The position numbers and the translations under genes are program-made. The notes beneath the pieces are model-generated. The model did no database searches. It saw only the letters and a list, made by a program, of their open reading frames with translations, and was not told where the DNA came from. Below are positions 1 through 64,000 of a DNA stretch of 64,000 bases, piece after piece (within the stretch, counting starts at the first letter, position 1; every line of letters begins with the position of its first letter). The DNA comes from Thermococcus paralvinellae (GTDB lineage Archaea; Methanobacteriota_B; Thermococci; Thermococcales; Thermococcaceae). The stretch spans positions 1,216,681-1,280,680 of the forward strand of contig NZ_CP006965.1 in assembly GCF_000517445.1 (NCBI RefSeq). The letters run 5' to 3'.

Positions 1-433
1 CTCCGATAGTTTGTACTTTTGCGTTGAGCTTTTGAAGCTCAGATTCTTCAAAAGTCATGGAAGCTATAAGCGTAAAGCCGAAGTATCTATGGAGAATATC
101 AAGAGCCGAGATTAGTGAAATTAAGAGGTAAAAGGCCCAAATGTTTGAGGCAAACTTTATTATTGTCAGAGCAAAGAAAGACTGAATGAACAATGCGAGA
201 AAAGCGAGCCTAACTTTTTTTCTCGGTCTTATCAAGAAAGCGACCCATCAACGGAGGAAATATAACCCAGGGAAGCATGGAAGCAAATGAATAACCCGCA
301 ACACTCAGGAGGAACTCGTTTGGTTAAGAAGATGCCAAGGTAGGACAATGCTTTCAATTGCATCTCCAATGACTCTGAGTACAGTTGTGATCAGTAGGAG
401 TGTGTAGAGTTTAGATTTCATTGAAGTCACCAT
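1..433 (-). pseudogene. MFS transporter N-terminal part, frameshifted
   Basis: Read on the minus strand from the ATG at 433, the frame gives a typical first membrane helix of a major facilitator (ending LPWHLLNQTSSS) and stops with TGA at 305-307. A shift of frame at the same place continues with FLLSVAGYSF...PWVIFPPLMGRFLDKTEKK, which again stops. A second shift at a run of seven T on the plus strand (about 214-220) restores a further stretch (VRLAFLALFIQSFFALTIIKF...) that runs off the left edge. Gly/Arg-rich loop GRFLDKTEKK after helix 3 region is an MFS hallmark. Three consecutive frames each coding for MFS-like sequence mean one gene broken by two frameshifts, either real or assembly errors in homopolymers. 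The rest of the gene lies outside the window. Confidence 0.75.
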
Positions 434-471
434 TAACTTCCTTTTACTTTTTGGAGTTACCTCAGATAAAA

Positions 472-480
472 GTTATAAAT
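472..480 (+). promoter_or_regulatory. TATA box for the 500-970 gene
   Basis: GTTATAAAT ends 19 bases before the ATG at 500; its centre is about 24 bases upstream, so transcription should begin at or within a base or two of the start codon. This implies a leaderless or almost leaderless mRNA, although a weak GGAG lies at 484-488. Confidence 0.5.
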
Positions 481-499
481 TTTCTGGAGAACTTTAAAT

Positions 500-970
500 A
501 TGCCGTTCACACCTTTCCATTTTGGGTCAGCGTTATTATTTGCAACGCTCTTTGGGTATTTGGATTTCTTAACTTTCATGATTGCTAATGTAATTATAGA
601 CTTTGAACCCTTCTTGGTTCTGAGCTTTGATTTGGATTTACGCTATGGCTATCCACTTCACGGCTTTTTCCACACCTTCATCGGAGGCTCTCTGGTTGCC
701 TTAGCTTTGGCGGAGGTTATGGCAAAATTTTACAAACATTTGGGAAAAGAGATAAATATCAAAAAGCTTAGAATCACAGCATTGAGTGGAGTTTGGCTTC
801 ATATAGTTCTTGATTCTTTCATCTACACGGACATAAAGCCCTTTTTTCCTCTGAGCTGGAATCCGTTTTATGGTGTATTTTCTGCTTCCGAAGTTTACGG
901 ATTTTGCATAGGAGCTTTTTTGCTAGGAGTGCCCTTATATTTGCTGAGAAAAATCAGAGCATCTTCCTGA
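500..970 (+). CDS. Membrane-bound metal-dependent hydrolase-like protein (YdjM/DUF457-type)
   Basis: A 156-residue membrane protein that begins MPFTPFHFG, the signature opening of the LexA-binding/YdjM-like membrane hydrolase family, in which the early His is thought to bind metal. Further conserved polar points are HGFFHTF (around residue 52) and HIVLDSFIY (around 102), so His and Asp residues recur at the membrane face as the family expects. I count about four hydrophobic segments. The start is supported by a TATA box about 24 bases upstream. The substrate is unknown. It ends inside the 3' end of the convergent acetyltransferase gene (17-base overlap). Confidence 0.7.
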   Translation: MPFTPFHFGSALLFATLFGYLDFLTFMIANVIIDFEPFLVLSFDLDLRYGYPLHGFFHTFIGGSLVALALAEVMAKFYKHLGKEINIKKLRITALSGVWLHIVLDSFIYTDIKPFFPLSWNPFYGVFSASEVYGFCIGAFLLGVPLYLLRKIRASS

Positions 971-1772
971 ACACTAAAACGTCAGGCTCCTTAAAGTTAG
1001 TCCAGTTCTTAAAGCCAAGCTCTTTTAGGGGTTCAATCAAGTCTCTTCTCTCCTCAGGAAGCATTATATCAATGCTATCATAGCCAATTTTGCTTGCTTC
1101 AAAACTCATCGCAGGCAAAAGGGTCTCTATGCTCTCAGCAGAAAGCCTAAAAGGTGTAAATGTGGGCTCATTTTCATGCATTGGGACATAAGAGAACTTA
1201 ACTCCACTGTATTCTCTAATTTCTGCCTTTTTGTTCAGCCACTCAAGACTTTCTTTGCATTTATGCAGAAACTTCCAGCCATATGGAATATAGTCGCTGT
1301 ACTCAAGCTCACTTAAAGATTCAATTTTTGTCCTCTTTGGCTCGATTTTTTCACCGAGAGGTTTTTGGAGATAATAAAATCGCTCTACGACCTTAAACCC
1401 ATCTTTCTTTGCCATAGCAATGCTCTCTTTGTTGAGGAAATAGGTTGAGAACTCCAGTGCATCTATAGCGCCTTTCTCTGCCAGCTCTTTTCCTTTGTGA
1501 AGCATGAAATTATGAAGAATCCTCCCAAAGCCGCGCTTTTGGTAGTTAGGATGAACTCTAAGACCTTCAAGCCAGCCGACTTTGTCAGGTAAGATTGTAA
1601 GCTTTGCCGTTCCGATAACTTTTCCTTCCAGCTCAAGGACGTAGAAGTTTCCACCTTTTAACCAGGTCTCAAAAACTCGAGCGAGGTAGTCCTCACCTTC
1701 CCATGTTAAGCGGGCTATCTCCCCAATAAAAGGCTTATCTTCTGGTTTAGCTTCCCTAATAAGAGGCTCCAT
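954..1772 (-). CDS. GNAT family N-acetyltransferase, two-part protein
   Basis: The N-terminal half (residues about 1-130) is a complete GNAT domain: IREAKPEDKPFI at the start, LEGLRVHPNYQKRGFGRILH as the acetyl-CoA loop (R/Q-x-x-G-x-G/A form), then ALEFSTYFLNKESIAMAKKDGFKVVERFYYLQKPL. The C-terminal half (about 150-272) resembles a second, degenerate acetyltransferase fold, which is common in archaeal GNAT proteins of this length. I chose the ATG at 1772 with GGGGAT just upstream over the TTG at 1784. A TATA-like TTTATATC lies near 1806-1815 on this strand. The acceptor substrate cannot be told from sequence. Confidence 0.8.
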   Translation of the reverse strand: MEPLIREAKPEDKPFIGEIARLTWEGEDYLARVFETWLKGGNFYVLELEGKVIGTAKLTILPDKVGWLEGLRVHPNYQKRGFGRILHNFMLHKGKELAEKGAIDALEFSTYFLNKESIAMAKKDGFKVVERFYYLQKPLGEKIEPKRTKIESLSELEYSDYIPYGWKFLHKCKESLEWLNKKAEIREYSGVKFSYVPMHENEPTFTPFRLSAESIETLLPAMSFEASKIGYDSIDIMLPEERRDLIEPLKELGFKNWTNFKEPDVLVFRKML

Positions 1773-1829
1773 CTCTATCCCCAAACCTTATTTATGAGTT
1801 TCGAGGATATAAAGCTTTGAGGTGTTGAG

Positions 1830-2065
1830 ATGATTTCCCAAACTCACCTTAAAGTTCTCCGCAAGCTATATGAGCGGTTAAAGGATAGTGATGTGAACTG
1901 GGTTGTTACTGGAAGAAACGCTTTGTACAAATTAAAGGTATGGAAATTCCAGTTTTGGATTTAGAATATGAGTATCAAGCCTATCTCAAGCTGGGAAGGA
2001 TTAAAAAAGCGAAGATACTGAAGAAGTTTTTAGAGGAGAGAAAAAATGAGAGCAGTCACAAATAG
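1830..2065 (+). pseudogene. Nucleotidyltransferase remnant with internal deletion
   Basis: The ATG at 1830 follows GAGGTG and opens MISQTHLKVLRKLYERLKDS then VNWVVTG, the usual start of a small archaeal nucleotidyltransferase-fold protein in which VTGS is followed by a substrate loop and a DxD motif. Here the catalytic centre is absent: after about 35 codons the frame breaks, and a different frame reads IPVLDLEYEYQAYLKLGR and a Lys-rich tail to the TAG at 2063-2065, which is the normal C-terminus of the same family. About 80 residues are missing in the middle. It therefore cannot be catalytically active. It is read toward the methyltransferase gene at 2067. Confidence 0.7.
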
Positions 2066-2066
2066 T

Positions 2067-2807
2067 TTAAGTCTTTCGTGCGACCACTATTATGCGTGGC
2101 GCTTTTAGTGAGAGTTCCCTCCCATCAAAGCCCCCATAAACCTTTTCTATCTTAAAGCCAGCTCTTTTGAGAATTTCCATTAGCTCTGTGTATGTGTAAA
2201 TCCTTAAAGAGTACTCAACAACCCTTCTTTGGGTATTTCGAATGATTATTCTTCTGACGTGCATCCTTCCAGTTAGAATATCAAAGCTCGGCATGTCAAT
2301 CATCAAATTTCCACCCTTCTCAAGCACGGAGCACGGAGAAAGATGCTTAACTACGAAATCTCTATTTGGAACATCAAGGCAAAAAAGTCCATTTGGCTTT
2401 AAGGCTTTGTAAACGTTTTGCAATACTTTAAAGTTCTCCTCGTCACTAAAATAACCAAATGATGTGTAGAGAAGCAAAACTATGTCAAATTCTTCTTTAA
2501 AGTTTGTTTCTCTCATGTCCCCTTTCATGAACTTAACGCTTACTCCTTGTTCTTCTGCTTTCTTTCTTGCGATCTCTAGGAAACCCTCCATTATGTCAAC
2601 GCCAACTACTTCATGCCCTAACTCTGCCAGCTTTATCGCATGTCTCCCAAAGCCACAGGCTAAATCAAGGATTCTCTTTGGCCCCTTCAATTCAAGAGCT
2701 TTTACCAGAAACTCGACTTCCTTTTGCGTTCTCTCCTCGGTCAGCTTTTCTGAGTAGAAGTACATGTAGTCATCAACGTCAAAGACTTCCTCGATATTAA
2801 AGGTCAT
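2067..2807 (-). CDS. Class I SAM-dependent methyltransferase
   Basis: 246 residues. Motif I is ILDLACGFGRHAI (about 46-58), followed by motif II VVGVDIMEGFLEIA and the acidic loop VKFMKGDMRE, then the motif IV region FDIVLLLYTSFGYF. These are the SAM-binding elements of a Rossmann methyltransferase. The C-terminal region (about 150-246) is a mixed beta lid that ends with GREL and a short beta strand IIVVARK. The start has GGGGGA eight bases upstream. The methyl acceptor is unknown; the family resembles small-molecule methyltransferases. No operon partner; its neighbour on the left is a dead gene on the opposite strand. Confidence 0.85.
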   Translation of the reverse strand: MTFNIEEVFDVDDYMYFYSEKLTEERTQKEVEFLVKALELKGPKRILDLACGFGRHAIKLAELGHEVVGVDIMEGFLEIARKKAEEQGVSVKFMKGDMRETNFKEEFDIVLLLYTSFGYFSDEENFKVLQNVYKALKPNGLFCLDVPNRDFVVKHLSPCSVLEKGGNLMIDMPSFDILTGRMHVRRIIIRNTQRRVVEYSLRIYTYTELMEILKRAGFKIEKVYGGFDGRELSLKAPRIIVVARKT

Positions 2808-2913
2808 CCTATATTCCCCCTTAAACTATTCACAACTTCCACAGTCCTCCTTGCTAAATAATCAACCAATATTTTTACAGTTTTTCCTTATTCATACCTA
2901 GACACACAGATTT

Positions 2914-3090
2914 TCACTCCCCTATCTTCTTAACATATCTTCCAGCAATCCACCCAGCCAAAACTCCTCCAATAATGATTAAGTAAGGATAAGCTAAAGC
3001 TATTAGAGTTTTGATTTTCTCAGTAATATATCTCCAAAAGAGCGGGACAAGCAACCAGATTATAAGCACGGCAATCCATATCCGCTTCAT
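2914..3090 (-). CDS. Small membrane protein, 58 residues
   Basis: An ORF of 58 codons with a strong ribosome site (AGGAGGGTT, 5 bases before ATG). The product starts MKRIWIAVLIIWLLVPLFW and has a second hydrophobic segment (about 28-50) with GGVLAGWIAGRY, so it is predicted to be a two-helix hairpin with both ends basic and cytoplasmic. Its ATG overlaps (ATGA) the TGA that ends the in-frame extension of the CPBP-like gene upstream, which suggests the two were once co-translated. No family recognised. Confidence 0.6.
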   Translation of the reverse strand: MKRIWIAVLIIWLLVPLFWRYITEKIKTLIALAYPYLIIIGGVLAGWIAGRYVKKIGE

Positions 3091-3203
3091 TTCTTAACCC
3101 TCCTCTTCTGAGACCATTTCCAGCTTTTCTCAAAATCTTTTCTAAGGAGCACTCCGAGGAAAATTTTCTTGTTCCCTAGGATGATGGCCACATTTGTGCC
3201 ACC

Positions 3204-3893
3204 CTAAGCGATCATCAGGAGCATCCAAGCGATTATTGGGACTCTCAGACTTCCGGTGTGGTATGCCACATAGTATATCACTAAGGCAACACTGCTCATA
3301 TAGAGAGCAAGCCCAAGAGCCTGAAGCGCGTTCATTTCAATAATCAGGTTTAGGATATGGGCAAAGCCCCAGAAAACCATCGGAAAGATTATTGCTCTTC
3401 TTGCTCCAACGAATTTGGACGTTCCAAGGTAGAGAGTATTGACTGAGAGGATTTCAATGAGATAGTAAATGTATTCGGAGGTGAGTCCCAAGAGGGCTAA
3501 AGGTTTATTTTCTCCAGCCAGTTTTAGGTGAAAGTTAAACTCCCGCAGAATTTGGAGCTTGTAACTGGAAACACCCACGCAGATCACTTCAATGATTATA
3601 AAAGGTACTAAGAGTACTATCCCTAGAATCAGTCCTCGTTTCCCCAGACTACCCTGGTACAGGCTGGAGAACCTCAGACCAACGGCAGAAGTAAGTATAA
3701 AGATCATCAAAATCCGCAGACCACTTATAGCCCATACCTTAGTAAGGTATTGGAATGATGTTTGGGACTTTATGTGACCTGTTATCGAGTAGAACACTCC
3801 AATAACCGCAAGCTCGAGGCCCCAATGGACGAAAATGAACCATGTGACTGTAAAGAGGAGTAAATTTCGTGATAGGGATTTTTCAGTTGGCAT
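3204..3893 (-). CDS. CPBP-like membrane protein cut short by an in-frame TAG
   Basis: A hydrophobic protein with about seven membrane segments and CPBP-protease-like landmarks: TSEYIYYLIEI in place of the usual EExxxR motif and VFWGFAHILN matching the FxxxH motif. The motif glutamates are not canonical, so protease activity is doubtful. The ATG at 3893 was chosen because AGGAGGT lies seven bases upstream; the earlier ATG at 3914 has none. The frame stops with TAG at 3204-3206, but continues in the same frame for 38 more codons (GTNVAIILGNKKIFLGVLL...) to a TGA at 3087-3089 that overlaps the next gene. The intact ancestor probably had about 268 residues. Divergent from the CPBP gene at 3984, which is not a close copy. 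Confidence 0.55.
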   Translation of the reverse strand: MPTEKSLSRNLLLFTVTWFIFVHWGLELAVIGVFYSITGHIKSQTSFQYLTKVWAISGLRILMIFILTSAVGLRFSSLYQGSLGKRGLILGIVLLVPFIIIEVICVGVSSYKLQILREFNFHLKLAGENKPLALLGLTSEYIYYLIEILSVNTLYLGTSKFVGARRAIIFPMVFWGFAHILNLIIEMNALQALGLALYMSSVALVIYYVAYHTGSLRVPIIAWMLLMIA

Positions 3894-3983
3894 ATCTAAT
3901 ACCTCCTTATACATGTGAGATGTATTATTTACGACGCAAAAGAGTTTTAAATATTTACGCTTCTTAGTTATGCTGGTGATGTT

Positions 3984-4733
3984 ATGAACAAGGGTATAAA
4001 AGGAGTCGTTGCAGGCATTGGAATAATGCTGACCTTCGATGTGCTGACGTTAATGCTCCGCCGGGAGATTGGTTTTGTGCCCATTGGACTGATAATCTTC
4101 ATCCTGATGTATCTCATAGTACGTTTGATAGGTTATACCCGTGAGGACGTGGGTCTAGCGGGCCCCTTTGACTGGAAGCTTCACGTTGCACTGCCAATTG
4201 CTTTCGTATTTCTGAACTTCACATGGATTCTGCCCTTTGGCGTTGGAATAAAGAGACTCCATCCTCTAATCTACATTGCTGGATTGATAAAGTACCTGAT
4301 ATTCGTTGCACTCTATGAGGAGCTCCTGTTTAGAGGAATAATTCAGCGCGGGTTTGAGCTGTGGAAGGGACCAAAAGCTGCTGTTATCCTAACGGCTATA
4401 ATCTTTGGCTTAAGCCACATAGCATCTAGATTCACCTTCGAACTGACCTTTATCAACTTCTGGCGCATCTATAATCCCTTACTCTTTGGCTTCGTCTGGA
4501 GCATTTATAGGTGGAAATTCAGGCGCATAGAAGGGCTAATCCTTGCACACGGCCTCGGCGACTTCATCGACAGAATCCTAACGCTCGAAAGATCGGAATG
4601 GCTTTTGAACACAACAGCTGGGCACATATACATGGTTGTCGCCTACACTCTCGTGCAACTGGTGACATTTTACACCTACCTGAAGCTTGGAAAGAAATAC
4701 AGCCTGACGGAAGATAACAATGCTCTAGTCTAA
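3984..4733 (+). CDS. CPBP family intramembrane glutamic endopeptidase
   Basis: 249 residues, about seven to eight membrane helices. The three CPBP (Abi, Rce1-like) motifs are intact: YEELLFRG at 111-118 (E112, E113, R117), FGLSH with H145, and LAHGLGDF near 192, giving the Glu and His residues needed for intramembrane proteolysis. The ATG has GGTGAT six bases upstream, and a TTTTAAATAT box at about 3944-3953 fits a promoter shared with the divergent CPBP-like gene. Prokaryotic members process bacteriocins, prenylated peptides or regulators; the archaeal substrate is unknown. Its stop overlaps the end of the convergent propeller gene by four bases. Confidence 0.85.
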   Translation: MNKGIKGVVAGIGIMLTFDVLTLMLRREIGFVPIGLIIFILMYLIVRLIGYTREDVGLAGPFDWKLHVALPIAFVFLNFTWILPFGVGIKRLHPLIYIAGLIKYLIFVALYEELLFRGIIQRGFELWKGPKAAVILTAIIFGLSHIASRFTFELTFINFWRIYNPLLFGFVWSIYRWKFRRIEGLILAHGLGDFIDRILTLERSEWLLNTTAGHIYMVVAYTLVQLVTFYTYLKLGKKYSLTEDNNALV

Positions 4734-5680
4734 TAGGAGAGAAGCTGGACTGCCATTTCCATCCTGTCTCTCTTCTCCCTAACTCCAAGTGCAATGTTCT
4801 TTCCGAGCGCTTCTACCCATCCACCCTCCCAGAGCTTCTTTTTCCAGACTAACTTTCCGTCGAAGTCAAGCTTGGCAACAATGGCACTCCCATCGAGTTC
4901 TCCACCAACGAGTATTCCATCGCTAAGGATTTGAATGGCCGTTCCAGTACCCTCTCCGAGCATTGCCTCCCAATTCCCAATTAGGGAAACCCAAAACCCT
5001 CCATTTTTGTCGCCCGTAATGAGGATTTTGCCGTTCAGATCTGTGACATCTAGTGCTATTCCTTCCCCGAGAGTTTTCTCTCCGATTGTGTTTCCTTCCT
5101 CATCGAGCTCAAAAGTTATTACACTCCAGCCAGCATCTTTCACGCTTCCTATCAGAGTGGAGCTGCCTTTGCCTTCAATGAGGCCCCCAAAAATTGCATC
5201 CTCCCAAGAACTGAGTGTTCTCTTCCAGAGCGGGTTGCCCTTAAGGTCTGTCTTCATGACGAAAAAACCTCTTCTGCTACCATCCGAGACCTCACCACCC
5301 AAAAGAATGCCGTCATCAAGGGGGACTATTGAATATACACACTCATTGCCAAGGATTCTGTATTTCCTTTCCCAGATTTTGTTTCCATTCCCATCTATCT
5401 TTGCAAGATATGCCTTCCAATTCTTTCCACCCTCTGGAGTGGCTATTCCTTCACCAGCCCCGCCTATAAGATAATCACTATTTATTTTGACTATCGAATG
5501 CCCCTCCCAGTCATTTTTGCCGCCAAAGAGCTTGAACCACTCGAGTTCCCCTTCCTTATTCAGCTTGAGGAGCATAATCTTGTAGTTCTTATTTCTCACG
5601 CTCCCAATGATTAAAATGCCGTCTTCCATAGATACTCCAGCTACTGGAACAGTTTCTTTTCCAAATGTGTAGAGCCTCAC
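4730..5680 (-). CDS. Beta-propeller repeat protein (PQQ/WD-like), cytoplasmic
   Basis: 316 residues built from about six repeats of roughly 50 residues. Each has a strand ending GGxxxG or GSV, a KLD/KIDxxGN turn and a closing W (LEWFKLFGG, KIWERKYRI, PLWKRTLSS, LVWKKKLWEG). This matches the archaeal delta-60/PQQ-like propeller repeat. There is no signal peptide, unlike most such proteins. The start is a GTG that overlaps the TGA of the upstream methyltransferase (GTGA), so translation is probably coupled. It is the last gene of a three-gene unit with two paralogous methyltransferases. Function unknown; a protein-protein platform is the usual inference. Confidence 0.7.
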   Translation of the reverse strand: MRLYTFGKETVPVAGVSMEDGILIIGSVRNKNYKIMLLKLNKEGELEWFKLFGGKNDWEGHSIVKINSDYLIGGAGEGIATPEGGKNWKAYLAKIDGNGNKIWERKYRILGNECVYSIVPLDDGILLGGEVSDGSRRGFFVMKTDLKGNPLWKRTLSSWEDAIFGGLIEGKGSSTLIGSVKDAGWSVITFELDEEGNTIGEKTLGEGIALDVTDLNGKILITGDKNGGFWVSLIGNWEAMLGEGTGTAIQILSDGILVGGELDGSAIVAKLDFDGKLVWKKKLWEGGWVEALGKNIALGVREKRDRMEMAVQLLSY

Positions 5681-6390
5681 GGTTTCACCCCCACAGTTAC
5701 AACATTAAAGGTTCCCAAATAGTGCGTCTCCACTTCAAACCCGACTTTTCTAAGGATGAACTCCACAATCCATGGTGCCCAGACGTTAATCTTCACTCTA
5801 AAGAAATAGCCCTTCTCAAGGTTAATGAAAAGCCGCTCTACTTGGCCCTTTGTCGTATCGAGGGAAACATGGAAAGAAATGAATGGATCTTCAACGAGCG
5901 CATCTCTATAGCCTTGATGGAGCAGTCTAACCCAGTCTGCATATTCAAGGAACAGAACCCCACTAGGTTTGAGAACCTTGAAAGCCTCTTGGACAATTTT
6001 ATCAAAGTCATAGATGCTTAAATGAGGAAGAGGATTCCCTAAAAGCGCAACTAAATCAAAGTTCTCATTTGGGAAATCGAGTTTTCTTGCGTCCATAACT
6101 CTAAACTCCGCTTTATATCCAAGCTCTTCTGCAATTTTCTTTGCTTTCTCTATGAGTTCTTCTTGAAGGTCAATTCCAATAACCTCAAACCCTAAGTCTT
6201 CGAGAGCAAAAGTCGAGATTCCCATGCCACAGCCAATATCCAAAGCCTTACCGCTTTTGATGGGGAGGAATTTTCCAAGTAAGGCTTTCTGCTTCTCCAT
6301 TCTTTTCTTTCCAACTTCAGTTCTTGGATCATATATCCAGAGCTTTTCCTTATAAGTTGGTTCAAAAGTCTCTCCAAGGTTTTTGAACAT
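5677..6390 (-). CDS. SAM-dependent methyltransferase, tandem paralogue B
   Basis: 237 residues starting MFKNLGETFEPTY. Motif I is ALDIGCGMGISTFAL (about 48-62), with VIGIDLQEELIEKAKK as motif II, FRVMDARKLDFP as the acidic adenine loop and DLVALLGNPLPHLS as motif IV. The C-terminal half has the same plan as the gene directly upstream, with shared phrases such as YDFDKI/WDFDKI and WAPWI/WSPWI, so the two arose by tandem duplication. Only four bases separate it from that gene, and it overlaps the propeller gene by GTGA, so all three are one operon. The substrate is unknown. Confidence 0.85.
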   Translation of the reverse strand: MFKNLGETFEPTYKEKLWIYDPRTEVGKKRMEKQKALLGKFLPIKSGKALDIGCGMGISTFALEDLGFEVIGIDLQEELIEKAKKIAEELGYKAEFRVMDARKLDFPNENFDLVALLGNPLPHLSIYDFDKIVQEAFKVLKPSGVLFLEYADWVRLLHQGYRDALVEDPFISFHVSLDTTKGQVERLFINLEKGYFFRVKINVWAPWIVEFILRKVGFEVETHYLGTFNVVTVGVKP

Positions 6391-6394
6391 GGTA

Positions 6395-7099
6395 TCACCT
6401 CATTCGAGCAATAATCAAGTCATTATCCTTAAACTCAGCCTCAAAGCCGTTCTTCTCAAAAACATAGCGCAGAATCCACGGCGACCAGATGTAAAATTTG
6501 TCTCTTGAGAATACTCCCTTTTCAAAATCGATAAGCAGCCTCTCAAGGTATCCCTCATAAACGTTTACATCAACGTTTATTCTAACCAACCCCTCAGCCT
6601 CAAGCCCTGGCTGGTTAAAGCCTCGGATAAGCGTCCAAAGGAAGTCACTTTCTTGAATTACAATGTGGCCTTGAGGCTTTAGGACTCGTCTAACTTCTTG
6701 CAAAATCTTATCAAAATCCCAGATGCTAAAATGTGCCAGCGGATACCCAAGCAATGCAACAAGGTCAAAGGTGTTTTCTTTGAAGTTTAGATTTTTAGCA
6801 TCCATAGTATAAAATTCTGCCTTCGAGCCTCGTTTTTTCGCTAGCTCTTTGGCTCGTTCAACGGCTTTTTCTTGAATGTCTATCCCAATAACCTCAAAAC
6901 CAAGCTCCTCTAAGACAAAACTGCTTAGTCCAGCGTTGCAGCCAATGTCCAAAGCTCTGCCGCTTTTAATAGGTAAGTGTCTTGAAAGGATCTCCATTAA
7001 CTCCGCAAATCTTTCCCTACCTCTCTCGCTTTCTATATCGTATTCATCTTGGGTTTTTTCGTAAAAAGGAGAATCGGTATAGCCGAGATTCTTGAACAT
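6395..7099 (-). CDS. SAM-dependent methyltransferase, tandem paralogue A
   Basis: 234 residues, first gene of the operon. It begins MFKNLGYTDSPFYEKT like its neighbour and carries LDIGCNAGLSSFVLEELG (motif I), VIGIDIQEKAVERAKE, FYTMDAKNLNF and DLVALLGYPLAHFS. The motif I Asn (CNAG instead of CGMG) differs from the paralogue, suggesting divergence in specificity. GGTGA lies five bases before the ATG. The promoter region 7100-7165 contains GTTTTAAAAC, a symmetric TATA-like box that can also serve the divergent methyltransferase at 7171. Confidence 0.85.
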   Translation of the reverse strand: MFKNLGYTDSPFYEKTQDEYDIESERGRERFAELMEILSRHLPIKSGRALDIGCNAGLSSFVLEELGFEVIGIDIQEKAVERAKELAKKRGSKAEFYTMDAKNLNFKENTFDLVALLGYPLAHFSIWDFDKILQEVRRVLKPQGHIVIQESDFLWTLIRGFNQPGLEAEGLVRINVDVNVYEGYLERLLIDFEKGVFSRDKFYIWSPWILRYVFEKNGFEAEFKDNDLIIARMR

Positions 7100-7170
7100 A
7101 GCTTCACCCGAAATTACTACATGAGAAAGTTTTAAAACTCTTTTGGATTAGTTAGAAGAGGGGAGCTTGA

Positions 7171-7797
7171 GTGGACTTTCTCAAACTCTACTATGAGGAA
7201 GCCTTCAAAGTGTTCTATGAAGCTGGCGGGAGTGAAGAGGAGCTTTACTGGCTCGTCAGCAGTATGCTAGTCAGATACCCAGCATACAGAGATGAGCTTA
7301 AGGTTAGGAGAAAATTGATGGATTGGATAATCCAAGAGACTGAAGGAAGAGTTCTTGACGTCGGTTGTGGTCTTGGAATTTTGACGTTCAGGATGGCACT
7401 TAAAGATGAAGTTGAAAAAGTTATGGGTATTGATAAGAGTCAGGAATTGGTAGATTTCTGCAACCGTTTGAGAGACAGAATCACCAGGAAAGCTGAATTT
7501 TTATATGGCGATTTTTTAGAGGTTAAGCTTGGAGAAGGAGAAGAATTTGACTTCATTGTTTTCCTCTACACGCTTCACGATTATGAGCCAAAGCCATTTC
7601 TTGAGAAAGCGCTTGAAGTATTGAGTCAAGATGGAAAGATTATTATCGGCGATTTTGACATAGATGGACTTAGAGAAAAAATCAGAACATTTGCACAAAA
7701 GAATGAACTGAAAATCGCTAAGGATATCACCGTTGGAAAGACAAAGACGCATGGAGATTTTTATGAAGCATTTTTAATGGTCATTGAAGGTGGTTAA
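7171..7797 (+). CDS. SAM-dependent methyltransferase
   Basis: 208 residues from a GTG start with GAGGGGAG upstream. N-terminal helices (1-50) are followed by RVLDVGCGLGILTFRM (motif I, about 58-72), VMGIDKSQELVDFCNR, FLYGDFLEV and FDFIVFLYTLHDYEPKPFLEKALEVL (motif IV and following helix), then a short C-terminal strand pair with GDFYEAFLMV. This is the fourth methyltransferase in 5.5 kb but is not a close copy of the others. One base separates its stop from the start of the nucleoside phosphorylase, so they are co-transcribed. Confidence 0.85.
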   Translation: MDFLKLYYEEAFKVFYEAGGSEEELYWLVSSMLVRYPAYRDELKVRRKLMDWIIQETEGRVLDVGCGLGILTFRMALKDEVEKVMGIDKSQELVDFCNRLRDRITRKAEFLYGDFLEVKLGEGEEFDFIVFLYTLHDYEPKPFLEKALEVLSQDGKIIIGDFDIDGLREKIRTFAQKNELKIAKDITVGKTKTHGDFYEAFLMVIEGG

Positions 7798-7798
7798 G

Positions 7799-8548
7799 AT
7801 GTGGCTCGGAAAAGGTCGTGAAATAATAAAGCCCCCAGGAAGCAAAACTGAAAAAGAACCTTACGAGAAGTATTTAATAGTCTTCACTGATATCGCGGCA
7901 AATTATGCCAAGCAATTGCTGAATGATGTGGAACTTAAAGAAGAGTGCACTTATGTTCGTCGAGCTTTTGTCGGTGAGTACAAAGGGAAGAAAATCTATG
8001 TCCTAAATCCCTACTTTGGGTCACCAGCATCGGTCTTCGCTCTAGAAATCGCAATAGCTCAAGGTGGAAAAGAGTTCTTAGTGGTTGGAGAAGCAGGTGC
8101 AATAAAGGAAGGAGTTACAATCGGCGATGTTATACTGCCAACTTGGGCTTTAAGGGAGGAGGGCACAAGCTATCACTATATGCCCCCGGATTACATACCA
8201 AAGCCCAGTGAGAGGCTGTTTAATGTACTTGAAAAAGAGGTAAAGCACCAAATTGGAAGAAAACGAATTAGTGTCTTTAAGGGGGGCATATGGACGACGG
8301 ATGCACCGTTCAGGGAGACAGAGGATAAAGTTAGGGAATATTCAAACCGAGGAATTCTCGGCGTTGAAATGGAGACTTCAGCTTTGATGAGTGTTGCCAG
8401 CTTTAGAAGAGTTGATTTGGCAGTTGCATTGGCAGTATCAGATGAACTTTATAAAGAAAAATGGAATCCAGGATTTGGAAGCGGAAAGTTGAAAAGAACG
8501 GAAAAACTTTTGGTTAAAGCTGCCTTAGGAGCATTAGTATCTCCTTAA
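7799..8548 (+). CDS. Nucleoside phosphorylase (PNP/UDP family)
   Basis: 249 residues. The order of motifs is that of the PNP_UDP_1 family: YLIVFTDIAANYAKQ, an NPYFGSPASVFALEIA phosphate region, LVVGEAGAIKEGVTIGDVILP (the base/ribose pocket strand), and the signature GILGVEMETSALMSVASFR with the ribose-binding Met-Glu, then VSDELYKE. It should cleave a nucleoside with phosphate to base and ribose-1-phosphate. GVEMETSAL and the C-terminal layout are nearest to uridine phosphorylase, but substrate choice is not certain. Ribose-1-phosphate would feed the archaeal nucleoside pathway that also uses the ribose-1,5-bisphosphate isomerase at 41868. Start: the ATG follows GAAGGTGG; an in-frame TTG at 7784 was rejected. 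Confidence 0.8.
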   Translation: MWLGKGREIIKPPGSKTEKEPYEKYLIVFTDIAANYAKQLLNDVELKEECTYVRRAFVGEYKGKKIYVLNPYFGSPASVFALEIAIAQGGKEFLVVGEAGAIKEGVTIGDVILPTWALREEGTSYHYMPPDYIPKPSERLFNVLEKEVKHQIGRKRISVFKGGIWTTDAPFRETEDKVREYSNRGILGVEMETSALMSVASFRRVDLAVALAVSDELYKEKWNPGFGSGKLKRTEKLLVKAALGALVSP

Positions 8549-8649
8549 AAATATTGGCCTTAAGCTTTCTCCAGATTTTTGCCATTTCTATCATCATCTT
8601 CAAAAAGCTAATAAGCCAAAAAGATAGCACAAATTATAAGGTGATACTC

Positions 8650-9324
8650 ATGGAAAATGGAATTGAAGAACTTGCTAAACTTTGGGAGTCCATTGTTCCA
8701 GGGGAAAGTGTCCTAGCAGAATACGACTCCCTGGTGCTTCCCTACAAAGGATTCCACTATTTAATCAGCTGGGCCAGAGAGAAAGGTTATCACATTGTTA
8801 TTATTGATGTTCTTGACACACTTTACCTGTATAAAACCCAGATTCAACTTGCTGGTTTAGATGCTAATCTTCTTGATAGTGTTGATGTTATTAAAATCGG
8901 TGGACGGTTAAACGTGGGAATTTCTCGTGCCAGACTTCCAGCCAATGATGTTCCAAAACTCCTCAAAGAGTTTGACCTAGTATATAACTCACATCTCTCA
9001 GAGATTGAATGCGAGAAAAGCATTGTCATTGTCTTGGGTCTTTCTAAGCTGTTGCTGCTTGCTGAATCAAAATTTGAAGGTCTCATGATCATTGACTTGC
9101 TCATTAAGTATACAGGGACGCAGAGAAGAACAGCATTCTACTTTGTGAATGTAGATGTCCTAGAAAACAGCTCTCATTATCTAGTCCCCCTTCTAGAAGA
9201 GCTAGCGACCACAGTGATAAAGGTAACGCGAGCAAGAAGAGGAGATGACACTGAACCATATGTATATGTTAAGGTCGTAAAAGCAGTTAACGCTGAGGTA
9301 GAAGGCATTAAAATCAAGCTTTAA
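8650..9324 (+). CDS. DUF257 family protein
   Basis: 224 residues matching the Thermococcales-specific DUF257 family: ESVLAEYDS, then GYHIVIIDVLDTLYLYKTQIQLAGL, a KIGG turn, VYNSHLSE, IVIVLGLSKLLLL and a late YVYVKVVK strand. The predicted fold is RecA-like, but no Walker A P-loop is present, so ATP hydrolysis is unlikely. The ATG at 8650 has GGTGAT seven bases upstream and is preferred to the upstream in-frame ATG at 8554, which has no ribosome site and would add a hydrophobic non-family extension. Function unknown. A related protein is encoded at 13312 and a third possible one at 38431. Confidence 0.75.
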   Translation: MENGIEELAKLWESIVPGESVLAEYDSLVLPYKGFHYLISWAREKGYHIVIIDVLDTLYLYKTQIQLAGLDANLLDSVDVIKIGGRLNVGISRARLPANDVPKLLKEFDLVYNSHLSEIECEKSIVIVLGLSKLLLLAESKFEGLMIIDLLIKYTGTQRRTAFYFVNVDVLENSSHYLVPLLEELATTVIKVTRARRGDDTEPYVYVKVVKAVNAEVEGIKIKL

Positions 9325-9579
9325 TTTGACTCTCTAACCTGATTTTAACTCTTTATTGTTTTATTTGAAAGATCTGAAAGCTCGTTTTAGAAAACAGAAT
9401 AGGTTAACAATCGCTTTAAACAAAAAAGCATCCAAAGATAAAAAACAATAGCTGTACTTGTGTACTAACAATGTAATGTAAAACTACATAAAACCTTTTT
9501 ACTCGATATCTTAACTGGACTTGCCTTATTGGGAATAACAGATTTGTCAAGAAAAATCAGAAAAAGAAAGAAAAACTAA
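9325..9579. other. AT-rich intergenic region, no gene seen
   Basis: 255 bases between convergent DUF257 and DUF2202 genes. No codon-biased ORF or tRNA-like fold is visible. It contains a short GTAC-TTGT-GTAC inverted repeat near 9455 and T-rich and A-rich tracts that could end transcription from either side. Confidence 0.4.
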
Positions 9580-10347
9580 TCAACCCCCATATCCTGTCTC
9601 CATTGGGGTGCTTATTATCTGCTCGTACTGGTCTTGAGGCAACACCTGTGGCTGATAAGTTATGCCATAGTTCTCAAGGTTCCTAACGAATGCTCTTAGA
9701 TGATTTCTTGAGCCCATCATAAGATTCTCATAGACGAACTTTATATCTTCGTTGTCGCTCTTTGCGAGCCATTCCTCCAAATCTTTGATGTCAACCTCTT
9801 CAATGAGTGCACCAACTTTGAGGGCATCCTTAACACTTTTGCTTCCTTCAGCAACGAGCTTGTCATAAAGTGCCTGAATCTCTGGGTTTGTGAACTCGCC
9901 GATGCCGTTGTCTCCCACAGGGTCAGTTAGATTGTACTTCTCAATCAAAGCCAGCACCATGTCCATATGAGTCTGTTCACTCCTCGTTGCGATGTTGTAA
10001 AATATCGGCAGTCCCCACTTCTCATAAAGTGTTAGATAAACGTCCCTTGCAAGCTTCTCCTCCTCACGCATCCAGAGGATTCCGTCTATTTCCTCTTGGG
10101 TAAGCTCCTCAACCGGATATGAATTGACTAAATCAGCAACTGCTTGATAGCCTGTAGGTGTTGTAACCATCCCACCTCCAGCACCCGCATTTTCAGGGGG
10201 TCCCATTGGTTGACCTACAGCAGTTTGAGTTGCAGTTTCAGTGACTGTTGTTGTCTGAGTAATCGTTTCTGTGTTCGTTAAACAGCCAGCCGCTATTGTG
10301 AGCAGCATAATTCCAACCAGCATCAAACCAAACAAATTCTTCCTCAT
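9580..10347 (-). CDS. DUF2202 ferritin-like lipoprotein
   Basis: 255 residues. Residues 1-20 are a lipoprotein signal peptide with the lipobox IAAGC, then a long Thr/Gln and Gly/Pro-rich linker (TTTVTETATQTAV...). From about 85 the DUF2202 domain begins: LTQEEIDGILWMREEEKLARDVYLTLYEKW, with EEEKLARD and RSEQTHMDMVLALIEKY supplying the paired Glu and His residues of a four-helix di-iron ferritin-like fold, and a second ENLMMGSRNHLRAFVRNLENYG pair. It probably sits on the outer face of the membrane and binds iron or manages oxygen, by analogy with ferritin-like proteins. The ATG at 10347 follows GGAGGAT; an ATG 15 bases earlier lies too close upstream to that site. An inverted repeat overlaps its transcription start. 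Confidence 0.85.
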   Translation of the reverse strand: MRKNLFGLMLVGIMLLTIAAGCLTNTETITQTTTVTETATQTAVGQPMGPPENAGAGGGMVTTPTGYQAVADLVNSYPVEELTQEEIDGILWMREEEKLARDVYLTLYEKWGLPIFYNIATRSEQTHMDMVLALIEKYNLTDPVGDNGIGEFTNPEIQALYDKLVAEGSKSVKDALKVGALIEEVDIKDLEEWLAKSDNEDIKFVYENLMMGSRNHLRAFVRNLENYGITYQPQVLPQDQYEQIISTPMETGYGG

Positions 10348-10363
10348 GGTTAAATCCTCCATC

Positions 10364-10389
10364 CATATGTAACTTTGTTATTACATATG
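10364..10389 (-). promoter_or_regulatory. Candidate operator: perfect inverted repeat at the DUF2202 start site
   Basis: CATATGTAA and TTACATATG are exact 9-base complements separated by 8 bases. The minus-strand TATA box (TTTATAAA) is at 10398-10408, which places the transcription start near 10379, inside the repeat. A repressor bound here would block initiation. The regulator is not identified. Confidence 0.6.
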
Positions 10390-10397
10390 CTGCTTGG

Positions 10398-10408
10398 GTT
10401 TATAAAGT
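10398..10408 (-). promoter_or_regulatory. TATA box of the DUF2202 gene
   Basis: Reads AAACTTTATAAAC on the minus strand. About 25 bases downstream lies the centre of the 9-base inverted repeat, and the start codon is about 50 bases downstream, leaving a leader that carries GGAGGAT. Confidence 0.6.
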
Positions 10409-10433
10409 TTTTGGTTCACAGTTAAACAATAGG

Positions 10434-10440
10434 CTTATAT
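10434..10440 (+). promoter_or_regulatory. TATA box for the carotenoid hydratase-like gene
   Basis: GCTTATATC is centred 28 bases before the ATG at 10465, and no ribosome site precedes that ATG, so the mRNA is probably leaderless. The box lies about 30 bases from the divergent DUF2202 TATA box. Confidence 0.5.
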
Positions 10441-10464
10441 CACAATAATGCAAAAGTTCTAAGT

Positions 10465-11154
10465 ATGAAAAATGATATCAAAATCGCTCTGACACTTATC
10501 GTGCTGGCAAATATCCTGAAGAAGTCGCCAGTATACCTACTTTTATACCTTCTAGCTTTTATCATCCTTTCATGGAGAGCCTGGAAATCACTGCCAAATC
10601 TCTTCTTCTGGGCATTCATAGTTGGATTCTCAGCTGAGATTGTTGGCACACATTTATGTCTTCCCTTTGGATGTTATGAGTACGTAAACCTAAGGCCTCA
10701 AATTTTTGGTGTTGGGTTGTTTGTTCCTTTTGCGTGGGGAATTTTTGGAGCAGTGGCATATCTAACAGCAAGCTATTTCTTTAAGAACCGGAGTCAGAGA
10801 CTTCTTTTCGCTGCTTTGCTGATGGTGATTATAGACTTTTCAGTGGACCCAATAATGACATCTTGGAGAGCTTGGGTCTGGAAGACAACAACAGAAATAA
10901 ATTGGTTTAGTATTCCATGGACAAACTATTTGGGCTGGTTTGGGGTATCATTAATATTCTTCTATCTGTATGAGCGTTTTTCGAACCCCCAAATTGAAAA
11001 CGAGCTTCTAAAACTCGGCCCCTTAATTTACTTTCTGGAGATGTTAACCTTTGCAGTTTATGCTCCAGCAAGCGTGAGAATACCTACAGCAATTGCATTT
11101 GTAATTTCGATTGTCGTAGTTCTACCAGTGTATTTTTGGAGGATGAGAGTATAA
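10465..11154 (+). CDS. Carotenoid biosynthesis (CruF/DUF422) family membrane protein
   Basis: 229 residues with about seven hydrophobic segments. Family landmarks of the CruF/bisanhydrobacterioruberin hydratase group are present: FSAEIVGTHLCLPFGCYEY (about 55-74), FVPFAWGIFG, IIDFSVDPIMTSWRAWVW (about 121-138) and IPWTNYLGWF (about 147-156). In haloarchaea such enzymes hydrate the ends of C50 carotenoids. Thermococcales lack a full carotenoid pathway as far as is generally known, so the substrate here may be another polyprenoid. The start has no ribosome site but a well placed TATA box. It is divergent from DUF2202. Confidence 0.75.
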   Translation: MKNDIKIALTLIVLANILKKSPVYLLLYLLAFIILSWRAWKSLPNLFFWAFIVGFSAEIVGTHLCLPFGCYEYVNLRPQIFGVGLFVPFAWGIFGAVAYLTASYFFKNRSQRLLFAALLMVIIDFSVDPIMTSWRAWVWKTTTEINWFSIPWTNYLGWFGVSLIFFYLYERFSNPQIENELLKLGPLIYFLEMLTFAVYAPASVRIPTAIAFVISIVVVLPVYFWRMRV

Positions 11155-11175
11155 ATTTAAAAAAGACAACCCAAA

Positions 11176-12762
11176 CTATCCCTCCTTAACCTCGATTTCA
11201 ACGATTCTCTCCTCGCTTAGCTTTATCATGACTTTGTCTCCCTCTTTCAGGATCAGAACTTTGTAAATTAGCTCATCGCTTAGCTCGTTTGCGCTTAGGT
11301 AGATGGTCTGATTGCCGACCAAGATAATCCAGTGAGTGTTACCGTCCTTAATGTATGAATAGATTCCCTTAACGATGCCGCTGATTTCCTGAACTTTTGC
11401 TCCAACCTGCCCGTAGAGAAGAAAAGCCCTTACATCTTCCTCACTTTCAAAGATTTTAACCTCTTTCGTCTCGGCATTTACAAATGCTATCTTTGCAAGT
11501 CCGGAACCACTCCTTGGGATTATAGCTACTCTCCACCACAGCTCACCATTCAGAAAGACAGGAATCGGCTCAACCGCCATGAACTGGCTCCAGTCAAAAG
11601 TTGGTAAGGCTTTCTTGATATAGTCAATTGCTTTAACTGGTCCTGTTAGGGGTGTCTCAAATTTGACCTAACTCATTTCTCCATTCTGTGCATTAATCAG
11701 GTAAATCGCCGCCAGTCCATGAGCCTTTCCGTACGGCTCAACTGCTACCATCCAATATTCCTTGCCATCGTTTGCTATCACCAAGAAAGGCTGTCTATTT
11801 CCCTGGTTACTGACATCTATAAGCTCTATCTGGTTCTCGTGATGAAGCCAGAGATTCTTTATGTTTGCAAAAGCGCTCTCCTTCCAGTAATTCTGAGCAT
11901 TTACAATCTTCCTCGTGAGACTTTCTGGAAAGATTGGAAAATTCCTTAGCCTCTCATCCTTCAGCGCTTCCTCTGGGCTTAAATCCTCAACATTGCCCTC
12001 TTCATCCACTACCAAAACTCCACCCCATTTAGGCACCGTGTAAAAAACACGGAATTTGTAGGAGATGTAGGGAACGACTATGTAGAGCTTGTCATTGTAG
12101 TACAATGCTCTAGGAATGTCAAGATCAATTAGGTAGTGCTTTTTGTAGAGAACCCACTCAAGATTATCGAAAATCTGCATTCCTGGACCAACTTGAAGTT
12201 CTTGTTCAATTCTCTGTATCCTAGCTTGAGTTGTATTCATATCTACGAATAGGACTCCTTTGTCCTTGAGTCTTATAGCGTTCCATGCACCGTCTGGAAT
12301 TATGAAAAATCCCCAAACTGGTGTACCGTCTCTTATTGTTAAATGCGAAGCTCCCAAAGTGTAGCGCGCATATTCAATAGTGTCAACAGCGTATCTGTAA
12401 GCGGTAAGCTTTGGAAGGATTCTTATCTTGCTACTGGAAAGCTCAAGCTCGTTTGAAACCTGCATTGGATGATATTCCTTATACAAAGCAGTGTTCGAGA
12501 AAGCATTTGCTAAAATTGAAAATCCAAAGAACAATATTAACAGCACGATAGAGATTCTAGTTATCAAGAGGTTCCTTCTAGTGGGCATTACTTTCGCTTT
12601 GATACCATATATCAAAAGCACGAAAAATGCAACAGCCATGTAAATTAACGAGGGGTTTTTGTAGAAACCCATAACAATCCCATGGAACCAAGGCCGGAAA
12701 AACCAGAATAAAGCTGCAAAAATTAAGAGTATGAGACCTGTTCCAAATTCTTCCCTCTTCAC
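11176..12762 (-). pseudogene. Large membrane-anchored protein interrupted by an in-frame TAG
   Basis: The reading frame begins at the GTG at 12762 (AGGTGA five bases upstream) with KREEFGTGLILLIFAALFWFF and three membrane helices (about 8-28, 38-60 and 67-87). A long extracytoplasmic domain rich in beta strands follows (YIVVPYISYKFRVFYTVPKWGGVLVVD). After INAQNGEMS a TAG at 11668-11670 stops it at 364 residues. The same frame continues without a break: VKFETPLTGPVKAIDYIKKALPTFDWSQF, then MAVEPIPVFLNGELWWRVAI and an OB-like beta domain to the stop at 11176. One nonsense change therefore splits a protein of about 527 residues. The 3' part (from ATG 11580) lacks its own ribosome site. No function assigned. 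Confidence 0.75.
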
Positions 12763-12794
12763 GAATCTCACCTATTTTTTAATTGTGAGAAGAG

Positions 12795-12803
12795 TTTATA
12801 ATA
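12795..12803. promoter_or_regulatory. Shared TATA region of two divergent genes
   Basis: GTTTATAATAAT lies between the membrane gene (start 12762, minus) and the phosphatase (plus). For the plus strand it predicts initiation near 12824, downstream of the ATG at 12804 but upstream of the ATG at 12834, which decides the phosphatase start. Confidence 0.4.
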
Positions 12804-12833
12804 ATGTCTGAGATAATAAAACTGGGAGTAACA

Positions 12834-13298
12834 ATGGTGGTTCCAAAGTTCATAACTGACAAAGTTGCATTCTCCCCAATGCCATATCCCGAGGACATTC
12901 CAGAGCTTGTGAAAGAGTTTCAAGCCGTCGTAGTGCTGACCTATGAATATGAGCTTCCATACAACTTGGAAGATTGGAAAAAGCACGGTGTGGAAGTCCT
13001 TTACAGCCCAATTGAGGACTTTTCAGCCCCCACGTTAGATCAGCTAATTGAAATCGTCAAATGGATTGACGAAAAAGTTAAGGAAAGTAAGAAAGTTCTT
13101 ATTCACTGCTTTGGGGGAAGTGGAAGGAGCGGAACCATCGCTGTGGCTTATCTCATGTACTCCCAAGGCTTAAGCTTGAGAGATGCTCTTATCAAGGTTC
13201 GTTCACTTAAGCCCTCAGCAGTTGAAACATGGAGCCAGATGGATATTCTTAGGAAGTTTGAAAGGTATCTAAAAGAAACATTAAGAACTAAGACATAA
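12834..13298 (+). CDS. Dual-specificity/tyrosine protein phosphatase
   Basis: 154 residues. The phosphatase loop HCFGGSGRSGT (HCx5RS/T, about 105-115) holds the catalytic Cys and Arg, and the general acid Asp is likely in PIEDFSAPTLDQL (about 65-77). A C-terminal helix pair LKPSAVETWSQMDIL completes the fold. It matches the small archaeal cysteine phosphatases characterised in Thermococcus kodakarensis, which act on Tyr(P) and Ser(P). The chosen ATG aligns with the usual family start (PKFITDKVAF) and follows GGGAG; the TATA box position makes the ATG at 12804 unlikely. Confidence 0.85.
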   Translation: MVVPKFITDKVAFSPMPYPEDIPELVKEFQAVVVLTYEYELPYNLEDWKKHGVEVLYSPIEDFSAPTLDQLIEIVKWIDEKVKESKKVLIHCFGGSGRSGTIAVAYLMYSQGLSLRDALIKVRSLKPSAVETWSQMDILRKFERYLKETLRTKT

Positions 13299-13311
13299 CT
13301 TTAACAAACAA

Positions 13312-14070
13312 CTATTGACCCACTTTTTTAAATGAGAACTTATCCCCTGTTTTTTCTTTTGCTTCACCAATGAGAAACTCAAATATTTCAGGACTGAACT
13401 CTGGAGTTAAGGCTTTGGATACCACAACGTCTTCCACTATTCCATTTCTAGTTATCTGACTCCTAAAGTCAATTACATAGTCACTGATATCAACGACTCT
13501 AGCAACAAAATGCTTAGATACTGCATCCTTATTGACTAAAAGAAGGGTCACTGATTTTGGAAACATCTCCATAAACTTTGCCAAATCAAAGTACAACAAC
13601 TTTAACGCAGTATTTTCTCCAAAGAAAAATGCTAGTCCATCCAAAGTGTAAACAACCCGGAGTAGCAGTCTATCCCCAAGATTCGGCAAAACTTTCTCTT
13701 GATAAATAAGGAACGTCTTAGGATTAATAGTTTCCTCTCCAATGTGGCCTGACAAGGTGTATACAAACGGATATCTAGGTGGAACGCCATATCTTGAAGA
13801 GAAGTAATCAATAATCACTAGATTTCCTTTTTCTCCCTCGGAAACAACATCTAACCCAGCAAATTGCGCTCCTCTAATTACTCTGCCGATAGGGTAGCTG
13901 TAGTTAGAGACGACACCAAGGTCTCCACTCTTAATCCTCTTTGCGAGAATGTGTAACGCAAAATACTGAGCAAATGAATAAGTGTCATACAATATTGCCA
14001 TTGTTGAACCTTGTGACAATCCTCCCCCCATAACTTCATCCAACTCGTTATAAAGCGTTTTCACTCTCAT
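13312..14070 (-). CDS. DUF257-like protein (RecA fold without P-loop)
   Basis: 252 residues. The start MRVKTLYNELDEVMGGGLSQGSTMAILYDTYSF looks like a KaiC/RecA family opening, where GGGLxxGS normally precedes a Walker A loop, but here AILYDTYSFAQY replaces GxPGxGKT. Later strands (LGVVSNYSYPIGRV, GNLVIIDYFSS, VTLLLVNKDAVSKHF, VARVVDISDYVIDF) follow the same order as KaiC-type ATPases and DUF257. It is probably a degenerate, non-hydrolysing relative. The ATG at 14070 has GAGGTGAT four bases before it; upstream in-frame ATGs lack sites. No operon partner. Confidence 0.65.
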   Translation of the reverse strand: MRVKTLYNELDEVMGGGLSQGSTMAILYDTYSFAQYFALHILAKRIKSGDLGVVSNYSYPIGRVIRGAQFAGLDVVSEGEKGNLVIIDYFSSRYGVPPRYPFVYTLSGHIGEETINPKTFLIYQEKVLPNLGDRLLLRVVYTLDGLAFFFGENTALKLLYFDLAKFMEMFPKSVTLLLVNKDAVSKHFVARVVDISDYVIDFRSQITRNGIVEDVVVSKALTPEFSPEIFEFLIGEAKEKTGDKFSFKKVGQ

Positions 14071-14232
14071 GCACATCACCTCACACTCCTTAATAGAATT
14101 GCAAGCCATTAAAATAAAAAAACTTTTTGTAAAAATAATCACAATTGCTTAAATCATATCCGAAAATTGAACCAAATTACAAAAAGTCCATTCGAATACA
14201 AAAATAGCAAGACCAACTATGTATATGTCAAA

Positions 14233-14979
14233 CTAGATATGAACTATCAAGCCATCATAAGCAACTCTGACATTATCCCCATACTTCTTTCTAACATGCG
14301 CTAAGAGCTGGAGGAAAGGTAAATTTTTATGAGATATATGAGAGAGGTAAACCTTCTCAGCAACTTCAAGTCCGATCTTAGCTCCCTCATCAACGTTATT
14401 ATGATAAGGATCATCTACACCAGGAGCATATGTGGCATCAACTACAGCCACTCTTGGAGGTTTTTTCTTTAAGATATCCAGAGTCTCTGGAGGAATGCCT
14501 TTCGTGTCATATAGAAGGGCGAATCTTTCTCCATCTTCTTCAATTAGAAAACCCACGGTTTCAACTTCATGGTTTAACCTGAGAGCAGTGATTCTTAGGG
14601 AGTCAATTTTCAAAACATCACCAGCTTTTATTGTCTTTGGCTTCAGATTCTTTGGATCATTTAAGATCAATGCATCTGCATGGCCTTTTGGAGCGTAAAG
14701 CTCCGTTTTCTGTGCCATCCATCTAAGCTTATACAAGCCATAAATGTGGTCGTGGTGCCAGTGTGTAAGAAGAATGCCCTTAAGGGGAACATGAAGGAGG
14801 TCTCTTATGTCCGTTCCAACATCAATTAAGATTGCCTCATTGTTTTTGGTTATTACTGCCAATGTTGAAGGTTTTCTTTGAGCAAAACCCAATCTACGAG
14901 CCTCTTTACAAGTTTTACAAGTGCAGAGATGAGCTGGAATACCTTCAGACCCTCCAGTTCCTATGAAATAGATTATCAT
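14233..14979 (-). CDS. MBL-fold metallohydrolase, PhnP-like phosphodiesterase
   Basis: 248 residues. A cysteine cluster at the N-terminus (HLCTCKTCKEAR, about 17-28) is the structural zinc site of PhnP. The metallo-beta-lactamase motif THWHHDHIYG (about 71-80) is followed by LNHEVETVGFLIE, LLYDTKGIPP with the bridging Asp, and HISHKNLPF near the C-terminus. PhnP hydrolyses cyclic phosphate phosphodiesters such as phosphoribosyl 1,2-cyclic phosphate; the archaeal substrate is not established. The start follows AGGTGGTTGA. Confidence 0.85.
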   Translation of the reverse strand: MIIYFIGTGGSEGIPAHLCTCKTCKEARRLGFAQRKPSTLAVITKNNEAILIDVGTDIRDLLHVPLKGILLTHWHHDHIYGLYKLRWMAQKTELYAPKGHADALILNDPKNLKPKTIKAGDVLKIDSLRITALRLNHEVETVGFLIEEDGERFALLYDTKGIPPETLDILKKKPPRVAVVDATYAPGVDDPYHNNVDEGAKIGLEVAEKVYLSHISHKNLPFLQLLAHVRKKYGDNVRVAYDGLIVHI

Positions 14980-15079
14980 TCAACCACCTATTTTATGGCC
15001 ATGAAATACTTATTTATAAATTTTGCTGAATTCGACCAAAAGAACTTTATTCTCAGATGATTAGTACATTTCGGTAAAA

Positions 15080-15538
15080 ATGAAGCCAAAGCTCATAGCT
15101 GATATGATGCTTGGCCGTTTAGCTAGATGGTTAAGACTTTACGGCTATGACACAGTGTATGGAGTTAAAGACGATGACAGGATTATTGAAATTGCTGAAA
15201 AAGAGGGTAGAATAATTCTCACACGAGATGAAGAACTAGCAAAGAGAGCAAAGAATGTTATTTTGATAAAATCAAACAAATTTGAGGAACAGATAAAACA
15301 GCTTATGGAGCTTGGATTCACATTCAATGAACTGTTCCCAGAGAATGCAAGATGCCCAAAATGCAACGGACTGATAAAAGGGATACCAAAGGATAAGATA
15401 AAAGACAAAATTCCTCCAAGAGTTTACGAAAAATACAACGAATTCTACATCTGCACAGAATGTGGTCAGATTTACTGGCCTGGACGACAGTGGGAGGAAA
15501 TGGTAAAGATCGACAAAAAGCTGAGGGAAGAAATATGA
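15080..15538 (+). CDS. Mut7-C RNase domain protein (PIN-like fold plus zinc ribbon)
   Basis: 152 residues. The N-terminal half has the acidic points of a PIN-like nuclease: LIADMMLGRLARWLRLYGYDT (D7), DDDRIIEIAEKEGRIILTRDEELAKR (D49 and neighbours). The C-terminal half is a four-cysteine zinc ribbon: CPKC near 92-95 and CTEC near 130-133, then the family ending IYWPGRQWEEM. The family is predicted to cut RNA. Its TGA overlaps the ATG of mptE (ATGA), so the two are translationally coupled. Confidence 0.85.
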   Translation: MKPKLIADMMLGRLARWLRLYGYDTVYGVKDDDRIIEIAEKEGRIILTRDEELAKRAKNVILIKSNKFEEQIKQLMELGFTFNELFPENARCPKCNGLIKGIPKDKIKDKIPPRVYEKYNEFYICTECGQIYWPGRQWEEMVKIDKKLREEI

Positions 15539-16281
15539 AGTTCGAAGAATGGGAACCATTTTACAAAGAGATAGTTAGTACAATGGGTTATGATGTAGTG
15601 AAAGATAGAGAAGCAGCAAATGTCCTTCGAGATCTGCTTCTCCAAAATAGAAATTATATAAAACCTGATTATATAAGAGAGCTAATTGAAGACAAAAGAG
15701 TGTATATTTTCGGGGCTGGGCCAAGTTTGGAGCTTGCTTTGAAGTACCTGTCATTTAAAGATGGGATTAAGATCTCTGCAGACGGGGCAACCTCTGCGCT
15801 TTTGGAGTTTGGATTAATCCCAGATATCATTGTCACAGACCTCGATGGAAATGTTGAAGATATAAAGAGAGCCGACAGACTTGGAGCTTATATTGTAGTT
15901 CATGCGCATGGAGATAATATCGAGAAGCTAAAAGAATACGTCCCACAGCTTGAAAAAGTTCTTGGAACCTGCCAGACGGAGCCTTTAGACATAGTTTACA
16001 ACTTCGGCGGCTTTACTGATGGGGATAGGGCTGTTTTTCTAGCGGAAGAGCTTGGGGCAAAAGAGATAACATTAGTTGGGTTTGACTTTGGGGATATTGT
16101 TGGAAAATGGAGCAAGCCGCATTTAAAGGGACACACGCCCATCTGGGAATCAAAGAGAAAAAAGTTTGAATTTGCCCAGAAGCTTTTGGAGTGGTTGAAG
16201 AAAAATGGAAGGGCAAAGATAGAGCGTATAGTGTGCCGCCCGCTTGACTATGCCATGTCCGAGTGTTATATCGAAAGATAG
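15535..16281 (+). CDS. mptE: 6-hydroxymethyl-7,8-dihydropterin pyrophosphokinase (MptE type, DUF115)
   Basis: 248 residues. VYIFGAGPSLELALKYLS (about 58-75) is the glycine-rich nucleotide loop, ISADGATSALLEFGLIPDIIVTDLDGN (about 82-108) supplies the conserved Asp residues, and VHAHGDNI, GGFTDGDRAVFLAEELGA and LVGFDFGDIVGKWSKPHLKG follow in the order seen in archaeal MptE. The enzyme makes the diphosphate needed for tetrahydromethanopterin-like or related pterins. The ATG at 15535 has GAGGGA seven bases upstream and overlaps the previous stop. The end of the gene abuts the minus-strand C/D box sRNA. Confidence 0.88.
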   Translation: MKFEEWEPFYKEIVSTMGYDVVKDREAANVLRDLLLQNRNYIKPDYIRELIEDKRVYIFGAGPSLELALKYLSFKDGIKISADGATSALLEFGLIPDIIVTDLDGNVEDIKRADRLGAYIVVHAHGDNIEKLKEYVPQLEKVLGTCQTEPLDIVYNFGGFTDGDRAVFLAEELGAKEITLVGFDFGDIVGKWSKPHLKGHTPIWESKRKKFEFAQKLLEWLKKNGRAKIERIVCRPLDYAMSECYIER

Positions 16282-16336
16282 CTCAGCCACTCCCGTAGTC
16301 ATCACATATCAGATGGTCAAAGTGTCATCATTGCCC
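16280..16336 (-). ncRNA. C/D box sRNA (dual guide)
   Basis: Read on the minus strand, all four boxes are exact: C ATGATGA (16325-16331), a 12-base guide CACTTTGACCAT, D' CTGA (16309-16312), a 3-base spacer, C' GTGATGA (16299-16305), a 12-base guide CTACGGGAGTGG and D CTGA (16283-16286). The 12-base guides and 3-base spacer are the archaeal norm. A TATA-like stretch at 16356-16368 is about 26 bases upstream of the expected 5' end. By the D+5 rule it should direct 2'-O-methylation of a U in targets complementary to each guide (5'-AUGGUCAAAGUG and 5'-CCACUCCCGUAG); I cannot name the rRNA or tRNA targets from memory. Confidence 0.82.
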
Positions 16337-16355
16337 AATAAACTTTTTAAAGTTG

Positions 16356-16368
16356 TAAATTTTATATT
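16356..16368. promoter_or_regulatory. TATA-rich divergent promoter region
   Basis: AAATTTTATATTTTA lies between the sRNA (minus) and the membrane gene at 16383 (plus). On the minus strand it is placed correctly for the sRNA 5' end. The plus-strand gene probably uses CTTTTTAAAG at about 16342-16351. Confidence 0.45.
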
Positions 16369-16382
16369 TTATGGTGGAGTAC

Positions 16383-16712
16383 ATGGCAGATGTTGAGACA
16401 GCGAAGCTTCTTATAAGGATTGGGAGCATCTTGGCAATAATTGAGCCTGTGATTATTGCAGTGATTCTTTTGATAACAATAATAGGAATAATACTTGCAA
16501 TTCCACTAATGTTCCTCGGATATTGGATACACAAGCGCTCTGACGAGGTTATTGCGCTGATTGAAGAAGGGAGATATAAAGAGGCAAAAGACAAGCTGAT
16601 AGTTCCAATGGTAGTTGCTCTGATTTTGACAAGCAGGCTTGGTGGAATCTTAATGCTACTTGGCCTTGTTATACTACCTTCCTCAAATAAACAACAGGTT
16701 ACAACTCTCTGA
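16383..16712 (+). CDS. Small two-helix membrane protein
   Basis: 109 residues. A strongly hydrophobic stretch (about 12-50, IGSILAIIEPVIIAVILLITIIGIILAIPLMF) forms one or two helices, followed by a cytoplasmic amphipathic helix with SHOCT-like character (SDEVIALIEEGRYKEAKDKL, about 53-72), then another hydrophobic segment (about 74-100). The ATG at 16383 was chosen because GGTGGAG precedes it; the ATG at 16371 is part of that site. No function known; similar short proteins are scattered in Thermococcales. Confidence 0.6.
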   Translation: MADVETAKLLIRIGSILAIIEPVIIAVILLITIIGIILAIPLMFLGYWIHKRSDEVIALIEEGRYKEAKDKLIVPMVVALILTSRLGGILMLLGLVILPSSNKQQVTTL

Positions 16713-17523
16713 GCTTCTTGACTTTATTTCCTTTTATGCCAATATATCCACTCTTTTCAAGCTCCCTCAAAATGCTGTAGAGAGACTTCTCGGTTGCATT
16801 GATTACCATTACTCCTTTTTCTGTTGGGATTTCAAATGGAAATGCCCTCAGGAACTTCTCAATTATCACATCTACAGGGACTTTTTCATTTCCAAGAGCT
16901 TTCAGAATTTCATTGGCAACTATGGACTTTCCAATCAAAGCAAAGTACACATTCATGACATCTTTCTCTGGGAAATACTTTGCCGCAATTTGTAGGGCTT
17001 GATTTATCCTTTCAATTCTGAGTTCCTTTATCTCAATCTCCCACTCTGAGACTAAATCGATGAAAGCGAACTGCTTTGCAATCTTTTCCACAGCATCAAG
17101 TTGCTTTGCCAAGTCATAGGGGAAGCGGAATTGAAATTTTAGCTTTGTAACGTCAATGCCATCTTTCAGCTTTACCTTGTTTTCCCTGATGTCCAAAGCG
17201 GAATTCCTCATGAGTTGGTCTATTATATCTCCCATCCAGTAGCCTTCATTCAGCAGATGTTCAAAGGTGTCACCTTCTTTCAAATGTTCAAGGGCATGAA
17301 TGAGCTGCTCTTTAAACGACTGGAATCCTCTTAAAATGACCTCCTTCTCTTCACCGCTCAATGTCTCAATCTGTGCTCTAATTTCTTCAAGGGTTCCCTC
17401 AATCATGTAGCCAATGAATGTCTCATAACCGAGCCTTTCTTTAACTTCAAACTTTATTCCATTAGCCCTTAATTCGCTAATGAATGTTGCTTTAAGAGCT
17501 TCATTCTTAGTTGTGAATCTCAT
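16699..17523 (-). CDS. Conserved Thermococcales protein with C-terminal winged-helix-like end
   Basis: 274 residues, soluble and rich in charged residues. No catalytic motif is visible. Residues 1-60 form an alpha/beta unit (MRFTTKNEALKATFISELR), 60-120 are helical, and the last 60 residues (ATEKSLYSILRELEKSGYIGIKGNKVKKL) look like a winged helix in which the helix-turn-helix is followed by a two-strand wing. The ATG at 17523 has GGTGATT five bases upstream and CTTTTTATCC as a TATA box near 17545. Function not recognised. Its 3' end overlaps that of the convergent membrane gene by 14 bases. Confidence 0.55.
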   Translation of the reverse strand: MRFTTKNEALKATFISELRANGIKFEVKERLGYETFIGYMIEGTLEEIRAQIETLSGEEKEVILRGFQSFKEQLIHALEHLKEGDTFEHLLNEGYWMGDIIDQLMRNSALDIRENKVKLKDGIDVTKLKFQFRFPYDLAKQLDAVEKIAKQFAFIDLVSEWEIEIKELRIERINQALQIAAKYFPEKDVMNVYFALIGKSIVANEILKALGNEKVPVDVIIEKFLRAFPFEIPTEKGVMVINATEKSLYSILRELEKSGYIGIKGNKVKKLREL

Positions 17524-17584
17524 ACAATCACCAAAACGGAAAGGATAAAAAGACTTATAGACTTTTGCATGATAGGTGGGTAAT

Positions 17585-17803
17585 ATGAGTGAGAAGTTGC
17601 TCCTTGATGAGACCCTTAAGAGATGGAAGGGCAAGAAAATTGCCTTAGCGGTTAACAGCGAGCACTCATTTATCGGAATCCTCAAGGATTTTGATGAAGA
17701 GTCAATTCTGCTGGAGAATGTAACAGATGTGGTTGGAAACAAGGGGAAAGAGCTTTTAGTCAAAATTGATGATGTAAGCTGGATAATGCTGATGGGTGAT
17801 TAA
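17585..17803 (+). CDS. Sm-like (LSm) family protein
   Basis: 72 residues. The Sm1 part reads LLLDETLKRWKGKKIALAVNSEHSFIGILKDFDEESILLENV, with the Gly-x-Leu and Asp points of the Sm fold, and the short Sm2 part reads ELLVKIDDVSWIMLM. It is shorter and more divergent than the canonical archaeal SmAP1, so it may be an accessory LSm ring former that binds U-rich or A-rich RNA. The ATG at 17585 follows AGGTGGG. It lies one base upstream of mobB and the two overlap in control, as GGGTGAT in its 3' end is the ribosome site of mobB. Confidence 0.7.
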   Translation: MSEKLLLDETLKRWKGKKIALAVNSEHSFIGILKDFDEESILLENVTDVVGNKGKELLVKIDDVSWIMLMGD

Positions 17804-17804
17804 A

Positions 17805-18533
17805 ATGAAAGCAGTTGCCTTTGTCGGATATAAGAAGAGCGGAAAGACCGCAAGTTTGGAAAGTGTTGCTAAAGTGCTAAAGGAGAGAGGTTACAAAATA
17901 GGCATAGCAAAAAGCATGCACACAAATTTTGATAATGAAGGGAGCGATACATGGAGATTCAAGCAAATAGCTGATTATGTTCTTGTGAAAGCTCAGGATA
18001 CTGATGCTTTTCTGTTCAAAGCAGATGGTATAAATGCATTTTTCTCAGTTATGCCGGAAGTGGATTTTCTTTTACTTGAAGGATTTAAGAGCATAAAACA
18101 CATACCAAAAATCATCTGTGCCAGAGATGAAAGTGATATCAAAGAGCTCAATGATGGGCTTGCTATAGCGGTGAGCGGTGTCATAGCAAATGAAAAGAGC
18201 GAAGAGATTGACGGCTTGCCAATAATAAACGCCCTTGAGGAGTCAGAGAAGCTCGCTGACTTGATTGAGAAAAAAGCCTTCATGCTCCCTAACATTGACT
18301 GCCACATGTGTGGATTCACATGCTATGAAATGGCAAAGTTCATCGTTAAGGGAGAGAAAACTCTCAATGACTGTAAGGTCATAAGCTCCAAGCCAAAAGT
18401 TGTCGTTAAGATTGATGGGAAAGTTCTTCCAATGAAGGACTGGGTGCAGGAAATGGTGGAAAAAACAATAAGAGGTTTACTTTCCTCGATGAAGGGATAT
18501 AGGGATGGAAAGATTGATATTAGGATTGAATGA
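17805..18533 (+). CDS. mobB: MobB-type molybdopterin/tungstopterin guanine dinucleotide protein with Fe-S motif
   Basis: 242 residues. VAFVGYKKSGKT (P-loop, about 8-15) starts a MobB GTP-binding domain, followed by IAKSMHTNFDNEGSDTWRF, FKADGINAFF and FLLLEGFKS. An added C-terminal unit carries Cys166-x2-Cys169-x3-Cys173-x16-Cys190, the spacing of a four-cysteine [4Fe-4S] domain like those in acetyl-CoA synthase subunits. MobB assists attachment of GMP to the metal pterin. In this organism the pterin is likely tungsten loaded, as the AOR at the right edge requires. The ATG at 17805 was preferred to the GTG at 17796 because GGGTGAT precedes it. It ends 14 bases inside the convergent JAMM gene. 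Confidence 0.82.
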   Translation: MKAVAFVGYKKSGKTASLESVAKVLKERGYKIGIAKSMHTNFDNEGSDTWRFKQIADYVLVKAQDTDAFLFKADGINAFFSVMPEVDFLLLEGFKSIKHIPKIICARDESDIKELNDGLAIAVSGVIANEKSEEIDGLPIINALEESEKLADLIEKKAFMLPNIDCHMCGFTCYEMAKFIVKGEKTLNDCKVISSKPKVVVKIDGKVLPMKDWVQEMVEKTIRGLLSSMKGYRDGKIDIRIE

Positions 18534-18924
18534 TCTCAATTTCTACTTCCTCAATTTTCTCATCATCTTTCAAAATAAATGCCCCATAATTTCCTTTGTT
18601 GTCCACAATAAGCCACACATTTCTCCAGAGCTTCATTCCTCTAATGTCCCTCTCTGAAGGAATAGGCTTGCATAAATGGGAGTGAAAGATTCCGACAGGC
18701 TCAAGACCCTTTTCATCTGCATAGTCAAGAACCTCAACAATCTCAAGAGGATCTATTTCAAAAGCGGTTGGAGAATTCAGCTTGTTTTTTGTGAACACAG
18801 CTTCCTCAACGATGACATCGTTGTCTTTTTGTCTTCCTAGCAGAAAGCCGCATATCTCAATTTTGCTTTCTTTGGCTTTCTCCAGAATCATGAATAAATG
18901 TTCATATTTGATGATTAGCCTCAT
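18520..18924 (-). CDS. JAMM/MPN domain metalloprotease
   Basis: 134 residues. The metal-binding set is present: Glu23 in KIEICGFLLG, His81-Ser-His83, Ser90 and Asp93 in FHSHLCKPIPSERD. The loop between the second His and the Ser is one residue shorter than the usual JAMM consensus. Stand-alone archaeal JAMM proteins of this size remove SAMP ubiquitin-like modifiers or act in MoaD/ThiS processing, which would fit the neighbouring mobB. No clear ribosome site precedes the ATG. The 3' end overlaps mobB by 14 bases in opposite orientation. Confidence 0.82.
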   Translation of the reverse strand: MRLIIKYEHLFMILEKAKESKIEICGFLLGRQKDNDVIVEEAVFTKNKLNSPTAFEIDPLEIVEVLDYADEKGLEPVGIFHSHLCKPIPSERDIRGMKLWRNVWLIVDNKGNYGAFILKDDEKIEEVEIEIIQS

Positions 18925-19054
18925 GGATGTTCATTTTTCATCAATGACAATTAAGATTTTCTGTTCATTGGTGCTTATTTTAGTACAAAAACGTTTAAAT
19001 ACGTAAATTATACTTCAACTTAAGACTGCAATGTCTCTAAAGGAGAGGATTACA

Positions 19055-19201
19055 ATGATTGCTCGGATTGTCTATTATAGGCAAAATTCATTACCAGAAG
19101 AAGAAATATTGATTGTGAACAGCTTTGAAAAGGCTGTTGAAATTGCAAGGAAAAGGCTTAAACTTGTGAGAGCCGTAAGCTTTGAAATTGAACTCATTTA
19201 A
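19055..19201 (+). CDS. Short hypothetical protein, 48 residues
   Basis: The ATG at 19055 lies behind GGAGAGGAT and begins MIARIVYYRQNSLPEEEILIVNSF, then EKAVEIARKRLKLVRAVSFEIELI. A TATA box (GTTTAAATACG) lies about 55-62 bases upstream. The pattern strand-helix-strand with a charged middle is compatible with a small alpha/beta protein; the frame shows normal codon use for this genome. No family recognised. A run of seven T follows at 19230-19236. Confidence 0.55.
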   Translation: MIARIVYYRQNSLPEEEILIVNSFEKAVEIARKRLKLVRAVSFEIELI

Positions 19202-19229
19202 CGCTCCGCTTTTGTCTTCTTCTCCCTTC

Positions 19230-19236
19230 TTTTTTT
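19230..19236 (+). terminator. T-run terminator after the 48-residue gene
   Basis: Seven consecutive T, preceded by a pyrimidine-rich tract, about 30 bases after the stop. Archaeal polymerase ends on such T runs. The convergent phosphoglycerate mutase ends at 19288. Confidence 0.5.
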
Positions 19237-19287
19237 AATCAATTATCTTATTTATAAAGCCGTTTTCTGTAAGATAACCTTTTCTGA

Positions 19288-19944
19288 TTAGCTCTCCGTT
19301 TTTATATATTCATAAACTAGTGGCACTCCAGTGGGTATGCTGAGCCTAAGCACCTCTTCCTCTGTGAGGTTCTCAATATGCATCACAATTGACCTTAGAC
19401 TGTTTCCATGGGCTGATACCAGAACATTCCTACCTTTTTCAAGTTCTGGAATTATCCTCTCTTTTAAGTAGGGTATTGTTCTTTCAGCAGTATCCTTTAG
19501 ACTCTCCCCTCCTGGAGGTGCCATATCGTAGCTTCGTGCCCAAAGCAAGATTTGCTCATCACCATAGACCTTCTTCGCATAGTCCTTGTTCCAGCCTTGA
19601 AGCTTCCCATAATAGCGTTCATTTAGCTGCCATGCTGTGTAAACTGGAATGTAGTTTTTTCCGTGCTCTCCGTAAACAATACCCCATTCTTTCATTTTTC
19701 CACTTTCATGCTCTATCTTTGGAACTCCATGTTTATTTTTGCTCATTATCAGCATTGCCGTCTGAATTGATCTCACAAGCTCGGAAGTAAAGATCACATC
19801 AAACTTGTAATTCTTCAAAAGTTCACCAGCTTTTAATGCCTCTTGAATACCTTTTTCGCTTAGAGGGACATCAACCCAGCCCGTAAAAAGATTTAATCTG
19901 TTCCAGAGGCTTTCACCATGTCTGATCAAAACGAGCAGAGGCAT
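19288..19944 (-). CDS. gpmA: 2,3-bisphosphoglycerate-dependent phosphoglycerate mutase (bacterial-type dPGM)
   Basis: 218 residues. LVLIRHGESLWNRLNLFTGWVDVPLSEKG holds the phosphohistidine RHG and the dPGM-specific FTGW; TSELVRSIQTA, LNERYYGKLQGWNKD, APPGGESLKDTAERTIPYL and LVSAHGNSLR complete the active site (second His and Arg). It interconverts 3- and 2-phosphoglycerate. Most archaea, including Thermococcales, rely on the unrelated cofactor-independent enzyme, so this is probably a gene gained from bacteria or an extra copy. The ATG at 19944 is preceded by AGGTGTG; an in-frame start further upstream is less likely. Confidence 0.88.
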   Translation of the reverse strand: MPLLVLIRHGESLWNRLNLFTGWVDVPLSEKGIQEALKAGELLKNYKFDVIFTSELVRSIQTAMLIMSKNKHGVPKIEHESGKMKEWGIVYGEHGKNYIPVYTAWQLNERYYGKLQGWNKDYAKKVYGDEQILLWARSYDMAPPGGESLKDTAERTIPYLKERIIPELEKGRNVLVSAHGNSLRSIVMHIENLTEEEVLRLSIPTGVPLVYEYIKTES

Positions 19945-20064
19945 TAGACACACCTAATAAAAAACAAATAAAGAAGTTAAAAACATTACTCCCTTTCACT
20001 TATCAGTGTCATCAGAACTAGCAAAAATAAAAATACCGGGAAAGGTTAAAGATCTAAAGGGGTA

Positions 20065-22455
20065 TCAGCCCCTCATTTTCTTGAACTGCTCCTCTATTTT
20101 CTTGTAGTACTCCATCGTTTCCTTGCTAACACTCGGCCCAACTTTCTTCAGTGCTTCTTCGAAGTCCTTCATTGTGACCTTGACTTTCTGTCTAACCTCA
20201 TCCATCTTAACGCCTGGCTTAATGACTCCTTCCTTAAGTGCTCTTCTCATTGCATTCATTGCTGCTTCTCTGCAGACCGCTGCAATGTCTGCACCTGTGT
20301 AGCCATCTGTTCTCTTGGCCAATTCTTTGAGGTCAACGTCCTCAGCTAGAGGCATCTTTCTCGTGTGCACCTTGAATATCTCGTATCTTGCTTTCTCATC
20401 TGGTGCTGGAACTAAGATTAACCTATCAAATCTTCCAGGTCTGAGCAGTGCCGGATCTAGGATGTCTGGTCTGTTAGTTGCTGCAATGACAACGACACCA
20501 CTGTTCTCTTCGATACCGTCCATCTCTGTGAGGAGCTGGTTAATTAGTCTGTCTGTCACTCTGTTCACGTCAGTTCCTCTTCTTGGTGCTATCGCGTCAA
20601 TCTCGTCAATGAATATCACTGTTGGTGCAGCTTGTCTCGCCTTCCTGAAGATTTCCCTAATGTTCTTCTCGCTCTCACCAACCCATTTACTTAAAACCTC
20701 TGGACCTCTGATTCCAATGAAGTTGGCCTCACTCTCTGTTGCCACAGCCTTTGCTAGGAGTGTCTTACCTGTTCCTGGTGGACCGTAAAGGAGGATTCCC
20801 TTTGGTGGATTAATTCCTAATGCCTGGAATGCCTCTGGATACTTGAGTGGCCACTCAACTGCTTCTCTCAAAGCTTCCTTGACCTCTTCGAGCCCACCTA
20901 TGTCCTCCCATCTTACATTTGGAATCTCAAGGAGTACTTCTCTGAGTGCTGATGGTTCAATCATCTTCAACGCCTCATAGAAGTCTCTCTTAGTTACCTT
21001 AAGCTCCTCTAACACTTCTTTTGGAATGTGCTCTGCCTCAAAGTCAATCTTACCTTCTTTGATTAGTCTTCTCAAAGCAGCCATTGCAGCTTCTCTTGCC
21101 AAAGCTGCCAAATCTGCACCCACGAATCCGTGTGTCTTATCTGCGAGCTCTTCAAGCAGTGCATCAATTAAGCGGTGCTTGACCTCATCGTAAAGTCTCT
21201 CATCAAGGCTCTTGAGGATATCTTGTATCTCCCTTTCATCCTTGGCTCTCTCGACTTTCTCTATTGCCTTATCAATGATATCTCTGAATCTCTCGTCTCC
21301 TCTAAGCTCTTCTAGGATTCTCTTAACATCGCTCTTTCTGAACTCTGGCTCAATTGGCATTCCTCTTGTGTGAATCTGGAGAATTTCTTTTCTTCCCTGT
21401 CTGTCTGGAACACCAACTTCAATCTCTCTATCGAATCTTCCAGGCCTTCTTAAAGCTGGGTCTAGGGCATCTGGTCTGTTAGTTGCACCTATGACAATGA
21501 CCTTTCCTCTGCTCTTGAGACCATCCATTAATGCCAAGAGCTGAGCAACTACCCTCTTCTCAACCTCTCCAGTTACTTCACTTCTCTTTGGAGCTATTGC
21601 ATCAATCTCATCAATGAAGATTATGCTTGGAGCGTTTTCTTCAGCTTCCTTGAAGACTTCTCTAAGTCTTTCCTCGCTCTCACCATAGTACTTGCTCATG
21701 ATTTCTGGGCCATTGATGGCTATGAAGTGAGCGTTTGCTTCATTTGCAACGGCCTTAGCTAACAATGTCTTACCTGTTCCTGGTGGGCCATAGAGCAATA
21801 CACCCTTGGGTGGCTCAATTCCGAGCTTCTCAAAGATTTCTGGGTGCTTAAGCGGGAGCTCAATCATTTCTCTGATCTTCTGGATTACATCCTTAAGACC
21901 ACCAATGTCCTCGTAGGTAACTCCAAGGGCAGCTGTCTTGGCAACCTCTTTAACCGGCTTTTCACTAACTGTGAAGTCTGTGAACTCTGTGACCTGGACG
22001 ATTCCAGCCGGTGTCGTTGCTGTTACAACGAAGGTAAGCTCCTGTCCAAGGACGCCGATTTTAATGTAGTCCCCTCTAACGACTGGTCTTCCAATGAGCC
22101 TTGAGTGTAACCAGTCAACGAAGTCTGCTCCAAATCTGATTGGCTCTGTTGGAGCTAAGACAACTTTCTTTGCCTCCTTGACTTCGGCTTTCCTTACAGT
22201 TACTTCGTCTCCAAGTCCAACCCCAGCGTTCTTTCTGATTGTACCGTCCATTCTGATAATGTCCAATCCTTCATCCTCTGGGTATGCTGGCCAAACAACT
22301 GCTGCTGTATTCTTTGTTCCAATAATTTCCACTATATCCCCTGGCTGAACGCCAATTGTACGCATAGCCTTTCTATCAATCCTAACTATCCCCCTACCAA
22401 CATCCCTCTGGTAAGCGGAAGCAACCTTAAGCTTGATTTCCTTCTTATCTGCCAT
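20065..22455 (-). CDS. cdc48: Cdc48/VCP-type AAA+ ATPase
   Basis: 796 residues. An N-terminal double-psi barrel substrate domain (1-180) is followed by two AAA modules. D1 has GPPGTGKT (about 223), [14 protein letters not shown], and [23 protein letters not shown]2 has a second GPPGTGKT (about 555), [15 protein letters not shown] and [20 protein letters not shown] charged helical insertion of about 80 residues sits between the D1 second region and D2. It unfolds proteins for the proteasome. The ATG follows GAGGTGAT. In Pyrococcus furiosus the equivalent gene is next to hsp20 and both are controlled by the heat-shock repressor Phr, the same arrangement as here. Confidence 0.95.
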
Positions 22456-22536
22456 CTCACATCACCTCAAAGTTCTTTTTTCTTCAATGAGTAGATGATC
22501 GTGAATAAAAACTAAAAGTGAAATAATGAAAGATCT

Positions 22537-23040
22537 TCACTCTACCTTAACCTCAAATCCTTCTCCTTCTTTCTTTGTTGGGTGCTTCTTTGGAATCCTG
22601 ATCTCAAGGACACCGTTGTTGTACTTTGCTTTTGCCTTCTCTGGAATGACTTCCTCTGGGAGTCTGATGACTCTTCTGTAACCACTGTAGTACCTTTCAA
22701 TTCTGATTGCACCTTCTCTTTCAAGCTCTTTCTCTCTCCTCACTTGAGCTTCAATGTAAACAGCATCCTCTGTAACTCTAACTTTGATGTCTTCTTTTCT
22801 CACACCTGGGAGCTCAGCAGTAATTATGAACTCGTCACCGTTGTCGAAGATGTCAACGAATGGCTCTCTCCAAACTCCTTCAATTCTCTCCTCAAAGTAC
22901 TCTGGCTCACTCCATCTTCTGTAGCTCCAGAGCCTTGGACCTCTGAAGAACTCGTTGAAGATGCTGTCAATTTCTTCCTGAATCTCTCTCATTATGTCAA
23001 ATGGATCCCAAATGTCCCACCTTCTCACTCTCCTCACCAT
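22537..23040 (-). CDS. hsp20: Small heat shock protein Hsp20
   Basis: 167 residues. An Arg/Trp-rich N-terminal arm (RRVRRWDIWDPFDIMREIQEEID) precedes the alpha-crystallin domain (about 60-155): PFVDIFDNGDEFIITAELPGVRKEDIKV, YSGYRRVIRLPEEV and ending NGVLEIRIPKKHP, with the IXI-type tail IRIPK. It oligomerises and holds unfolded proteins. The ATG at 23040 follows GGTGAGAGGG. A strong TATA box lies at 23095-23102. It is the upstream partner of cdc48 in a stress operon-like pair (81 bases apart). Confidence 0.93.
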   Translation of the reverse strand: MVRRVRRWDIWDPFDIMREIQEEIDSIFNEFFRGPRLWSYRRWSEPEYFEERIEGVWREPFVDIFDNGDEFIITAELPGVRKEDIKVRVTEDAVYIEAQVRREKELEREGAIRIERYYSGYRRVIRLPEEVIPEKAKAKYNNGVLEIRIPKKHPTKKEGEGFEVKVE

Positions 23041-23064
23041 CCCTCTCACCCCCATTATATTTTT

Positions 23065-23102
23065 GGTTACCAATAGTTACTAAAATATCCTATCTTTATA
23101 AA
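23065..23102 (-). promoter_or_regulatory. hsp20 promoter with candidate heat-shock operator
   Basis: The TATA box (TTTATAAA, minus strand) is at 23095-23102. Transcription should start near 23072. Between them and across the start lies a repeat: GTAAC occurs twice on the minus strand, at 23076-23080 and 23066-23070, ten bases (one helical turn) apart. This is where the Phr repressor binds in Pyrococcus hsp20, so it is a reasonable operator candidate; I do not claim an exact consensus match. Confidence 0.5.
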
Positions 23103-23163
23103 CTTTTCGCACCCAGTAGTAATCATCAGTGAACTTAAGTGTTCATCCTCCTAAACCGCAAGG

Positions 23164-23170
23164 TTTATAA
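23164..23170 (+). promoter_or_regulatory. TATA box of the tRNA-Phe/tRNA-Gly unit
   Basis: GGTTTATAAGCC is centred about 35 bases before the tRNA-Phe 5' end, giving a leader of about ten bases. A purine-rich BRE (CGCAAG) precedes it. Confidence 0.6.
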
Positions 23171-23201
23171 GCCAGAATCTTTCCTTTATTCTTTGGACGG
23201 T

Positions 23202-23278
23202 GGGGCGGTAGCTCAGCCTGGGAGAGCGCCGGACTGAAGATCCGGGTGTCGGGGGTTCAAATCCCCCTCGCCCCACCA
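23202..23278 (+). tRNA. tRNA-Phe (GAA), CCA encoded
   Basis: The cloverleaf is complete: acceptor GGGGCGG with TCGCCCC, D arm GCTC...GAGC, anticodon arm CCGGA-CTGAAGA-TCCGG with GAA at 34-36, and T arm GGGGG-TTCAAAT-CCCCC. The 3' CCA is in the DNA. No intron. Tandem with tRNA-Gly eight bases downstream. Confidence 0.97.
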
Positions 23279-23286
23279 CTTTTTGA

Positions 23287-23364
23287 GCGGTGGTAGTCTA
23301 GCCTGGTCTAGGACGCCGGCCTTCCAAGCCGGCGACCCGGGTTCAAATCCCGGCCACCGCACCA
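23287..23364 (+). tRNA. tRNA-Gly (TCC), CCA encoded
   Basis: Acceptor GCGGTGG pairs with CCACCGC; the anticodon arm is CCGGC-CTTCCAA-GCCGG with TCC at 34-36; the T arm is CCGGG-TTCAAAT-CCCGG. The discriminator base is A and CCA is encoded. It shares the promoter of tRNA-Phe. Confidence 0.97.
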
Positions 23365-23497
23365 CAAACTTTTCTGAAAGAACAGAATTTCAACAAGTAC
23401 AATTTTAGTGTAATTCTTCGTGCTATCTAAATTCACACAAACTGTTATATACGATAAAAGATTAATAAAACACATAAGGATTTTCGGAGTGAGTATA

Positions 23498-23815
23498 ATG
23501 ACAATTGAAAAAGACTTGTTTAGATTCACTGAAAAGGACATATTTGAGAAAGTTGTAAACCTTTATGGGGTCTACGAGCTTGTGGACAAAGAAGGGAATG
23601 TTTTATACATCGGAGTTGGAAATCTTACGGATGCACTTTTAACACATCTACCTTCGGGCTCTGATCCGATAATAGGAGCATCATATTTCAGTTATGAAGT
23701 AACAGAAAACATAGATAAAGCTGAAAAAATGCAAAAATCACTTTTAGATGACTATCTTAGAAAATACGGCGAGTTACCAAGGTTTAACCGAAAAATTAGG
23801 AAGAGAAAGGGTTAA
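23498..23815 (+). CDS. GIY-YIG-like small protein
   Basis: 105 residues. VNLYGVYELVDKEGNVLYIGVGNLTDALLTHL (about 17-48) has the two-strand pattern of a GIY-YIG domain with GVY and YIG spaced by eleven residues, though the downstream catalytic Arg and Glu are not clear. The tail is basic (FNRKIRKRKG). It could be a nuclease relative or a nucleic-acid-binding remnant fold. The ATG at 23498 follows GGAGTGAG. No operon partner; it lies just after two tRNAs. Confidence 0.6.
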   Translation: MTIEKDLFRFTEKDIFEKVVNLYGVYELVDKEGNVLYIGVGNLTDALLTHLPSGSDPIIGASYFSYEVTENIDKAEKMQKSLLDDYLRKYGELPRFNRKIRKRKG

Positions 23816-23826
23816 TTTGTAAAATC

Positions 23827-25158
23827 TCACCAGCCTTGCACTATCTTCAAAACTTTGTCATCAACTTTTCCTTCTTCAACATCTGCAATTGCTTGCTCCA
23901 GTCTATCTAGGCCCTCATCCAAAAGCTCCTTCTCTATCGTCAAAGGGGGCTGAATTCTGAGGACATTTCCATGAAGGAATGCTAAGACCAAGCCAAGCTC
24001 ATAAGCTCTCCAAACAACTTTCTTAGCTTCGTCAAAAGCTCTTTCCTTTGTTTCCCTGTCTTTCACCAAATCAACACCAATCATCAGGCCCTTTCCTCTA
24101 ACATCTCCGATGAGTTCATGCTCTTCTTGCATTTTCTTGAGCCTCTTCATGGTGTAATCTCCAAGCTTCTCAGCTCTTTTAAGCAAATTCTTTTCTTCAA
24201 TTTCTTCAATAACTGCCAAAGCTGCTCTGCTCACCACTGGACTTCCACTAAGCGTAAATGTATGCCCCAATGGCGGTAAAGATTCCATGATTTCCTCCTT
24301 CCCTATGATGGCGCTTATTGGCAACCCTCCTCCCAAAGGTTTTGCGAGCGTTATTATATCCGGTACAACTCCAAAATGCTCAATTGCGAACCACTTGCCA
24401 GTCCTTCCTAATCCGCTTTGAACTTCGTCAACAACTAAGAGAATCCCATGCTCATCGAGGATTTTCTTGAGCTTTTTGAAGTAATCATCTGGAGGAACTA
24501 TCATCCCAGCATCTCCCTGGATAGGCTCAGCAAATAGAGCGGCAACACCATCTGCATAAACTTCTTTCTCAAATTTATATTCAAGGTAGGATATACACTT
24601 AAGGTGACATTTTCCCTTTTCTTGTCCAAATGGACAACGATAACAGTCGGGATAGGGGATATAATGCACATCGCTCAGTTCTCCCACCAAGGCTCTAGTC
24701 TCAAAATCAAGACCTGTTATGCTCATAGCCCCATACGTTGCTCCGTAATAGCTCCCCAAGTAACTTAAAATTGTTCTTCTTTTTGTGTATGCTCTTGCGA
24801 ACTTAATTGCTCCGTCATTTGCATCGCTACCACTTAAGCCCAAAACCACTTTAGAATTCTCTATTGGTGAAATCTTAACAAGCTTTTCAGCCAGGAGGAG
24901 AGGTTCAACAGTATAGCCATAGATGAAAGTGAAGTGTATCAACTCATCCGCTTGCTCCTTTATCGCTCTCACAACTCTCTCATTATTATGTCCAACATTT
25001 TGAACAGCAGCATCAGAGAGGAAATCTATGTATTCTCTTCCCTCAATGTCCCAAACTTTGGCATTTTTTGCTTTAACACCAACAATTGGGGCATAAGTTA
25101 CACGAGCAGCTTTTGGGAACACTTTTGAATATCGAAAAATTATCTCCTCTTTCTTCAT
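23827..25158 (-). CDS. Class III PLP aminotransferase / amino acid racemase
   Basis: 443 residues. [18 protein letters not shown] (PLP phosphate loop), [47 protein letters not shown] (Asp and the PLP Lys) and [13 protein letters not shown] are class III signatures. A cysteine insert [19 protein letters not shown] (about 169-187) is typical of the Thermococcales members, of which the Pyrococcus and Thermococcus litoralis enzymes were shown to be broad-specificity amino acid racemases acting on Leu, Met and others. Aminotransferase activity on 4-aminobutyrate or ornithine remains possible. The ATG at 25158 follows GGTGAC. Confidence 0.85.
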
Positions 25159-25227
25159 GATTGTCACCATAAACTAAGTTAAGATTAACATCTAAATAGA
25201 ATTTTTGGCCATAAATTTGAACAAATG

Positions 25228-25554
25228 TCAAGCCTTTAATTCCATACGAACGTCTTCGTCCAACAATAGAAAAAGTGCCAATGCTGACAATATGGCAAGT
25301 ATAAATGATGAAACAGTTAACCCTACTATTGCCCATAGCAAGCCGAAGAGAAAATCAAGCAGAGCTACATAAGTCGCAGCACTTATTGCGCTATCTCTTC
25401 CAAGGAAAATCCCAAAACCAATTAGAAGATGAATCGAGCCAATGCCCCAAAATCCTAGAAAAGTAAATCTGTCAGATATACTAAGCAGACCCAATCCATA
25501 AAAATACATGCTCATCAAAAGAAAGAAAAGAATTAAGAGTGGCTTTGGCTTCAT
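25228..25554 (-). CDS. Four-helix membrane protein
   Basis: 108 residues with about four hydrophobic segments (about 5-27, 33-53, 58-77, 80-98) and a short acidic tail (LLDEDVRMELKA). No motif seen. Its ATG overlaps the TGA of the upstream MFS gene (ATGA), so it is translated with it and may modify or accompany the transporter. Function unknown. Confidence 0.6.
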   Translation of the reverse strand: MKPKPLLILFFLLMSMYFYGLGLLSISDRFTFLGFWGIGSIHLLIGFGIFLGRDSAISAATYVALLDFLFGLLWAIVGLTVSSFILAILSALALFLLLDEDVRMELKA

Positions 25555-26744
25555 TCTCCTAATTCCTCCACCGGCATCTTCATCCTTGAGACTGCAATCA
25601 ACGTTAAGATACCAAGCAAGGGCATGAATGCCAGCTCACCAAAGGCCAATCCAACGCTCTGCTTTGCCAGTAGTTCTGTAACTGATGGAGCTACTATGTT
25701 CGCAGTGTTTGAAATAAGCCCTAATGCGAACGAAGCCTTTGGATAGATGCTCTTTGGATAGGTTGCCGGTGCTGATGTCCAGAACGCTGGACCAGTCCCC
25801 TGAATCGTTCCCACAAGCCAGACTGCTGCCAAAGTCATGGTGTAGTTCCCGCTAAGCATCGCTTTTGCATAAATAATCAATCCCACGAATGATAAGGCAT
25901 ATGAGATTATCATAACTTGAACAATAGCCTTAAAGAGTCCTCTTGAAGTTGGGTTCTTTCTTGAAAGCAGATATCCTATGTATCCAAAGACAATTGACCA
26001 GATTGCCTTTGCGATGTTTAGGTTTGTGCTGAGCGTTGCTACATGAGTCTTTGTCCATCCCATGTCGTAGGCGATTGAGGCTGAGAATCCAACGATTGTG
26101 AAGATCACCCATAGAGCTGGGAAAAATGTGAATCCTAAAACCCATGTGAACTTGAGCTTCCAGACGTTTATCTTTGCTTCTCCTTTTTCATGGATTATCT
26201 CAAAGTCCTCTGTAAAGAGCCACCATATCAGCAGAACGGCATACATTATGAGAACTGTAACTAAAAAGCCGCCCTTCCATCCAAATGCATGGATTAGATA
26301 TTTAGCACTCATTGAACCAAAAACTCCGCCCCAGAAGATTCCAGAGAGAATTATACCCTTTGCGAAAGGTCTTTCGGCAACAAAATATCTTGCTATTTGA
26401 GTGCTGAAGAGCGGAACAAGTGTAACCACAAAACCTTGGATGAACCTTAAGAAAACTGCAACATACCAATTTGGAGCATAGGGAATCAACAGCTGTGGAA
26501 TTGCAGCCCAGCTTAGAGCTATTGCAACGCTCCTCTTAAAGCTCCCTTCATAAATCTTTGTGTGTCCTAAAAGGAATGCAACAAAAAGACCAAAGACATA
26601 AGCTATGTGCTGTAAATCGAAGGCATCACTGCTAATTCCAAAATGGGCAATCACATCTGGCTTAGCGACACTCATCATGGTAAGCGTTCCAAATCCAGCA
26701 GTCATGACAATTGTGTTAAGGATTACAGACCTCCACCGCTTCAT
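25551..26744 (-). CDS. Major facilitator superfamily transporter
   Basis: 397 residues, about twelve membrane helices. The MFS motif between helices 2 and 3 is weak (LGHTKIYEGSFKR), while the helix 4 Arg (FLRFIQGFVVTLVPLFSTQIARYF) and GIFWGGVFGSMSAKYLIHAFGWKGGFLV in helix 5 are clear and resemble the nitrate/oxalate-formate branch. A central charged loop (EDFEIIHEKGEAK) separates two halves. The substrate is unknown; the flanking aminotransferases suggest an amino acid or organic acid. The ATG follows GGGGTGAG. Intact, in contrast with the broken MFS gene at the left edge. Confidence 0.85.
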   Translation of the reverse strand: MKRWRSVILNTIVMTAGFGTLTMMSVAKPDVIAHFGISSDAFDLQHIAYVFGLFVAFLLGHTKIYEGSFKRSVAIALSWAAIPQLLIPYAPNWYVAVFLRFIQGFVVTLVPLFSTQIARYFVAERPFAKGIILSGIFWGGVFGSMSAKYLIHAFGWKGGFLVTVLIMYAVLLIWWLFTEDFEIIHEKGEAKINVWKLKFTWVLGFTFFPALWVIFTIVGFSASIAYDMGWTKTHVATLSTNLNIAKAIWSIVFGYIGYLLSRKNPTSRGLFKAIVQVMIISYALSFVGLIIYAKAMLSGNYTMTLAAVWLVGTIQGTGPAFWTSAPATYPKSIYPKASFALGLISNTANIVAPSVTELLAKQSVGLAFGELAFMPLLGILTLIAVSRMKMPVEELGE

Positions 26745-26756
26745 TTTCTCACCCCA

Positions 26757-27020
26757 TTAGATTTTTCCAAAGAACATCAACAATCCAAAAAGGATAAACA
26801 ATATTCCTGCTCCTTTGTGAATTAACTCCACAGGTAGAGCTTCTCCAATCTTCTCTCCAATAAAAGCACCTATCAAATTCACCAAAGCAAGACCTAAAAT
26901 AGCACCAACAAAAGCTTTAACCCAGCCATATTTTGATGCAAATGCGATCGTAGCTAACTGTGTTTTATCGCCAAGCTCGGCAAGGAATATTGCAACAAAG
27001 ACATAGAGCACTTCTTTCAT
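26757..27020 (-). CDS. TMEM165/GDT1 family cation transporter, single-repeat form
   Basis: 87 residues, three membrane helices. FLAELGDKTQLATIAFA (about 11-27) contains the E-x-G-D-(K/R)-(S/T) motif that binds Mn2+ or Ca2+. Eukaryotic and many bacterial members have two such repeats in one chain; this one has one, so it should work as a dimer. The ATG at 27020 follows AGGAGGAAG. It lies between an aminotransferase and the MFS gene in one run of minus-strand genes. Confidence 0.85.
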   Translation of the reverse strand: MKEVLYVFVAIFLAELGDKTQLATIAFASKYGWVKAFVGAILGLALVNLIGAFIGEKIGEALPVELIHKGAGILFILFGLLMFFGKI

Positions 27021-27061
27021 TGGGCTTCCTCCTAAAGATAGTGAAAAGGAAAAATAAAAAT

Positions 27062-28237
27062 TCAAAGCTCTTCCAAAGCTTTCTTCATTCTTTCCATAGC
27101 CTCAATGAGCTTTTCCTTCTTTGTTGCATAGCTTATCCTTACATATCCCTCTCCGTTCTTTCCAAATGCTGTTCCTGGAATCACAACAACCTTTGCCTTG
27201 TTTAAGAGCCATTCACTGAACTCTTCACTTGTCATTCCAGTCTCTTTTATGTTGGCAAAGATGTAAAATGCTCCCTTGGGCTCAAATGCAGAAATATGCG
27301 GCATTTCTTTAATTGCATCAAGAACAATTTTTCTCCTCTCAGCATATTCTCGTCTCATACGCTCAACAGCCTTCCAGCTCTCCGGACTTCTTAAAGCCTC
27401 AACTCCAGCAACTTGAACAAATGATGCAACGTTTCCGATAACATAAGCGTGGAGTTTTATCATATCCTTGATAATATCTTTTGGTGCAATTGCAAAGCCT
27501 AGACGCCAGCCAGTCATTGCAAATGTCTTAGAGAAGCTGTTTGCTAAAATCGTGTTATCTGGAGCATATTTAAGCATTGGATAATGCTTTGCATCATCAT
27601 AAAGGAAATGCTCGTAGGGCTCATCGCTGAGAATATAGAGATTGTAATCTTCAGCAATATCTGCAATAGCCTTCACAGTTTCTTCATCTATTGTAGCCCC
27701 AGTTGGATTATTTGGATAGTTAATCACAATCATCCTTGTCCTCTTCGTTATAAGTTCTAAAAGCTCATCTGGATCTGGCTGAAAGCCGTTTTCCTCCCTT
27801 AATGGAAGCCTTACTATCCCAGCCTCAGCGAGCTTAGCATCTTCAGCATAACATACAAACGCGGGATCAGGTATTATAACCTCGTCACCCTTCTCAAGGA
27901 GGGTTTCAAAGGCCAAATACGTTGCCTCATAAGCACCAGCAGTTACTATGATGCTGTCAGTTGAAACGTCTAAGTTGTACATTTCTTTGTAATATTCGCT
28001 TATAGCTTGTCTAAGCTCTAGAATTCCAGCGTTTGGAGTGTAGTGAGTCCATCCTTCGTCTAAGGCTTTTTTCGCTGCGTCCTTTATGTTTTGTGGAGTG
28101 TCAAAATCCGGCTCTCCAATGCCAAGAGAAATGACGTTTTCCATTTTTCTTGCCTTTTCAAAGAGTTCTCTAATCTTCGAGCGTTGAATTAAGTTGATAC
28201 GTTCAGCTATAAAATATCTGTGTCTCTTATAACGCAT
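27062..28237 (-). CDS. Class I aminotransferase (aspartate/aromatic type)
   Basis: 391 residues. Fold-type I signatures: ISLGIGEPDFDTP near 38-50, TAGAYEATYLAFE, VINYPNNPTGATID (Asn of the PLP pyridine pocket), YILSDEPYEHFLY (Asp and Tyr), and ANSFSKTFAMTGWRLGFAI with the PLP-binding Lys. The C-terminal Arg in YVRISYAT binds the substrate carboxylate. Such archaeal enzymes act on aspartate, aromatic acids or alanine. It would supply arylpyruvates for IorAB. The ATG at 28237 is placed eight bases after GGGGGG; the ATG six bases earlier is too close. Confidence 0.87.
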   Translation of the reverse strand: MRYKRHRYFIAERINLIQRSKIRELFEKARKMENVISLGIGEPDFDTPQNIKDAAKKALDEGWTHYTPNAGILELRQAISEYYKEMYNLDVSTDSIIVTAGAYEATYLAFETLLEKGDEVIIPDPAFVCYAEDAKLAEAGIVRLPLREENGFQPDPDELLELITKRTRMIVINYPNNPTGATIDEETVKAIADIAEDYNLYILSDEPYEHFLYDDAKHYPMLKYAPDNTILANSFSKTFAMTGWRLGFAIAPKDIIKDMIKLHAYVIGNVASFVQVAGVEALRSPESWKAVERMRREYAERRKIVLDAIKEMPHISAFEPKGAFYIFANIKETGMTSEEFSEWLLNKAKVVVIPGTAFGKNGEGYVRISYATKKEKLIEAMERMKKALEEL

Positions 28238-28374
28238 AATCATCCCCCCATGGCATTTAAAGGGTGAAGTAATCTTCTTAATAAACTTATCGAGAAGGAA
28301 TTTCCACTTCTTGATACATTAGCAAAACAAAATTCAACAAAACCCAAATTTTATGATAAATTTTAAGAAAAACT

Positions 28375-28797
28375 TCAAAGAACTTCAACTATGGCAGTTT
28401 TTTCAAAGAACCCTTTTACTTCCTCTCTATCACACTCTGGGAATGGAGCTTCTTCCAATGCTTTCTTCTCAAGGAACTCTTTAAGAGTTTCACGAGCATT
28501 CTTACCAAAGACAATTAAAAAGTTCTCACCTCTCTTAGCACCAACTTTCTTTATTGCTTCTCCAATTTGCAGAGTTCCTGCAAGTCTGAGGAGGATCTCA
28601 CCTTTTACTGTTTTTGCTTTATTTGTTCCTCTTTCAAACGACTTCAATGCCAATATAGTAGCAAACACAACATGCTCCCAACATTCAACGCTTGTTATCT
28701 GCATATTTTCGGGTAACTCTTCAAATATCGATGAAACATCTTTGAGTATAATTCTGCTAATTGCAATTTCTTGTCCTCTCCATTTTATAACTTTCAA
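28375..28797 (-). CDS. cgi121: KEOPS complex subunit Cgi121
   Basis: 140 residues. VECWEHVVFATILALKSFERGTNKAKTVKGEILLRLAGTLQIGEAIKKVGAK contains the pattern of the CGI-121 family: helix, then xxEILLxLxGTxQIxxAIxxxG, then a strand FLIVFG followed by KNARETLKEFL. KEOPS makes the t6A modification of tRNA; Cgi121 binds the tRNA CCA end and docks on Bud32. The length fits. It stands alone between an aminotransferase and the division cluster. Confidence 0.8.
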   Translation of the reverse strand: MKVIKWRGQEIAISRIILKDVSSIFEELPENMQITSVECWEHVVFATILALKSFERGTNKAKTVKGEILLRLAGTLQIGEAIKKVGAKRGENFLIVFGKNARETLKEFLEKKALEEAPFPECDREEVKGFFEKTAIVEVL

Positions 28798-29014
28798 ATT
28801 TACCCCTCCAACTTTTCAGTGCAAATGCAAAATATTAAACTTTTCCCCTATACTCAAAAATGTCCCAATACTAAAAAATCTTTTGATAGTCCACTTTTTT
28901 TCTAAAAATTTTTTGAAATTCATATTATTATGATATTAAAATCACAGCAAAAAGTATTTAACTAATTAAAGCAAATGAAAAAATTAGCAGCTTCATGTAC
29001 TAGGAGGCTCAGCG
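28798..29014. other. AT-rich intergenic region between cgi121 and the cdrS-like gene
   Basis: 217 bases, very AT-rich, divergent promoter space. A plus-strand TATA candidate AAGTATTTAAC is at about 28953-28963, suitable for the RHH gene at 29015. Nothing else is seen. Confidence 0.4.
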
Positions 29015-29206
29015 ATGACAAAGATGAAGATAATTAGTGTGCAAATACCGCAAGGTCTTCTAAATGCTATTGATACCCTCGTAAAGAGGGGAGTTTATCC
29101 CAATAGAAGTGAAGTCATAAGAGAAGCTATCAGGGAGCTAGTAAAAAAGGAACTCTACAAACTTGAAGCAGAGGAAAGAGCAACTCCTGAGTACATACTC
29201 GAATAA
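29015..29206 (+). CDS. Ribbon-helix-helix regulator, CdrS-like
   Basis: 63 residues. MKIISVQIPQGLLNAIDTLVKRGVYPNRSEVIREAIRELVKKEL is a complete RHH_1 fold: beta strand, helix 1, then the NRSE turn and helix 2. It lies 46 bases upstream of ftsZ on the same strand. In haloarchaea a short RHH protein in this position (CdrS) controls division genes, and the arrangement is widespread in Euryarchaeota, so this is very probably the same system. The ATG follows AGGAGG. Confidence 0.85.
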   Translation: MTKMKIISVQIPQGLLNAIDTLVKRGVYPNRSEVIREAIRELVKKELYKLEAEERATPEYILE

Positions 29207-29252
29207 GTTGTGATTATATTGATTCAACAATTAAGCCCGGGGGTTAAAGACA

Positions 29253-30461
29253 ATGGTGTGGAAGCTCTTAGAACAGGCGGGTATTAACTTGGACTTTGAC
29301 GAAAACACAAAAGATAAGTTTATGAGTTATGGAGAAAATCTGGAAGGATCAATAAAGATTGCAATCATAGGGGTTGGCGGTTCTGGAAATAATACAATTA
29401 CGAGGCTTTATGAGTTAGGTGTTCAAGGTGCAGAATTAATTGCCATGAATACTGATGCCCAACATTTAGCGAGAACCAAGGCACACAAGAAAATTCTTCT
29501 TGGAAAGAACATAACTCACGGCAAAGGTTCTGGTGGTGACCCAAGAATTGGATATTTAGCTGCTGAGGCTAGTGCACAAGAAATTGCTGAAGTTGTCAAG
29601 GATGTTGACTTGGTCTTCATAACTGCAGGAATGGGTAACGGAACTGGAACTGGAGCTGCACCAGTTGTTGCAAAGATAATCAAGGAAGTCGCAAGAAATA
29701 ATGGAAGATATCAAGAACCACTCGTTGTTAGCGTTGTAACTTACCCCTTCTCAACTGAAGGAATAAGGAGAATTGAGAAAGCAAAAGCTGGGATCCAAGC
29801 TTTGCTTCAATACTCAGATACTGTTGTGATAATTGAAAATGATAAACTTCTTGAGCTTGTCCCGAACTTGCCTCTCTCAGCAGCATTTAGATTTGCTGAT
29901 GAGATTATAGCAAGAATGGTCAAGGGTATAACCGAAACAATAAAGTTCCCATCTATTGTCAACATTGACTTTGCAGATATCTACAGCATCATGAAGAATG
30001 GGGGTGCAGCTTTAATTGGTATTGGGGAGAGTGATTCAAAGAATAGAGCTGTTGATGCTGTTATAAATGCCCTCAACAACAAGATGCTCGATGTTGAATT
30101 TGGAAGCGGTGAAGCCGCACTTATTCACTTTACAGTTGGTCCAGATGTGAAGCTTGGAGAAGTCCATGAGGCAATGAAAATAGTTTATGGAAAGCTTGGC
30201 AAGAAGTCAGAGATAAAATGGGGTGCAATGATTGATGAAGACCTAGGCAAAACTGTCAGAGCTATGGTTATAATGACTGGAGTTAGGTCACCACATATTT
30301 TAAGCGGCGAAGTTAACGCACTTCAAGATGGAAATAGGATTCTTATGCCAAAAGATGACAAAATTAGTGTAATTTTTAACCAAACAATAGGAACCGAGAA
30401 GGCTAAACCACAAGTAAATAAAATTGTTGAAAGGATATTTAGAGATTTCTACCATCTCTGA
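29253..30461 (+). CDS. ftsZ: Cell division protein FtsZ
   Basis: 402 residues. [13 protein letters not shown] (about 40-52) and the tubulin signature [14 protein letters not shown] (126-139) bind GTP; the usual GGGTGTG is replaced by GMGNGTGTG, common in archaeal paralogues. The synergy-loop region [12 protein letters not shown] (about 234-245) completes the GTPase. After the C-terminal domain the protein ends [12 protein letters not shown] without a long conserved tail peptide. It should form the division ring. Preceded by the CdrS-like regulator and followed 43 bases later by parA. Confidence 0.95.
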
Positions 30462-30504
30462 GATTTCTCTTTTATTTCAACTTAATCTGTCTGTAGGTGA
30501 TAAT

Positions 30505-31281
30505 ATGGCGAGAGTAATCAGCATAGCTAATCAAAAAGGTGGGGTAGGAAAGACTACAATTACGATGAACCTTGGATTTGCCTTAGCAAACATGGGAAAA
30601 AAGGTTCTGTTAGTAGACATAGATCCTCAGTTTAATCTAACTTTTGGACTAATAGGAATGGACGTCCTAAATTATGAAGACAGAAATGTTGGAACGGTAA
30701 TGACGAGAGAAAGCAGTGTTGAAGAGGCTATCGTTGAGGTTAGAGAGAATTTACACTTAATTCCTTCCCATTTAAATCTCTCGGCAAGGGAAATTGAAAT
30801 TATAAATGCTTATAACAGAGAAAGAAGACTGGAAAAAGCACTAAAGCCAATTCTCCCAGATTACGACTATGTTCTTATTGACAATCCTCCTAGCATGGGG
30901 ATTTTCCTAGTAAATTCCCTTACGACTTCAGATTATGTTTTGATTCCTCTTGAGCTTAGCTATTTCGGAGTAATTGGAATGCAACTCATGTTCAATCTGA
31001 TGAAAATGATTAAGGAAGAAACAAACGAGAACCTTACTCTCCTCGGATTAGTCCCCAACAAATTTACAAGGCAAACAAAAGTACCAATGATGCGCTTAAA
31101 GGAACTAAAAGAGACATATCCGAATGCGCCTTTGCTGACTACCATACCCAAGTCAGTTGCTCTTGAAAAAGCTCAATCTCAAGGAGTTAGTATATTTGAG
31201 TTTGAAGGTGATGGAAGGGCTGCAAAAGCATTTTTAAAGCTTGCAAAAGAGGTGGTTACTCTTGTCGAAGGAGAGAGGTAA
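30505..31281 (+). CDS. parA: ParA/Soj family partition ATPase
   Basis: 258 residues. The deviant Walker A KGGVGKTT (11-18) with its signature lysine, VDIDPQFNLTFGL, the Walker B strand YVLIDNPPSMG (about 121-131) and LIPLELSYFGVIGMQ are ParA/MinD family features; the presence of NQKGGVGKTT and DPQxN groups it with ParA/Soj rather than MinD. The ATG at 30505 is preceded by AGGTGAT. Chromosome or ring positioning is likely because of the ftsZ context and the RHH partner gene that overlaps its 3' end. Confidence 0.9.
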   Translation: MARVISIANQKGGVGKTTITMNLGFALANMGKKVLLVDIDPQFNLTFGLIGMDVLNYEDRNVGTVMTRESSVEEAIVEVRENLHLIPSHLNLSAREIEIINAYNRERRLEKALKPILPDYDYVLIDNPPSMGIFLVNSLTTSDYVLIPLELSYFGVIGMQLMFNLMKMIKEETNENLTLLGLVPNKFTRQTKVPMMRLKELKETYPNAPLLTTIPKSVALEKAQSQGVSIFEFEGDGRAAKAFLKLAKEVVTLVEGER

Positions 31282-31597
31282 AATCCCGCAACTATTTTCA
31301 GGTTCAATTGACGAACTCACAAAGCCAAAGGCAAAGAAAGCTGATAAGAAAAGAAAAGAACTAAAGAAAATTAAGAAGCAGAAAACACTATACATCAGCC
31401 AAGATACTAATTTGAAACTGATTGAACTCTATGCAGAGGAGGGAAGAAGACAAAGCAACATCGTTGAAGATGCTGTGAACCTTTATTATTATCTCAAAAA
31501 GGCTATGGGTGAAAAGAATTTTGATGAATTGATGAGCGCTGTGCTTAAAGAAGATCCAGAATTCCTAAGAGAATATCTGGAAAAATTCAGGCTCTAG
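31262..31597 (+). CDS. RHH-type partner of ParA (ParB analogue)
   Basis: 111 residues from a TTG start with GAGGTGGT five bases upstream; this is inside the last codons of parA (20-base overlap). Residues 5-50 are basic and unstructured (KPKAKKADKKRKELKKIKKQ), and 50-100 form a ribbon-helix-helix: KTLYISQDTNLKLIELYAEEGRRQSNIVEDAVNLYYYLK. Plasmid and archaeal ParA systems often use such RHH proteins as the DNA-binding partner. A basic N-terminal arm may stimulate ParA ATPase, as in bacterial relatives. Confidence 0.75.
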   Translation: MSKERGKIPQLFSGSIDELTKPKAKKADKKRKELKKIKKQKTLYISQDTNLKLIELYAEEGRRQSNIVEDAVNLYYYLKKAMGEKNFDELMSAVLKEDPEFLREYLEKFRL

Positions 31598-31637
31598 ATC
31601 ATCTAATCATCCACCAGGATTAAATCAGCCCATAAAA

Positions 31638-32090
31638 TCATTCGCAGAATATTTCCACTATCCTCTCTATTATTTTACTTGTCTTTGCAATATCACTCTT
31701 ATACAAGTAGGGTACCCTTATGACCTCAGCGTTGATACCATGCTGCCTCAGTTGTTTTTTAAAATCTTCACATTTGAAATCTTGATCAGGTCCCAAAGCT
31801 ATAACATCAGGATTTATTTTCTTTACAAGCTCAAAACTTATTCCATTTGGCTCTCCAATATAAACCTCATCAACCATCTTTAGAGCTTTTAAAAGTTCCG
31901 CTCTCTCATACATTGAGTTTATTGGAGGTCTCCCCTTTCTTCGTACAACAGTCTCATCATGTGCAACTATTACGATAAGCTCATCCCCAAGTTTCTTTGC
32001 TTGGTTCAAAAAATGAATATGTCCAACGTGAAGGATATCAAAAACTCCCCCCACAAGTACTCTTATCTTCTTTCTCCGCTCCTCATTCAT
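31638..32090 (-). CDS. ribL: FAD synthase (archaeal RibL, cytidylyltransferase family)
   Basis: 150 residues. [26 protein letters not shown] (about 11-36) has the GxFDxxHxGH nucleotidyltransferase motif; [23 protein letters not shown] carries the RKxP/ERxxLL loops; ALGPDQDF and a C-terminal Lys-Thr-Ser (AKTSKI, with ISSTxI-like position) follow. RibL adenylylates FMN to FAD. Its ATG overlaps the TGA of the PUA gene upstream (ATGA), and it is last in a four-gene operon. Confidence 0.85.
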
Positions 32091-32605
32091 GGTCTCACCG
32101 TCAGCTCCCAGATTTTATCCTTTGCATGGTGAATTACTTTCACTGCCTTTCCTCTGTTCTTCTCTTTCATCTCTTTGCCGCCCATCAATGCAATCCCAAT
32201 CGCGAGAGGTCTTCCATAATTTTCTTCAACAACAAAGACAAAATCGCCTTCTTTTATCTCTTCATCAGCATCAACTATTCCCGGGGCCATTACATCGGCA
32301 CCTTTCAAGATGAATGGAACAGCACCTTCATCAACTACAACCCTTCGCTTCCATTTTCTCAGATCTTCCTCATTCGAGAGCTCATACAAAGCTATTACCA
32401 GAGGGAAAACCAAACCATTTCGCTTTATAAACATTGGCTTTCCATTAACAAACAAAATCTGAGTTGTTTTATCAAATTCAGCAAGCTGAACGTTATCCTT
32501 TTTGCTTATCAGATTTTTAGCTACTTCCTCTCCAAAAATTGCACTCATCTCCCGGATTATCTCCTTGATTTCCTTTTTGCTCAAAGGGTGCTTAATCTTC
32601 AGCAT
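32087..32605 (-). CDS. PUA domain RNA-binding protein (MCT-1-like)
   Basis: 172 residues. The N-terminal domain (1-85) begins [20 protein letters not shown], and the C-terminal PUA domain (about 90-165) reads [55 protein letters not shown]. The order matches archaeal relatives of MCT-1/Tma20, which act near the ribosomal P site in initiation or recycling. It follows the dead pyrF gene in the operon; the end of pyrF overlaps its start codon region. Confidence 0.85.
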
Positions 32606-32924
32606 TCAGCTCACCCCAAAGGCTTTTAGCAGCTTCTCTCGGGTTGTCAGCATTATAAATTGCCCTTCCCATAATTATGTAATCAGCACAGCTTTTAAAG
32701 CTTCTTTAACTCTTCTCCTTGAGCACCTATTCTAGGGGTTAGGATTTTTATATCTTTATCAAGGGCTTAAAGGTCATTTGCTATCTCTATGAGCTTATCA
32801 GTAATTGGCCGTATGAACTCATGAGCAACAAGTTAATCTTTATCGTCCAAAGGTAATCTTTAGTCTCCTCCGCTATTTTCAATGCTTTGTCCTTTTCATA
32901 AACGTCCAATGCTAGGATAATCAT
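32592..32924 (-). pseudogene. pyrF: Orotidine-5'-phosphate decarboxylase, decayed
   Basis: The start MIILALDVYEKDKALKIAEET and the end [32 protein letters not shown] are those of archaeal PyrF. In between, 333 bases remain of a gene that is normally about 630, and the frame is broken in several places with in-frame stops: VHEFIRPITDKL/IEIANDL stop ALDKDIKILTPRIGAQGEELKKL stop. The catalytic DxKxxD tetrad region is deleted. Its ATG overlaps the stop of the DUF4443 gene (ATGA), showing that it was a normal operon member before decay. PyrF makes UMP from orotidylate; without another copy the cell would need exogenous pyrimidine. Confidence 0.88.
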
Positions 32925-33520
32925 TCGCCCACCTCAAGGATCTCCTTGGGAAGCTCACTCTTTTTAAGGGTTAATGCAACATGGATTGCACTTTTAATGG
33001 CATCCGCTTTATCTTCAGCCCATGTAACAACGATTAAATCTCCCTCTTCTGGATTAAGCTTTTTCAAGTCCTCTGCAAGCTTGGGAAGGGTTTCTTTTAA
33101 TGACCTTCCATCTTCTGGGAATACAATCTCACCATTTCTACAAACAAGAATCATAGCACCTCTGGCAAAATAACGAATAGCTTCGTCTCTAAGTTCTATG
33201 CTCTTAAATTGCGGTGGATTCTTAACAAGAAGAGCATAAGTAGGCATGTTTTCGACTTTTTCAACTTCAACCGGCTCAGAGAATAGGGTGGTTATTTCAG
33301 ATAGAACTTTAAGACCCTTTTCATTCAAATAGTGTCCCTTTTGTTTTGATTCAATTAATCCCATCTTTGAAAGCTTTTTTAAAAGGGTTCTAACGCTGCC
33401 CTCACCAAGGTCAAGCTCCTCAGAAATCTGCTTTCTTCCTCTCGGAGTTTTTAAGAGGAAAAGCGTTGCAACCGCATCTTCAAGAGTAAACTCTGGGTAA
33501 GCACCTCTCTTCCAGCCCAT
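32921..33520 (-). CDS. DUF4443 winged-helix transcriptional regulator
   Basis: 199 residues. Residues 1-75 form a winged helix (TLEDAVATLFLLKTPRGRKQISEELDLGEGSVRTLLKKLSKMGLIESKQKGHYLNEKG). The C-terminal DUF4443 domain (about 85-195) reads ENMPTYALLVKNPPQFKSIELRDEAIRYFARGAMILVCRNGEIVFPEDGRSLKETLP and is thought to sense a small ligand. Leading a pyrF operon, it may be a pyrimidine-responsive regulator, but that is inference. The ATG follows GAGGTGAGG. Confidence 0.8.
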   Translation of the reverse strand: MGWKRGAYPEFTLEDAVATLFLLKTPRGRKQISEELDLGEGSVRTLLKKLSKMGLIESKQKGHYLNEKGLKVLSEITTLFSEPVEVEKVENMPTYALLVKNPPQFKSIELRDEAIRYFARGAMILVCRNGEIVFPEDGRSLKETLPKLAEDLKKLNPEEGDLIVVTWAEDKADAIKSAIHVALTLKKSELPKEILEVGE

Positions 33521-33601
33521 TTCCTCACCTCTCAGAATTATCTCGCTCAGCTGATAAATAAATGTTTTTATTTAGAAATTAGATGTAGAAAAGAAAAGAG
33601 G

Positions 33602-35290
33602 TCAGAATATCAACGGTGCTCTATATTCACCCCAGACTTCTCTTAAAACATCAGTAACCTCACCAAGTGTCGCCAAATGCCTGTGCGCTTCAATAATGTA
33701 TGGCATTAAGTTCACATCCTCCTTCTCAGCAGCATTTCTCAGCTTGTCTAAAGCCTCCTCTACCTTCTTGTTATCCCTTTCACTCCTCAATTTCTTCAAG
33801 CGCTCAATCTGCTTGTCTCTAATGCTTGGATCAACCTTAAGAATCTCAACCTCAATCGGCTCATCCACGACAAACTTGTTGACACCAACGATAATTCTCT
33901 TGCCCTCTTCAATCTCTTTCTGATACTTATAAGCGGAATCTGCAATCTCCTTCTGAATATAACCGCGCTCAATAGCCCTCATCATTCCACCCATGCGCTC
34001 AATTTTCTCAATGTATTTCATGGCCTCCTCCTCGATGTGGTCAGTGAGCCATTCAATGTAATATGCACCTCCAAGTGGGTCAATTGTGTCAACAACTCCG
34101 CTCTCATAAGCGATAATCTGCTGTGTTCTCAAAGCAATCCTAACACTCTTCTCCGTCGGGAGTGACAAAGCCTCATCATAGCTGTTAGTGTGCAATGATT
34201 GTGTTCCACCCAATACTGCAGCTAAAGCTTGGATTGTAACTCTGATAATGTTGTTCTCTGGCTGCTGAGCTGTAAGCGTTGAACCAGCTGTCTGGGTGTG
34301 GAATCTAAGCAGCATGGACTTCGGATTCTTTGCGCCGAATTTTTCCTTCATTATCCTAGCCCACAACCTCCTTGCAGCTCTGAACTTTGCAATCTCCTCA
34401 AGGAAGTTGTTGTGGGCATTGAAGAAGAAGCTCAACCTTGGAGCGAACTTATCAACGTCCATTCCTCTTTCTATAACAGCTTTAACGTATTCGATACCAT
34501 CAGCCAAAGTGAAGGCAACCTCCTGCACTGCATTTGCACCGGCTTCCCTAATGTGGTAACCACTTATTGAAATTGGATTCCACTTTGGAACGTGCTCGGC
34601 ACAGTACATGATTATATCGGTGGTCAATCTCATTGAAGGCTGTGGCGGGAATATGTAAGTTCCCCTCGCAATATACTCCTTGAGGATATCGTTTTGGACA
34701 GTTCCTCTCAAAACGTGCTGTGGGACGCCCTGCTTCTCAGCAACAAGGATGTACATTGCCAAGAGATTTGCGGCTGTAGAGTTGATTGTCATTGAAGTTG
34801 AAACCTTATCGAGAGGAATCCCATCGAAGAGAATTTCCATATCCCAGAGAGAATCGATGGCAACACCAACTTTACCAACCTCACCTTCAGCCATCGGGTG
34901 ATCGCTGTCATAACCAAGCTGAGTAGGTAAATCAAAAGCCACGCTTAATCCCGTCTGTCCCTGCTCTAAAAGATACTTATAACGCTTGTTTGATTCCTCA
35001 GCAGTGGCATAACCTGCATATTGTCTCATGGTCCAGAATCTTCCTCTATACATTGTTGCATAAACTCCCCTTGTAAAGGGATACTGTCCAGGAAAGCCAA
35101 GCTTTTCCATGTAGTCCCAATCTTCTCCAAGGTCAGCAGGAGTGTAAATCCTTTTAATTTCAAAACCATCATCTGTCATGAATTTTTCCTTCCTCTCTGG
35201 TCTTTTTGCAATTAAAGGTTTGACAACATTTTCTTCCCACTCTTGCTCGGCTTTCTTAATCTCCTCAAGCTTTTTCTTATCGAAGGTCAT
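33602..35290 (-). CDS. Methylmalonyl-CoA mutase, large subunit catalytic chain
   Basis: 562 residues. The substrate barrel of the mutase is complete: [36 protein letters not shown] near the start, [89 protein letters not shown] and [24 protein letters not shown]. The B12-binding domain is not fused, as usual in archaea, and is not in this window. It converts methylmalonyl-CoA and succinyl-CoA. The ATG at 35290 follows GGTGGTAC; TTTTATATG near 35325 is the likely TATA box. Confidence 0.93.
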
Positions 35291-35421
35291 CAGTACCACC
35301 AGATGAGCTTTAGCTCTCAACATATAAAAACCTTTTACATAACTAAAGGTTGAACTTGACATCGGATATTTTATCCATCTTTAGGAAAAGCTTAACTTAG
35401 CTCAAGCTAATTTCAGAATTG

Positions 35422-36291
35422 ATGATAATCTATGGAATAGGTCTTGACACTTCAGCAAAGGTTGCTTTTCAAAGTCATGCACATACGGACCATTTTGTTA
35501 GTGGAAATGTTATATTCTCTACAAAGGCAACTAAATTTTTGAGCCATTTAAGGAAAGGCGGATTTTATAAAGTAGTACCTTTCGGGAAAAGTTTTTACAT
35601 TGGTGATTATAAAGCCAAGCTTTATCCAGCTGGTCACATGTTAGGCTCTGCCCAAATCTATATTGAATTTGATGAGTTTTCTCTACTTTATACTGGGGAT
35701 GTTAAATGGTTTAGGCTCAGAACTGCCGAAAAGAGCAGATTTAGGAAAGCTGATATCCTGATAATTGAAGCAACTTTTGGTGTTCCCATGTATAATTTTC
35801 CTTCACCTAAGGAAGCAGAAAAGAAACTTATTGCTTTTGTTGAGAGTGTTCTTGACAAGGGAAAAACACCAACACTTTATGCAAACCAGATGGGGAAAGC
35901 TCAGGAACTTTTGAAGATTCTTGACGTCCATGGCTATACTGTGAGGACCTCTAGGGACATAATTAAAGTTGCAAGAATATATGAGAAATTTGGGATTAAA
36001 TTTAAAAACATAGATAATGACGGAGAAGTACTTTTAAGAGGATTTAGAAGTCCAAAACCTAGGAATTCACTTTCACCTTACGAACTCTACGTTTCTGGAT
36101 TTGGTAACTTAAAGCTCAGCAATCATGGTGATTTTTGGGAACTTATGAGGATTGTAGAGAAAGTCAAGCCGGAAAAAATTTACACTGTCTATGGACATGC
36201 AAAAGAATTTTCAAAAATCCTAAAAGGCTTAGGTTATGACGCAACTGCTATAGACAAAGATTGCTGTTTGTATTGTTACAAAAATATTTAA
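35422..36291 (+). CDS. MBL-fold hydrolase, RNA/DNA exonuclease-like
   Basis: 289 residues. FQSHAHTDHF (about 16-25) is metal motif 2, LYPAGHMLGSAQIYIEF is motif 3 and LLYTGDVKWF is motif 4, as in the beta-CASP/CPSF-73 group, with SNHGDF and YTVYGHAKEF later. The recognisable beta-CASP cap is small. The family is called mRNA 3'-end processing factor-like in Thermococcales. There is no clear ribosome site, so it may be leaderless; it is the gene before a leaderless small protein. Substrate not known. Confidence 0.75.
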   Translation: MIIYGIGLDTSAKVAFQSHAHTDHFVSGNVIFSTKATKFLSHLRKGGFYKVVPFGKSFYIGDYKAKLYPAGHMLGSAQIYIEFDEFSLLYTGDVKWFRLRTAEKSRFRKADILIIEATFGVPMYNFPSPKEAEKKLIAFVESVLDKGKTPTLYANQMGKAQELLKILDVHGYTVRTSRDIIKVARIYEKFGIKFKNIDNDGEVLLRGFRSPKPRNSLSPYELYVSGFGNLKLSNHGDFWELMRIVEKVKPEKIYTVYGHAKEFSKILKGLGYDATAIDKDCCLYCYKNI

Positions 36292-36292
36292 A
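36283..36292 (+). promoter_or_regulatory. TATA box inside the end of the MBL gene
   Basis: AATATTTAAAG lies across the stop of the upstream gene, centred 26-27 bases before the ATG at 36315. That ATG has no ribosome site, so a leaderless transcript starting at or next to the ATG is predicted. Confidence 0.55.
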
Positions 36293-36314
36293 GACTAATG
36301 TGTAAATTGCTATC

Positions 36315-36731
36315 ATGAACTATAGCAAGCGCAAATGGTATAGTTTACGTAGGCGCAAATTTCTGAATCACTTTATTAGTACTCATAAGAAACGAGTTAT
36401 CAAAAAGAAAGAACTAGTCTATGAAATAAAGCTACAAAAGCTTCAAGATATGATGGATACTCTAGCTGGGTGGGTAGAAGTTGCAAATATTGAGAAAGAT
36501 CTCAAACATGATTTTCTCCATGATTTGAAGATGTTTGAGGAGTTTTTATCAACTTTCCTCACTCGATCTACACTAAATAACTTTAACTACTACACCTTAA
36601 AAACTTGGGAAAATAAAATTGACTCACTTGCACATGAAATTTCCAAACAAAGAAATCCATTCTTTAAACTCCTCTATTCAAGATTCAAGCTTTCTCTAGA
36701 CGAATTCTATAGAGAGCTGGGAATTAGATGA
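36315..36731 (+). CDS. Helical hypothetical protein
   Basis: 138 residues, highly charged and all helical by eye. The N-terminus is strongly basic (MNYSKRKWYSLRRRKFLNHF), then EIKLQKLQDMMDTLAGWVEVANIEKDLKHDFLHDLKMFEEFLSTFL. There are no cysteines and no motif I recognise. Leaderless by its TATA position. It lies between an MBL hydrolase and a KaiC-like ATPase; a nucleic-acid or partner-binding role is possible but unproven. Confidence 0.5.
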   Translation: MNYSKRKWYSLRRRKFLNHFISTHKKRVIKKKELVYEIKLQKLQDMMDTLAGWVEVANIEKDLKHDFLHDLKMFEEFLSTFLTRSTLNNFNYYTLKTWENKIDSLAHEISKQRNPFFKLLYSRFKLSLDEFYRELGIR

Positions 36732-36736
36732 GCTAT

Positions 36737-36744
36737 GTTTAAAT
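36737..36744 (+). promoter_or_regulatory. TATA box of the KaiC-like operon
   Basis: TGTTTAAATAG predicts a start near 36766, giving a 12-base leader that carries GGTGAGG before the ATG at 36778. Confidence 0.55.
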
Positions 36745-36777
36745 AGTCCAATCACAAATTTCACAATGGTGAGGAAT

Positions 36778-38136
36778 ATGAAAACGGGAATTGAATTCTT
36801 CGATGAAAATATCATCAAAGAAGGCTTTCCAGATGGTTCCTTAATTCTAATTGCTGGAGAACCAGGTACTGGAAAGACTATTTTTACATCAACAATAGTC
36901 TATAATGGACTTGAAAAGTTTGGAGAGAAAGGTATGTATATCTCGCTTTCAGAGACAAAAGAAGATTTCTACAGTGAGATGAAGAGACTCGGCATGGATT
37001 TTGAAAAATATGAAAAAAGTGGACTCTTTAGGTTTGTAGATTTAGTTACTGTAACTCCCGAGGCCATTGACAAGGAAATTGAACTCATCATGAAAGAAAT
37101 TTTAAGCTTCCAACCAAAGCGCATTGTCATAGACTCAATTAGTGCACTCACCCAGCTCCTAGGGGTAGAAAGAACAAGAATCTTTCTCCACACGACACTA
37201 TCTCGTTTCATAAAATCGTTTAATGCTGTTGCATTTTTGATAGCTGAAAAACCTCTAGGAAAAGAGAGCATAGGATATGGCGTAGAAGAGTTTGTTGTCG
37301 ATGGTGTTATAATGCTTAAGTACATAAGCCTCGGAGAAGTCAGGAGGAGAGTAATGGAAATTCCAAAAATGAGAAAAAGAAGCATTGAAAAATCCCAATA
37401 CGAGTATGTAATAACAGACAGAGGAATAGAGTTCTTAGCTATTCCCGATCTTATCAGGGATGAAGAAGATGCACCAGAGGAAAAGGTGAGTACAGGAATA
37501 AAAGAACTTGATGCGATTTTAGACGGTGGAGTTTACAGAGGTTCAATAACATTAATTGTTGGAATGACGGGAACTGGAAAAACTACTTTTGGCTTACATT
37601 TTGCAATAGCAAATGCCCTCCAGGGAAGAAAAGCAATATACATTTCTTTTGAAGAACCTGTAGGTCAGCTGAAGAGAGCAGCAAAGAGATATGGAATGCC
37701 CATTGATGAAGTTCTGGATAAAACATTAAAGATGTTCAGTTGGGTTCCAGAAGCAAAGAGTCCAGTTTACACATTCTTCAAGATTAGAGAAATCATCGAC
37801 GAGTATGAACCTGAAGTTCTCATAATTGACAGCTTGACTTCGCTTCGAGAACATATGAATGAAATCGAGCTCGAAAAGATGCTTAGGTATTTGGGTCTTG
37901 CAATAAAACAGCACAAAATAGCTACCTACATCACGCTTAATGCAGAAACAGACTTTGAAACAGTTCCATTCACTAAGGCAAGCACGCTCTCAGACAATAT
38001 TCTTGGATTGAAATATGTTGTGAAAAACGATATTATAGAAAGACGTTTGGCAGTTATTAAAGCCAGAGGCTCCAATCATTCTAGGAAGATACACAAATAT
38101 GAGATAACTGATAAGGGGGTGAGGATTTATGAGTAA
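36778..38136 (+). CDS. KaiC-like double RecA domain ATPase
   Basis: 452 residues, two KaiC domains. Domain 1 has Walker A GEPGTGKT (27-34) and Walker B RIVIDS (115-120); domain 2 has GMTGTGKT (262-269) and VLIIDS near 355. Each is followed by the KaiC pattern KGMYISLSETKEDF or RKAIYISFEEPVGQL. The loop SNHSRKIHKYEITDKG at the end resembles the KaiC C-terminal arm. There is no kaiA or kaiB. Archaeal KaiC-like proteins act in signalling, for example on motility. The ATG at 36778 was chosen for its GGTGAGG site. It overlaps the next gene by eight bases. Confidence 0.9.
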   Translation: MKTGIEFFDENIIKEGFPDGSLILIAGEPGTGKTIFTSTIVYNGLEKFGEKGMYISLSETKEDFYSEMKRLGMDFEKYEKSGLFRFVDLVTVTPEAIDKEIELIMKEILSFQPKRIVIDSISALTQLLGVERTRIFLHTTLSRFIKSFNAVAFLIAEKPLGKESIGYGVEEFVVDGVIMLKYISLGEVRRRVMEIPKMRKRSIEKSQYEYVITDRGIEFLAIPDLIRDEEDAPEEKVSTGIKELDAILDGGVYRGSITLIVGMTGTGKTTFGLHFAIANALQGRKAIYISFEEPVGQLKRAAKRYGMPIDEVLDKTLKMFSWVPEAKSPVYTFFKIREIIDEYEPEVLIIDSLTSLREHMNEIELEKMLRYLGLAIKQHKIATYITLNAETDFETVPFTKASTLSDNILGLKYVVKNDIIERRLAVIKARGSNHSRKIHKYEITDKGVRIYE

Positions 38137-38428
38137 TACTGAAGAGATTGTTGTTAAGGCAGTAATTTATGCAGTTGAAAAAGCTAATCCTACCCTTAAA
38201 AATCTTTTAGAATTTCACTTAAAGACTACAACGGGAAAAGGTTATGAGCTTGCCTATGAGGATCCAAAGAAGTTCAAAGAAGCAGTTTCAAAACTTTTTG
38301 GAGAGTACAGCGGAAGATTGCTTGAAATGTTAATTATAAGCTACTTTAAAGAGAAAGTTGGATTAAAGGAGAATATAGAGGATTTAGAGGATCTTGTGAA
38401 GTACGTCAAGAGAATCTACGGGGAGTAA
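38129..38428 (+). CDS. Small helical partner of the KaiC-like ATPase
   Basis: 99 residues starting MSNTEEIVVKAVIYAVEKANPTLKNLLEFHLKTTTGKGYELAYEDPKKFKEAVSKLFGEYSGRLLEMLI. It is alpha-helical, with a conserved look to GKGYELAYEDP. Similar small all-helical domains occur as output domains in archaeal signal proteins (NitrOD5-like), but I am not sure of the match. Its ATG overlaps the KaiC gene, with GGGGTGAGG five bases upstream, so the two are translated together. Confidence 0.6.
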   Translation: MSNTEEIVVKAVIYAVEKANPTLKNLLEFHLKTTTGKGYELAYEDPKKFKEAVSKLFGEYSGRLLEMLIISYFKEKVGLKENIEDLEDLVKYVKRIYGE

Positions 38429-38430
38429 AG

Positions 38431-39132
38431 ATGAATGCCAATCCATTAGAGATTTTAAAGGAATCTTCTAAGAGAATAAGCCCAACACTTATTGAATACG
38501 AAATTGGAAGCGAGGTTGAAATTGTACTGTATCATTTAATAGCAAAACTTAGACCAGAATATCAAGATTTCATTGTAGTGTCCTTTCATGATGCATACCT
38601 AGCTCTAAGGAAGTATCTCGAAAACACCTTATCCCATGAGGAAATTAACAAAATTTTCAACAACATACATCTAGTTTCTGTAAATCCCGTGCTAGAGACT
38701 TCAGAAAGCAAACCTAATGATGTGATAAAAAGTACCCACCACGATATAATTGTTGGAAGGATTTTAGAGATAGCTTCAAGAATACAGGGGAGAGCATTGT
38801 TCCTGATTTTGGGGCTTGATTTCTATGGAATCCGGATCGGAAAAGAAGAGTTAATAGATCTCTTTCCAGCGCTTGTTTCAGCAATTGGACGAAAAAGAGA
38901 CAGTAACTTAATAATGACTCTCAACGTTAAGGTATTCCCTCAGAGTGTCGTTGAAATTGTGAACAGTTTTGCATTTAATGTTGCTCATTTAGGCATTGAG
39001 ATTCACGACAAAGACTTAAAAAGATATATAACCCTAATAAGAACGATATTCCTAGAGTACAACCTCAAAAAATGGTACTACAGGCTTTTTGGAAAAGAAC
39101 TTATATTCAAACCTGCTAATCCTGAGGACTAA
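38431..39132 (+). CDS. Third gene of the KaiC-like operon, DUF257-like
   Basis: 233 residues. The sequence follows a RecA-like alternation of strands and helices: IEYEIGSEVEIVLYHLIAKLRPEYQDFIVVSFHDAYLALRKYL, then IHLVSVNPVLE, RALFLILGLDFYGIRIG, and SNLIMTLNVKVFPQSVVEIVNSFAFNVAHLGIEI. There is no P-loop. The overall plan resembles the DUF257 proteins at 8650 and 13312. It could be an inactive RecA-fold partner of the KaiC-like ATPase. GGGGAG precedes the ATG, two bases after the previous stop. Confidence 0.55.
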   Translation: MNANPLEILKESSKRISPTLIEYEIGSEVEIVLYHLIAKLRPEYQDFIVVSFHDAYLALRKYLENTLSHEEINKIFNNIHLVSVNPVLETSESKPNDVIKSTHHDIIVGRILEIASRIQGRALFLILGLDFYGIRIGKEELIDLFPALVSAIGRKRDSNLIMTLNVKVFPQSVVEIVNSFAFNVAHLGIEIHDKDLKRYITLIRTIFLEYNLKKWYYRLFGKELIFKPANPED

Positions 39133-39186
39133 CTTTTTAAGTTCGCTCCTTTTCTTTTTACAAAAGTCCCAATAGAGGTGATGCTC

Positions 39187-40158
39187 ATGGAAATCAACTT
39201 AAAAGAACAAAAAGTCGTTAAGGATATAAAGCTGAGAAAAGGTATGACTGCAGGTGAAATAACCAGACAGCTCTTTGAGAGCGGAGGTTTCGTTGCAAAG
39301 AAGTTTGCATTGGCAGTTGACATCCTGGAAAAGATGATAAAAGACAAGGATACATTCAAGTTTCTAAGCTTTCCAGCATGCATAATGGCAACAGGAACGA
39401 GGGGAATAATTGTAGATTTGATTAAAAATAAGCTCTTCGATGCTGTAATTACCACTTGCGGAACTCTAGACCATGACCTAGCAAGACTCTGGAAGCCATA
39501 CTATCATGGGAGCTTTCTGATGGATGATAAGGAACTCCACAAGCAAGGGATAAATAGGCTTGGAAATGTCTTAGTGCCCAACGACAGCTACTGGATTGTT
39601 GAGGAAAAGCTACAGGGAATATTTCAGGATATCTATGATTCGGGCAAAAGAAGATTAGCAACGTATGAGCTTGTGTGGGAAATTGGAAAACGCTTGGAGA
39701 ATGAAGAAGGCAAAGAGAACAGCTTCATCTATTGGGCATATAAAAACGAAATTCCAGTTTTCATTCCTGGAATTACCGATGGGGCAGTTGGCTATCAACT
39801 ATGGCTTTTCATTCAGGATAAAGAAGACTTTATCATTGATGTTTTCAAAGATGAAACAAAATTGGATGAAATAATGGCATCACTGGCTTCAAACAACAGA
39901 AAGAGCGGCGCTTTGATGATTGGTGGGGGAATTTCAAAACACCACACAATATGGTGGAATCAGTTTTGGAAGGAAGGCCTCGACTATGCTGTTTACATAA
40001 CGACAGCAGTTGAATGGGACGGCTCATTGAGCGGTGCAAGGATGAGAGAAGCAGTCTCATGGGGCAAAGTAAGAGAAAATGCAAGATACGTTACCGTTGA
40101 GGGTGATGCAACCGTTTTGCTGCCGTTCATGATTGCTTCCCTGCTGGAGAGACTTTGA
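39187..40158 (+). CDS. dys: Deoxyhypusine synthase
   Basis: 323 residues. CIMATGTRGIIVDLIKNKLFDAVITTCGTLDHDLARL (NAD-binding and substrate loops), IPVFIPGITDGAVGYQLW, SGALMIGGGISKHHTIWWNQF (with the catalytic Lys before HH) and DYAVYITTAVEWDGSLSGARMREAVSWGKV are all typical. It transfers the aminobutyl group of spermidine to a lysine of aIF5A. The ATG at 39187 follows GAGGTGATGC; CTTTTTAAG near 39131-39139 is the TATA box. Confidence 0.94.
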   Translation: MEINLKEQKVVKDIKLRKGMTAGEITRQLFESGGFVAKKFALAVDILEKMIKDKDTFKFLSFPACIMATGTRGIIVDLIKNKLFDAVITTCGTLDHDLARLWKPYYHGSFLMDDKELHKQGINRLGNVLVPNDSYWIVEEKLQGIFQDIYDSGKRRLATYELVWEIGKRLENEEGKENSFIYWAYKNEIPVFIPGITDGAVGYQLWLFIQDKEDFIIDVFKDETKLDEIMASLASNNRKSGALMIGGGISKHHTIWWNQFWKEGLDYAVYITTAVEWDGSLSGARMREAVSWGKVRENARYVTVEGDATVLLPFMIASLLERL

Positions 40159-40194
40159 TTTTTTGATTCCATTTTTATGCCTCAATATCAAAAC

Positions 40195-40203
40195 ATTATT
40201 AAA
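40195..40203 (+). promoter_or_regulatory. TATA box of the GC-rich ncRNA
   Basis: CATTATTAAAC is centred about 26 bases before the abrupt onset of GC-rich sequence at 40226. It lies in the gap between two convergent genes, so no protein gene would use it. Confidence 0.6.
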
Positions 40204-40223
40204 CTTCAAAAGCCAATTCTCTA

Positions 40224-40290
40224 ATGCCCGGGGAGCACCGCCGAAGGCGGAGTCTATGAACTTGGGCGGGTTATTGCCCCCATTCATTCT
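40224..40290 (+). ncRNA. GC-rich structured non-coding RNA candidate
   Basis: In an AT-rich convergent intergenic region about 55 bases have very high GC, as do the tRNAs. CCGCC-GAA-GGCGG at 40238-40250 is a perfect hairpin. GCCC at 40226-40229 can pair with GGGC at 40264-40267, which can alternatively pair with GCCC at 40276-40279; GGGG at 40230-40233 can pair with CCCC at 40277-40281. A TATA box sits at the correct distance upstream. No ORF. High-GC RNAs of this sort (the Hgc and Ssc RNAs) were found in Pyrococcus and Methanocaldococcus; this may be one of them, but I cannot assign it by name. Confidence 0.65.
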
Positions 40291-40349
40291 TGAGAAGCTA
40301 AGTTTGCTTGCAAAAGGCTGAAGTTAAAAGCAAGGAGAAAAGAAAGGAC

Positions 40350-41597
40350 TCACATACCAAGCTCTTCTTTAATGGTCTCGGCAAGCTTCTGGATTCCAAT
40401 CTTAATCTTCTCCTCGTCAACATATGTAAAGTTCAAGCGCATTGTGTTTTTGACATCTCTGTATGCAAAGAAGGCCTCTCCCGGCACGTAAGCAACGCCT
40501 TTCTTTACGGCTTTTTCAAGCATCAGCTTTGTGTCAATGCTCTCTGGAACAGTTGCCCAGACGAACATACCACCTTCTGGCTTTGTCCATTTAACACCTT
40601 CAGGCATATAGTCCTCGAGGGCATCAAGCATGGCATCTCTCTTTGGCTTGTAGAACTCGATTATCTTTGGAATATGCTTCTCTAAGAGTCCTTTTTCAAG
40701 GAATCTCCATGCAACAACTTGTCCAAAGGTGTTTGTACACAGGTCTACAGCCTGCTTTGCAATCTCAAGCTTTCTGATGAAGTGAGGCTCACCTGCAATC
40801 CATCCTAACCTGAATCCCGGAGCAAGTATCTTTGAGAAAGTTCCAAAGTAAAAGACTCTTCCTTCAGTATCGAACTTCTTTATTGGTGGAACTGGCTTTC
40901 CGGAATAGCGAAGCTCTCCATATGGGTCATCTTCAACAATGAGAAAGTCATATTCATTTGCAAGCTCCACAAGGTACTTCCTCCTTTCTTCGCTCATTGT
41001 AACACCTGCTGGGTTCTGGAAAGTTGGGACTGTATAAACGAACTTAACTTTCTTACCCTCCGCTTTAAGCTCTTTGAGCTTCTCCTCGAGGAGATCAACT
41101 CTCATTCCCTCATCGTCAAGTGGAATCTGAATGAACTTCGGATCATAGTACTTAAAGGCATTTAGCGCTGCCAGATAAGTTGGAGCCTCAACTACTATCA
41201 AATCCCCAGGATTAATAAAGGTCCTCCCCATAAGATCCAGAGCTTGTTGTGAGCCTGATACAATCATAATGTCAACTTTTGAAATCGGAATTCCATACCT
41301 GTCCCTTAACCACTCTGCAAGCTTGAGTCTTAGTGGTGTGAATCCTTTCGTTGTTCCGTATTGTAATGCCTTATCAGCATGCTCTCTAACTACTTCTTGG
41401 ACTATCTCTTCGATCTGTTCAACTGGAAATGTTGCTGGATTTGGCAATCCTCCCGCCATTGAGATTACATCAGATGCTTCAACGAGCTTTAAAAGCTCTC
41501 TAATTTCAGATGCTTTCATCTGCAAAGCTTTATCTGAGAAATAACTTTCATAATTCAGGGTTTTGGATTCTAATTTCTTTTGAAGTGCCTCCTCCAT
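40350..41597 (-). CDS. PLP aminotransferase, 2-aminoadipate/aromatic (LysN/KAT-like) type
   Basis: 415 residues. An N-terminal arm (1-50) leads to VISMAGGLPNPATFPVE, LQYGTTKGFTPLRLKLAEWL, IMIVSGSQQALDLMGRTFINPGDLIVVEAPTYLAAL, FVYTVPTFQNPAGVTM, FLIVEDDPYGELRY and FGTFSKILAPGFRLGWIAG with the PLP Lys. These are features of the LysN, kynurenine and Pyrococcus aromatic aminotransferase group. It would convert aromatic amino acids to arylpyruvates for IorAB, or act in lysine synthesis. The ATG at 41597 was chosen because GGAGGTT is eight bases upstream. A TATA-like box is near 41614-41624 on the minus strand. Confidence 0.87.
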   Translation of the reverse strand: MEEALQKKLESKTLNYESYFSDKALQMKASEIRELLKLVEASDVISMAGGLPNPATFPVEQIEEIVQEVVREHADKALQYGTTKGFTPLRLKLAEWLRDRYGIPISKVDIMIVSGSQQALDLMGRTFINPGDLIVVEAPTYLAALNAFKYYDPKFIQIPLDDEGMRVDLLEEKLKELKAEGKKVKFVYTVPTFQNPAGVTMSEERRKYLVELANEYDFLIVEDDPYGELRYSGKPVPPIKKFDTEGRVFYFGTFSKILAPGFRLGWIAGEPHFIRKLEIAKQAVDLCTNTFGQVVAWRFLEKGLLEKHIPKIIEFYKPKRDAMLDALEDYMPEGVKWTKPEGGMFVWATVPESIDTKLMLEKAVKKGVAYVPGEAFFAYRDVKNTMRLNFTYVDEEKIKIGIQKLAETIKEELGM

Positions 41598-41849
41598 ATT
41601 CATAACCTCCAAAACTTTATAATGCACAAGTTTGATCACATCCCCAATTCTATACATGGAGAACTTTGTGGCAATTAAATATAAAGCTTTCGGCATTGGT
41701 CGTGAATACCCTTTATGTTTGTAAAGAAAAAATACTACTTTATTTTAAGCACATCAAAGCTCTATTACGAACATCAATGAACAGGAAGAGTAAAGAGCAC
41801 ACAAAAGGGTAAGTATATAAAGCCCTATGAAAAAAATAAGCCCTAATAG

Positions 41850-42836
<987 letters not shown>

Positions 42837-42894
42837 TACTATTCATTTTTATTTTTATGTCCTTTGATCAGAAACTAAAAAAGAGTAAGAGAGA

Positions 42895-43575
42895 TTAGGG
42901 CTTCCTGACTACAAATAGTGCGTGATCTTTTTCGTATGGCTCCAATGAGATTCTCTCAACAATCTCAAAGTATTCACTCAACTCCTTTTCAACCATCTTG
43001 AAAACTTCTTCCGGTTCCTTTGTAACGTCAATACTCCTGCTCTTAACGGCAATCATTCCATAGCCACCGCTCTTGAGATAAGCCTTTGCGTTGTCAATCA
43101 GGATTTTTGCCTGTGTTGGCTGAGCAACGTCCTCAAAGATAACATCAACCTTAGTAACGAGTGCCCTGTATTCTTCGGGCTTTGTTGCATCTCCAAGGAT
43201 TGGAACTATGTTTCTCCTTTCCTCAACAATCGGCACAAGCTCTCTCAAAACTCTCGGTGAGAACTCAATACCAAAGATTTTGCCCTCCCATCCAATGATA
43301 TCACTCACGTGGGAAGCAGTTGTACCACTTGCAATTCCCAAATAGAGGACGCTCTTTCCGGGTTTAATAGGGAAGTTTTTGAGGCCGTTCATTATTGCAG
43401 CGCCAAGTTTTGACCTCCTTGGATTCCAAATTCTGTATTCTTCACCTTCCCACTTAACTATCCTCTCTCCATAAACTTTCTGTCCCGGAACTAAATTCTT
43501 AGTCGCAATTTTCTCGCTTCCATCTTCATCAATGAATATATAAACGCCAGGGAATTTGTGCTTTTTAATCTTCAT
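42895..43575 (-). CDS. flpA: Fibrillarin (rRNA/tRNA 2'-O-methyltransferase)
   Basis: 226 residues. [26 protein letters not shown] leads to the SAM fold: [60 protein letters not shown] and [22 protein letters not shown]. It is the methyltransferase of C/D box sRNPs. The start follows GAGGTGAG, five bases after nop5, so the two are one operon. The guide RNAs at 16280 and 60101 are its expected partners. Confidence 0.96.
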
Positions 43576-43580
43576 CTATC

Positions 43581-44822
43581 TCACCTCCTTCTTCTACCCT
43601 TCTCTTTTCCGCCTTTGAACTTCTTTCCTTTTTCCTTCCCTTTGAACTTCTTACTCTTCTTGAACTTCTCCTTCTTTTTCTTCTTCGACTTCTCCTTCCT
43701 CTTTGGTGGGTTTGGATACTTCTCTTTAATTTCCTTGATTCTTGCCTCAAGCTCTTTCTTCAGCTCCTCAGCTATGTATTCACCTGAGAAGTAGTCCACA
43801 CGAGCGGCGATTGCTAACTTACCAGCCAATGCTCTTGCAATCTTTCCACGCTGCCACCATGGAGACTTGTTGATTGCTGGGTACTGGTAGATAACACCGT
43901 GCTTTGGCGGCTTAGCACCAGTCCTTAAGTGCCTGAAGAGAGCTTTTTCAGCACCGAGGACTTGAATTGTTGAGGATGGCATCATTGCCAACTCTTTCAG
44001 TCCGCCAGCCAAACTTATTAAACGAGCGGCAAGCTTTGCACCAACAAGACCTTTGAGGTTTGGTGCAACATCATCCATCGCCCTGTCAATGTAATCTTCA
44101 ATCTCTTCTCTAAGCTTGTAGAGGTCATCAATTTCCTTAGCAAAATCCTGAATTATCTTGATGTCCTTTTCATCCATCCATGCACCCATGGTCTTTTCTT
44201 TAGCCTTGAGAATCTTCTCGATTTTACCTTCGCTAAAGCCGAGTTTCTCAAGGTTTTCTTTAGTTGCATTCTCTCTGTGTCCTATGTTCTTAACAAATGC
44301 AACATACTGCGGGTGCTTTGGCAAAATTTCATCAAGCTCTGGGAAGTGAAGTGAGTACCACTCCCTAAGCCTTGAGACGAGCAGGTTTATGACCTTATCA
44401 ATGTCATCTAAAGCTTCAATTGCCTGAATCACCATCTTATCCCTTGCACCGCTCTGCTCCTGAATCCTTAAGCGAGTCAAAGCCACGCCAACAGAATAAT
44501 AGCGCTCAAACCACTCCTTGCCGAGGAACTCCTCGGGCTTTTCTCTGAGTATTTCTCCAGCCAAATTTGGAAATTCTGCATCTGCATTAAAGCCAAGCTC
44601 TTTAACAGCTCTGCTTAAGTCAGGGTGCTCAAAAACGAACTCATCATAACCTTTCTCCTTAAGCTCTTCGAGAAATGCAATTAAATCATCAGTAATCTCA
44701 CCAGATAAGAGCTTATCCAAAGCTATCTCGGGCTTTTCTCTGTACTCTCTCTTGGCGATTAAGTTGCCACTCTCATCGAAGGCATAAATCCCTTGAACGT
44801 TTTCGCTTATGTAAGCTTTCAT
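43581..44822 (-). CDS. nop5: Nop5 (Nop56/58 homologue)
   Basis: 413 residues. The N-terminal fibrillarin-binding domain (1-110), the coiled-coil region (about 120-230, ERYYSVGVALTRLRIQEQSGARDKMVIQAIEALDDIDKVINLLVSRLREWY), and the NOP domain (LVGAKLAARLISLAGGLKELAMMPSSTIQVLGAEKALFRHL near 255-295, with RTGAKPPKHGVIYQYP) are complete. The tail after 345 is a Lys/Glu-rich segment of more than 50 residues. It is the scaffold that joins L7Ae, fibrillarin and the guide RNA. The ATG at 44822 follows AGGTGATG. Confidence 0.95.
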   Translation of the reverse strand: MKAYISENVQGIYAFDESGNLIAKREYREKPEIALDKLLSGEITDDLIAFLEELKEKGYDEFVFEHPDLSRAVKELGFNADAEFPNLAGEILREKPEEFLGKEWFERYYSVGVALTRLRIQEQSGARDKMVIQAIEALDDIDKVINLLVSRLREWYSLHFPELDEILPKHPQYVAFVKNIGHRENATKENLEKLGFSEGKIEKILKAKEKTMGAWMDEKDIKIIQDFAKEIDDLYKLREEIEDYIDRAMDDVAPNLKGLVGAKLAARLISLAGGLKELAMMPSSTIQVLGAEKALFRHLRTGAKPPKHGVIYQYPAINKSPWWQRGKIARALAGKLAIAARVDYFSGEYIAEELKKELEARIKEIKEKYPNPPKRKEKSKKKKKEKFKKSKKFKGKEKGKKFKGGKEKGRRRR

Positions 44823-45014
44823 CAACATCACCTTCTTATCATTTTGCTAAAGAGATATAAAAGGATTGAGCTTTTAAACCTAAGCTTCTGCTTCAAGAAG
44901 ATTAAAGTCCGAAATGGTTTATCTTAGTGAAGCTGTTAAAAACTTAGTATCAAAAACTAAAGGTTAGAAAAGCCTTTTTATATCTGAAACATATATCTGT
45001 AAATGGTGATACAT

Positions 45015-45431
45015 ATGCCGACAATTAAGATTTCCGTTACAGGTGAAAGTGTTTCTCCAACAAGAATGATAGTTAAAGGGAAGAAAACTGAGTATATCGT
45101 TGACAAGGATGATTCAAGTCCCCTCGAGTATATTCTTGCGGCATTGGCTGGCTGTATAAATATAGTTGGATTTATGGTTGCTAAGGACATGGACTTAAAC
45201 ATAGAGAAAATTTTCATAGAGATAGAGGGAAAGCTCAACACAGACAAACTCATGGGTAAAAACGTTGAAGATAGAGCGGGATATAAGGAGATTAAAGTGA
45301 AAGTGAAAGTTCAAGGGAACGTCGAAGAGGGGAAGCTCAAAGAATGGATGGCTAAAGTTGAAGAGAGATGTCCAATAGGAGATAACATAATGAACGAAAC
45401 CCCCGTCTGTGTTGAAGTCGAAAAAGCTTAG
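45015..45431 (+). CDS. OsmC family peroxiredoxin-like protein
   Basis: 138 residues. SSPLEYILAALAGCINIVGFMVAKDMDLNIEKIFIEIEGKLN contains the first reactive Cys (about 45), and KVEERCPIGDNIMNETPVCVEVEKA the second (about 119). The fold is that of OsmC/Ohr, which reduces organic hydroperoxides. The linker VEDRAGYKEIKVKVKV separates the two parts. The ATG at 45015 follows GGTGAT; TTTTTATATC near 44975 is the TATA box. Confidence 0.88.
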   Translation: MPTIKISVTGESVSPTRMIVKGKKTEYIVDKDDSSPLEYILAALAGCINIVGFMVAKDMDLNIEKIFIEIEGKLNTDKLMGKNVEDRAGYKEIKVKVKVQGNVEEGKLKEWMAKVEERCPIGDNIMNETPVCVEVEKA

Positions 45432-45479
45432 CTCTTTACTTTCCCTTTTTAAAAAAGTTTAAAGAGAAAAATACTTACT

Positions 45480-46148
45480 TTAATCTTTTGATGGCAGATA
45501 TGGAATTATCCAGCTCAGAAAGCTATCCAGACTTCTTGTTTGAATATAAAGAGTTCCTGTTCCATAGAACTCCGCCACTAATCCTTCTCCGCTCAAGAGA
45601 GTGCTCTTTAATCCACCAACTCTCCTCACTTTAAAGTCCAGCCCTTCGCTAAATGCAACTAAATGTCCTGTATCCAAGATAAAGTGCTCATTGTTTAACT
45701 CAACTTTCTGAATTGCGCCGTAGCTTGAGAGAAACACCACACCTCTTCCGCTCATTTTCAGAAGGAACAAACCCTCTCTCGCGAAAAATGTCTTTGCCCC
45801 TCCCCACTTTGTGTCGATGTTTATCTCAGCAGAGCTTGCCAAAAACGCCCCGCTCTGAGCATATAGCGTCCCGTCAATCTCAAAAACCTCAATGTCACCA
45901 GGATAAGGAGGTGCAAGCCCTATTTTTCCAGCCCCACCTTCAGCTCTAAAAATGTTTATGAAAAAGCTTTCTCCAGCTAAAAGAGACCTCTTGAGTGCTC
46001 CAAAAATTCCACCTTTTGCTTTCGTTTCCATCTTAATATTTGGACTCATAAAAACCATAGCACCAGATTCCGCTTGTAGTGCTTCCCCTTTCTCCAATTC
46101 AACTTCAACCAAACTAAAACTCGGCCTATGTTTTATCTCATACTTCAC
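45480..46148 (-). CDS. AIM24/TIGR00266 family protein
   Basis: 222 residues from a GTG start with GGTGAT five bases upstream. PSFSLVEVELEKGEALQAESGAMVFMSPNIKMETKAKGGIFGALKRSLLAGESFFINIFRAEGGAGKIGLAPPYPGDIEVFEID and LYAQSGAFLASSAEINIDTKWGGAKTFFAREGLFLLKMSG are the typical double-stranded beta-helix repeats. GSG/GEG turns recur through to SLDSFLSWIIPYLP. The function is unknown across life; a role in membranes or stress has been suggested. It stands alone, with A/T-rich flanks. Confidence 0.87.
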   Translation of the reverse strand: MKYEIKHRPSFSLVEVELEKGEALQAESGAMVFMSPNIKMETKAKGGIFGALKRSLLAGESFFINIFRAEGGAGKIGLAPPYPGDIEVFEIDGTLYAQSGAFLASSAEINIDTKWGGAKTFFAREGLFLLKMSGRGVVFLSSYGAIQKVELNNEHFILDTGHLVAFSEGLDFKVRRVGGLKSTLLSGEGLVAEFYGTGTLYIQTRSLDSFLSWIIPYLPSKD

Positions 46149-46303
46149 AAATATCACCTAAACTTTAACTATCAATAGTGGTATATATCACTTCCTATCG
46201 CTAATTGACGAAGAACAGTTGACTTTTTACCGAAAGACTTTTATAAGGGGGTTAGATATTTCCCAAAGAACGTCAAGTTCAACGCTTTTTACAGGTGATG
46301 CCA

Positions 46304-47356
46304 ATGAGAAAACTGCTGAAGCCAGTTAAAGATGTCGGTATCGTGGGTTATGGCGCGTATATACCTATGTTCAGAATTAAAAATGCCGAAATCGGCAGAG
46401 TATGGGGGGTTAGCGGATTCCCAATTGAAGAAAAAGCTGTAAACAATCTCGATGAGGATGCATTAACAATAGGAATTGAGGCAGCAAGAAACGCCTTAAA
46501 GAGGGCTAAAATCGACCCCAAACTTATTAGGGCAATCTGGTTTGGTTCTGAGTCAAAACCTTACGCAGTTAAGCCTTCTGCAACCGTTATAGCTGAAGCA
46601 ATTGGAGCAACTCCAGATTTAGACGCTGCAGATTTTGAATTTGCTTGTAAAGCTGGAACTGAGGCTTTGCAAGCAGCAATAGGTTTTGTTGGTTCTGGAA
46701 TGGCAGAATATGCTATGGCAATTGGAGCCGACACTGCCCAAGGAAGACCTGGTGACCATCTTGAATTCACAGCAGCAGCTGGAGGAGCAGCTTACATCGT
46801 CGGAGAGAAGAGCTCAGAAACTTTAGCATACTTTGAAGGAAGCTACTCTTACGTTACGGACACCCCAGACTTCTGGAGAAGACAGCATGAGCACTATCCA
46901 AGACACGGGAACAGATTCACCGGAGAACCAGCTTACTTCCACCATGTGATTAGTGCCGCCAAAGGATTGATGGAAGAGTTAGGACTGACAGTTAATGATT
47001 TTGACTACGCTGTCTTCCACCAGCCAAACGTTAAGTTCCCACTTACAGCTGCAAAAATTTTGGGTATTCCAATTGAGAAAGTTAAACCCGGTCTTCTCAG
47101 CGGGGTGATAGGCAACACATACAGCGGTGCAACTTTAGTTGGAGTTTCTGCCGTTTTGGACATAGCAAAGCCCGGCGAGAGAATCCTTTGGGTTAGCTTT
47201 GGCTCTGGAGCAGGAAGCGACGCTTTCAGCTTAGTCGTACAAGATGCAATCGAGGAAAAGAGAGACTTGGCACCAAAGACGTGGGACTACATAAACAGGA
47301 AGAAGTACATTGACTATGCACTGTACGTGAAACACAGAGGAAAGCTCATTATGTGA
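46304..47356 (+). CDS. hmgS: Hydroxymethylglutaryl-CoA synthase
   Basis: 350 residues. [20 protein letters not shown], then [24 protein letters not shown] with the catalytic Cys (about 111), [16 protein letters not shown] and [18 protein letters not shown] with the catalytic His (about 234). It condenses acetoacetyl-CoA with acetyl-CoA. The ATG at 46304 follows AGGTGATG. The next genes are the thiolase and DUF35 protein; in a methanogen these three form one complex that channels acetoacetyl-CoA. Confidence 0.95.
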
Positions 47357-47366
47357 GGTGGTTGAA

Positions 47367-48527
47367 ATGAAAAAGGCTGTAATAATTGGAGTTGGCATGA
47401 CTCCAGTTGGAGAGCACTGGAAGACAAGCCTGAGAGATCTGGCCGTTGAGGCTTTGCTGAATGCAATGGATGACGCTAACATTGACAAAGTTGATTCCCT
47501 TTATGTAGGAAACATGATTTCTGGGCCATTCGTTGAACAGGAAAATCTTGGAGCCTTAATTGCAGACTGGGCTGGTTTGGGACACATTCCAGCTGTAAAA
47601 ATTGAGGCCGCTTGTGCCTCTGGAGGAGCTGCAGTTCAAGAAGGTGCTAAAGCTGTCATGAGCGGTCTTGAAGATGTCGTTGCTGTTGTTGGAGTGGAAA
47701 AGATGACGGATGTTTGGCCAAGTGATGCTACAAGATACTTGGCTTATGCTTCTGATGCTGAATGGGAGCTGTTCCACGGAGCAAGCTTTGTAGCTTTGAA
47801 TGCCCTTGTCATGCGCTATTACATGCACACATATGGTTATACAGAGGAGGACTTAGCGTTATTCGCTGTTAATGCTCACATAAATGGTGCAAAAAACCCA
47901 TATGCAATGTTTAAGAAGCCAATAAAGGTCGAGACAGTTTTGAAGAGTCCATACATAGCCGACCCGCTCAAGCTGTTTGATGCCTCTCCAGTCTGTGACG
48001 GTGCCGCAGCTGTTATCATAACAACGCCTGAAAAAGCGAAGGAGCTCGGAATTCCAAAAGAAAAGTGGGTTGAGATAGCTGGAATGGGAAGGGCAATTGA
48101 TACAATCAACCTGGCAAACAGGAAGGACTTGCTCAGACTTAAAGCTGCAGAAGTTGCAGCCGAGAGAGCCTACAAGATGGCTGCTATAACACCAAAGGAT
48201 GTTGACATCTTCGAGGTTCACGATGCATTCACAATAATGGCCGCTTTGAGCTTGGAAGCCGTAGGTGCTGCTGAACGCGGTAAGGGTGCGGAGCTGGCTA
48301 AGGAAGGGCAGATCGCGATTGACGGTGATTATCCAATCCAAACAATGGGTGGACTTAAGGCAAGAGGACACCCAGTTGGTGCAACAGGAGTTTATCAGAC
48401 CGTTGAAGCAGCTTTACAGCTCAGAGGAGAAGCACCAAATCAAGTGCCCGATGCAGAGATTGCACTAACGCAGAACATCGGAGGAACAGGTTCAAACATA
48501 ACCGTAACAATCCTTAGGAGGGTTTGA
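47367..48527 (+). CDS. Acetyl-CoA acetyltransferase (archaeal thiolase)
   Basis: 386 residues. KIEAACASGGAAVQEGAKAVMSG carries the nucleophilic Cys (about 84), FEVHDAFTIMAALSLEAVGAAERGKG the His region, and KARGHPVGATGVYQTVEAALQL and TQNIGGTGSNITVTIL the C-terminal GHPxGATG and GG motifs. It is of the SCPx-like archaeal type that makes acetoacetyl-CoA. The ATG at 47367 follows GAGGTGGT. It overlaps nothing but sits two bases before the DUF35 start. Confidence 0.93.
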   Translation: MKKAVIIGVGMTPVGEHWKTSLRDLAVEALLNAMDDANIDKVDSLYVGNMISGPFVEQENLGALIADWAGLGHIPAVKIEAACASGGAAVQEGAKAVMSGLEDVVAVVGVEKMTDVWPSDATRYLAYASDAEWELFHGASFVALNALVMRYYMHTYGYTEEDLALFAVNAHINGAKNPYAMFKKPIKVETVLKSPYIADPLKLFDASPVCDGAAAVIITTPEKAKELGIPKEKWVEIAGMGRAIDTINLANRKDLLRLKAAEVAAERAYKMAAITPKDVDIFEVHDAFTIMAALSLEAVGAAERGKGAELAKEGQIAIDGDYPIQTMGGLKARGHPVGATGVYQTVEAALQLRGEAPNQVPDAEIALTQNIGGTGSNITVTILRRV

Positions 48528-48529
48528 AA

Positions 48530-48937
48530 ATGGGGAAGCCAATGCAGGTTTCAAGATTTTGGAGACACTTTAAAGAGAAGTACCGCTTAGTTGGGAGTAA
48601 GTGCAAAAAGTGCGGAAAGATTCACTTCCCCCCAAGACAAGTGTGTAATGAGTGTGGAAGCAAAGAGATGGAAGAGATACAGCTCAGTGGAAGAGGAAAG
48701 GTCATCAGCTGGACTATTGTGAGAAACCCTCCAAGCGGCTTTGAATATTACAAACCCTATCCACTAGCATTGATTGAGCTTGAAGAGGGCCCAATAATTT
48801 TGGCCCAGCTCACAGATGTTGACCCAGAAGAAATTACCTTCGGAATGGAGGTTGAGATGGTCACGAGGAAGATAAGAGAATTCAACGAAGACGGAATAAT
48901 CATCTATGGATACAAGTTCAGACCGCCGATTAAATGA
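48530..48937 (+). CDS. DUF35 protein (Zn-ribbon and OB fold) of the thiolase/HMGS complex
   Basis: 135 residues. An N-terminal helix (VSRFWRHFKEKYRLVGSKC) is followed by a zinc ribbon with Cys pairs SKCKKCGK and RQVCNECGS (about 24-45), then an OB fold (GRGKVISWTIVRNPPSGFEYYKPYPLALIELEEGPIILAQL). In the Methanothermococcus complex the DUF35 protein holds thiolase and HMG-CoA synthase together. The ATG at 48530 follows GGAGGGTTT; the in-frame TTG at 48524 is part of that site. It ends where the convergent broken GNAT gene ends. Confidence 0.9.
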   Translation: MGKPMQVSRFWRHFKEKYRLVGSKCKKCGKIHFPPRQVCNECGSKEMEEIQLSGRGKVISWTIVRNPPSGFEYYKPYPLALIELEEGPIILAQLTDVDPEEITFGMEVEMVTRKIREFNEDGIIIYGYKFRPPIK

Positions 48938-49475
48938 TCAGCAAGGAATAGCTTGTCTCTTATTCTCTTTTTCTGATTTTTCAGCTTCTTTTTCTACATC
49001 CTTAACCATCCTAACCCAAATTCCACTTTGCTCAGCAACTCTGAAGCCATACTTCTCATAGAACTTAATCGCCTTCTTATTCTTCTCCCCAACCCAGAGC
49101 TCTATTTTATCGTTGTATTTGCTCAGATAGCAGAGACATTTATCCATGAGTTTTTTTTCCAATGCTCTTACCTTGATACCGCTTATCAACCACGAATTCA
49201 TGGATAGCCCCGACAACTCTCCCCTCATATTTGCTGAACCAGTCTTTATCACAAACGATAAATCCAACGATTTCATCACCGATTTTAGCAATAAAAAAGC
49301 CGTCTTTAGCTTTATTCCAACACCATCTCAAATATCTCCGCGCATATCTCCTACCTTCTCCACCATATTCTGGCATATCCTCATAGCCCCTCATGTAAAC
49401 ATCAACAAGCTTTTCCAAAACCTCTTGATTGAATTCTTCCAGCTTTTCTATCTTTACTTCCTCTTCCACCGTCAT
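48938..49475 (-). pseudogene. GNAT acetyltransferase with a one-base frameshift
   Basis: The frame from the ATG at 49475 reads VEEEVKIEKLEEFNQEVLEKLVDVY...GFFIAKIGDEIVGFIVCDKDWF...GAIHEFVVDKRYQGKSIGKK then breaks to THG and stop. A second frame, overlapping, reads KALEKKLMDKCLCYLSKYNDKIELWVGEKNKKAIKFYEKYGFRVAEQSGIWVRMVKD to the TGA at 48938. Joined, they form one GNAT domain with QxKxIGKKLMDKCLC as the acetyl-CoA loop. The break is at a run of eight T (plus strand, 49151-49158), where seven would restore the frame. It may be a real mutation, slippage or a sequencing error. A TATA box about 25 bases before the ATG suggests a leaderless start. Confidence 0.72.
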
Positions 49476-49559
49476 CACTATTAAGTTAGGAGATGGACTT
49501 AAAAAGCATAGGGTTTTTATGGTTTGAGGGAGAGAGTAGAGCAGAAGAAGGTGGTTTTA

Positions 49560-50093
49560 ATGGGAAAGGCAAAGCCAAAAATTTGCGAAATTTGCGGTGC
49601 TGAAATCAGAGGACAAGGACACACTGTAAAAATTGAAGGTGCAGAGCTCTTAGTTTGCTCTAACTGTTATAGAAAATATGGAAGAAAGAAGCCAGGAACG
49701 TTCAGCATAATGCCCACTGGAAGGGAGCCTAGAAGAGCATATAAACCAAGACCAAAGCCACAGCAAAAACCCTACCGTGAGAAACCTCTCTATACCGAGG
49801 ACATTGTTGAGGATTACGCTGAGAGAGTTTACCAAGCGATACAGAGAAGCAAGTTAAGCTATGAGGAACTTTCACACAGAGTGGGACTTTCTGTCAACGT
49901 GCTTAGAAGGATTGCCCATGGTGAGTACATGCCAACCATTGAGGAAGCTAAAAAGTTAGAGAGATATTTCAAGATAAAACTCATTGAAAGAGTGGAAGAA
50001 GTGCATGAGGAGAAAGTCAGCATTCCAAAAGATTATGAACCGACTCTCGGTGACATTGCAAGAATAAAAATCAAGAAGAAAAAGAAGAAATGA
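49560..50093 (+). CDS. mbf1: Multiprotein bridging factor MBF1
   Basis: 177 residues. A zinc ribbon CEIC...LVCSNC (about 9-36) leads to a basic linker (EPRRAYKPRPKPQQKP), then an XRE/Cro helix-turn-helix (SKLSYEELSHRVGLSVNVLRRIAHGEYMPTIEEAKKLERYF, about 96-136) and a Lys-rich end. The order is that of archaeal MBF1, which binds the ribosome and may act in stress adaptation. The ATG at 49560 follows GAAGGTGG. Confidence 0.93.
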   Translation: MGKAKPKICEICGAEIRGQGHTVKIEGAELLVCSNCYRKYGRKKPGTFSIMPTGREPRRAYKPRPKPQQKPYREKPLYTEDIVEDYAERVYQAIQRSKLSYEELSHRVGLSVNVLRRIAHGEYMPTIEEAKKLERYFKIKLIERVEEVHEEKVSIPKDYEPTLGDIARIKIKKKKKK

Positions 50094-50160
50094 GCATTAG
50101 AAAGAACACCCCAGAATAACTCAAACAGATACTAAGAGATGAAAAAGCAGTAAGGACACT

Positions 50161-50571
50161 TCAGTAAAACTCCTCTCCTTCCTCTTCTACTTCCTCAATT
50201 TTCTGCTCAATCTTCTTAACTTTCGGCGGATGAAAGCCCTTAAGCTTTTCAAAAGTCCCCCATAAGCGCAAAAGTTCCTTGTGAACTGGACTTCCTGGAG
50301 GAATCACAATTATATGAGCAGGTGGATGGATATCTCTCAGACGACCAATTGCCTTAGCTGGAGGTAAGTCAATCTGAGCAACCACATGAGCTCTGTATTT
50401 TTTCCTCGGCTTTTCCCCAACAATTTTTTCAAACGCCCAATCTGAAAGTGCAGGGGGTATTATCTTTGGGTCTCCCCTAATCTGCATTCCACCATATCTC
50501 ACAAGGTCAGCCAAAGCCACCATTGCTTTGTCAAAGTTGTCTGTCCTTATTAGCACAATCGTGTTTAGCAT
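50161..50571 (-). CDS. DUF356 family protein
   Basis: 136 residues starting MLNTIVLIRTDNFDKAMVALADLVRYGGMQIRGDPKIIPPALSDWAFEKIVGEKPRKKYRAHVVAQIDLPPAKAIGRLRDIHPPAHIIVIPPGS. It matches the archaeal DUF356 family; the Arg and His rich middle is suggestive of RNA or nucleotide binding. The C-terminal tail is acidic (EEVEEEGEEF). The ATG at 50571 follows TTGGTGAAG. The role is unknown. Confidence 0.8.
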   Translation of the reverse strand: MLNTIVLIRTDNFDKAMVALADLVRYGGMQIRGDPKIIPPALSDWAFEKIVGEKPRKKYRAHVVAQIDLPPAKAIGRLRDIHPPAHIIVIPPGSPVHKELLRLWGTFEKLKGFHPPKVKKIEQKIEEVEEEGEEFY

Positions 50572-50686
50572 TATCTTCACCAACCTTCTCTCATTCTTGG
50601 AGTTTTTAAAGGTTTGTCATTTTTAATTACCGAAAGTTTTAAAAACAATTTGTTAGGAAAAATGATTGTATAAGGAGGTGGAAGGA

Positions 50687-52390
50687 ATGTTTCTGAAGAA
50701 ACGACACTTGGAGATAATCAGAGAGATGACAAAGACTGAGAACCAAGCTGAAATCCAAGAAAAGCTCCCAGAAGAGTTCCAGATTAGAGCTCTGGAACTC
50801 TACATATTGGGATTTGCAGAGCTTGAAGGTAACAAGATAAAGTTCACAGAAGCTGGGAAAAAGCTGTTGAAGATAGCTGAAAAGATCAACATTGATGACC
50901 TGCCAGATATTTTTGTTGATTCCGAAATCATAAAGATATTAGAGCTTTTAGAGGGGACAGGACAAGTCCCAGAAGAATGGCTAGCTTTACTTAAGGAGCG
51001 CAAGCTGGCTGATGAGAACGGTTTAACAGAGGTTGGAAAAGCTGTTTTAGAACTTTACAAGGAAACACACCCATTAGTTTACCTCACACCAGAGATAGTT
51101 TCATTTCTCAGGGGAATGCCAAAGATTGGAACTCTGGATGAACTTATAACATACAAGAACTCAAGGCAATATGGGGATAACATAATAAATGCCCTTCAAG
51201 CAATGCGTTTGCTGTTAATTTCACCTCAAACTGAAAAAGGAAAAGCATTCGCAACAACTCCAGCAACTAAACTTGCTCTTAAAGCAGTTCAGATGATTCC
51301 AGTATTTGCAAGGGCAATAGTTCTGAGGAAAGAGGACTTCGAGATGCTCAAATCTGGAAAGAGCACAGCCCAGCTTAGAGATATGGGATTAGCTGATGAA
51401 AAAGGAACCACGGAGCTTGGAAAGGTTATAATGGACACCTATGAAGCTATGGGCAAAAAAGAGGAGAAAGTCCTGCCGATTTACCTGCTAGACGATGAGC
51501 TTACAGTGTTGAAAGCAATTCAGGAGATTGAAGGCAAATATGAGAAAAATCCTGACATACTGCCAACCTATAAAGAAATTGAGAAGATTGCAAAGGTTAA
51601 TGATTTGGGCGAAATTTTACATCTGTTAGAGTCAAAAGAGCTCATCAGGAGAGAACTAGTTAAGAACAAGGACACATACTGGCTCACCAAATGGGGAAAA
51701 GATGCCATAAAATTTGGAACCGTCAGTCCGGATGGAATGAAAGCTTTAACATATGCAGAAAGCGGCGACGTGCCGATAGCTGAATGGGTGATTCAAGCAA
51801 AGAAAGAAGGACTCATCGCTTACGGAATCACAGATAAAGGAAGATTTTACTTAAAGCTAAGTGCATCAATTAAGAGAAAGCCATATCTGACAATGTATGA
51901 TTCAGCGATACTCGTTAAGATGCCAAGGAAAAAGTACATCCACAAGGATGAGCTCGTTAAGCTCGTTCAGGATTATGTGAGCGGTGATGAGAAGGCAATC
52001 ATCAAAGCGATAGGAGAAGCAGAAGCTAAGGGATTCATAGTTGAGCTACAGAACAAGATGGTTAAACTTACAGAGCTTGGAGAGAAAGTGAAGACAGCTA
52101 TAGAGAATGCAAAAGTCCAAGAGATCATTAAGACAAAATTTGGAGTTACACCAACAACATACAATGTTCTCAAGGTAATTTACGATAACCTCAAGGTGTT
52201 CAACAGAATTTGGAAGGAGAGCAAAGAGATCAGAGGATACAAGCAGGATGAAGTGGATGTTATTAAGAAGCACCTCAGCCTAAGTGAAGATGAAATTAAA
52301 AAAGCGCTAACAATTTTGAGGGCTTTAGGCCTCCTTGGCGAAAAGAGCCTAACAGAGGCTGGTAAGACTCTAGTTGAGGCCTACGCTTAG
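50687..52390 (+). CDS. DUF505 family protein, winged-helix repeats
   Basis: 567 residues, acidic and lysine-rich, no cysteines seen. The protein is built of repeats that look like winged helices: RHLEIIREMTKTENQAEIQEKL, LTEVGKAVLELY, TELGKVIMDTYEAM, YWLTKWGKDAIKFG, KLTELGEKVKTAI, KSLTEAGKTLVEAY. The phrase LT-x-x-GK-x-x-x occurs about eight times, ending each wing. Such tandem winged helices are known in archaeal DUF505 proteins of unknown role; nucleic-acid binding is likely. The ATG at 50687 follows AAGGAGGTGG. A T-rich tract follows the stop. Confidence 0.82.
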   Translation: MFLKKRHLEIIREMTKTENQAEIQEKLPEEFQIRALELYILGFAELEGNKIKFTEAGKKLLKIAEKINIDDLPDIFVDSEIIKILELLEGTGQVPEEWLALLKERKLADENGLTEVGKAVLELYKETHPLVYLTPEIVSFLRGMPKIGTLDELITYKNSRQYGDNIINALQAMRLLLISPQTEKGKAFATTPATKLALKAVQMIPVFARAIVLRKEDFEMLKSGKSTAQLRDMGLADEKGTTELGKVIMDTYEAMGKKEEKVLPIYLLDDELTVLKAIQEIEGKYEKNPDILPTYKEIEKIAKVNDLGEILHLLESKELIRRELVKNKDTYWLTKWGKDAIKFGTVSPDGMKALTYAESGDVPIAEWVIQAKKEGLIAYGITDKGRFYLKLSASIKRKPYLTMYDSAILVKMPRKKYIHKDELVKLVQDYVSGDEKAIIKAIGEAEAKGFIVELQNKMVKLTELGEKVKTAIENAKVQEIIKTKFGVTPTTYNVLKVIYDNLKVFNRIWKESKEIRGYKQDEVDVIKKHLSLSEDEIKKALTILRALGLLGEKSLTEAGKTLVEAYA

Positions 52391-52430
52391 TTTTCTATTC
52401 TTTTTAACTTTAGCTTTACTTTTGCCAAAT
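52391..52430 (+). terminator. T-rich terminator tract after the DUF505 gene
   Basis: Several T runs (TTTTC, CTTTTT, TTTACTTTTG) follow the stop within 40 bases, ahead of the TATA box for TBP. Confidence 0.4.
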
Positions 52431-52478
52431 TTCTGTAATTTCGATTTGCCTAAATCTTTAAAAACCCCAAGTGAGGTA

Positions 52479-52486
52479 TTTATAAA
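52479..52486 (+). promoter_or_regulatory. TATA box of the TBP gene
   Basis: TATTTATAAAG is centred about 38 bases before the ATG and about 25 before position 52508, where the GGGGGTG ribosome site begins. The leader would be about 13 bases. TTTTTAAA immediately follows, so a second TATA-like element is available for autoregulation by TBP. Confidence 0.55.
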
Positions 52487-52520
52487 GGGTTTTTAAACCC
52501 ACTAATTGGGGGTGTAATTT

Positions 52521-53093
52521 ATGGTAGATATGAGCAAGGTAAAGCTAAGGATAGAGAACATCGTTGCTTCTGTGGATTTGTTCACACAGCTCGATCTGGA
52601 AAAAGTAATTGAGATATGCCCAAATTCCAAATATAATCCAGAGGAATTTCCTGGTATCATTTGTCGCTTCGATGAGCCCAAAGTTGCCCTACTGGTTTTC
52701 AGCTCAGGTAAGCTCGTTGTTACTGGTGCTAAAAGCGTTGAGGACATCGAAAGAGCTGTCTCAAAGCTTGTCCAGATGCTCTCAAAGATTGGAACTAAGT
52801 TCCAAAGAGCACCACAAATCGATATTCAAAACATGGTCTTCAGCGGAGACATTGGAATGGAGTTCAACTTGGACGCAGTTGCTTTAGTTCTGCCAAACTG
52901 TGAATATGAGCCAGAGCAGTTTCCTGGTGTTATTTACCGTGTTAAAGAGCCAAGGGCTGTCATTCTCCTCTTCAGCTCAGGAAAGATTGTCTGTTCAGGT
53001 GCAAAAAGTGAACATGATGCATGGGAGGCTGTTAGAAAGCTCCTCAGAGAGCTTGAGAAGTATGGCTTAATTGAAGAAGAGGAAGAATTCTGA
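52521..53093 (+). CDS. tbp: TATA-box binding protein
   Basis: 190 residues formed by two direct repeats of about 90. Repeat 1: [62 protein letters not shown]; repeat 2: [60 protein letters not shown]. The DNA-contact phenylalanines FPG and FSSGK are in both halves. The acidic tail EEEEEF is typical of Thermococcales. GGGGGTG lies seven bases before the ATG. It is followed by an HDAC-like gene on the same strand. Confidence 0.96.
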
Positions 53094-53123
53094 TTCCTTT
53101 TATAATTTCCTTTTGTGGTGTCC

Positions 53124-54128
53124 ATGTTCAAGATTCTCTACTCCCCTATCTTCAAAGAACACAAACCCCTTAATTATCATCCAGAGAACCCCAAACGATT
53201 GGATTTTGCAATTGCAGGGTTAAAGGCCAAAAACATATGGAAAAATATCGTTGAACCAACGCCAGCAAGCATTGACGAGATTTTAGAGGTCCATTCTGAG
53301 AATTATGTTGAGAAGATAAGAAAAGCTTCACAAATCGGATTTCATTACATAGACCCAGATACTTACATATGTGAAAAAACATGGGATGCAGCGCTTTATG
53401 CATTTGGGGCGGCAAGAGAAGCGGCCCTCATAGCTTTGGAGGAAAAAGGAATTTTCTTAGCTTTAGTGAGACCGCCCGGACACCATGCTGGAAAAAGCGG
53501 CAGAGCATTCTATGCCTCCACTTTGGGCTTCTGCATCTTCAACAACGTTGCTGGAGCAGCTAAGCTCCTTGAAACCCTCGAAGGTAACGCATTAATTATA
53601 GATTTTGACGTCCATCATGGCAACGGAACTCAGGAGATATTTTGGAATGATGCAAATGTTGTACACATAGACCTCCACGAGAGGGACATTTATCCGTGGA
53701 GCGGTTATGAATGGGAAGTTGGTGGAAAAGAGGCAGAAGGAACGAAGATAAACATCCCAATGACCTCTTATTCAGGCGATGACGATTATATCTTCGCATG
53801 GCATGAGATAGTTATGCCCATCGTAAATGAAGTCAAACCAAAGGTTATTTTGATTTCAGCAGGCTTTGATGCATTTAAGGGTGATGGTTTAGCAACAATT
53901 CAGCTAACAGAGGAGTTTTATAGATTTGCCGGGACAAGTCTTTCTGGTTACAGCCTCGCTGTGGTTCTTGAAGGAGGTTATAGTATAGGACTTGAAAAAG
54001 GACTACCAGCATTCATTGAAGGATACCTCAAAGGTGAAACTGAGGAAGAGACTATAAAACCAAGTTACGAGGCTCTTAAAGTTGTTGGAAAAGTTAAAGA
54101 GATTCTGAGGGAATGGTGGGAGATTTAA
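53124..54128 (+). CDS. Histone deacetylase-family amidohydrolase
   Basis: 334 residues. KILYSPIFKEHKPLNYHPENPKRLDFAIAGL starts the domain; LVRPPGHHAGKS (about 115-126, catalytic His-His), FCIFNNVAGAAKLL, ALIIDFDVHHGNGTQEIFW with the zinc Asp and His, and ISAGFDAFKGDGLATIQLT with the second zinc Asp, plus VVLEGGYSI, are all present. It may deacetylate acetylpolyamines or acetyl-lysines; archaeal substrates such as Alba or histones are possible. The ATG at 53124 follows GGTGTCC. Codirectional with tbp but 30 bases away. Confidence 0.92.
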   Translation: MFKILYSPIFKEHKPLNYHPENPKRLDFAIAGLKAKNIWKNIVEPTPASIDEILEVHSENYVEKIRKASQIGFHYIDPDTYICEKTWDAALYAFGAAREAALIALEEKGIFLALVRPPGHHAGKSGRAFYASTLGFCIFNNVAGAAKLLETLEGNALIIDFDVHHGNGTQEIFWNDANVVHIDLHERDIYPWSGYEWEVGGKEAEGTKINIPMTSYSGDDDYIFAWHEIVMPIVNEVKPKVILISAGFDAFKGDGLATIQLTEEFYRFAGTSLSGYSLAVVLEGGYSIGLEKGLPAFIEGYLKGETEEETIKPSYEALKVVGKVKEILREWWEI

Positions 54129-54141
54129 AAAAGAAAAGACC

Positions 54142-54753
54142 TTAAAGCCCAAGCAATTCCTTAGCGGCTTTGACACCAAGCTCGAAGGCCTTCATATTGA
54201 CATCAACTGCCTTCTTTGGAACGCTAAGCCTGATAACTTCCTTAACGTGTTCAGCACTCAACGGGAATCCTGGTGTTTGAGTTAAGGCTCCAATGAGGAC
54301 GACGTTTGTCGTGATGACATTTCCAGCTTCCAAAGCCAATTTTTCAGCATCTAAAGTGATTAGCTTACCTTTAAAGTCCTCTTCTATGATCTTTTTGATT
54401 TCCTCCATGCTTGGATATGTCGCTAAGCCCATTGAAACCTGAACTGGTGGAATCGGATTTGAGTTTGCTATAACTAACCCGCCTTCTTTGAGGTAGTTGA
54501 TGTATCTAAGAGCCTCAACTGGTTCAAAAGCCAAGATAACATCGGCTTTTCCTTCTGGAACCATTGCACCATAGACATCTTCACCGAATCTGACGTAAGC
54601 AATGACTGAACCGAAACGCTGGCTCATTCCATGAACCTCACCAACTCTCACTTTGTAACCAGCATGAAGGGCAGCCCAGCCCAATAGGTTAGCAGCTGTA
54701 AGAATTCCCTGACCACCAACACCAGTGATGACAATGTTGTACTCACTAACCAT
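54142..54753 (-). CDS. iorB: Indolepyruvate ferredoxin oxidoreductase, beta subunit
   Basis: 203 residues. [53 protein letters not shown] is the gamma-like domain of 2-oxoacid oxidoreductases, with GxGGQG; [12 protein letters not shown] is the substrate loop. [15 protein letters not shown] and [26 protein letters not shown] follow. It pairs with IorA to oxidise aryl pyruvates to aryl-acetyl-CoA. The ATG at 54753 follows GGAGGGTGAG. It begins one base after the iorA stop. Confidence 0.94.
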
Positions 54754-54754
54754 C

Positions 54755-56692
54755 TCACTCACCCTCCTTCATGACCTCAAATGCTCCGAATGGACAGACC
54801 TGTGCACATCCGCCACATCCCCAACACATGAGCGGATTAATTTTGGCTTTCTTCTTCTCAGCGTCCCAGTAAATTGCTGGACAGCCATAGGCGTTGATAC
54901 AAATCTTACAGCCTGTACACTTCTCTTCATTTACAGTGTAGATTGGCCACTTCTCCCCTTTCCTTCTCATCTGTCCTATATGGTGAAGAGCACACACTCT
55001 TCTTGCAACAACCACACTCACTCCTTCCGTCTCAATTGCCTTCTTCATTACCTCATAAGTTGCCTTTATGTCATACGGGTCAACTACTTCAACGAAGTCT
55101 GCTCCAAGAGCCTTTGCAACGTCTTCAATGAGAATCCTCTTGCCTGGACCGTGTGGTGTGTCCCCGGTTCCAGGGTTGGGCTGATCTCCGGTCATTGCTG
55201 TAACAAGGTTGTCCATAACCACTATGACGACATTTGAGCGATTGTAGATTGCGTTTGCTAAAGCTGGCAGTCCTGTGTGGAAGAATGTTGAGTCACCAAT
55301 TGTGGCAACGATGATTCTCTTTTTCTCATTGGTCTCTTTCTCACCAGGAACTCCGTTTAATGCAACATCCAATCCGTGAGCAACACCAATTGAGCCGCCC
55401 ATGGCTATCGTTGTGTCAACTGTTTTAAGCGGCGGAAGGACACCAAGCGTGTAACATCCAATGTCACTTGGGAATATTGCTCTTGAACCGGCGGCTTTTC
55501 TGATTGCATAGAAAGTGTTCCTGTGAGGACATGCTGGACACAGGCTTGGAGGTCTCGGTGGAACGATGGCTGAGACTTTCTTGTACCTCTCATCAACACT
55601 CTCAAAGTCAACTGGGGTCTCAAGTCCAAGGAATTTCGCTATTGCAGTTACAGCCCTTCTTGTTGTCATTTCAAGAACTCTCGGAACGTAGTCTTTTCCA
55701 TGAATTGGAATTCTTATTCCGTTGTCGAATGCCCATACCTTAACCTGTTCCTCAACAACCGGCTCAAGCTCTTCAACTATGAGAACTCTCTCCAATCCAT
55801 CAAAGAACTTCTCAAGCAGACGATAGGGCACGGGGAATGGTGTGCCAAGCTTTAGGACTTTTACATCATCAACGCCAAGCCATGTTAAAGCTTCTTTTAC
55901 ATATGAGTAAGCCAATCCAGGGGCTATGATACCTACTTTAGCATCTTCTTTGCCCTCAATCCAGTTGAATGGGCATTCTGCTAGTTCTTCTCTCATTTTT
56001 TCAATTGTCTCGAGAACCCATGAATGCTTCTTTCTCTGAAACGCTGGGATATCAACAAATCGCTCTGGATTTTTCTCAAACTTACCGAACTTTCTCTTAC
56101 CAAGCTTTATCTCTTCAGGAAGCTCCCCTAAAACAACATCTCCCCTTGCGTGTGAAATTCTTGTTGTTGTCCTCAGAATAACCATCTGCTTGAACTTCTC
56201 ACTCAGTTCAAAGGCGTATTTTGTCATTTCTTTTGCTTCATGGGGGCTTGAAGGCTCAAGAACTGGAACTTGGGCAAACTTTGCAAAAATCCTTGTATCT
56301 TGCTCGTTTTGTGATGACCACATGCTTGGATCATCAGCAACCATTATGACAAATCCACCTTCAACACCCATGTAAGAGACAGTCATGAAACTATCCGCGG
56401 CAACGTTCAATCCGACGTGCTTCATTGCTGTCATAGCCCTCAGTCCAGACCATGCTGCACTTAAGGCTGTCTCAAATGCAACCTTCTCGTTTGTTGAATA
56501 CTCCATATAAACGCCTGCCTTCTCTGCAACAGCAGCCATTGTGTCTGTAAGCTCAGAACTCGGCGTTCCAGGATAAGCTGCGAAAACAGCTATGTTTGCC
56601 TCAAGGGCACCTCTTGCGATTGCGTGATTTCCTAAAAGGAGAACTTTTTCCCCAGGCTTATCCCACAAAACTATGTCAGTAACTTTTGCCAT
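54755..56692 (-). CDS. iorA: Indolepyruvate ferredoxin oxidoreductase, alpha subunit
   Basis: 645 residues. Domain I (1-190) begins [37 protein letters not shown]; the thiamine diphosphate domain has [34 protein letters not shown] and [48 protein letters not shown] with the GDS-x(n)-N magnesium site. At the C-terminus [19 protein letters not shown] and [17 protein letters not shown] bind two [4Fe-4S] clusters. The cluster spacing of the first (C-x2-C-x2-C-x5-CP) is usual for IorA. GAGGTGTTG precedes the ATG. Confidence 0.95.
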
Positions 56693-56704
56693 CTACAACA
56701 CCTC

Positions 56705-58069
56705 TCATTTGTTTCTTCTCCTTGCGATTTCCCAAAGGGCATATGCCGCTATTCCCACATCTTCAGGTCTTTCATAAACCGGAATACCTTCTTTCTCGAG
56801 GAGTTCTTTAGCCGGCTCGCTGACATAGCCAGCCATAAACAACGCTAAAATAGGCTTTCCGTTGTTAACTTCCTTCACAGCTCTTATAACACCTTCAGCA
56901 TGCTCCGTTGGAGTCATTCCAGCAAATGTAGGTACAACACAAATTGCAATGAGCATATCAACATTTTCATCCTCCAAAAGGAGCTTAGCAGTCTTGTAAT
57001 ACTCTTCCCCCCTTGCGCTTGCTATCATGTCCACTGGATTCTTAACAGCAGCCATTGGCGGCAAGAACTCTCTAAGTTTTTGCATTGTCTCCTCCTTTAA
57101 GTTGGCTAGCTTAAGCCCGTGCTTGTCAATCTCATCAGCCGTTAATACTCCAGGACCGCCAGCGTTTGTCATAATTGCAACTCTGTTACCCTGTGGAATA
57201 GGCTGAGTAAACGCTCTTGCCATGCTGAGCATCTCATCAATTGTATTTGCAACTAAAATGCTGGTCTGCTTAAATGCTGCTTCATAAATCTTGTAACTTC
57301 CAGCTAATGAACCTGTATGGCTTGAAGCAGCCCTCGCCCCACTCTCGCTCTTTCCAGCCTTGAGAACAATGACAGGCTTTTTCTTGGTAACTTTTCTAGC
57401 AGCCTCCATGAACTTTCTTCCGTCTTTGACACCTTCAATGTACAAAGCTATTGCTTTGCTCTCTGGATCGTCTGCTAAGTACTCCATGAGCTCTGAAAAG
57501 TCAACATCAGCCATGTTTCCAATGCTTATAAACTTAGAAAATCCAATTCCTTCCTTAACAGTTTTATAAACAATTCCAGCTCCAAGAGCTCCGCTCTGAG
57601 AAACAAATGCTATGTCCCCTTTCTTTGCATCCATTATGAATGTTGCGTTCATGTTGTTGTGAGTGTTCATAATTCCGACACAGTTTGGACCGATAATCCT
57701 CATGCCGTATTGGTGAGCGATCCCAACGAGTTCTCTCTCTTCCTTTTTTCCCTCTTCCCCAGTTTCTCCAAATCCAGCTGTAATGAGAACAATTCCTTTC
57801 ACTCCCTTTTCGCCGCAGTCAATTACTGTCTGCTTTACAAATTTCTTAGGAACAACGATTACTGCCAAATCTACTTCATCTGGAATGTCTTTGACGTTCT
57901 TGTAAGCTTTAACTCCTTGAACAACTTCATCCTTTACGTTTACTGGGTAAACTCTGCCGTCCTTGTACTTTTTGAGGTTCTTAAAAACTTCATAGCCGAG
58001 CTTTAAAGGATCATTAGAAGCGCCAATTACAGCTATTGCTTTAGGTTTGAAAAAATAATCAAATGTCAT
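56705..58069 (-). CDS. ADP-forming acyl-CoA synthetase, alpha subunit
   Basis: 454 residues. The CoA-binding Rossmann domain (1-130) begins FFKPKAIAVIGASNDPLKLGYEVFKNL; FVSQSGALGAGIVYKTVKEG is the ligase loop, and HTGSLAGSYKIYEAAFKQTS (about 255-275) carries the phosphorylated His of the alpha subunit. It makes ATP from ADP and an acyl-CoA, here probably an aryl-acetyl-CoA from IorAB. The beta subunit is not in this window. The ATG at 58069 follows GGTGATTG. It is codirectional with and directly upstream of iorA (12 bases), so operonic. Confidence 0.9.
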   Translation of the reverse strand: MTFDYFFKPKAIAVIGASNDPLKLGYEVFKNLKKYKDGRVYPVNVKDEVVQGVKAYKNVKDIPDEVDLAVIVVPKKFVKQTVIDCGEKGVKGIVLITAGFGETGEEGKKEERELVGIAHQYGMRIIGPNCVGIMNTHNNMNATFIMDAKKGDIAFVSQSGALGAGIVYKTVKEGIGFSKFISIGNMADVDFSELMEYLADDPESKAIALYIEGVKDGRKFMEAARKVTKKKPVIVLKAGKSESGARAASSHTGSLAGSYKIYEAAFKQTSILVANTIDEMLSMARAFTQPIPQGNRVAIMTNAGGPGVLTADEIDKHGLKLANLKEETMQKLREFLPPMAAVKNPVDMIASARGEEYYKTAKLLLEDENVDMLIAICVVPTFAGMTPTEHAEGVIRAVKEVNNGKPILALFMAGYVSEPAKELLEKEGIPVYERPEDVGIAAYALWEIARRRNK

Positions 58070-58362
58070 TGTTACAATCACCGAATTTTACATCGGTAAA
58101 AGTCTATATAAGCTTTCCGAAAACAGACAGTTAGACGTTTTTGAGCACAAATAAAGGAGAATATTCCCTAATGAGGCAAAAACAACACTAATGTGCAAAG
58201 ATATGTAAAGTTTTACCTGGAAATCTTTCATTTAGACAGACATCAATAACCCCAAAACAATACCACACTTACCTCTCACCCAAAAATTTTTAGCTGGCTT
58301 TTCGAAACGTTTAAGTAATCTTTTGTTATTATTCTCACATGAGGCTTCTGGAGGTGATAAAG
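58070..58362. other. Divergent intergenic region, no gene seen
   Basis: About 290 bases between the acyl-CoA synthetase and UPF0173 genes. TCTATATAAGCTT at about 58102-58115 is a TATA box for the minus-strand operon, and CGTTTAAGTAA near 58308-58318 for the plus-strand gene. The middle holds no ORF, tRNA or C/D box motif that I can see. Confidence 0.4.
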
Positions 58363-59040
58363 ATGGTGAAAATAAAGTTCTTAGGACATGCAGCCTTTGA
58401 GATTGAGGGAAGCAAAAGAATTCTCATTGACCCATTCTTAACAGGAAATCCAGCTGCAGCTGCAAAGCCAGAGGACTTTGACAGAGTTGATTTAATCTTA
58501 GTTACTCACATGCATGGTGACCATGTTGGTGATGCTGTGAAAATTGCACAGAAAACTGGAGCAAAGATTGTAGCAATGTATGACATAGCGAACTACCTCG
58601 TTGAGAAGAACAGGGGCATAACAACAATTGGAATGAACTACGGCCCAACTGAGATTGATGGAGTTAAGATTGTCCAAGTCCCCGCTTGGCACTCAAGCGG
58701 AGCAGATGAGAACTTCATGGTAGGCAATGCCTGCGGATACATTGTGGAGATTGATGGTGTAACAATTTATCACGCTGGAGATACCTACGTTTTTAAGGAC
58801 ATGGAGCTGTTTGCTGAGCTTTATGGAATTGATGTCGCTCTGCTTCCAATTGGAGGACACTTCACAATGGGGCCAAAAGAAGCAGCAAAAGCTGTTGAAC
58901 TTCTAAAACCAAAATATGTTATTCCAATGCACTACAACACCTGGCCGCCAATTGCACAAGACCCAGAGAAATTCAAGAAGCTTGTTGGCGACAAAGCAGA
59001 AGTCATAATCCTCAAGCCAGGAGAAACCTTCGAGCTTTGA
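58363..59040 (+). CDS. UPF0173 metal-dependent hydrolase (MBL fold)
   Basis: 225 residues. VKIKFLGHAAFEIEGSKRILIDPFLTGNPAA is the family opening, VTHMHGDHVGDAVKIA (about 49-64) is the metal motif, AWHSSGADENFMVGNACGYIVEIDGVTIYHAGDTYVFKDM and LLPIGGHFTMGPKEAAKAVELLKPKYVIPMHYNTWPPI follow. The substrate is unknown across the UPF0173 family. The ATG at 58363 follows GAGGTGAT. No operon partner. Confidence 0.9.
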   Translation: MVKIKFLGHAAFEIEGSKRILIDPFLTGNPAAAAKPEDFDRVDLILVTHMHGDHVGDAVKIAQKTGAKIVAMYDIANYLVEKNRGITTIGMNYGPTEIDGVKIVQVPAWHSSGADENFMVGNACGYIVEIDGVTIYHAGDTYVFKDMELFAELYGIDVALLPIGGHFTMGPKEAAKAVELLKPKYVIPMHYNTWPPIAQDPEKFKKLVGDKAEVIILKPGETFEL

Positions 59041-59086
59041 AAAACCTTTTAAACTCTTTTCTTTTAGCTTTATTCTGGTGGTAAGA

Positions 59087-60100
59087 TTGAAGAATAAAGG
59101 CTGGGTTTCACTTTCATTGCTCATATTGCTGGCAGTATCCCTGGTGAGCCTTACTCTTTTTCCTGTAAAAGCGCAGGAAAATAAACCCCAGTATGATTTG
59201 ATAATTGTCAGGAATGATGATCTAATTGATTATATTGTGGCACTTCCTTATTCCAAAAAAACAAACGCCCCCATTCTTCCGGTTAATCCCAAAATGCTTG
59301 ATGAAAAAACTAGGGCACAATTATATTCTTACGCTCAGCTTGGATGGAGAAATGTTCTGATCATCGGGAACTCAAACGCAGTGAGTAAGGAAGTTGAAGA
59401 CGAACTTTTGTCTCTCGGCTTTAGTGTCACAAGAATAGGGGGAGAAGTAAGAACAGAAACTGCCGAAAAACTTGCAGTTGCGTTCTATCCCCAAGGTTCC
59501 AGCACAGTTGTGCTGGCGAGTGCCATGGATTATGGTTCAGCTTTAGCAGCAGCAAAATTTGCAATGGAATATGAGCTTCCTTTACTCCTAACTTTGGAAA
59601 ATGACTTATCAGAGCATACGATAGCAGGATTAAAAAAGCTTCATCCAAGATTAGTGATAATAATTGGAACAGGACTAAATGAAACTATTGAGAAGAAACT
59701 TCAAGAAATGGGGTATGAGACATACTGGATGGGTCATCAAATAGAACCTCTGCCGATTTCCAAGCCAGAAGAACCTTCTCCAATTCCATGGGTTGTTATC
59801 GGTGCTGTGATATCACTTGCAATCGCCGTCCCAATAATTCTCTACTGGGCAAAGAAGAGATGGGCAGCAAATAGAGTTCCAATTGAAGTTTTAACTGAAA
59901 AGGAAAGGATAGTTGTTAAAGCAATACTCGAGAAGGGTGGAAAAGTAAAGCAGGAGGACTTACCAGAGCTGACTGGATACTCAAGACCTACAGTGAGCAG
60001 AATAGTTCAAGAGCTCGAGAAGAAGCAGTTGGTTACAAGAGAAAAAGTTGGAAAGACGTTTATAGTAAAGCTAATAAAGGAAATAAATCTCAAGGAGTAG
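59087..60100 (+). CDS. Membrane-spanning regulator: extracytoplasmic CW_binding_2-like domain, TM helix, winged helix
   Basis: 337 residues. Residues 5-30 are a signal peptide or anchor (VSLSLLILLAVSLVSLTLFPVKAQ). Residues about 35-215 form an alpha/beta region with repeats of the cell-wall-binding repeat 2 type (YDLIIVRNDDLIDYIVALPYSKKTNAPILPVNP, WRNVLIIGNSNAVSKEVEDELLSLGFSVTRIGG, LVIIIGTGLNETIEKKLQEMG). Residues about 232-256 are a membrane helix (PWVVIGAVISLAIAVPIILYW), and 264-337 form a cytoplasmic winged helix (LTEKERIVVKAILEKGGKVKQEDLPELTGYSRPTVSRIVQELEKKQLVTREKVGK). It looks like a one-chain receptor for an outside signal. The TTG at 59087 follows GGTGGT; GTG at 59078 is the alternative start. 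Confidence 0.75.
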   Translation: MKNKGWVSLSLLILLAVSLVSLTLFPVKAQENKPQYDLIIVRNDDLIDYIVALPYSKKTNAPILPVNPKMLDEKTRAQLYSYAQLGWRNVLIIGNSNAVSKEVEDELLSLGFSVTRIGGEVRTETAEKLAVAFYPQGSSTVVLASAMDYGSALAAAKFAMEYELPLLLTLENDLSEHTIAGLKKLHPRLVIIIGTGLNETIEKKLQEMGYETYWMGHQIEPLPISKPEEPSPIPWVVIGAVISLAIAVPIILYWAKKRWAANRVPIEVLTEKERIVVKAILEKGGKVKQEDLPELTGYSRPTVSRIVQELEKKQLVTREKVGKTFIVKLIKEINLKE

Positions 60101-60163
60101 CCGGTCGGATAAGCCCAACCGCTCATCACAACTCAGGGTCCTGGCTGTTTCCTCATCCCCTTT
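60101..60163 (-). ncRNA. Probable C/D box sRNA
   Basis: On the minus strand: C box GGGATGA (60153-60159) or ATGAGGA (60150-60156), guide AACAGCCAGGACC, D' CTGA (60133-60136), spacer of three bases, C' GTGATGA (60123-60129, exact), guide about 14 bases starting GCGGTTGGGCTTAT, D CCGA (60105-60108). The outer C and D boxes each have one change from consensus and guide lengths vary, so this is weaker than the sRNA at 16280. A TATA box (TTTTTATTA, minus) at about 60184-60192 predicts a start at 60162-60165. The first guide would pair with a target GGUCCUGGCUGUU, which resembles the conserved CUGUUUA segment of 23S domain V. Confidence 0.5.
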
Positions 60164-60183
60164 AGAATTTTTGGTTTCCTCCT

Positions 60184-60192
60184 TAATAAAAA
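60184..60192 (-). promoter_or_regulatory. TATA box upstream of the sRNA at 60101
   Basis: TTTTTATTA on the minus strand, centred about 25 bases upstream of the predicted sRNA 5' end. It lies in the 3' flank of the zinc-finger gene. Confidence 0.4.
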
Positions 60193-60205
60193 TTAAGAAA
60201 AGGGT

Positions 60206-60349
60206 TCATTTTTTAAAGAGATGGCCGTGTGCTCTGTTTATGTGCTTAATATAATCTTTGCTTCTCTTAAAGACCATTCCACATCTTGGGCATCTAAAGA
60301 ATATCTCACCATCCCTGTCCTTGACTTTTATTGCCTTCAACACCGCCAT
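60206..60349 (-). CDS. Small C2H2 zinc-finger protein, 47 residues
   Basis: The product is [20 protein letters not shown] then [22 protein letters not shown]. The zinc ligands are Cys20-x2-Cys23-x12-His36-x4-His41, a classical C2H2 finger with its conserved aromatic Phe and a hydrophobic at the usual place. The whole gene is a single finger with short basic arms. GGGGGTGGAG lies just before the ATG. Single-finger proteins of this type are conserved in Thermococcales and are thought to bind nucleic acid. Confidence 0.78.
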
Positions 60350-60470
60350 CTCTCCACCCCCCGTGCTTTGATTTTTAGACTTGATTTTTAAGCTTTACTT
60401 TGGTTGTGTGAAGTTTGATCAAAAGGTTAAACTATTAAAGCATCAGAACAGTCAGAAACTTTCCGCCAGC

Positions 60471-60482
60471 GCTTGCGCAAGC
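60471..60482. repeat. 12-base perfect palindrome GCTTGCGCAAGC
   Basis: Perfect self-complementary sequence 12 bases downstream of the tRNA-Val 3' end (minus-strand view). It could form a stem in the tRNA trailer, a terminator hairpin or a protein-binding site. Confidence 0.5.
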
Positions 60483-60493
60483 AAGGGCTGTAA

Positions 60494-60571
60494 TGGTGGG
60501 CCCGCGGGGATTCGAACCCCGGACCTCCGCCTTGTGAGGGCGGCGTCATAACCAGTCTAGACCACGGGCCC
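60494..60571 (-). tRNA. tRNA-Val (CAC), CCA encoded
   Basis: Minus strand: acceptor GGGCCCG pairs with CGGGCCC, D arm GTCTAGACTGGTTATGAC, anticodon arm CCGCC-CTCACAA-GGCGG with CAC at 34-36, T arm CGGGG-TTCGAAT-CCCCG, discriminator A, CCA encoded. Confidence 0.95.
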
Positions 60572-60614
60572 ATTCCCGGCAATAATGAAAAGAGCGAAAA
60601 ATATAAAGCTTTCG

Positions 60615-61415
60615 CTATAAATCTCTCCGCTTAAGTATCTCTTCCGGAGCATCAGCAAATGTCACAAGATACTCTTTCTCGACTATGTGCAACCTTCCTG
60701 GGACTACCATTATGTGAGGCTGCTTTCCAAAGTCTTCTTTTATCATATCCTTCACGTAGCCAGCTTTGAGCGTCGGAGTTAGTGAACCAGCCCTTGCTAG
60801 GACTACTACAAAAGTTTCAGGCGTAAATACATTCTGCTTCTTCATCTCCTCAACTTGAAGAAGAATCTCCATCGCTTCGTTTGCTGTCATGTATCTCCCT
60901 TGATCTGCTTTTATATCGAGGAAAAGCAATGTGTGTAGCCCTCTTTCCTTGTTCTCCTTTATCACGTCGTAGTGGCTCGTTGGAAACCAATTCTTTTCTG
61001 GATAAGCGACTGTTGCGCTTTTACCAAACTTGTAAATCTGCAAGCCCGTGATTGAAACAGCTGAGTAAATGGAGGGAGCATGGATTACATAGCTTTCAAT
61101 CCCCATTTGCTTTGCCCTAATTCTTAAATCGGCATGAGTTGTTGCCACCATCGGATCACCAGCTGTTAAAAATGCGACGTCTTTGTTTTTAGCCTCACTT
61201 AAAACAATTTTCTCAAAATGCAGCTCTACTTCCTCCCTATTTAAAACTCTAATCGGCTTTCCAATAAGCTCCTCGATCCTCTCTATTGTCGTCCCTGCAA
61301 GCAGAGATGTGTAAAATTCTGCAAAGATCAAATCACATTTTCTCGCTATCTCAAGACCTTTGAGCGTGATATCCTTTTCATCGTATAGTCCCAAACCTAT
61401 GAAGTAGATCGCCAT
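60615..61415 (-). CDS. dphB: Diphthine synthase
   Basis: 266 residues. IYFIGLGLYDEKDITLKGLEIARKCDLIFAEFYTS is the tetrapyrrole-methylase-like SAM opening; FLTAGDPMVATTHADLRIRAKQMGIESYVIHAPSIYSAVSITGLQIYKFGKSATV and FVVVLARAGSLTPTLKAGYVKDMIKEDFGKQPHIMVVPGRLHIVEKEYL follow the family order. It trimethylates the modified histidine of EF-2 on the diphthamide path. The ATG at 61415 is preferred; a GTG two codons upstream could also be used. Confidence 0.94.
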   Translation of the reverse strand: MAIYFIGLGLYDEKDITLKGLEIARKCDLIFAEFYTSLLAGTTIERIEELIGKPIRVLNREEVELHFEKIVLSEAKNKDVAFLTAGDPMVATTHADLRIRAKQMGIESYVIHAPSIYSAVSITGLQIYKFGKSATVAYPEKNWFPTSHYDVIKENKERGLHTLLFLDIKADQGRYMTANEAMEILLQVEEMKKQNVFTPETFVVVLARAGSLTPTLKAGYVKDMIKEDFGKQPHIMVVPGRLHIVEKEYLVTFADAPEEILKRRDL

Positions 61416-61453
61416 TTTCACTTCACCGCTCTATACTTGATAGGTCTGTTTTT

Positions 61454-61474
61454 AAGTTTGTTTGGCACAAACTT
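61454..61474. repeat. Inverted repeat AAGTTTG/CAAACTT, copy 1
   Basis: AAGTTTG and CAAACTT, spacer seven bases (TTTGGCA), between dphB and the tRNA-Arg. Related to copies at 61580 and 61723. Confidence 0.45.
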
Positions 61475-61579
61475 TAGGAAAGTCTGATCAAGCTATGTGC
61501 CTCTTTAGATGGCCTAAAAGAGTTATTTTATCTTTTTAGATTAGAAACCAGTCCTTAAAGAGGATGAACAGATTTTGGC

Positions 61580-61602
61580 CAAACTTTTCTGACGAAAGTT
61601 TG
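61580..61602. repeat. Inverted repeat CAAACTTT/AAAGTTTG, copy 2
   Basis: CAAACTTT and AAAGTTTG, spacer seven bases (TCTGACG), immediately downstream of the tRNA-Arg on the minus strand. It may be a trailer stem or a binding site. Confidence 0.5.
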
Positions 61603-61603
61603 T

Positions 61604-61681
<78 letters not shown>

Positions 61682-61722
61682 TCAGCACAAGTTATTAATT
61701 TTGCCTTAAAAATCTAGGGGTC

Positions 61723-61741
61723 AACTTTGTTGCCCAAAGTT
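61723..61741. repeat. Inverted repeat AACTTTG/CAAAGTT, copy 3
   Basis: AACTTTG-TTGCC-CAAAGTT, spacer five, directly abutting the TATA box (61740-61747) of the radical SAM gene, a position where a bound protein would affect initiation. Confidence 0.5.
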
Positions 61742-61747
61742 TATATA
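61740..61747 (+). promoter_or_regulatory. TATA box of the radical SAM gene
   Basis: AGTTTATATATTC predicts a start near 61769, 14 bases before the ATG at 61783. The 3' arm of inverted repeat copy 3 overlaps its left end. Confidence 0.5.
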
Positions 61748-61782
61748 TTCAAATGAATCTTTTTTCTTTTCAGTGATGTGGT

Positions 61783-62913
61783 ATGAAAGGTGACATGCAT
61801 AGATTCAGTTTTGATAATAGTTTGATTTTAATTCCAAAAGAGCCAGACTTAAAATATCTCTATATTGAAATAACGAACCGCTGTAATCTAAGATGTGAGA
61901 TGTGCTTTAAGCAGTACTGGGAAGACAAAGAAGGAGACATGGACTATAATCTTTTCTTAAAAATCCTCGATGATGCTAAGGAATTTCCAGAGCTCGAGAT
62001 GATATATTTCGGGGGCATAGGTGAGCCAACTGTCCACCCACGCTTCATGGACATGGTAAAAGAAGTTAAAAAGAGAGGATATGCTTTGGGGATGTCAACC
62101 AACGGATTCCTCCTCACGGACAAGAAAATCAAAGAGCTTGTAAAGTTAGGTGTTGACTTAATTTATATCTCGCTAGATGCTATACCAACACAAGAAACTA
62201 AAATAGGGCATATTATGCCAAGTGTCGCAGTTGATAGAATAAAAAAGATTGTTGAAGAAAAAAAGCGTCAAGGAAAGGATTTCCCCCACATAGGTGTTGA
62301 AGTCGTTGTAACAAAAGAAAATTACTGGCAGATGTCCCATATAGCTGACTATCTTGGAGATTTAGGTATTGATGTGCTGCTTTTCTCAAATATAGTCCCA
62401 ATAGAGAAGAAGCATGCAGACCAAATAGTCTATGATGGAAGTGTTGATCTGCAACCTTACATTAATGATCTCCATGCCAAAGCTTACAAGCATTTCCTTC
62501 TTAAATTGCCAGAATTTGAATTAAGAACAGAGAGACACTGTGACTTTGTGGAAAAGAAAGCCGCAGTAGTGAGATGGGATGGGGAAGTTGCTCCATGCTA
62601 TCGCTTCCTTCACACATATCCGGAGGTAATCTTCGGTAGAGAGAAAAAAGTATACGCCTACTCTTTTGGAAATGTTAAAGAAAAATCCCTTAAAGAAATC
62701 TGGACAAGTAAGGACTACACATGGTTTAGATTTGTTGTAAAAAATGCCCTGTATCCATCATGTACGGATTGCCCGCTTGTTGATTCATGCAACTTTGTTG
62801 AGGACACAAATGCAGATTGCTGGAGTAACACTCCAAGCTGCGGCGATTGTTTATGGGCCAGAAGAATTGTCATGTGTCCAATTCCAGAAAAAGGTGTCAA
62901 AGGTTTCTGGTAA
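61783..62913 (+). CDS. Radical SAM protein, tungsten cofactor oxidoreductase maturase type
   Basis: 376 residues. The radical SAM cluster is CNLRCEMC (about 33-40); YFGGIGEPTVHPRFMDM is the GGxGEP strand. After the barrel, a C-terminal SPASM-like region holds a Cys-rich set: RHCDF, VAPCYRF, CTDCPLVDSC, ADCWSNTPSCGDCLWARRIVMC. Architecture and the position next to an AOR gene match the tungsten-oxidoreductase radical SAM maturase family, whose exact reaction is unknown. GTGATGTGGT lies directly before the ATG; an in-frame ATG four codons later is too close to GGTGAC. Confidence 0.82.
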   Translation: MKGDMHRFSFDNSLILIPKEPDLKYLYIEITNRCNLRCEMCFKQYWEDKEGDMDYNLFLKILDDAKEFPELEMIYFGGIGEPTVHPRFMDMVKEVKKRGYALGMSTNGFLLTDKKIKELVKLGVDLIYISLDAIPTQETKIGHIMPSVAVDRIKKIVEEKKRQGKDFPHIGVEVVVTKENYWQMSHIADYLGDLGIDVLLFSNIVPIEKKHADQIVYDGSVDLQPYINDLHAKAYKHFLLKLPEFELRTERHCDFVEKKAAVVRWDGEVAPCYRFLHTYPEVIFGREKKVYAYSFGNVKEKSLKEIWTSKDYTWFRFVVKNALYPSCTDCPLVDSCNFVEDTNADCWSNTPSCGDCLWARRIVMCPIPEKGVKGFW

Positions 62914-62991
62914 CTTATAATATGCCAAGCTTTATTTTGTTATATTTTTACTCTTTATCCTTGCTATTTATTATTCCCGAATTTTAATGAG

Positions 62992-63020
62992 TCTGGATAA
63001 TTTGTTTGTTATTGTCCAGA
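62992..63020. repeat. 29-base inverted repeat upstream of aor
   Basis: TCTGGATAAT and ATTGTCCAGA match 9 of 10 as inverted arms around a nine-base TTGTTTGTT spacer. It lies between the radical SAM gene and aor, about 120 bases before the aor start. It could be an operator or a terminator stem. Confidence 0.5.
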
Positions 63021-63139
63021 TATGATATGAAAACAAATCAATTTAACAATACTTTCGTCCATAAACGGGTTTGCTTTCGTCAAGTTTATTAGCCATAAAA
63101 TACCTAAAATTATTCGACAATATCTAGGGGGTTCCAAAT

Positions 63140-64000
63140 ATGTTCGGATACCATGGTAAAATTTTGAGGGTAAACTTGACAACAGGAAAGATTAGTGAAG
63201 AGAAGTTCGATGAGAAATTTGCCCAAAAATGGCTTGGAACTAGAGGTTTTGGTGTCTATTTCCTACTGAAGGAGATGGACCCAACAGTTGACCCATTTAG
63301 CCCAGAGAACAAGTTGATTTTTGCAACAGGTCCACTGACAGGAACAACTGCCCCAACAGGCGGTAGATACATGGTTATTACAAAAAGCCCGCTTACTGGC
63401 TATATAGCCATGGCAAACTCTGGTGGATTCTTCGGTGCAGAGCTTAAATTTGCTGGATGGGATGCCATAATCTTCGAAGGCAAAGCAGATCACCCTGTGT
63501 ACCTCTACATAAACGATGACCAAGTTGAGCTGAGAGATGCCTCACACGTATGGGGTAAAGTCGTCAGTGAAACTGAAAAGATCCTCACAGAAGAAGTTGG
63601 CGACAAGAGGGTACAGATTGCATCAATTGGACCAGCTGGTGAAAACTTAGTTAGATTCGCAGCTGTGATGAACAACGGACACAGAGCAGCAGGTAGAGGC
63701 GGTGTCGGTGCTGTAATGGGTTCAAAGAACCTTAAGGCCATAGTCGTTAGAGGCCACAAGAGAGTTGAGATTGCTGACAGGCAGAAGTTCACAAGTGTTG
63801 TCAAGGAGAAGATTGAGAAGCTCAAGAAAGACCCGGTTGCCGGTGGAGGACTGCCAACATATGGAACAGCTGTTCTGGTTAACATCATCAATTCAAATGG
63901 TCTCTATCCAACAAGAAACTTCCAAGATAGCCAGTTCGAGTATGCTGAGGAACAAAGCGGTGAGGCCATGAGAGCAAAGTACTTGGTCAGAAACAAGCCA
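63140..64000 (+). CDS. aor: Tungsten-containing aldehyde ferredoxin oxidoreductase, N-terminal part
   Basis: 287 codons without a stop to the right edge. The sequence runs MFGYHGKILRVNLTTGKISEE, WLGTRGFGVYFLLKEMDPTVDP, LIFATGPLTGTTAPTGGRYMV, AMANSGGFFGAELKFAGWDAIIFEGKA, IASIGPAGENLVRFAAVMNNGHRAAGRGGVGAVMGSKNLKAIVV, GLPTYGTAVLVNI and EAMRAKYLVRNKP. It follows the Pyrococcus furiosus AOR very closely. The pterin-binding N-terminal domain with RAAGRGGVGAVMGSKN is present; the Cys and catalytic residues lie beyond the edge. GGGGGTT precedes the ATG. AOR oxidises amino-acid-derived aldehydes with ferredoxin. Confidence 0.93.
   Translation, partial: MFGYHGKILRVNLTTGKISEEKFDEKFAQKWLGTRGFGVYFLLKEMDPTVDPFSPENKLIFATGPLTGTTAPTGGRYMVITKSPLTGYIAMANSGGFFGAELKFAGWDAIIFEGKADHPVYLYINDDQVELRDASHVWGKVVSETEKILTEEVGDKRVQIASIGPAGENLVRFAAVMNNGHRAAGRGGVGAVMGSKNLKAIVVRGHKRVEIADRQKFTSVVKEKIEKLKKDPVAGGGLPTYGTAVLVNIINSNGLYPTRNFQDSQFEYAEEQSGEAMRAKYLVRNKP

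Follow-up and report, generated by a model that had tools for sequence, protein, structure and literature searches.

A predicted orthologue of Pyrococcus abyssi sRk11 as a probable H/ACA-like K-turn RNA whose tail is complementary to helix 69 of 23S rRNA

The small RNA sRk11 of Pyrococcus abyssi was described by Phok et al. in 2011 as a transcript of about 50 nt that was detected on Northern blots, has a TATA box, and has its primer-extension 5′ end at position 197484 (PMC3124441, Table 1). It is conserved in all Thermococcales, is equally abundant in all growth phases, and is distinct from SscA, which is sRk33; no function, target or family was proposed for it (PMC3124441). The unplaced H/ACA-like candidates of P. 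abyssi include PabO1 and PabO78, the latter of the '9/14' type (PMC4652768), one of which may be sRk11. The only P. abyssi pseudouridines listed without a guide are 2585 and 2603 (PMC4652768, PMC6138745), and the U1915-equivalent in helix 69 (H69) of 23S rRNA, P. abyssi position 2016, was assigned to the canonical guide Pab40.3 (PMC4652768). In two of two genomes (L038 3132-3233, L039 1259-1361) the gene of another H/ACA RNA, Pab19, directly precedes that of the 16S rRNA.

The window, the whole 64-kb stretch of DNA that was analysed, contains an RNA gene core at positions 40226-40281 of the (+) strand, with the sequence GCCCGGGGAGCACCGCCGAAGGCGGAGTCTATGAACTTGGGCGGGTTATTGCCCCC. Its GC content is 67.9%, compared with 40.9% for the entire window, and 56-nt stretches reaching 68% GC occur at four spots in the 64 kb, namely the core locus and three tRNA genes, so that the GC peak exceeds what chance would give. 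The GC island on which a sequence-only reading had based the prediction of a stable RNA was thus confirmed, and so was the position it had given for GGGC (40264-40267). CCGCC lies at 40238-40242, GGCGG at 40246-40250 and the two GCCC segments at 40226-40229 and 40276-40279. The locus lies, as that reading had it, between convergent genes: a deoxyhypusine synthase-like ORF (+) ends at 40158 and an aminotransferase-like ORF (-) begins at 40350 (names from translations). As to the statement that there is no ORF, short mechanical ORFs overlap the locus. They are the only ones, however, and the copies found in relatives differ by 1-2 nt indels (alignment of 36 loci), which argues against a coding role. 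Upstream, a predicted promoter at 40189-40203 (+) consists of an A-rich BRE-like stretch and the TATA-like sequence TTATTAAA (40196-40203), which ends 22 nt before 40226, at the distance anticipated for a TATA box. A TATA-like motif was present between -36 and -22 in 27 of the 36 loci versus 6 of 36 in a control stretch, the A/T share at -28 to -23 was 83-100% in the 36 loci, and the flanks diverge among relatives except for this element at -28. A TTT follows within 14 nt downstream of the core in 22 of 36 loci. The conserved core with diverged flanks, the covariance match described below and the 5′ end published for P. abyssi all support the core as an RNA gene, with a predicted 5′ end at 40226. 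The gene encodes a stable RNA of about 50-56 nt.

In a genome made of a 1,765,118-bp contig (G012), which we take to be that of P. abyssi GE5, the core starts with minus-strand position 197484. The 5′ end position and the strand are identical to those of sRk11, and there is no material difference between the two RNAs. From its location, its sequence and the 5′ end determined in P. abyssi, the window RNA would almost certainly be the orthologue of sRk11. The RNA gene is real and was previously detected, so that as a transcript discovery it is ordinary; the prediction that the locus has a promoter of its own and yields a stable RNA, here taken as non-coding, is supported by the conserved single-copy core, the TATA element and the published sRk11 (PMC3124441).

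The core was found by blastn in 36 Thermococcaceae genomes, and the same search gave no match in other families of the class. A covariance model built from Thermococcales sequences only (R1) found the RNA in 94 of 96 Thermococcaceae genomes, nearly always as a single copy; the two genomes without a match are 69% and 53% complete. A second covariance model (R2) matched the window core with 80.5 bits, its sole match in the window. The neighbouring genes and their orientation vary between genera and the core stays constant, indicating an independent transcription unit. The location between two gene ends, together with an aminotransferase gene near the locus in several genera, would suit a regulator of the neighbours or a 3′-UTR or terminator element of the convergent genes. 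This explanation is very improbable, because the neighbours change around an unchanged core and because the gene has its own promoter and a 5′ end mapped in P. abyssi (PMC3124441). Several deviating copies were observed. In the Thermococcus genome G024 (L130 1501-1562) a diverged copy lacks the GA assigned to the presumed K-turn and has kept AUGA and the start of the tail; perhaps it is a decaying gene. In four Thermococcus genomes (G093, G100, G102 and G130; L136, L137, L138 and L159) the CCCCC at the end of the tail is replaced by CCGTCCCGCCGACTCCTT..., and this altered 3′ end, common to the four, follows immediately on the conserved GGGUUAUUACC; the change counts against the guide role proposed below. 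The draft genome G005 (contig 143, L037) has a second, partial copy that is interrupted by Ns and is probably an assembly or contamination artefact. Weak second model matches were seen in G036, G094, G081, G008 and G138, with no Rfam match at gathering level in those tested. The match in G138, a small archaeal genome (L129 969-1029, 21.3 bits), has a similar GCCCG..GAGCAUCGCCGAAGGCGA hairpin and a different tail.

The fold energy of the core is unexceptional (z -0.8 to -1.4), and the structural evidence was therefore taken from conservation and compensatory changes. The main stem is formed by GCCCGGG (40226-40232) and CUUGGGC (40261-40267), both on the (+) strand and both supported by RNAalifold and pair counts, with 99.6% of cells paired and with GU, GC, AU and CG exchanges. 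Inside it, GA (40233-40234) faces AUGA (40256-40259), both invariant in the alignment of 36 loci, and the apical hairpin CCGCC-GAA-GGCGG (40238-40250) is the CCGCC/GGCGG hairpin of the sequence-only reading; its central pair is exchanged in a compensatory manner among G-C, U-A and C-G across relatives. GA facing AUGA between two helices looks like a K-turn, with AUGA as its presumed second strand, and could be a putative L7Ae site; the arrangement is cleaner in Methanopyrus than in Thermococcales. The Thermococcales stem has seven standard and two G.A layers plus a bulged A, and that of Methanopyrus has 10 layers (hand count). In the joint alignment with the relatives described below 98.9% of cells pair, a count biased toward the proposed structure, to which that alignment was fitted. 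Double changes occur in it at three pairs (one being G-C/C-G/U-A of the apical stem), and the G-C/U-A exchange is already present in the Thermococcales-only alignment. The covariation score of the joint alignment was above those of all 500 shuffles and was lost when the partner strand was slid. Compensatory changes are thus present in relatives. The sequence-only reading had also proposed that GGGC could pair with either GCCC segment. Both pairings are possible on paper, but conservation favours GCCC at 40226-40229 as the partner in the main stem. In most relatives the second segment (40276-40279) reads ACCC, for which either GGGU or H69 of 23S rRNA is a possible partner.

A search of the locus against Rfam gave nothing at gathering score. 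HgcC, HgcE, HgcF, HgcG and SscA, the families that had been put forward as candidates, gave no covariance match there even at E 10, which removes them. With E up to 10, two of the three best matches, weak and below threshold, were PyrR205 and PyrR204, both H/ACA-like RNAs of Pyrobaculum. The window RNA scored 12.7 bits against PyrR205 (RF02803), whose gathering score is 35.6, and is not a member of that family as defined. In the opposite direction, R1 scored 17.5 bits (E 0.004 in 24 kb) at the PyrR205 locus of a Thermoproteales MAG and recovered most of the Thermoproteaceae PyrR205 copies tried, with 24.7 bits at best; PyrR205 was the best genome-wide match of R1 in three Thermoproteaceae genomes. 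R1 also had matches in three genomes of Methanopyrus, with per-genome E values of 2e-5 to 5e-8; one of the three (G163) is presumably M. kandleri AV19. R2 found five Methanopyrus genomes and one copy in another family, in the genome G158, which from its 23S rRNA and sRNA looks like a member of the Thermoproteota; the Rfam PyrR205 model scored 24.7 bits at this copy. Among 396 genomes the only other matches at E≤0.01 were a PyrR205 copy in G256, confirmed as such by Rfam, and the partial copy in G005. These results indicate that the window RNA is probably an H/ACA-like K-turn RNA related to PyrR205.

The core ends in a tail, GGGUUAUUGCCCCC (40268-40281, +), which from its complementarity and the agreement between lineages is presumed to be an antisense or guide element for H69, with a GGGU/GCCC hairpin as its alternative structure. 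All 14 nt pair with H69 when CUA is bulged; apart from these three bases, GGGGGUAA[CUA]UAACCC, tail and H69 are reverse complements of each other. Of the five genomes tested, four had H69 as the strongest LSU partner of the 14-nt tail, with Methanopyrus as the exception; with longer tail segments it was no longer the best in the window's genome. In Methanopyrus (L141 about 1247) the LSU segment most complementary to the tail was GGCGGGGUAACCC, about 250 nt before H69. The complementarity is inflated because the tail and H69 are both hairpins, and the bulged-duplex score alone was indecisive (1 of 40 shuffles equalled 12.5), hence the comparison between lineages was relied on. H69 was picked from the Thermococcales data, which makes the other lineages fair tests. 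In Thermoproteaceae, H69 and the tail GGGUUACCCCGGCC form a 10-nt duplex that lies exactly in the H/ACA register in front of U1917 (E. coli numbering). In G158, where H69 reads GGCCGGGAGUAACUC-U, the tail GGGUCACUCCCGGCC pairs at 14 of 15 positions and places a U opposite the new A: where Thermoproteaceae have GGGGG in H69 and CCCC in the tail, G158 reads GGGAG and CUCCC, respectively, a G-to-A change matched by a C-to-U change, and none of 3000 shuffles paired as well.

The same data bear on the explanation that the molecule is a K-turn sRNA with a different target (an mRNA, a tRNA or another rRNA site) and that the H69 match results from shared GGG/CCC hairpins. The tail can close on itself through GGGU/ACCC in all aligned sequences, other sites in the LSU or in tRNAs are within about 1-3 kcal/mol or show GU-rich matches of 13 nt, and Methanopyrus has a better site outside H69. 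Nonetheless, each tail fits the H69 of its own lineage far better than shuffles do: with H69 fixed, 0-4 of 3000 shuffled tails were as good, and 0-39 of 3000 when GGG and CCC were kept. Considering also the compensatory change in G158, an action on another target is unlikely. The complementarity is in the sequences themselves, and we consider it somewhat probable that H69 is paired by the RNA in the cell as its target. Two other kinds of target were examined and rejected. In tRNAs no uridine in register went beyond 4.5 points, and the longest match, to tRNA-Phe, was 13 nt and GU-rich; at the orphan P. abyssi site U2585 the tail energy was only -7.1, with no sensible guide pairing.

With H69 as the target, we propose an RNA made of a stem, which contains an internal loop of the K-turn type and carries a short apical hairpin, and of an unpaired 3′ tail complementary to H69; the fold is supported by the compensatory changes. 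L7Ae would bind the K-turn, and Cbf5-Nop10-Gar1 would come together on the stem in the manner of the H/ACA-like RNAs of Pyrobaculum that have no lower stem. The tail would open H69 and present a loop uridine for pseudouridylation, most likely the U1917-equivalent (about U2018 in P. abyssi), which is the best site by register in Thermoproteota. This explanation as a whole, an sRk11 orthologue that would be an H/ACA-like guide without lower stem acting on H69, is evenly balanced between being right and wrong; pseudouridylation as the outcome is plausible, falling just short of an even prospect.

For the guide features, Thermococcales 23S positions were matched to the P. abyssi literature with an offset of 26. 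By the H/ACA 3′-guide rule the best match was that of GGGUUAU to AUAACCC, which is followed by a U in H69. By H/ACA register U1917 ranked first among the uridines, alone or tied, in Thermoproteaceae, G158, P. abyssi and Methanopyrus; in the window's genome it was not the top one. The register is less distinct in Thermococcales: the U1917-equivalent is in register with mismatches, the U1923-equivalent fits the strict rule with seven clean pairs, and the U1915-equivalent sits in the bulge of the tail-H69 duplex. An ANA box 14-15 nt after the stem is absent in most Thermococcales of the 36-locus alignment, where the place reads UUU, AUU, GCA or GCU, among others; 14% of the Pyrobaculum motifs are also without ANA or NCA (PMC4652768). 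No pseudouridine at the U1917-equivalent is mentioned in the literature covered. These features raise the possibility of a chaperone or assembly checkpoint, in which the tail would hold both strands of H69 open until L7Ae and ribosomal proteins arrive, with no modification. The Thermococcales tail pairs with both H69 strands and not in a standard guide pocket, there is no ANA box, and the stem of nine layers is one short of the productive 10 and hence a non-productive fold by published rules (PMC4652768); in addition, since 2585 and 2603 are the only orphans listed, no orphan H69 pseudouridine calls for sRk11 in P. abyssi (PMC4652768, PMC6138745). PyrR205, a close relative, however, has retained both an ANA box, with AUA at 14 nt from the stem, and a U placed exactly in register, and a role limited to holding H69 open seems rather unlikely, although it is a serious rival.

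H69 adjoins the decoding centre of the ribosome, and pseudouridines in its loop occur across the domains of life. More tentatively than for the single RNA, we suggest that an old family of one-sided guides without lower stem might exist in Thermococcales, Methanopyrus and Thermoproteota, which would base-pair with H69 and modify or remodel it, co-evolving with the rRNA hairpin, and would in Thermococcales pair with both hairpin strands at once. If so, a function and a family would be at hand for an RNA that was described in 2011 and is present in almost all Thermococcaceae genomes, and H/ACA-like guides, thought to be typical of Pyrobaculum, would exist in Euryarchaeota too. The link to PyrR205 and Methanopyrus and the H69 target are new as far as could be read, any published PyrR205 target being outside the literature covered. 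One testable target, H69, is indicated. T. kodakarensis, to which we assign one of the genomes carrying the gene, is genetically modifiable. Strains with deletions of cbf5, nop10 and gar1 exist in this species (PMC6138745).

Among the known systems, HgcC, HgcE, HgcF, HgcG and SscA resemble the window RNA as GC-rich RNA genes in AT-rich hyperthermophiles, with no Rfam match between them and the locus. A C/D box sRNA does not fit: the conserved core has no CUGA, and there is no Rfam match to a C/D family. The canonical archaeal H/ACA sRNAs (Pab19, Pab40, Pab91 and others) have a stem of the K-turn type, as presumed here, and a K-turn-based sRNP assembly would be shared; Pab40.3, one of them, targets the neighbouring H69 uridine 2016 (PMC4652768). 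In contrast to them, the window RNA has no lower stem, 5′ guide or conserved ANA box. Its 5′ flank is unconserved and its 5′ end is at the stem, which leaves no canonical lower stem with a bipartite pocket; there is no 5′ guide because transcription begins at the stem. The closest system is PyrR205 (Pyrobaculum sR205). It differs by a tail that is 3 nt longer between GGG and CCCC and by the AUA box, which the Thermococcales RNAs do not have. Like the window RNA, PyrR205 has its own promoter, a stem that starts with GCC(C) and is not preceded by a lower stem, a K-turn with AUGA (presumed in the window RNA), an apical C-rich hairpin, GGGUUA right after the stem, and a C-run tail complementary to H69.
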